IMG/VR virus record: IMGVR_UViG_3300020429_000016
Location: 1-21,681 of that record
Direction: 5' to 3' (one strand)
Length of the DNA stretch: 21,681 nt
Origin: a virus
Below the pieces are notes generated by a model that made no database searches, was not told the DNA's origin, and saw only the letters and a program-made list of their open reading frames with translations. Positions 1 through 21,681 of this stretch are shown here, piece after piece. The translations under genes and the position numbers were made by a program. Each line of letters opens with the position of its first letter. Within the stretch, counting starts at the first letter, position 1.

Positions 1-37
1 CGGCAGATGATGGGGGCTGCGTAGCATTGGGATTATG

Positions 38-66
38 GCCCGGCACTGCCCCTTGTGTCGGGCTTT
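38..66 (+). terminator. Possible intrinsic terminator hairpin
   Basis: The arms GCCCGGCAC (38-46) and GTGTCGGGC (55-63) can form a 9-bp stem with one G-U pair and an 8-base loop, followed by only three T residues. It lies just before the first gene and could end transcription from upstream. The short T tract makes it weak, and it may instead be a chance hairpin. Confidence 0.35.
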
Positions 67-84
67 CAAGGAAGGAAGCAGGCA

Positions 85-267
85 ATGACCGAACAAAAGA
101 TGGGCTGGATAAGTGGCTGGAAGATGATTGCTGAATACTGTGATGTCACAGAGGCCACAGTGAAGCGGTATGCCCGCGAAAAAGATATGCCTGTTAGACG
201 TCTTGGGAATAAGGTTTTTGCGATTCCTGGAGACCTCGACAAGTGGCTGCGAGAAAAAACTTGCTAA
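85..267 (+). CDS. Small helix-turn-helix (excisionase/MerR-like) DNA-binding protein
   Basis: This 60-residue protein is almost entirely one winged helix-turn-helix of the excisionase/HTH_17 type. The helices read roughly WKMIAEYCDVTEATVKRYAR, a basic wing follows (PVRRLGNKVFAI), and it ends in the typical DLDKWL helix. The ATG at 85 is preferred over the GTG at 55 because AAGGAAGG lies at suitable spacing before it and the fold starts just after. Such proteins bind DNA as recombination directionality factors, repressors or packaging and late-gene regulators. Its position upstream of the terminase, next to a phased repeat array, suggests a local DNA-binding role, but the target is inference. 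The DNA-binding end of the small terminase downstream has a similar type of fold. Confidence 0.75.
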   Translation: MTEQKMGWISGWKMIAEYCDVTEATVKRYAREKDMPVRRLGNKVFAIPGDLDKWLREKTC

Positions 268-278
268 TGTATGCTCTT

Positions 279-333
279 TACCCCTTCTTTACCCTCCCAG
301 TACCCCCTGTATACCCCCGAAACACCCCCTCTC
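279..333 (+). repeat. Five direct repeats of TACCCC at exact 11-bp period
   Basis: Units start at 279, 290, 301, 312 and 323. Each begins TACCC or CACCC (TACCCC, TACCCT, TACCCC, TACCCC, CACCCC) and the remaining five bases vary. The exact 11-base period places all copies on nearly the same face of the helix. On the minus strand the units give successive runs of three to five G with short loops, so a G-quadruplex is possible. Function is unknown. Binding sites for the adjacent helix-turn-helix protein or for the small terminase are plausible. Confidence 0.7.
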
Positions 334-339
334 TAAGGT

Positions 340-369
340 TTGCACACCACCACATTCCCCCGGTAAAAT
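340..369 (+). promoter_or_regulatory. Possible sigma70-like promoter
   Basis: TTGCAC (340-345) and TAAAAT (364-369) are separated by 18 bases. The second matches the -10 consensus at five of six positions, while the first is a weak -35. Transcription would begin near 376 and read into the small ORF at 399. The -10 lies in the left arm of the inverted repeat at 357-389, so a protein bound there would block it. The prediction is by eye only. Confidence 0.3.
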
Positions 370-389
370 AAAGCATCTTTTACCGGGGG
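357..389 (+). promoter_or_regulatory. Perfect 12-bp inverted repeat, candidate operator or SD-sequestering hairpin
   Basis: CCCCCGGTAAAA (357-368) and TTTTACCGGGGG (378-389) are perfect inverted copies around a 9-base spacer. No T tract follows, so it is not a normal terminator. The right arm contains the G run that serves as ribosome binding site for the ORF at 399, so in a read-through transcript the hairpin would hide that site. In DNA the palindrome overlaps a promoter-like -10 element, which fits an operator. Confidence 0.6.
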
Positions 390-398
390 AGTGCCCCA

Positions 399-596
399 AT
401 GAAGCGTAAGTGTGAAAATCTGGAGAATAATTATGAAACGGTTGACCAGTTTTTAGAGCGGGGAGGGAAGATCATCCAATACCCAATCCCGAAATCAATC
501 AGGTGTAAATACCTTGAACCCAAACACACACGGCCCAAGGGCATCCCGATGTTGCAGTCGGGCTGTTCTTGGGTTTGTGGTCTCCGGAGAGTGTGA
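399..596 (+). CDS. Small hypothetical phage protein
   Basis: This 65-residue ORF starts at an ATG preceded by GGGGGAG at good spacing. The N-terminal part contains TVDQFLERGGKI, a pattern seen in many short phage and prophage proteins of unknown role. The C-terminal half is basic and carries cysteines (SGCSWVCG near the end). No function can be assigned. The stop codon lies two bases before the ATG of the next ORF, suggesting a co-transcribed pair. Its last third overlaps a strong predicted RNA hairpin (534-573), so the end of this ORF may be constrained by RNA structure as well as by protein. Confidence 0.5.
   Translation: MKRKCENLENNYETVDQFLERGGKIIQYPIPKSIRCKYLEPKHTRPKGIPMLQSGCSWVCGLRRV
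534..573 (+). promoter_or_regulatory. Long imperfect RNA hairpin
   Basis: CCCAAG (534-539) pairs with CTTGGG (568-573) and CCCGA (545-549) pairs with TCGGG (558-562) around an 8-base loop. The 5-base segments between them can pair by two G-U, one C-G and one A-U pair, leaving a single mismatch. This gives a stem of about 15-16 pairs, followed by TTT. It sits 25 bases before the next ATG, so it could act as a weak terminator, an attenuator or a processing site. Confidence 0.45.
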
Positions 597-598
597 GA

Positions 599-790
599 AT
601 GGAGGCAATCGCCAACCTGATACGTGACTGGAAGTATGGCATAGGCGGCGCCTGGGGGTTGTTTGTCTCAAGATGGCTGACATGCCCAAAGGATCTCCTG
701 GTTTGGTTGTCCATTCTGCTTGTGCTTACCCAGCTGGCGCATGCCGGATATAGGTTTCTGCTCTGGATGCGTAGGGGAGAAACAAAATGA
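599..790 (+). CDS. Small membrane protein, holin-like in size
   Basis: This 63-residue protein starts at an ATG preceded by GGAGAG at normal spacing. A hydrophobic stretch at about residues 35-56 (LLVWLSILLVLTQLAHAG) is a probable transmembrane helix, followed by a short positively charged tail ending RRGETK. A weaker amphipathic or hydrophobic stretch lies near residues 14-25. Size and topology would suit a one-segment holin or another small phage membrane protein, and some phages place lysis genes before the terminase, but no endolysin is visible here. The stop overlaps the ATG of the next small ORF (ATGA), suggesting translational coupling. Confidence 0.5.
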   Translation: MEAIANLIRDWKYGIGGAWGLFVSRWLTCPKDLLVWLSILLVLTQLAHAGYRFLLWMRRGETK

Positions 791-894
791 GGCCTTGGAG
801 CGTTTGCGGGTCCTTTCTGGAGGCTTCATTAATACGGTTTCGGGAGGCACGATGTTTCTCCAGAGACAGGTTCGAAAAAGTTGGTTCGTTTTGA
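787..894 (+). CDS. Possible 35-residue coupled ORF
   Basis: An ATG at 787 overlaps the stop of the preceding membrane-protein gene (ATGA). AGGGGAG lies seven bases upstream, one of the better ribosome sites in this region. The ORF runs 35 codons to TGA at 892-894, nine bases before the GTG of the small terminase. The product is arginine-rich (for example IRFREARCFSRDRF) with no recognisable family. It may be a real small protein or simply a coupling device that brings ribosomes to the terminase gene. Confidence 0.3.
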   Translation: MRPWSVCGSFLEASLIRFREARCFSRDRFEKVGSF

Positions 895-903
895 GAGGCG
901 AGG

Positions 904-1500
904 GTGTCCAAAACAGAATGGTTAAAAATTCCAGAATACGCAAAACGGGTTGCAAAAACTCCGCAGTATATTCGGCGCTTGGTGAAGAACGGGAAAATTA
1001 CCAAGAAGGCTTTAAAACTTGATGGCAAACGATTTCTTATAGACCCAGCGCAGGCAGATGAGGACCTGGCGGCAAACACCTCGCACGTGAATAAAAAGCC
1101 GCCCGTGAAACAACCGAAAAAGGAAACAAAGCGAACCAAAAAGGAAACGGTTTCGGATGAGGAAAAGAAACAAACAATTCAGGAAGCAGGGCTCGAAAAC
1201 CTGGTGTCTCTTGCCGAAGCCCAAAAGCTTAAAGAAAACTATGTTGCAGCTCTTAAAAAATTGGAGCTTGAAGAAAAGCGCGGGGATCTGCTGCGACGAG
1301 ATGAAGTCGAAAGGGCAGAGGCCGAGCTTGTGCTCTCTGCAAGGACAAAAATCCTCTCAATCAAGGGGACTTTGGCACCTCTTCTCAAGGAATTTATCAA
1401 TGACCATGAGAATTTCGGCATTGCTATGCGTAGCGTTGATGATGTTCTGCGCGATACCCTGCAAGAGTTGGCCGATGGCGGATTCAGACACCAGGGTTAA
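904..1500 (+). CDS. terS: Terminase small subunit, Nu1-like
   Basis: This 198-residue protein recognises phage DNA and recruits the large terminase for packaging. Residues 4-50 form a winged helix-turn-helix (EWLKIPEYAKRVAKTPQYIR, then LVKNGKI and GKRFLID). A lysine-rich linker spans about 58-90. Residues 95-190 are helical, with the AEAQKLKENYVAALKKLELE and RRDEVERAEAEL patterns common to small terminase subunits of gpA-type phages. Translation starts at GTG 904 after GAGGCGAGG. No later start leaves the DNA-binding domain intact. The 3' end overlaps the large subunit gene by 26 bases, which suggests coupled expression. Family assignment rests on pattern and gene order. Confidence 0.8.
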   Translation: MSKTEWLKIPEYAKRVAKTPQYIRRLVKNGKITKKALKLDGKRFLIDPAQADEDLAANTSHVNKKPPVKQPKKETKRTKKETVSDEEKKQTIQEAGLENLVSLAEAQKLKENYVAALKKLELEEKRGDLLRRDEVERAEAELVLSARTKILSIKGTLAPLLKEFINDHENFGIAMRSVDDVLRDTLQELADGGFRHQG

Positions 1501-3322
1501 AGACCTCTTCGAGCGGACCGTGGGGCTCTGGGCTCCCCCGGAACAGCTACTCCTTTCTGAGTGGTCCGATAAATACGCCCGGTTGTCCCCTGAATCCTCC
1601 GCAGATACCGGCCGGTGGACCAGTTATCCATACCAGAAGGGTATCCTTGACGCCTTAATTGACCCCTCCATTGAAATCCTTACATGGATGAAATCGGCCA
1701 GAGTGGGGTACACGAAGATTTTGAACTGGGACACGGCATTCCACATTGTTCAAGAGCCTTGTTCTCAGTTAATTGTCCAGCCCACGGTTGAAGACGCAGC
1801 CGGCTATTCCAAGGATGAGATTTCCCCAATGCTCCGGGATATGCCGGTGCTTTCGGGGCTGGTTGCAGAACCAAAGACCAGAGACTCCAAGAACACTGTT
1901 TTAAAAAAATCATATCCTGGTGGGATTCTGCACCTTGTTGGTGCCAACTCCGCAAGGGGCTTCCGTCGGATCACGGTCAAGCGGGTGAAATTTGATGAGG
2001 TGGACGGGTATCCACCGACTGCCGGTAATGAAGGTGACCAGATCCAGTTGGGCACGATGCGGTCAGAGACATTTTGGGACCGGAAAATAATCCTGGGCAG
2101 CACCCCAACAATAAAGGGTGCGTCCCGGATCGAAAAAAGCTTTCTTGAGTCGGACCAGAGATACCGGTTCCTGCCGTGCCCCCATTGCGGAGAGTTCCAG
2201 ATTTTAAAGTTTCGGCAGATTAAATGGCCGAAAAATGAGCCTTGGAAGGCAAAGTATAAGTGTGAGTTTTGCGAAAAGCTGATCCCGCACTCTGCAAAGC
2301 GGAAAATGGATGAGAAGGGAGAGTGGAGAGCCACAAAACCCTTCCGTGGCCATGCCGGTTTTCATATCTGGGCCGGGTATTCGTACTCTCCGAACTCCAC
2401 CTGGGCGCATATCGCTGAACGTTTTTTGAAGGTCAAAAAGGATGCGGAACAGCTCAAGACCTTTACAAACACAATCCTGGGTGAAACCTGGGAAGAGAGT
2501 GGAGACCAGCCGGAATGGACAAAGCTGGCGGCCCGGGCTGAACCCTATAAGATTCTGACCGTTCCGGCCGGTGGGTTGCTTCTTTGTGCCGGGGTGGACA
2601 CCCAGGACAACCGCCTGGAAGTTGTGATCAAAGCTTTTGGGGCTGGTGAAGAAAATTGGACCATATATCACGGTGTCCTCTGGGGGGACCCAGACCAGGA
2701 AGGCCCTTGGAAGCAGCTTGATGAACTGCTTGTCAGGCCATATCAACACGAATCCGGGGCGGACCTTCACATCGTTTCCATGGGAGTTGATACCGGGGGG
2801 CACCGGACCCAGGCCGTTTACAACTACTGCCGCAACCGTGGGCCGATTGTTTTTGCCTTAAAGGGCGCATCCACACCAGGTAAACCGATTCTTAACAGAC
2901 CGACAAAGCAGGACCTTGATTACATGGGGCATCAGATTAAAGGCGGCGTTGAGCTTTGGCCTGTCGGGACAGATACCGCCAAGGGCACGATTTACAACCG
3001 CTTGAAGCTGAAAGACGTAGGTCCCGGATATTATCATTTCCCCATCGGCCTTGATGATGAGTTCTATGAACAGCTTACAGCTGAGAAGCTTGTTAAAAAA
3101 TACGTCAAAGGCTTCCCCCGGTATGAGTGGGTGAAAACCAGAGAAAGAAACGAGGTGCTGGACTGTGATGTCTACTGCTATGCGGCAGCCCTGAAAGCCG
3201 GGTTATCCCGGATAGACTGGGCGGACCTTCAGGCTACAGTCTACGGATCTGCACAGCAAGCAGAACCCCAGCAGCAAACCCAACAATTGGCGGTGGCCAA
3301 AAGCAATTGGATGTCGAGATGA
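1475..3322 (+). CDS. terL: Terminase large subunit, lambda gpA type
   Basis: This is the ATP-driven packaging motor and DNA-cutting nuclease, 615 residues against about 640 for lambda gpA. The ATG at 1475 lies inside the end of terS. The open frame extends further upstream, but only as an overlap with terS. K73-S-A-R-V-G-Y matches the lambda gpA nucleotide-binding motif at nearly the same residue number. Walker B is VKFDEVDG (D174, E175). A zinc-ribbon-like CxxC pair lies at C235/C238 and C263/C266. The C-terminal RNase H-like nuclease shows acidic residues in GVDTQDN (D375), GVDTGGH (D439) and NEVLDCDVY (D563/D565). It should act with TerS and dock on the portal. Confidence is high. Confidence 0.95.
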   Translation: MADSDTRVKDLFERTVGLWAPPEQLLLSEWSDKYARLSPESSADTGRWTSYPYQKGILDALIDPSIEILTWMKSARVGYTKILNWDTAFHIVQEPCSQLIVQPTVEDAAGYSKDEISPMLRDMPVLSGLVAEPKTRDSKNTVLKKSYPGGILHLVGANSARGFRRITVKRVKFDEVDGYPPTAGNEGDQIQLGTMRSETFWDRKIILGSTPTIKGASRIEKSFLESDQRYRFLPCPHCGEFQILKFRQIKWPKNEPWKAKYKCEFCEKLIPHSAKRKMDEKGEWRATKPFRGHAGFHIWAGYSYSPNSTWAHIAERFLKVKKDAEQLKTFTNTILGETWEESGDQPEWTKLAARAEPYKILTVPAGGLLLCAGVDTQDNRLEVVIKAFGAGEENWTIYHGVLWGDPDQEGPWKQLDELLVRPYQHESGADLHIVSMGVDTGGHRTQAVYNYCRNRGPIVFALKGASTPGKPILNRPTKQDLDYMGHQIKGGVELWPVGTDTAKGTIYNRLKLKDVGPGYYHFPIGLDDEFYEQLTAEKLVKKYVKGFPRYEWVKTRERNEVLDCDVYCYAAALKAGLSRIDWADLQATVYGSAQQAEPQQQTQQLAVAKSNWMSR

Positions 3323-3543
3323 GCTATACGCAAGATGACTTAAATTCGGTTCAGGCCGCGATATTGGACCTCGCAACTGGGAAGAGGGTTACAAAGGTCT
3401 CCTTTTCGAATGGTGAGGTGGTCGAGTATGGGCTTGCCAGCCTTGATGGGTTGAAAACTCTGAGGGCAACGATTCAGAGTGAAATCGACTCTGCCGCTGG
3501 CAACAAAAGCTTTTTCAGGGCCGTAACGAGCAAGGGCTTGTGA
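3319..3543 (+). CDS. Head-tail joining protein, gpW-like
   Basis: This 74-residue protein matches the size and position of lambda gpW, which joins the portal to the connector after packaging. The sequence MSYTQDDLNSVQAAILDLAT, followed by a short beta hairpin (VTKVSFSNGEVVEYG) and a closing helix (LKTLRATIQSEID), follows the two-helix and hairpin layout of gpW. The ATG at 3319 overlaps the terL stop (ATGA). A TTG at 3307 in the same frame would add four residues and is less likely. Its end overlaps the portal gene, so terL, this gene and the portal gene appear translationally coupled. Confidence 0.85.
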   Translation: MSYTQDDLNSVQAAILDLATGKRVTKVSFSNGEVVEYGLASLDGLKTLRATIQSEIDSAAGNKSFFRAVTSKGL

Positions 3544-5018
3544 TGATACTCAATCAGTACGGAAGGCCATATATGACGAACCCGACATATGAGGGGGCAA
3601 GCCAGTCCCCCAGGATGTCCGGGTTCATGGCACCAACCATCGGTCCAAACACTGCTTTGAGTGGAAACTTAAACACTCTTCGGGGCAGATCACGCCAAGC
3701 CATCCGGAACAACCCCCTTGCCAAAGGGGCGCAGGCCACAAAAACCGCCAATATGGTTGGAACCGGGATCACCCCCCGGTTCAATTTTAAAAACACCCCA
3801 GAGGTTAAGGCAGCCATTCAGGAGCTTTGGCAGGATTCTGTCCCTGAACTTGACTGGGATGAAACAACAGACTTTTACGGCCAGCAGGCTATTGTTTCAA
3901 ATGCTGTTTTTTCTGACGGTGAGTGCCTGGCTATGTTCCGACCGAGGAACAGGTATGCGGATCTTGCCGTACCCCTGCAGGTCCAGATCTTAGAGGCTGA
4001 CCACCTGGACGTGTCCTACACCACCACCTTACCCAATGGGAATAAGGTCCGGATGGGTATTGAATACAACAAAATGGGGAAGCGGGTCGCATATTGGCTT
4101 TATAAAGACCACCCCGGGGAAATGTACATGGACAGCGACGGGACCAGGGTCCGCGTCCTGGCAAAAAACATCATGCACATTTTTGATCCTACCCGCCCTG
4201 GGCAACAGCGGGGTTTGCCTTCCTCATCATCCATATTGGTCAAACTCAATGAGATTGACCAGTGCGTTGATGCGGAATTGGTCCGCAGGAAAACAACCGC
4301 GATGTTCGGCGGATTTATAAAGAAAGTTGAAAACTATGGGCAGACCGCGGCTGATGTCCTGGGGCAGAAAGTTACCGGTACCACAAATAGTGCCAACATC
4401 ATTGCTTTTGAGCCTGGGACGTTCCCGGAACTCCCCTTTGGTTATGATGTGGTCTTCTCAGAACCGAAAGATGTCGGCGGAAACTATGTCGCCTGGATGA
4501 AGCAGCAGTTGATGGACCTGGCCAGGGGATGGGGCATCACCTATGACCAGCTTACCGGTGACCTTTCCTCTGTGAACTATTCCTCAATCCGGGCCGGTCT
4601 GCTGGAATTCCGGCGGGCCATAACTCAGGAGCAGAATAAAACCCTTGTTTTCCAGTACTGCCGGCCGGTCATTCAGCGATGGCTTGATACTGCGGTTCTT
4701 GTCAATGCGGTCACCATCCCGGATTACCACCAGAAAAAGCGTCAGTATTACCGCGGGATTTCCTGGCAGCCGCAACCGTGGCCTTGGATTGAGCCTTATA
4801 AAGACCGGATGGCGGAAATCTTGGAAATGAGGGCTGGCGCCAAGAATTACAACATGATGCTCACGGAACGCGGCCTTGATCCTGAATCATTCTTTGCACA
4901 GCTCTCCGAAGAATTGTCAATGATCGATAAAATGGGCTTTGTCTTTGACACGGATCCGAGAAAAACCACCAAGACAGGGCTTTATCAAAGCACAGATGAG
5001 GGAGGGGAAGATGAATAG
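3543..5018 (+). CDS. Portal protein, lambda gpB type
   Basis: This 491-residue protein forms the dodecameric ring at the capsid vertex through which DNA enters and leaves, and it nucleates head assembly. Family signatures include the N-terminal RSRQAIRNNPLAKGA region, the VQILEADHLD segment near residues 150-160, and the central GGNYVAWMKQQLMDLARGWG followed by YDQLTGDLSSVNYSSIR, typical of lambda-type portals. The ATG at 3543 follows AAGGG at suitable spacing and overlaps the preceding stop. A GTG one codon earlier is also possible. It is slightly shorter than lambda gpB (about 533). The last 8 bases overlap the protease gene. Confidence 0.93.
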   Translation: MILNQYGRPYMTNPTYEGASQSPRMSGFMAPTIGPNTALSGNLNTLRGRSRQAIRNNPLAKGAQATKTANMVGTGITPRFNFKNTPEVKAAIQELWQDSVPELDWDETTDFYGQQAIVSNAVFSDGECLAMFRPRNRYADLAVPLQVQILEADHLDVSYTTTLPNGNKVRMGIEYNKMGKRVAYWLYKDHPGEMYMDSDGTRVRVLAKNIMHIFDPTRPGQQRGLPSSSSILVKLNEIDQCVDAELVRRKTTAMFGGFIKKVENYGQTAADVLGQKVTGTTNSANIIAFEPGTFPELPFGYDVVFSEPKDVGGNYVAWMKQQLMDLARGWGITYDQLTGDLSSVNYSSIRAGLLEFRRAITQEQNKTLVFQYCRPVIQRWLDTAVLVNAVTIPDYHQKKRQYYRGISWQPQPWPWIEPYKDRMAEILEMRAGAKNYNMMLTERGLDPESFFAQLSEELSMIDKMGFVFDTDPRKTTKTGLYQSTDEGGEDE

Positions 5019-6198
5019 CCTGATTGACCGACCGCTGCTCATTTCCAGCGCAGAACTGGAAAACATGCTGAATCCGGAGGCGTTGGAGACGAAGTGGGGC
5101 AGTCGGCTTGCAAATACCTGGCTGGTGAAAAAGCGCGGAAGCGTTGCCATTCTCCCTATCCATGGGGCGATTTCAAGATTCGACAGTTATATGAACTGGA
5201 TCCGGGGCGGGACTGCTACCGAGGATATTGCCAGGGACTTTGCTGCCGCCCAGGATGATTACGGGATTAAGGCCATTATTCTTGACTTTGACACGCCGGG
5301 TGGTGATGCCAGGGCAATCCATGAATGCGCCGAGATGATCCGCAATTCGAAAAAGCCAGTTTTCGCATATGTCGGTGGGCAGTGTGCCTCCGGCGGGATC
5401 TGGCTGGCGTCCGCCTGTGACGAGATTGTCACGGATAAGATCGCCGAGATGGGATCCCTGGGCGTTGTTTTCGGATATCAGCAAACCGGATCAAAAACCA
5501 TTGAGATTGTGTCCTCAAACGCACCCAAAAAACGGCTTTCCCCAGACTCAGAAGAGGGCCGGATGGAGATCCAGCAGAGGGCGGATGACCTGGAGGCGGT
5601 TTTCATTTCAAAGGTCGCCGAGTACCGGGGCCTGAAAGAAGAACAAGTAAAAAGCGATTTCGGCCAGGGCGGAATGATGATCGCTGAGAAAGCCATTAAG
5701 GCCGGGATGGCTGATAGATTTGGAAGCCTTGAGGGACTCATTGAGGAACTTCAGGCGAAACACTCAAGCAACGGAGTAAGCACTATGGGACTTAAAACAG
5801 ACCTGAGAGCGTTGGTTTCCGGGAAAGAAGACTCCGAAATTGAGGCGGCATTCGCCGCACTCGGATTTTTCCCGAAAACCGAGGGTGATGCACCCGACAT
5901 TGACAACATCAAGGCAGAATCACTGGCCACCGGCAAAGAAGAAGGCGAAGCGTCTGCAAAAACAGCCGAGGCCGAACGGGTGGCGGCTGTTATGGAGAAG
6001 GCGCAGATTGCAAGGGTTTCAAACCCGAAGTTTATCGCCGAACTCCTGACCCTTTCCCCCGAAGATGCCGGACAGAAGATTCTTGATGCACAGGCGGACG
6101 CTTCTGCGAGTCAGGAAATTTTCTCAACCGTAAACCCCATGTCCAACGGCGGCGGCAACGCACTCGTTGAGGACGCAAAGAAAAGAGCGGAGGCGTAA
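5011..6198 (+). CDS. Capsid maturation protease, S49/SppA family (gpC-like), with scaffold-like C terminus
   Basis: This 395-residue protein combines an S49 serine protease with a helical, charged C-terminal region, like lambda gpC, which is processed with the scaffold during head maturation. Core motifs are AILPIHGAI, LDFDTPGGD, and GGQCASGGIWLAS with the probable nucleophile S127, followed by EMGSLGVVF. The Ser/Lys dyad base is probably K173 or K174 in NAPKKRLSP, the spacing expected from gpC. The ATG at 5011 follows GGGAGGGGAAG. An upstream in-frame start at 4939 would only overlap the portal gene. Residues 259-395 are alanine- and glutamate-rich and may also be made separately from an internal start. 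Confidence 0.92.
   Translation: MNSLIDRPLLISSAELENMLNPEALETKWGSRLANTWLVKKRGSVAILPIHGAISRFDSYMNWIRGGTATEDIARDFAAAQDDYGIKAIILDFDTPGGDARAIHECAEMIRNSKKPVFAYVGGQCASGGIWLASACDEIVTDKIAEMGSLGVVFGYQQTGSKTIEIVSSNAPKKRLSPDSEEGRMEIQQRADDLEAVFISKVAEYRGLKEEQVKSDFGQGGMMIAEKAIKAGMADRFGSLEGLIEELQAKHSSNGVSTMGLKTDLRALVSGKEDSEIEAAFAALGFFPKTEGDAPDIDNIKAESLATGKEEGEASAKTAEAERVAAVMEKAQIARVSNPKFIAELLTLSPEDAGQKILDAQADASASQEIFSTVNPMSNGGGNALVEDAKKRAEA
5785..6198 (+). CDS. Probable internally initiated scaffold (Nu3-like)
   Basis: An in-frame ATG at 5785 is preceded by GGAG (5773-5776) with an eight-base spacer, placed exactly where the protease domain ends. The product would be 137 residues, mostly charged and helical (for example EAERVAAVMEKAQIARV), as expected for a head scaffold. 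Lambda makes Nu3 from an internal start in gene C, so a nested gene is the expected arrangement for this family. The call depends on that analogy and the visible ribosome site. No independent homology was tested. Confidence 0.65.
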   Translation: MGLKTDLRALVSGKEDSEIEAAFAALGFFPKTEGDAPDIDNIKAESLATGKEEGEASAKTAEAERVAAVMEKAQIARVSNPKFIAELLTLSPEDAGQKILDAQADASASQEIFSTVNPMSNGGGNALVEDAKKRAEA

Positions 6199-6855
6199 AT
6201 GACTGTCTACACCGAACCGAACAACCTCGCTGACTTTCTTGTTCACGAATCAGATCGGGAATACTCCCGAGATGTTGTAACCTTTTTGTCAGGGGAAACC
6301 ATCTCCCTGGGTGAGGTCGTGGGTAAAATTGTTGTATCCTGCCCGACTACCGGTGACGCTGACGCCGGCAACACGGGCGACGGCACATGTGCCAGTGTGA
6401 CCGCTGGTGAGAACACCAAGATCGGGACCTACACCTTGACCTGCATTGCTGCGGCCGCCAACGCTGGCACCTTTGCAGTAAAAGATCCGGATGGCGTCGC
6501 TCTGCCAGATGCCACCGTGGCTGTTGCCTACGAAAACAAGAACATCAATTTCACCCTGACAGACGGTGCCACCGACTTCATAGTTGGGGATATCTTCACA
6601 ATCGATGTGGTTGTTGGTTCCGGTAAATATGTCGAGGTAGATGCTTCCGCCGTAGATGGCTCCCAAAATGCCGTTGGTATTGCCATCTCCGACTATGATG
6701 CTTCCGCCGCCGACATGTCTGGGGTGATCATCGCCAGGGATGCAATCATAACCACCTCAAACCTTGTCTGGCCATCAGGCGCAACCGAGGCCCAGAAAAC
6801 CAACTGGCTTTCCCAGCTTGCCGAGGCTGGAATCATTGAAAGGGAGGAATCATAA
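6199..6855 (+). CDS. Head decoration protein D-like, with inserted beta domain
   Basis: This 218-residue protein occupies the slot of lambda gpD, which trimerises on the expanded capsid and stabilises it. The N terminus (TEPNNLADFLVHESD..SRDVVTFLSG), the GKYVEVDASAVDGSQNAVGI segment and the C-terminal DAIITTSNLVW match D-family proteins. Compared with lambda gpD (110 residues) it is twice as long because of an insert at about residues 50-138. The insert is rich in glycine and beta strands (TGDADAGNTGDGT, GTYTLTC, INFTLTDGATDFIVGD), a repeat-type domain I recall from other phage decoration proteins. The ATG follows GGAGG directly after the protease stop. It is probably surface exposed on the virion. 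Confidence 0.85.
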   Translation: MTVYTEPNNLADFLVHESDREYSRDVVTFLSGETISLGEVVGKIVVSCPTTGDADAGNTGDGTCASVTAGENTKIGTYTLTCIAAAANAGTFAVKDPDGVALPDATVAVAYENKNINFTLTDGATDFIVGDIFTIDVVVGSGKYVEVDASAVDGSQNAVGIAISDYDASAADMSGVIIARDAIITTSNLVWPSGATEAQKTNWLSQLAEAGIIEREES

Positions 6856-7868
6856 TGCCTACTTTAAACCCCTTTGACAACGACGCCTTTTCTATGGCGT
6901 CCCTGACCCAGGCCATCAACATCCTCCCCAACAACTACGGGAAAATTGGTGCCATGAACCTCATGCCGGTCAAGGGTGTGAGAACCAGAACCATCATGAT
7001 TGAGGAAAAGAACGGCGTCCTCAATCTGATCACCTCCAAACCTGTAGGTTCCCCCGGCGCCCAAAATCAGGGCGGGAAAAGGGTTGTGCGGTCCTTTGTG
7101 ATCCCCCATCTTCCCCTTGATGATACCCTCCTGCCGGATGAGTACGAAGGTGTACGGGCTTTCGGTTCTGAAAATGAACTCGCCCCCTATACGGCGATCA
7201 TGAACGACAAACTCCAGGGCATGAAAAACAAACATGCCATCACTCTTGAGCATCTGAGGATGGGCGCTCTGAAAGGCATCATTCTCGATGGTGACGGTTC
7301 CACTCTTTACAACCTGTATACAGAATTCGGTATTACCCAGAAAGCCATTTCTTTTGCTCTGGGTACTGCCACCACAAAGGTCCGGAATAAATGCCTGCAG
7401 GTGTCTCGACATATTGAGGAAAACCTGAAGGGCGAAGCCATGACCGGCGTAAAGGTTCTGTGCTCCTCTGGTTTCTTTGAATCCCTGATCGACCACGACA
7501 ACGTAAAGGCCGCATATGCCAATTATGCCGAGGCCGAAGACCGCCTCGGCGGTGATCCCCGCAAGGGCTTTAAATTCGGCGGGCTGGTTTTCGAAGAATA
7601 CGTTGGAAATGCCCCCGATGCAGACGGCAATACCAGAAAGTTCATTGCTGACAATGAGGCCCATGCCTTCCCGATTGGCACCATGAACACCTTCAACACC
7701 TTTGTTGCCCCTGCTGATTTCGTGGAAACAGCAAATACCATTGGTATGGAATTCTACGCCAAACAGGAAGCCCGGAAGTTCAACCGCGGCATCGACCTTC
7801 ACACCCAGTCGAACCCGCTACCGATGTGTGCGCGTCCCGGTGTTCTGGTCAAACTGACCGTTTCATAA
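6855..7868 (+). CDS. Major capsid protein, lambda gpE family
   Basis: This 337-residue protein is nearly the length of lambda gpE (341) and should form the icosahedral shell. Recognisable family features include the N-terminal FSMASLTQAINILPNNYGKI, RTRTIMIEEKNG, the PHLPLDDTLLPDEYEGVR region, HLRMGALKGIILDGDGS, and the C-terminal GMEFYAKQEARKFNRGI and LPMCARPGVLVKL. The start shares one base with the decoration gene stop (TAATG) and follows AGGGAGG. This strong ribosome site fits the high expression expected of a capsid gene. No unusual feature is seen. Confidence 0.95.
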   Translation: MPTLNPFDNDAFSMASLTQAINILPNNYGKIGAMNLMPVKGVRTRTIMIEEKNGVLNLITSKPVGSPGAQNQGGKRVVRSFVIPHLPLDDTLLPDEYEGVRAFGSENELAPYTAIMNDKLQGMKNKHAITLEHLRMGALKGIILDGDGSTLYNLYTEFGITQKAISFALGTATTKVRNKCLQVSRHIEENLKGEAMTGVKVLCSSGFFESLIDHDNVKAAYANYAEAEDRLGGDPRKGFKFGGLVFEEYVGNAPDADGNTRKFIADNEAHAFPIGTMNTFNTFVAPADFVETANTIGMEFYAKQEARKFNRGIDLHTQSNPLPMCARPGVLVKLTVS

Positions 7869-7876
7869 GGGTTGCG

Positions 7877-8215
7877 ATGAACTACGCTGAAGCAAAAGAA
7901 CACGCCAAGTCTGTATTGTTTGATACAGACTTGGCGGCTCAAACCGCCACTTACGATGATGGGGTATCCCCGACTCAGGTTTCTGCCATGATCAAATATG
8001 GCGGTAGCGGGACCGGCAGGACGGCGGATCAGGCCACCATAACCGTCTTGAAGTCTGAAGTTCCGTCCCCGCAGTATGGGCACAAAATCACGTTTGATGG
8101 CATTGAGTGGGTTATTGATCAGAACAATCGTGGAGATCAGAGCTTCAGCGGAAATGACTTCACCTGGCAGTTGCCGGCTATGAAGGACCAGAGGGTGAGT
8201 CCATGGCAGCGATAA
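7877..8215 (+). CDS. Head-tail connector, gpFII-like
   Basis: This 112-residue protein lies right after the capsid gene, as lambda FI/FII do, and is close to gpFII (117). After an N-terminal helix (MNYAEAKEHAKSVLF) it alternates short beta segments, including VSAMIKYGG, ATITVLKSEVPSPQYGHKIT and DGIEWVID. This resembles the small beta-barrel of FII, which closes the head and offers a tail docking surface. The ATG at 7877 follows AAGGG at ideal spacing. The longer open frame starting at 7826 would overlap the capsid gene. The last 13 bases overlap the next gene. Family placement is by position and pattern only. Confidence 0.65.
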   Translation: MNYAEAKEHAKSVLFDTDLAAQTATYDDGVSPTQVSAMIKYGGSGTGRTADQATITVLKSEVPSPQYGHKITFDGIEWVIDQNNRGDQSFSGNDFTWQLPAMKDQRVSPWQR

Positions 8216-8676
8216 ATGACGTAATATCGACCATCTGCGCAGGGATAAAAGACAGTGCCGACATCGCAAGCTGGTCTTCTGCCAATTATGGGCGGGTCAT
8301 CAGTGTGTTTGAAAACTGCGACCCCCGGCAGCCGCCACCAGAAGATGCATGTCCGCTGGTGATTGTCTATCACCTGGCAAAATACGCCGGGGCCAATTCT
8401 CAAAAAAAAGCGTTGAGCATCGGGGTGGCTTGCTGGGTCTATGACCCGGAAAAACCGGTGAGCGCTGAGGGTGTGGTCCGGTTTGAAGGAATGCGGCGGG
8501 CGGAAGAATTGCGGGACATGGCTGAGGATGAGGTGATTGAGCATATTCCGTCGGCCCTTGAGCTGGAGGATGTGGAGACAGAATTCAACCCCCAGATGGA
8601 TTTTCCTTTGGTGTCTGCGGAAATGAAGCTGCTCATCACAGAAGACAAACTTATTGGGCAAAGCCCTTTTAAATAA
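8203..8676 (+). CDS. Tail terminator-like neck protein (gpU-like)
   Basis: This 157-residue protein lies between connector and tube, where tail-completion proteins are encoded. It has an N-terminal helix (INDVISTICAGIKD), a central strand pair (ACPLVIVYHLAKY, ALSIGVACWVYDP), a helical segment (GMRRAEELRDMAEDEVIEHI) and a final strand (FPLVSAEMKLLI). This alpha-beta layout resembles lambda gpU, the hexamer that ends tail growth and binds the head. The ATG at 8203 follows GAGGGTGAG. The alternative is a gpZ-like completion protein, but the strand order favours gpU. No lambda-type separate Z gene is present here. Confidence 0.55.
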   Translation: MAAINDVISTICAGIKDSADIASWSSANYGRVISVFENCDPRQPPPEDACPLVIVYHLAKYAGANSQKKALSIGVACWVYDPEKPVSAEGVVRFEGMRRAEELRDMAEDEVIEHIPSALELEDVETEFNPQMDFPLVSAEMKLLITEDKLIGQSPFK

Positions 8677-8687
8677 GGAGTAATATT

Positions 8688-9632
8688 ATGACATTGCAAA
8701 CAGGGGCGGGTTCAAAAGTGGTTCTCGGGTATCAGTCTGATATTGATACCGTCGCGACAGAGGGATTTGTGTTGGCCGTGAACAGCTCAAGTCTGAATGC
8801 CACTCGCACCCAGAATACAGCCCAGACCATTCGTGGCAACATGAATCCTGTGGAGCCGTTTGAGGGGAATCTTTCTGCCAGCGGTAGTATCACTGTGCCC
8901 GTGGATTCTATCCAGCTCTGGTATCTGCTAAAGGCTGCGTTCGGAGATCCAACCACATCCGGCACCGGGCCGTACAGCCATGTTTTCAAGGCTGGCAATG
9001 CCCGTCCGTTTCTAACCGTCGAACACCAGTTTACGGAACTGGCCACGGATAAGTTTTTCCGGTACCGGGGATGCAAGATCAACAGCATGGCACTTTCTCA
9101 GGGGCAAGACGGTGAGCTTGTCGCCACATTTGATGTGGTGGCCGCCAACCGGACCATTGAGACATCTGCATTTGATGCCAGTCCGACAAGCCTGGGATTT
9201 GCCCGCCTTAAAAATAACCAGATGACACTGAAAGAAGGCGGTTCCGCCATGTCCAATGCCAAAATGGTGGATATGACGGTGAATTTTAATTGTGACACCA
9301 GTCAATATGTGATCGGTGGTGGTGGGATTCTCGGGGCGATCCCTGACGGTGTCATGGGGGTTTCCGGGAAGGTTGATGCGCTGTTTGAGGATACAACACT
9401 TTTAGAGAAAGCCATCAATGCAACGGAGTCCAAGCTTGAATCCACCTTTACCGGTTCCGCCAGTTCGGCCCTTTCCATACTGTTGCCGGAACTCAAGTAT
9501 ACCCCGGCAGATCCCGGCATTGACGGACCCCAGGGGCTTGCTGTCTCTCTGGCTTACAATGCTTATTACACTGATGCCGTAGAAGCAACATCGGTACAGA
9601 TCACGCTTACCAATTCGGAGGCACACGCATAA
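8688..9632 (+). CDS. Major tail tube protein
   Basis: This 314-residue protein matches the long tube-protein type seen in lambda-like prophages (phage tail tube 2 group). Signs are the N-terminal TGAGSKVVLGYQSDIDT, the GNMNPVEPFEGNLSASGSIT strand region, GPYSHVFKAGNARPFLTVEHQ, and late strands LESTFTGSASSALSILLPEL and GLAVSLAYNAYY. It should polymerise as stacked hexameric rings around the tape measure. AAGGAG before the ATG is a strong ribosome site, consistent with high expression. It has its own 11-base leader after the previous stop, while downstream genes are coupled by overlaps. Confidence 0.85.
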   Translation: MTLQTGAGSKVVLGYQSDIDTVATEGFVLAVNSSSLNATRTQNTAQTIRGNMNPVEPFEGNLSASGSITVPVDSIQLWYLLKAAFGDPTTSGTGPYSHVFKAGNARPFLTVEHQFTELATDKFFRYRGCKINSMALSQGQDGELVATFDVVAANRTIETSAFDASPTSLGFARLKNNQMTLKEGGSAMSNAKMVDMTVNFNCDTSQYVIGGGGILGAIPDGVMGVSGKVDALFEDTTLLEKAINATESKLESTFTGSASSALSILLPELKYTPADPGIDGPQGLAVSLAYNAYYTDAVEATSVQITLTNSEAHA

Positions 9633-9958
9633 TGGGTGAATTAACCGTTGAAAACGTCCATGGCGAATCCATTGCCTTGACTATTTCCGGGCTGACCCGG
9701 GGGCAGATCAAGCAGATGAAAAAATACGGCATGACTTCTTTCGGTGTCGCCACATTTGAGGTGGAAAAGCTCGAAGGCTGCATGGAGAAATGTTTTGATC
9801 TGGCTCTGTCAGCATCTGACCGGAAGTTTCTGGATGCCTGCAAAAACTCTGAATCTGTAAAGGTTTGGAGAGAGATCCTGGCAGAAACATACGGGGCAGG
9901 GGACGAGGAAAAAAACTCGCAGAGCACCTCAACTGGCACATCAGCAGTGAGCGGATAG
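9632..9958 (+). CDS. Tail assembly chaperone, gpG-like (zero-frame product)
   Basis: This 108-residue protein starts at the TAATG overlap with the tube gene. It is the equivalent of lambda gpG, which coats the tape measure with its frameshifted partner and recruits tube subunits. The N-terminal beta strands (LTVENVHGESIALTISGL) and helices (RGQIKQMKKYG, VEKLEGCMEKCFDLAL, ASDRKFLDACKNSESVKVWREIL) fit the chaperone layout. The last 13 residues after the slip site are serine/threonine-rich and low complexity, as expected of a termination tail after a frameshift site. Function is inferred from position and the slip site rather than sequence identity. Confidence 0.8.
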   Translation: MGELTVENVHGESIALTISGLTRGQIKQMKKYGMTSFGVATFEVEKLEGCMEKCFDLALSASDRKFLDACKNSESVKVWREILAETYGAGDEEKNSQSTSTGTSAVSG

Positions 9959-10245
9959 AATACTGCCGCCGTTGCGGTGCACGTGATACGGAACCTGAAA
10001 AGTGCGGGTGGTGTGAATACGGAACCCCGCCGGATCTCATGTCTGAAAATGAAGATGTCTGGGCCGTGTGGCATGAGGTGAGAACCCAGTGGCGGGGCGG
10101 TGCCATGGGAGTAATCGGCCTTGATTATGCCGAAGTTAGAGAGGCTTTCCGGGAGTTAGAGATTCCATACTCCAGACGGAATAAACGAAAAATACAGACC
10201 ATTGAGCGGGTGATTTTGGACCATGTCAACAGCAGCGATAAATAG
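9632..10245 (+). CDS. Tail assembly chaperone G-T fusion made by -1 frameshift
   Basis: Ribosomes slipping back one base at A_AAA_AAC (9910-9916) would join codons 9632-9916 to the frame from 9916 to 10245, giving a 204-residue fusion like lambda gpGT. The downstream frame has no ribosome site and its only upstream start codon (TTG 9865) lies inside G. The extension contains a CxxC-x9-CxxC zinc-ribbon motif (C112, C115, C125, C128). It then has a DUF1799-like segment, VWAVWHEVRTQWRGGAMGVI plus GLDYAEV, as known from frameshifted T proteins. It should bridge tape measure and tube protein during tail assembly. Frameshift efficiency cannot be judged from sequence. Confidence 0.8.
9898..9916 (+). 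promoter_or_regulatory. Programmed -1 frameshift site A_AAA_AAC with upstream SD-like stimulator
   Basis: In the reading frame of gene G the codons are GAA AAA AAC, giving the X_XXY_YYZ heptamer A_AAA_AAC at 9910-9916. AGGGG (9898-9902) lies seven bases upstream, comparable to the internal Shine-Dalgarno element that stimulates slippage in bacterial dnaX. I did not find a strong stem-loop directly downstream. Confidence 0.75.
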
Positions 10246-10966
10246 CGGATTTTCAGCCTCCATCAAAGGCGTAAAGGCTGTTGACCGGTATCTGGTCAAA
10301 GAAGAGGCAAGGGCTCAGAAGGCCCGGAACACCGCTCTCCGGGTTGAGGGGTATCGCCTTAAAAACCTGCTCCAAAAGGAGATCCGCCAGGGGGCCCCCG
10401 GCGGCCGACAATTTACCCCGTTGTCATGGATTGCCCGCCGGATCTGGCGGCGGCCAAACAGAAAGCCTCTGGATCAACTATCCAAAGGGGTACGGTATGA
10501 TGTCAATCCCCGTGAGCCTTATGCCGTTGCTGTCGGATTTGTCGGTCCCATGACCTGGTCCGAAGCGGATTTGGGGTTGGGGTATGTCGGCCGGCGGGTG
10601 AATCAGTATTCGCCGGATTTATTACGGGACGAATCATTAAACCCTTTAAGGCGTGGCATAAGCCGGTCAAATATTTCGTCGAAAAAATGGCGGCGATTGG
10701 CGGACATGCATCAGGAAGGATTTACCCATGAGATATCCCCGCGGAAACGGTGGTGGATTATCAATCGTGGAGCCGGCCTGATTAAACGTTCCAGTTTTGG
10801 GCGTGAAGACATTGCCGATACCCCGTTTTTCCTGCGAAAAAACACCCGCAGATTCACCACCCCGGCCAGAAAAATAATCGGACCATTCTGGCAAGCCCAT
10901 GAAATGCCGGCCAGGCGTAACATCAAAAGAAATTTCAAGGCCAAACTGGCAGGAAGGCGTATATGA
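10223..10966 (+). CDS. Basic minor tail protein, possibly gpZ-like
   Basis: This 247-residue, very arginine- and lysine-rich protein starts 23 bases before the end of the G-T frame and overlaps the tape measure gene by ATGA. It begins with a helical segment (KGVKAVDRYLVKEEARAQKA..LRVEGYRLKNLLQKEI), has beta stretches around YAVAVGFVGPM, and closes with helical basic residues (RRNIKRNFKAKLAGRRI). Lambda gpZ, a tail completion protein, is similarly basic with a comparable ending, but lies before the tube gene there. It could also be an HK97 gp10-type neck protein. Location between chaperone and tape measure is unusual. Moderate confidence that it is a structural or assembly protein. Confidence 0.5.
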   Translation: MSTAAINSGFSASIKGVKAVDRYLVKEEARAQKARNTALRVEGYRLKNLLQKEIRQGAPGGRQFTPLSWIARRIWRRPNRKPLDQLSKGVRYDVNPREPYAVAVGFVGPMTWSEADLGLGYVGRRVNQYSPDLLRDESLNPLRRGISRSNISSKKWRRLADMHQEGFTHEISPRKRWWIINRGAGLIKRSSFGREDIADTPFFLRKNTRRFTTPARKIIGPFWQAHEMPARRNIKRNFKAKLAGRRI

Positions 10967-13320
10967 CCGACAATAAACTTGAAATCATATTGGCTGCCAA
11001 GGATATCACTGGCCGGGCATTTGATCGGGTTAAGAATGAGATCACCGGTTTGAGTAAAAATGTCTTTAATCTCAACACTGCCGTTGCTGGTCTCGCCGGT
11101 GCTGGCGGGTTCGGTCTTCTTGTTCAGCAAAGCATGGCCGCAACTTCAGAAATGAAGAAAAGCGCTGAAATTGCCGGGCTGTCCATTTCGGCTTATCAAG
11201 AACTCAGTTACGCATCCGGCCAATATTCTGTAACACAAGACGCGCTTACCGATGGCTTAAAAGAGTTGAACCTTCGTGCGGAGGAATTTGCTTTTACCGG
11301 GAAAGGGCCTGGTGCTGAAGCCTTTGAGCGTCTTGGGTATACAGGTGAAGAACTAAACCGTAAGCTGAAGGACACTCCCGGCCTAATGTTGGAAATCATC
11401 GACCGGATGCAGGGCATGGAAAAAGCGGCCCAGATGAGGCTTGCTGATGAAATATTCGGTGGCCAGGGCGGTGAGCAGTTTGTCAGCATGATCAACGCCG
11501 GTTCTGCCGCCATAAGGCAGTTTACCGACGAGGCCCGCAAAACCGGGCGTGTCCTGGATGATGATACCGCAGCGGCAATCATCAAAGCTGACAAGACTAT
11601 TCAATCCTTATCCCGTCAGATTCAAACACAGTTTTCAGTTGTGGTCGGAGAGTTGGCCCCTACACTGGAAGACGTGGCTCAGGAGACATCGGATTGGATA
11701 GGCCAGAATAAAGAACTGATTCGGCAAAATATGCCCGGGTATATCGGCAAAGCCAAGGACGCTGCCTCTGATGCCCTCGGCGTCATGAAGGAAATAAAAG
11801 TTTTTTACGATGATCTTCCTGATGGGATCAAGGGAGATCTTGGTGTCGGCTTGATCGGTGGAATTCTTCTTGGACCGAAGGGAGGTCTTCTTGTCGGCGG
11901 TTCGTCATTTCTTATCGGGGAAATAAAGGATTTTGTCGAAGGATTAGAGGGATTGAAGGCGGGCCACATCACCACTGGCGAGTTCTTTGGTGATGAATCT
12001 GAGTTTGAGGCAGCGCTTGCCCGATTCCGGGAACTCAAAAAGCTGGCCGGAGGTGAGCTTGAAAGTGTTGCAGAAATTGACGCAGCCATAAAGCTCACCA
12101 AAGATAAGCTGCTAAAGGTCTCTTCTGCCGGGTTCAGCTCTGTTTATGCTGATGATATTCAGCGTGAGATTGAAGAGGTCCAAACTCTTAAGAAGCGTCT
12201 TTCTGAACTGCAGGCAATGCGTGAGCAAGTCCTATCCAGAAAACAGGTTTTTGCGGAGGATTCATGGGAGATGCCAGACTTTGGATCCGCTGCTCCGCCG
12301 CCAAAGCCAACCTTGAGCAAAGACGAGCAGGAGTTCTGGGTCAAATCGAGGATTCAGGCCATCAAAGACGAAGAGGCCGCCAGGTCCGAATATCACCACG
12401 AGTACATTCAATGGATGAATGCCGAGATTGCCAAGGAAAAGGATCTGTACGACGCTAAGCTATCAGCCCGTAATGCAATTGAAATTCAAAACGCCATGCC
12501 GGACTCATACACTGACTATGGTAGCCTTACCGATGGTTTGCCAGGCGAGGCAGAGTATGAAAAAAGCATTGCACTGCTTGATGAGTTCAATGCCAGCTTT
12601 GAGCAAATGAATATGAACCGGTTCGAAATCGAACGGGAGCAGATTGAAAAACAGGCAGAGCTTTATGAGAAGGCGGGCGTGGATAAGGTCCGCCTTGAAG
12701 AGTGGGTGGCGAATAAGACAAAGGCAATCTCCAAGGCGGAAAATGAGCAGCGCCTGTCTGATATCCACAGCACCGTTGGCACGATGACTGACGGGTTTAA
12801 AATGATTTCTGAGATGGGCGGCAAACACAGTGAGGAAGCCTTCAAGATGTACAAGGCGTTCAAAATCACTGAGACCCTGATATCAACCTATTCTGGTGCT
12901 ATGAAGGCATATGAAGCCCTTGCATGGTTCCCGCCCGCTGCCGTAGCTGCCGCCGCGGCGGTTACTGGCTTTGGCATGGCCCAAGTTGCCATGATATCAG
13001 ACGCGGAGCCTCCATCCTATGATGTTGGCGGTATTTCCAGTGCCCGGGGGGTTTATCAGACCGGTGACATCCTGGAGGCCCATGTGCCGATCCCTTCCGG
13101 TAAGATCCCAGTTGAAATCAATGGCGGTCAGTCCGGCGGAGGTGGTGGTCAAACGTTTCAAGTCATCATGCAAAATCCTGTTTTTCAAGATATGGAAACC
13201 CAGAGGAAGTCCATGGCCAATATTGCCGAGATTGTTGCGGCCAGGGTCGCACCAAGGGCTGTGATTCAAAATTATCAAGACGACGGACCCATAAGAGACA
13301 TGGTCCGGAGGGGGGCATAA
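10963..13320 (+). CDS. Tape measure protein
   Basis: This 785-residue protein should fix tail length and later help DNA pass the host envelope. Its start overlaps the preceding stop (ATGA) after AGGAAGG. The N terminus (LEIILAAKDITGRAFDRVKN) is a typical tape measure opening, followed by a glycine-rich hydrophobic patch near residues 40-55. Long helical regions occupy about 70-250 and 340-640. Two hydrophobic stretches, near 292-325 (GVGLIGGILLGPKGGLLVGG) and 652-678 (PPAAVAAAAAVTGFGMAQVA), could insert in membrane during DNA entry. The C terminus is glycine-rich then strand-forming (TFQVIMQNPVF). Length is slightly below lambda gpH (853), so a similar, slightly shorter tail is expected. Confidence 0.92.
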   Translation: MTDNKLEIILAAKDITGRAFDRVKNEITGLSKNVFNLNTAVAGLAGAGGFGLLVQQSMAATSEMKKSAEIAGLSISAYQELSYASGQYSVTQDALTDGLKELNLRAEEFAFTGKGPGAEAFERLGYTGEELNRKLKDTPGLMLEIIDRMQGMEKAAQMRLADEIFGGQGGEQFVSMINAGSAAIRQFTDEARKTGRVLDDDTAAAIIKADKTIQSLSRQIQTQFSVVVGELAPTLEDVAQETSDWIGQNKELIRQNMPGYIGKAKDAASDALGVMKEIKVFYDDLPDGIKGDLGVGLIGGILLGPKGGLLVGGSSFLIGEIKDFVEGLEGLKAGHITTGEFFGDESEFEAALARFRELKKLAGGELESVAEIDAAIKLTKDKLLKVSSAGFSSVYADDIQREIEEVQTLKKRLSELQAMREQVLSRKQVFAEDSWEMPDFGSAAPPPKPTLSKDEQEFWVKSRIQAIKDEEAARSEYHHEYIQWMNAEIAKEKDLYDAKLSARNAIEIQNAMPDSYTDYGSLTDGLPGEAEYEKSIALLDEFNASFEQMNMNRFEIEREQIEKQAELYEKAGVDKVRLEEWVANKTKAISKAENEQRLSDIHSTVGTMTDGFKMISEMGGKHSEEAFKMYKAFKITETLISTYSGAMKAYEALAWFPPAAVAAAAAVTGFGMAQVAMISDAEPPSYDVGGISSARGVYQTGDILEAHVPIPSGKIPVEINGGQSGGGGGQTFQVIMQNPVFQDMETQRKSMANIAEIVAARVAPRAVIQNYQDDGPIRDMVRRGA

Positions 13321-13676
13321 TGGCTGCGGGCAGTCCCTTTACCATGGTGCCAAATGTCGTGACCAGGATCGAACCCGTTTATAACAACGTGGAATCTGAG
13401 ACTGAATCCCAGAAGAAAGAATATTTCAACATTGCTGGGTCGCCTGTGGAGCAATTCCGCTTGGAGTTCGGCGGGAAAACGAAGGCGGAACTCCAAGCGT
13501 TTATGGCTCACTTCAATGACCAGTTGGGAAGTTTCTATGCTTTTTCGTGGCAATCTGTGCCGGACTATATAGACGGCGGTGCCGACATGACCGGAAGGTG
13601 GGTGGCCGGAAGCTATAAGGAGACTCCGGTGGAAGAGCATTGGAAATTCCAAATCACTTTTGAAAAGGCAAACTAA
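13320..13676 (+). CDS. Minor tail protein, gpM-like
   Basis: This 118-residue protein follows the tape measure by a TAATG overlap, the position of lambda gpM (109 residues), which forms a ring at the tail tip base. It has strands (TMVPNVVTRIEPVYNN, PVEQFRLEFGGKT), a helix (KAELQAFMAHFNDQLGSFYAF) and a final strand (EEHWKFQITFEKA), similar to gpM/DUF2460-type distal tail proteins. The helix that ends in an aromatic SFYAFSW is the clearest family-like point. Assignment relies mainly on order before the gpL-like gene. Confidence 0.65.
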   Translation: MAAGSPFTMVPNVVTRIEPVYNNVESETESQKKEYFNIAGSPVEQFRLEFGGKTKAELQAFMAHFNDQLGSFYAFSWQSVPDYIDGGADMTGRWVAGSYKETPVEEHWKFQITFEKAN

Positions 13677-14533
13677 TGCCCAAATCACTCACACCACAAA
13701 TTAAATCCCAAATGGATGCCGTCCAGAAACGGCCGGTGTTGATTTTTGAAATCGGCCTGCCGTCTCCGCTGAAGTTTGCCGCATATCGCACAAACATTTC
13801 TTTTCCAACTGGTGGGGCTGTTTATACGGCCAAGGCAATCAAGCTGTCAGGTTTGTCTTGGTCCCTGGAAGGACAAATCAACCGGATCACCTGCAAGTTT
13901 GACAATACAGCCAGGGACATGGCCGCGTATGCTTCAACCTTTGATTTTAGAGGTAGATCTCTGGTGGTGAAGAGGATCTATCTTGATGCGCTTGACAGTG
14001 CTTTGAACTACAAGGAGGTTTTCAGGGGACACCTTGAAACACCGTCTGGCCTTGATCAAAAATGGATGACGGTTTCTGCGACTGCCGGCAAGCCCTTATA
14101 CAAAAAGGCCTTGAATTTTGCCTATCAACGACAGTGCCCTTGGGACTTCGGCGATGACAATTGCAATACGGATGGGCATGCAGATTTGTCGATGCTTACG
14201 CAGACCGGGACGGCTGACTCCGGGACCACCTCCACTTTGACTTGTTCTACACTTTCTTCTGTGGATGGTGAGTGGAATGATGGCGCGATTAAGATAACGA
14301 AAGCGGGAATTGAATATCCCCGCACAGTGAAAAGCTATGATGGCACCACTAAAACCGTCACCATCGATGTTGAATTGCCTGTGACAATAGATTCGTCAAC
14401 CACGTTCCAGGTGTGGCGAGGGTGCGACAAAACCCATGATACGTGCCTCAACAATAAACCAGGCGGCCCGACAAACGACAATTCACACAATTTTGGTGGG
14501 TGCATACACATTACACAGGATGCTGATCAATGA
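13676..14533 (+). CDS. Tail tip protein gpL-like (BR0599 family) with Fe-S type cysteines
   Basis: This 285-residue protein belongs to the tip-base family that includes lambda gpL and the BR0599/DUF2163 group. The N-terminal half is the strand-rich domain (KRPVLIFEIGLPSPLKFAAY, ISFPTGGAVYTAKAIKLSG, VFRGHLETPSGLDQKWMTVS). Cysteines at C154 and C163 (x8) and C250 and C257 (x6) reproduce the lambda gpL spacings, where as I recall these residues bind a 4Fe-4S cluster, and C276 is a fifth. Between the pairs lies an extra beta-rich segment of roughly 65 residues compared with lambda. The C-terminal GCDKTHDTC..NFGGC resembles the family end motif. It overlaps the next gene by ATGA. Confidence 0.85.
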   Translation: MPKSLTPQIKSQMDAVQKRPVLIFEIGLPSPLKFAAYRTNISFPTGGAVYTAKAIKLSGLSWSLEGQINRITCKFDNTARDMAAYASTFDFRGRSLVVKRIYLDALDSALNYKEVFRGHLETPSGLDQKWMTVSATAGKPLYKKALNFAYQRQCPWDFGDDNCNTDGHADLSMLTQTGTADSGTTSTLTCSTLSSVDGEWNDGAIKITKAGIEYPRTVKSYDGTTKTVTIDVELPVTIDSSTTFQVWRGCDKTHDTCLNNKPGGPTNDNSHNFGGCIHITQDADQ

Positions 14534-14928
14534 TTAGAAAAATGACCGTTGAAGATATTGCCAAGATTCTCAAGCTTGAGGACGATGTTTTTGAAACCGT
14601 CTTCCATTGCACAATCGGTGAGTGGGTTCAATTTCTTGCTCGGAACGTTGAGAACGATAATTTTCTGATGCTGGGGGTGTTTAGCGAGGATGTGCTTGCT
14701 GGATACATCGTTTGTAGCTCATCGGTTTTTCCGCCGGTCAGCTATCATGTTGGCATCCTCTATTATGTGGGCACCGGGGAGGATAACGCCGCAAAGGTAT
14801 TGCCTGAAATAAAAAAGTTTGCCCAGGGAAAAAATGCAAATTCAATCCGATTTATCACCCGCAAACCGGAGGCTTTTTCAAAATACGGCTTTATAATTAC
14901 TGCAAGCTTAATGGAGATGGCGGTATAA
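14530..14928 (+). CDS. GNAT-fold-like protein at the tail tip locus
   Basis: This 132-residue protein reads like a small GNAT acetyltransferase fold: MIRKMTVEDIAKILKLEDDV at the start, a strand with a turn (FLMLGVFSEDVLAGYIVCSS), a long helix (NAAKVLPEIKKFAQGKNANS), then the strand IRFITRKPEAFSKYGFIITA. The acetyl-CoA loop that is normally R/Q-x-x-G-x-G/A is poorly kept here (YYVGTGEDNAAKVL), so enzyme activity is doubtful. It overlaps the gpL-like stop (ATGA) and ends one base before the J-like gene, exactly where lambda encodes gpK and gpI. A structural or assembly role at the tip is a reasonable inference, and modification of a tip protein is an alternative. Confidence 0.6.
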   Translation: MIRKMTVEDIAKILKLEDDVFETVFHCTIGEWVQFLARNVENDNFLMLGVFSEDVLAGYIVCSSSVFPPVSYHVGILYYVGTGEDNAAKVLPEIKKFAQGKNANSIRFITRKPEAFSKYGFIITASLMEMAV

Positions 14929-14929
14929 A

Positions 14930-17900
14930 ATGGGCGGTGCGGTTGATTGGGTAAAAGACCGGGTCGAGGATGCGTTTGACCTTGCCGTTGACGTTCTTGA
15001 TGTAGCTTTTGAATATTCCGGTGCCGGCCTTGTCCTTGATTTTATTTCTGACTCCCTTATGCCAGGTGTTCCGGATATGCCCAGTTCACCTACCTATACG
15101 GAATCAGACCGGGTTTTAAACACCATCAAAGAGGGGGTCCCGGTTTCCCGGTGCTATGGGCGATGCAAGATCGGCGGGAACAAACTTCGATTCAACGACT
15201 CGGATGACTCTGACCTGCGCATAATTGTCGGGCATTGTCGTGGTCCGGTTGCCGGTTTCGTGTCTATGCAAATCAACGATATTGACTGGGACGATTTAAC
15301 CGGAAACCATTCAAAAACGGAGTATATCGGGGATCGGACGCAGGTCTCGGATGATCGATTTACGACGCAGACCAGCGCATATCGAAGCATTGCTTATACA
15401 GCATTCACTTTCCAGAAAAACGACAAGCAGGTGGGACACAACCCAAATATTACAGGTGTGATGGATGGGCTGTTGTGTCCGCCTCTTGCCGGTGGGGCAG
15501 ATACTTTTACCCGTTGCCCTGGTGTCGCACTCTATGATTGGTACCTTAATGTTGAGGGATATACGCCTGATGAACTTGATCTGAACGCTTTTAAGTCCCT
15601 TGAGGCGCTTTGTGATGAGATACCAACCGGCGGGACGCTTCCCAGGTATCGGTTTGATTTCAATGTTGATTCCTCAGAAACCACCATGAATGATGCCAAA
15701 AAGCTGATCTGGTCTTCATTCAATGGTATGGTTGTTATGGATCAGGGCAAATTGAAGCCGGTATGGGATTCTGCCCAGATGGCGGACGGTGTCGGGGGGC
15801 TGACGGCCAAAACTGTCTCCCACGCATTTGACCTGGACAATATTGTAAAAAGGTCTTTTTCCTGGAAACCTGTGGAGCGGGCAAACGTGGTCCGTATCCA
15901 CTATAAAGACAGTGAAAACGACTATAAAACCTCATCTGTTGAGCTTCGGGACAAAGCCGATATTGCCGAGAATGGCGAAATTCTTTATGAGGAAAAGGCC
16001 TGGTACATTACAGACAGTGAAATAGCTTCACGCCGTTGCCGGTATAAATTTAACAAAAAACGATATCCGGATTTTAGCTGCACACTTTCTGCGTTGTCAG
16101 GGGCCGGCCACCTTGAACAATATGACCTGGTTACGGTCACACATGTTTTGCCGGGATGGACAGAAAAGCAGTTCATCGTCACAAATATCAGTGAAGATGA
16201 ACTTGGGCGGCCTAAGTTCTCCCTTGAGGCGTATTTCCCAGGGATCTATGACGATGCCCAGGCGGGTGAGCAGCCAAATTACGGAACAACTCTCCCCAGC
16301 CCATATAAAACTCCTGATGCGTCCACGGGTGTCACGGCCGCCGTGGTGTCCGTGGGTACGAATTATAATTTCGATGCCGTCCGGGTGGAGTTCACACCGC
16401 CGAATGATCCTTTCTATTCCTACTCTGAAGTCTATGCGTCAAAGGATGATGCCACCTATTATTATGTTGGGAAGAGTGACGGGTCTTCAGCTCTTACCTT
16501 CAACGCTCTTGGCGTCGTGTATGAACCGGGTGACACCTGTTACATAAAGCTTCGGAGCGTTTCTGAAAATGGGGTCCTTGGGCCGCTTCCGGCGCAGGCA
16601 GATACCTATGTTACGGTTCTTCCCACCATGCGCCTGGCTGGTTTTTATGCCGGTGGGGACAGTCTGTGGGGCGGGGCCTCAGCAATTGGAAATGCGGCCA
16701 CGAATATTGTTTTGGGGCGTCTTGCCAGCGTGCCAAAGTTGGCGTTGGGGCCGAGTGCGGATTCTATCACCGTTGGTGGGGCGCAGCCTGGCTTTATTGC
16801 AGACGGGACCGGCAGAATGTATGCCGGTAACGGTGCTTCAAAATATTTCAAGTGGGACGGTGACAATATCTCTTGGGCCGGGACGAATACGTCTCTTTCT
16901 CCTGGGGGGCTATTTACGGCCTTGTCGGCTGTTATTCAGGGAACGGTAACAGCAAGCGGCGGCGCAATTGGCGGGTGGAACATTGCCAACAACAAGATCA
17001 GCATCCCGGGTATTGAGCTTGACCAGGCCAACCAGCGGATACGGGCCTTCACCGGCTCGAATTATGTCGATATCACTCCGGACGGCATCACCGGGTATGA
17101 CTCCCAGATGGGAGTTGTTTTCAAATTGTCTACGGACGGTTCTCCCCCTGAGTTCTCAGCCGGCATCATAAAAGAGACTGTCTATAAGATGTACACCTCT
17201 GGTGTGATTCGGACCAGTGAAGATCCGGAAACAGAGGGTGGGCTGCTTATCAATAAAGATAGGTTGTCCGGGTACAATTCTGCAGGAAAGAAACTCTTGG
17301 ATTTTGTCTTTGGCGGTGACAACCAGGGGGATGCATATATCGGGGATTATGACAGTGGAAAATCCGGTCTGAAGTATGATCATTCGGCAGAGCTTTTGGA
17401 TTATCGTGGCCGAATGACCATCTCCAGCGGCAGTTCTGGATATGGTAATCTCGGAGATAAACCGTCAAGTTTATCTGGCATTAACCCGACTGAATACGCA
17501 ATGCTCACCAACAGCATTGAGACACATTTTTATAATGGTGTACCAACGCTATCGAATACTCCAGCCGTTGGCTGGACAACGACAGAGTTAAAAGAGGTTC
17601 ACAAGGGCGATCTTTATTACGATAAGGATTCTGGTTTTACGTATCGCTTTTTAGATGATGGGCAGGGTGGCTATGAATGGGTTAGAAATCCGGATTCAGA
17701 AATAGCCCTCGCTCTTCAGATGGCCGCTGACGCCCAAGACACTGCAGACGGCAAACGCAAAACCTACATACCTGGTGCCGACCCTATCCCACCTTATGAC
17801 CCAGGCGACCTGTGGGTCTATGATGCTGCTGGCGGGCTAAAACAATGCGTGGTTGCCAAACCATCCGGCGGAACCTATGCCGCATCTGACTGGGCCCTGG

Positions 17901-18196
17901 TCGGGGACAGTCCCAAAACAGTTTTTTCCTGGGACGGATCTGAAGCAATTAATACTCAGGCGACAGAGTCAACCGCAGATGCCTGGTCCTTTTCAATGGC
18001 AGAAGCATTTGAAGGAGCTGTCATTGAGATAGAGTTTGAAGACGGTTTTGCCGGTGACATAGAGGTTTCCTTGAACGGAGAAAACTTAACCACTGTTATT
18101 TACGACTGCGAAGGTGACGGTGGGGACGATGAAATAGGACACATCATAGACCTTGAAAACACAGATGGACAAATCATTGATATGGAGGCCCAATAA
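14930..18196 (+). CDS. Tail tip / host-contact protein, gpJ-like
   Basis: This 1088-residue protein is the probable central tip protein that closes the tail and carries receptor-contact domains. The N-terminal hub includes an amphipathic helix (about 13-43) and the VPVSRCYGRCKIGG segment near 69-82, a hallmark of this family. Residues about 240-410 (MNDAKKLIWSSFNGMVVMDQ, ANVVRIHYKD) correspond to the phage-tail_3 domain. A fibronectin III-like domain lies near 466-550. Residues about 560-860 hold collar-like beta repeats with GGAIGGWNIANNKI and VDITPDGITGY. A late module (PYDPGDLWV near 955) and a very acidic end follow. It is slightly shorter than lambda gpJ (1132). The ATG at 14930 lacks a strong ribosome site and is probably coupled. 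Confidence 0.88.
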   Translation: MGGAVDWVKDRVEDAFDLAVDVLDVAFEYSGAGLVLDFISDSLMPGVPDMPSSPTYTESDRVLNTIKEGVPVSRCYGRCKIGGNKLRFNDSDDSDLRIIVGHCRGPVAGFVSMQINDIDWDDLTGNHSKTEYIGDRTQVSDDRFTTQTSAYRSIAYTAFTFQKNDKQVGHNPNITGVMDGLLCPPLAGGADTFTRCPGVALYDWYLNVEGYTPDELDLNAFKSLEALCDEIPTGGTLPRYRFDFNVDSSETTMNDAKKLIWSSFNGMVVMDQGKLKPVWDSAQMADGVGGLTAKTVSHAFDLDNIVKRSFSWKPVERANVVRIHYKDSENDYKTSSVELRDKADIAENGEILYEEKAWYITDSEIASRRCRYKFNKKRYPDFSCTLSALSGAGHLEQYDLVTVTHVLPGWTEKQFIVTNISEDELGRPKFSLEAYFPGIYDDAQAGEQPNYGTTLPSPYKTPDASTGVTAAVVSVGTNYNFDAVRVEFTPPNDPFYSYSEVYASKDDATYYYVGKSDGSSALTFNALGVVYEPGDTCYIKLRSVSENGVLGPLPAQADTYVTVLPTMRLAGFYAGGDSLWGGASAIGNAATNIVLGRLASVPKLALGPSADSITVGGAQPGFIADGTGRMYAGNGASKYFKWDGDNISWAGTNTSLSPGGLFTALSAVIQGTVTASGGAIGGWNIANNKISIPGIELDQANQRIRAFTGSNYVDITPDGITGYDSQMGVVFKLSTDGSPPEFSAGIIKETVYKMYTSGVIRTSEDPETEGGLLINKDRLSGYNSAGKKLLDFVFGGDNQGDAYIGDYDSGKSGLKYDHSAELLDYRGRMTISSGSSGYGNLGDKPSSLSGINPTEYAMLTNSIETHFYNGVPTLSNTPAVGWTTTELKEVHKGDLYYDKDSGFTYRFLDDGQGGYEWVRNPDSEIALALQMAADAQDTADGKRKTYIPGADPIPPYDPGDLWVYDAAGGLKQCVVAKPSGGTYAASDWALVGDSPKTVFSWDGSEAINTQATESTADAWSFSMAEAFEGAVIEIEFEDGFAGDIEVSLNGENLTTVIYDCEGDGGDDEIGHIIDLENTDGQIIDMEAQ

Positions 18197-19644
18197 TGGC
18201 TAAATCATCATTTTTACCAATAAGTAAAACAGAAGCTGAAAATAGCTCTTACGTGGGTCTTGACCGTGAGGTTATTGTCGTTAAAAAAGCGGACGACAGC
18301 AGGACCATGGCTGTTCACAACGGTGTGGATGCAGGTGGGTTTATTCTCGGGGCATCTGAATTGGCCGCTTGCGAGGAAGCTCAAGCGGCAGCGGAGGCAG
18401 CAGCCCAAGATATAGCAAACGCCTTGACTGTAGGGTCCAATCCCATTGGTTTGTATGTTAACGACACTGGTCTCGGTGTAATGGCCGACCCGGATAATCT
18501 TTTTGATGTCCGTGACACAGGGGCTGGCAGGGGTGGTGTTGCAGTAGTTGACACAATCAATGGGGCCACCCTAAATCTTTATAAATGGCAAGGAACAAGT
18601 ACTAATTATGATGTTTGGAGTTTTAACACCAGCGGGAATGGTAAACTCTCTCTATTTTATGATTCTGATTCTACAAGAGATCTATCTAAGTCTACCGGAC
18701 ATATTGTAACATTTACCCCTACTGGTTTTGGTTCTGGGACGGATACCCCAGAGGCTCCAGTCCATATGGAGGGGATAGGATCAAGCACGATTATGGGCAG
18801 CGGGTTCCTTGGTTATGTTAAATCCACAGATAATTCCAGCTACGCTGAAATTCTGTTTGGTGGTAAAGATTCAAGTGGGGTGGGTCGTACTGGGGCCATT
18901 GGTTTTGATCCCGATAAAAATCTAACATATTTAGCTAACGGCCTTGTAGCTGGAATCGGGGTTGATGCCTCGGGTTATGTCCAGATGGGAACTTTCTCCG
19001 CAACCGGAGCAACATCAGGGTCCCGATTTGTGGAATCAGGTAGACGATGGGATGTCAGTGCGAGTATTGCAGTGGCAACGTATGCTAATTTTTACAATAC
19101 CTTTGGTTTGGTCGGTAGGATCAGATCCAACGATAATTCTGTTGCTTTTGAGACCTTATCCGACTATCGAGCTAAAGAAAATCTCAGGGCCATCACGAAT
19201 TCATGGGACTATCTTCTGTCCCTTAAGCCCTATTGGGGCAACTTCAAATCTGACCCCGACAAAAAAGATATTTCAATGTTCGTGGCCCATGAGCTTCAAG
19301 AAATTATTCCAGAAGCCGTATCCGGTACCAAGGACGGAATGAGGACCGAAGAATACGAAATTTCCCCTGCCGTTTATGAAACCATTGTGGTTCCCGCCAT
19401 TGAAGAAGAATTGGACGAGGAAGGCAATGTCATCGTCGAAGCACAGCCGGAAACAACAGAACAGGTGCTTATCTCTGAGGCAGTTATGAGAACCAGGGAA
19501 GTCCCTGATTACCAGGGTGTGGATCAGTCCAAGGTGGTCCCATTAATCACTGCGGCTCTCCAAGACGCAATTAAAACTATTAAATCTCAGGCCATCACCC
19601 TTGAGGGCCTGAATAAACGAATCGCTGTCTTTGAGGTAGCATAA
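18196..19644 (+). CDS. Tail fibre with C-terminal S74 intramolecular chaperone
   Basis: This 482-residue fibre begins with a short head region, an alanine-rich coiled segment (ACEEAQAAAEAAAQDIANAL, about 58-77) and beta-rich shaft repeats. The C-terminal S74 domain starts at S322-D-Y-R-A-K327. Known members cleave before this serine once the trimer has folded, removing the chaperone of about 160 residues. The later VAHELQEIIPEAV (H365) and QGVDQSKVVPLITAALQDAI motifs confirm the family. Between them, about residues 380-438 form an acidic insert (EYEISPAVYETIVVPAIEEE and onward), longer than in compact S74 domains. It follows the J-like gene by TAATG and probably forms side or tip fibres for host recognition. 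Confidence 0.9.
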   Translation: MAKSSFLPISKTEAENSSYVGLDREVIVVKKADDSRTMAVHNGVDAGGFILGASELAACEEAQAAAEAAAQDIANALTVGSNPIGLYVNDTGLGVMADPDNLFDVRDTGAGRGGVAVVDTINGATLNLYKWQGTSTNYDVWSFNTSGNGKLSLFYDSDSTRDLSKSTGHIVTFTPTGFGSGTDTPEAPVHMEGIGSSTIMGSGFLGYVKSTDNSSYAEILFGGKDSSGVGRTGAIGFDPDKNLTYLANGLVAGIGVDASGYVQMGTFSATGATSGSRFVESGRRWDVSASIAVATYANFYNTFGLVGRIRSNDNSVAFETLSDYRAKENLRAITNSWDYLLSLKPYWGNFKSDPDKKDISMFVAHELQEIIPEAVSGTKDGMRTEEYEISPAVYETIVVPAIEEELDEEGNVIVEAQPETTEQVLISEAVMRTREVPDYQGVDQSKVVPLITAALQDAIKTIKSQAITLEGLNKRIAVFEVA

Positions 19645-19664
19645 TTAATCGAAAGGAATTACAC

Positions 19665-19847
19665 ATGAAAATTGTAGCAGACAAAGAAGCAATCCAGACC
19701 ATTCATTCTCTTTGCGACATTGCTCTCAAATTTGGCGGGATTCAAAATCTAAATGCCGTAAATACGGTTCTACCTGCAATCACTGAAATGCCGAGTGAGG
19801 GCGTTTCAGAAGCGGATGTAAAGACCCCGGCAAAGAAGACGGCTTAA
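19665..19847 (+). CDS. Small conserved-looking phage protein of unknown function
   Basis: This 60-residue protein has a clear ribosome site (AAAGGA) before its ATG. It begins with a helical segment (MKIVADKEAIQTIHSLCDIALKFGGIQNLN) and ends in a short lysine-rich tail (KTPAKKTA). The IALKFGGIQNLNAVN stretch resembles small proteins encoded beside phage tail fibres, but no function is known to me. A fibre-assembly helper or a small tail subunit is possible. It is in the same reading frame as the next gene, separated from it by one TAA and three codons. Confidence 0.6.
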   Translation: MKIVADKEAIQTIHSLCDIALKFGGIQNLNAVNTVLPAITEMPSEGVSEADVKTPAKKTA

Positions 19848-19856
19848 TCCTCAACC

Positions 19857-21681
19857 ATGGCGATTACAAAAACCATATCAGCCAAAGCCCTTGTCTCTGG
19901 CACAAATGTTCTGAAAATCTGGACCACAGGAACTAATGCCGGAACCATTAAAAAAATTCGGGTGATTAAATCCAAAGAGGCCGGAGATATTGCAAAGGGG
20001 GTAAATCTCCCTGGCACTGTTGGGGCCGTTGCCATCCCTGCTGGCATGTCTAATGCTCTTGCCGAGAAGTTTACCAAGGCCTGGTCACAGGAAGGGGCTG
20101 ATGTCACGAGTGAGAACACATCCGCCGACACCGCAAAGGTCAACGGCCAGGATGCCTCTGTCGTTCAGCAGAATGCGGCCAATGCAAAAGCCGCCGTTGA
20201 CGCTCAGGCAGAGGACGGTCAGATCTCCCCGGCGGAAAAAGCAGATTGGCGGATCAATAAGCCGATTATGGAGAGGAATTACAACGAGGCCGCCACATAT
20301 GCCTTTCAACTGGGTGTTAATCATTCTGACCTGGACACCAAATGGGCTGCCCTGGTGACGTACCTTGAGGGGGCCGGCGTGTGGTCTTCTCCATATTCGA
20401 CCTACATCATCAGCAACAACGAGCTTGTCGCCAAAAATGACGACTATTATGCGGCCCTGTTGGCAGTTGAGCAGGCCTGCATAGATCAGGCGGCAGATGA
20501 TGCAAAGAACTCAGCAATATCTACCGCGGCAACTGATGCCACCAACAAAGCGAACACCGCTCAGTCTGATGCAGAGGCCACGGCCAGGTCGGAAATAACG
20601 GGCAGGGGTCTGGATGCCACGGGTAATTTCATCGGAACCGTTTCTGGCGTATCCGCAGCAACAGTAAAAAACCAAGCTGCTGACGGCAGTGCGGCGAAGA
20701 GCAAGCTTGATACTGATGTCGGAGCTGGGACGGTGGAAACAACCGGTGGGTCACAAAGCAAAGTTAATTCGCGATTGTCCGGCACTGAAAAGAACAATCT
20801 GGTGGTTGGGAAATTACCGAACGGCAACAACAATTCCGCTGACAATATTTCCGAATCGACTGTCCGAAAATGGGCCGGGGAATCCGGGGCCGATAAAACC
20901 GCTGGGAAATCCCTTTCAGTCCTTACAGACAAAAAAACATCGGTACTAACAGACGATGACGCCCTGGGTGAAACCGCTCTTTGGGTGGGTGTGTCAGGCA
21001 CTGGGAGGCCGGAAGACAATGCCACAAAGGGAGCAAGGGCAGGTGATGACCTAAAGGATTTTGCCGGGGTTGTCCTTGGGGACTCTGATATCAAAAATGC
21101 TGAGGTCTCAATTACGTCCAGTGGCCAACTTCAAGGAGCTGGGGGCGGACAGGTCACCCCGGACGGCATTGGAGCCGAAACCCCAACGACTGTCCAACCA
21201 AAGATTAATCAAGCTCAAATCAACGCCGAAACCAATGCAGCGGCATATACGGAAGGGTGGTCGGAGCAAGGAGCGACAAATGATTCTGGTTGGAGGGCCT
21301 CTGCGGATACAACCCGAATAGATGCTGGAAAGGTTTGGGCAGGGTCATCTTTGACTATTGGGAATTTGGATGGGGTATCAGATTTCTTCAGGGCAACACC
21401 TACAGAGGTAGGACTATGGAGGTATTTGGCGGGGCAGCATCGTTTATATACATCCCTGGTTCAACATATTGTTGGGGAAGCTGAATCAGGAGTTCTTACA
21501 GAGATAAATGGTCCTGGTGGGACTCCGATTTATTTTAAAGACCAACCCAAGATTATTCTTTCTTTAAAGGACGCCCCCCTCTACAAAGCTGATTATGCCG
21601 GACAAGATCAGCACATTCGAATGTATCCAACAGATATTGAAGAATTTGCAACCAATCGGTGGAGATTTAAGCCTATTTGTG
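19857..21681 (+). CDS. Large tail fibre / J-C-terminal-like protein, partial at the 3' end
   Basis: An ATG at 19857 opens a frame without stop to the window edge, so at least 608 residues are encoded and the C terminus is missing. After a short beta-rich head (about 1-75), residues 120-210 contain DGQISPAEKADW followed by helices, the linker seen in many tip and fibre proteins. An alanine-rich coiled region follows (about 212-250). Around 383-393 GRPEDNATKGA, then VTPDGIGAE and INQAQINAETNAAAYTEGW, recall linker motifs of lambda-J-like central fibres. The last part has aromatic, strand-rich sequence. No ribosome site is obvious, so translation may be coupled to the preceding gene. Role: second tip or fibre component, probably host binding. 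Confidence 0.75.
   Translation, partial: MAITKTISAKALVSGTNVLKIWTTGTNAGTIKKIRVIKSKEAGDIAKGVNLPGTVGAVAIPAGMSNALAEKFTKAWSQEGADVTSENTSADTAKVNGQDASVVQQNAANAKAAVDAQAEDGQISPAEKADWRINKPIMERNYNEAATYAFQLGVNHSDLDTKWAALVTYLEGAGVWSSPYSTYIISNNELVAKNDDYYAALLAVEQACIDQAADDAKNSAISTAATDATNKANTAQSDAEATARSEITGRGLDATGNFIGTVSGVSAATVKNQAADGSAAKSKLDTDVGAGTVETTGGSQSKVNSRLSGTEKNNLVVGKLPNGNNNSADNISESTVRKWAGESGADKTAGKSLSVLTDKKTSVLTDDDALGETALWVGVSGTGRPEDNATKGARAGDDLKDFAGVVLGDSDIKNAEVSITSSGQLQGAGGGQVTPDGIGAETPTTVQPKINQAQINAETNAAAYTEGWSEQGATNDSGWRASADTTRIDAGKVWAGSSLTIGNLDGVSDFFRATPTEVGLWRYLAGQHRLYTSLVQHIVGEAESGVLTEINGPGGTPIYFKDQPKIILSLKDAPLYKADYAGQDQHIRMYPTDIEEFATNRWRFKPIC

Follow-up and report, generated by a model that had tools for sequence, protein, structure and literature searches.

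A GNAT-fold protein without the canonical cofactor motif in the hub–J slot of a phage tail-tip module

An NlpC/P60 protein encoded beside the hub gene of a phage tail is usually viewed as a peptidoglycan cutter for entry. The closest described systems to the locus analysed here are the tail-tip modules of RcGTA (g12-g15), the roseophages RDJL Phi 1 and R4C, and the phiJL001 type, which have homologous hub and J proteins. These GTA-type modules share one order: tape measure, DUF2460, hub, a slot protein of about 130-150 aa, and the megatron or J (PMC7296036, PMC10276861). In RcGTA the slot is occupied by g14, a peptidase of 150 residues with a tentative location in the tail channel between the megatron iris and the C-terminus of the tape measure; deletion of g14 leads to empty heads without tails (PMC7296036). 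The slot protein therefore matters in assembly, beyond the cutting of the cell wall. R4C has a similar peptidase, which was left unmodelled (PMC10276861). The GTA-type modules have a single slot protein, NlpC/P60 or DUF6950, and none of the genes from hub to J is annotated as a separate gpI. Lambda, with the order L-K-I-J, has two genes, K and I, between L and J; gpI is a structural protein that binds gpJ as a trimeric plug, and gpK was not detected in virions by mass spectrometry (PMC10721106). In the open-access papers searched we found no description of a siphophage tail-tip lineage in which a GNAT protein consistently replaces NlpC/P60.

The locus lies on a 21.7-kb virus fragment from IMG/VR, analysed over its full length of 21,681 nucleotides and called the window below. 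Its head module is lambda-like, with a GpA terminase, a lambda-family portal, an S49 protease, capsid E and decoration protein D. The capsid protein shares 84 % identity with its counterpart in a Desulfobacterium sp. prophage, which suggests a related sulphate reducer as host. The tail genes run from the tape measure through a DUF2460-like gene, the hub, the slot gene and J to an S74-chaperone fibre (Table 1), so that the first five stand in the GTA-type order, with a weak DUF2460 match. As in lambda, an L-like hub and a J-like fibre flank the slot, whereas the window has one unrelated protein where lambda has two. The preliminary description had taken lambda as its yardstick, and the GTA-type module proved the better fit. 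The hub matches phrog_778 'tail assembly protein' (E 5.8e-20) and Phage_BR0599, and its residues C154, C163, C250 and C257 are invariant across the aligned hubs; J matches phrog_31 'central tail fiber J' (2.5e-25) and Phage-tail_3. The slot gene starts with ATG and overlaps the hub gene by ATGA (hub stop at 14533), and a single base separates the slot-gene stop from J, which begins at 14930. The limits of the gene, its 132 residues and both junctions had been given exactly in the preliminary description. A long ORF after the S74 fibre gene (19857-21680) exits the end of the window and is probably another fibre gene.

Table 1. Features of the tail module in the window, with the basis of each assignment.
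Feature	Position	Strand	Basis or remark
Tape measure protein, 785 aa	10963..13320	+	C-terminal third conserved with other GNAT modules
DUF2460-like minor tail protein, 118 aa	13320..13676	+	DUF2460 match weak (E 0.0059); conserved throughout the GNAT modules
Hub protein (gpL / BR0599 / phrog_778-like), 285 aa	13676..14533	+	Profile matches
GNAT-fold tail-tip slot protein, 132 aa	14530..14928	+	ORF; profile; predicted fold; purifying selection
Patch of strongest conservation in the slot protein (CTIGEWVQFL, residues 27-36), helix alpha2	14608..14637	+	Column counts, 12 members
Beta4-alpha3 loop of the slot protein, residues 80-86	14767..14787	+	No [QR]xxGx[GA] motif; sequence variable, with gaps, among the members
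J-like central tail fibre / megatron, 1088 aa	14930..18196	+	phrog_31, Phage-tail_3
Acidic N-terminal segment of J	14930..15085	+	Net charge -8 over the first 45 residues
S74-chaperone fibre	18196-19644		Directly after J

Searched alone, the 132-aa slot sequence gave nothing convincing in viral, genome, phage and plasmid collections, and neither the hub alone nor J alone gave a useful match in viral contigs. The first homologue of the slot protein was found in a Desulfobacterales genome (E 1e-12), immediately 3' of a homologous hub gene. An alignment of J from this genome and the window then led to the same module in eight viral contigs, and the alignment of their GNAT proteins led to further ones. 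The order hub-GNAT-J is present in 12 distinct phage tail modules, comprising the window and at least eleven relatives: L062 (a Desulfobacterales prophage in genome G468), L064, L065, L066/L067 (identical sequence from two samples, counted once), L068, L069, L070, L071, L076, L077 and L081. The relatives also share the wider order of tape measure, DUF2460, hub, slot gene and J.

For the single slot sequence, GNAT similarity was undetectable in Pfam and the PDB. In PHROGs, the acetyltransferase family phrog_1249 came up only at 0.073, and AlphaFold, given that one sequence, produced a model of low quality (pLDDT 47). A profile of the 12-member family, run against PDB sequences with hmmsearch, matched the DpA polyamine acetyltransferase significantly (8a9n, E 1.4e-5; 8a9o, E 5.4e-5), and the match spans residues 1-126 of the slot protein, i.e., its full length. 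Pfam Acetyltransf_1 came only to 0.11, under its cut-off. The AlphaFold model built from an 11-sequence alignment reached a pLDDT of 92.8 and a pTM of 0.85, with the order beta1-alpha1-alpha2-beta2-beta3-beta4-alpha3-beta5-alpha4. It has the central beta sheet of the GNAT fold, with beta4 and alpha3 arranged as in that fold; DSSP assigned neither beta6 nor beta7, and no strand after alpha4. At E<=0.001, Foldseek with this model gave 132 matches in the PDB; all 50 matches listed were GNAT-family or GNAT-like (probability 1.00, E down to 1.7e-6, TM-score up to 0.81). Most of the named viral structure matches were phage acetyltransferases, and the nearest solved relatives were aminoglycoside acetyltransferases and the DpA enzyme. 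By profile and predicted fold, membership of the slot protein in the GNAT superfamily is well supported.

In GNATs, the beta4-alpha3 loop with the motif [QR]xxGx[GA] binds the pyrophosphate of acetyl-CoA. This motif is absent from the loop in all 12 family members; one match in L067 sits past alpha3, outside the loop. The loop is also shortened in the family, 8a9n having extra residues there. The slot protein thus shares its fold and end-to-end profile similarity with the DpA and aminoglycoside acetyltransferases, but differs from them in the missing acetyl-CoA loop motif and in the location of its gene inside a tail-tip operon. Both the GNAT-like character and the degraded acetyl-CoA loop read from the window alone in the preliminary description were borne out by the family. 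Within the most conserved patch W32 is invariant (12/12), and Q34 and L36 are kept in 11/12; other conserved columns are Y59 and V61 in beta3 and P69 and S71 ahead of beta4, with Y59 and P69 also invariant. The slot genes of a close pair, L070 and L071, are under purifying selection (dN/dS about 0.2). Identities among the modules are 28-40% for the GNAT protein, compared with 50-57% for the hub and 49-66% for J. The GNAT protein therefore diverges fastest, as expected if no active site needs to be preserved.

From these alignments and the model, the fold of the slot protein seems to have been kept without canonical cofactor binding. A missing classical motif is no proof that catalysis has gone, as altered loops work in some GNATs. 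An unusual active acyltransferase could modify the hub, J or the tape measure at assembly, or a component of the envelope after ejection, and it would suit the intact fold of the model, the activity of the nearest solved relatives on small amines, and invariant columns such as W32, Y59 and P69. We nevertheless consider such an enzyme rather unlikely: the loop motif is missing throughout the family in a region that is variable and gapped, the protein diverges faster than hub and J do, and the model has no assigned strand after alpha4.

The position of the gene was examined across the modules. Every locus that the GNAT query retrieved by itself is situated between hub and J, the spacing from GNAT to J is -1 to +1 base in 10/10 modules measured, and the searches made gave no convincing family member outside the hub-J slot. 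Other candidates were rejected. The match in Erythrobacter phage L02 (E 0.06) falls within a protein of 1007 aa that is not in a tail slot; those in G411 and G639 (E 0.01-0.03) have no recognisable tail genes nearby; and the acyltransferase of Sulfitobacter phage NYA-2014a belongs to another family, phrog_4470. The tail-tip genes are joined to different heads, and the slot gene is inherited together with them. The window combines a GpA terminase, capsid E and a lambda-type portal; in G768 no window head gene was matched in the stretch compared by tblastn, and a survey of ORFs over the whole record lists other head genes; the head of G468 differs from that of the window except for a portal at 24 % identity.

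GNAT genes that serve in the takeover of the host are frequent in phages (PMC7824862), and in L070 a methylase gene adjoins the GNAT gene, as might be expected of a chance or moron-type insertion, i.e., a host-directed effector gene between tail genes without any tail function. The identical position in 12 distinct modules, the overlap or abutment with J in every one of the ten measured, the lack of convincing family members elsewhere in the searches made, and the fact that NlpC/P60 is missing exactly there make this explanation quite unlikely.

Some modules deviate in detail. The L070 gene is an N6/N4 DNA methylase gene between hub and GNAT (L070:4374-5606), with the GNAT gene still abutting J, and at the same position L071 has a 225-base gap between hub and GNAT, its GNAT gene likewise ending within one base of J. 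L068 has a frameshifted GNAT gene (5619-5873), and the hub of L077 (L077:5139-5996) is split by an in-frame stop (5588). Both may be either assembly errors or decay. The L068 copy counts against a tail-building role if that phage can do without the protein; an error in its contig would also explain it.

In phages with a hub or J like those of the window, the slot is held by an NlpC/P60 or DUF6950 protein. Among 26 slot proteins scanned, 25 match PF00877 and six match PF22262, in overlapping sets; as these proteins were preselected by a Cys-His pattern or annotation, the 25/26 is a check of identity and not a frequency. A frequency comes from the hub relatives, 23 of 26 of which have an NlpC-type protein in the slot or fused to it. 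Exceptions are Yonseivirus, where the slot consists of two small genes, and L026, L033 and L049, which have no recognisable NlpC gene. In L020, which has the closest hub beyond the GNAT group, the NlpC/P60 domain is fused to the N-terminus of J (L020:1589-4774).

Searches of whole records with PF00877 and PF22262, which succeed in the comparator phages, found neither domain in the window or in ten other GNAT-slot virus records; these include records of 38, 41, 45 and 101 kb, and the window and most others are fragments that may be incomplete. SLT was likewise absent from the GNAT-slot virus records searched, and the only Peptidase_M15_3 protein among them, about 3.5 kb downstream of J in L064, is probably an endolysin. 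G468 has a single NlpC gene, on a different contig from the GNAT module. The slot protein itself matches neither PF00877 nor PF22262 and has no papain-like Cys-His pattern. A highly diverged NlpC/P60 or DUF6950 protein would share the slot and be of similar size (about 130-150 aa). Profile-profile comparison with the 26 NlpC-slot proteins, however, gave a probability of 0.1 %, no scanned member had an NlpC/P60 match, and the confident model matches GNATs, so that this reading is refuted by fold and we regard it as extremely improbable.

The L-GNAT-J order of the preliminary description is thus a recurrent one, with no detectable NlpC/P60 in any virus record that has it (most of them fragments). 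Run as attempts at refutation, the fold search returned the GNAT fold and the whole-record search no gpK homologue, again in fragments for the most part. The proposed replacement of both gpK and gpI held in its first half. Judged by gene order and profile matches, the slot protein is a stand-in for the NlpC/P60 protein, i.e., in the gpK slot; a replacement of gpI is not demonstrable, since GTA-type modules have a single slot protein and no annotated gpI. Compared with those modules, the window differs in a GNAT-fold rather than NlpC/P60 slot protein, the GNAT-slot virus records in having no detectable NlpC/P60 or DUF6950, and their J in an N-terminus that is usually acidic.

Over the first 45 residues of J, the median net charge is -7 in GNAT phages and +1 in the compared NlpC phages, a contrast between groups of related sequences and not between independent events. 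In the compared NlpC-slot phages this N-terminus is mostly nearly neutral, A/G-rich and hydrophobic. A hydrophobic J N-terminus is also found in two exceptional GNAT phages, L062 and L077, whose GNAT proteins are 54 % identical to each other. These data bear on the idea that the slot protein supplies the plug function of lambda gpI in the tip lumen, rather than filling the gpK slot. Gene I lies between L and J, and its trimeric product, bound to gpJ, is a plug (PMC10721106), and the acidic J N-terminus of most GNAT phages may mean that plugging is arranged differently. Against this, related GTA-type modules have no separate annotated gpI and an NlpC/P60 protein in the slot, L062 and L077 retain the hydrophobic J N-terminus, and the GNAT protein has no hydrophobic plug-like segment beyond its predicted fold; a plug function is therefore unlikely. 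No gpI-like match was found for the slot protein of the window. For L062 and L077, GNAT subtype and J N-terminus seemed at first to vary together; over all pairs, the divergence of GNAT did not track that of the hub, the J core or the J N-terminus (partial correlations about 0.1). A tight pairwise interface of GNAT with hub or J is therefore unsupported, and none is claimed.

Drawing on alignments, the model and the analogy with RcGTA, we consider it moderately probable that the slot protein is a non-catalytic GNAT-fold pseudoenzyme with a dedicated role in the assembly or structure of the tail tip. It is probably a worn-down enzyme adopted as a tail-building part. Such a protein would fill the gene slot of the GTA-type NlpC/P60 protein and probably its assembly step too, binding the hub and/or J during tip building, and the slot's assembly task would now be done without cell-wall hydrolysis. 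Retention in the virion and a role as chaperone seem about equally plausible. More tentatively, a pseudo-acetyltransferase might have taken over an essential assembly role of NlpC/P60 in a long-tailed lineage, with wall cutting as a dispensable extra, which we regard as possible rather than probable; if so, the conserved task of the slot would be tip building. The replacement of NlpC/P60 by an unrelated and apparently cofactor-less fold offers a natural experiment that separates the assembly from the enzymatic roles of the slot, and adds a clear case of enzyme fold reuse in phage tails. It also raises the question of how GNAT-slot phages cross the cell wall without a recognisable hydrolase in the scanned tail genes.

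Enzyme folds within phage structural operons are not new, given the precedent of ORFS in the podophage Vibrio phage VpV262. This GNAT protein of phrog_1249 is likewise encoded inside a structural cluster, by tail and internal virion genes. VpV262 differs from the window in being a podophage whose GNAT gene adjoins genes of internal virion proteins, and the similarity of ORFS to the window family is weak. ORFS (L104:30042-30524) lies between the tail and internal virion genes, a position that resembles that of T7 gene 13. The small virion-assembly proteins T7 gp13 and P22 gp14 are like the slot protein in size and in location among virion genes; a relationship was not supported by sequence, as hhalign showed no detectable similarity. 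In L081, a 101-kb viral contig, the slot holds two tandem GNAT-fold genes (L081:5591-6450) and a large Laminin_G/ConA-like insertion is present in the L081 hub (L081:3253-5583); the second GNAT copy matches phrog_1249 at 2.8e-5.
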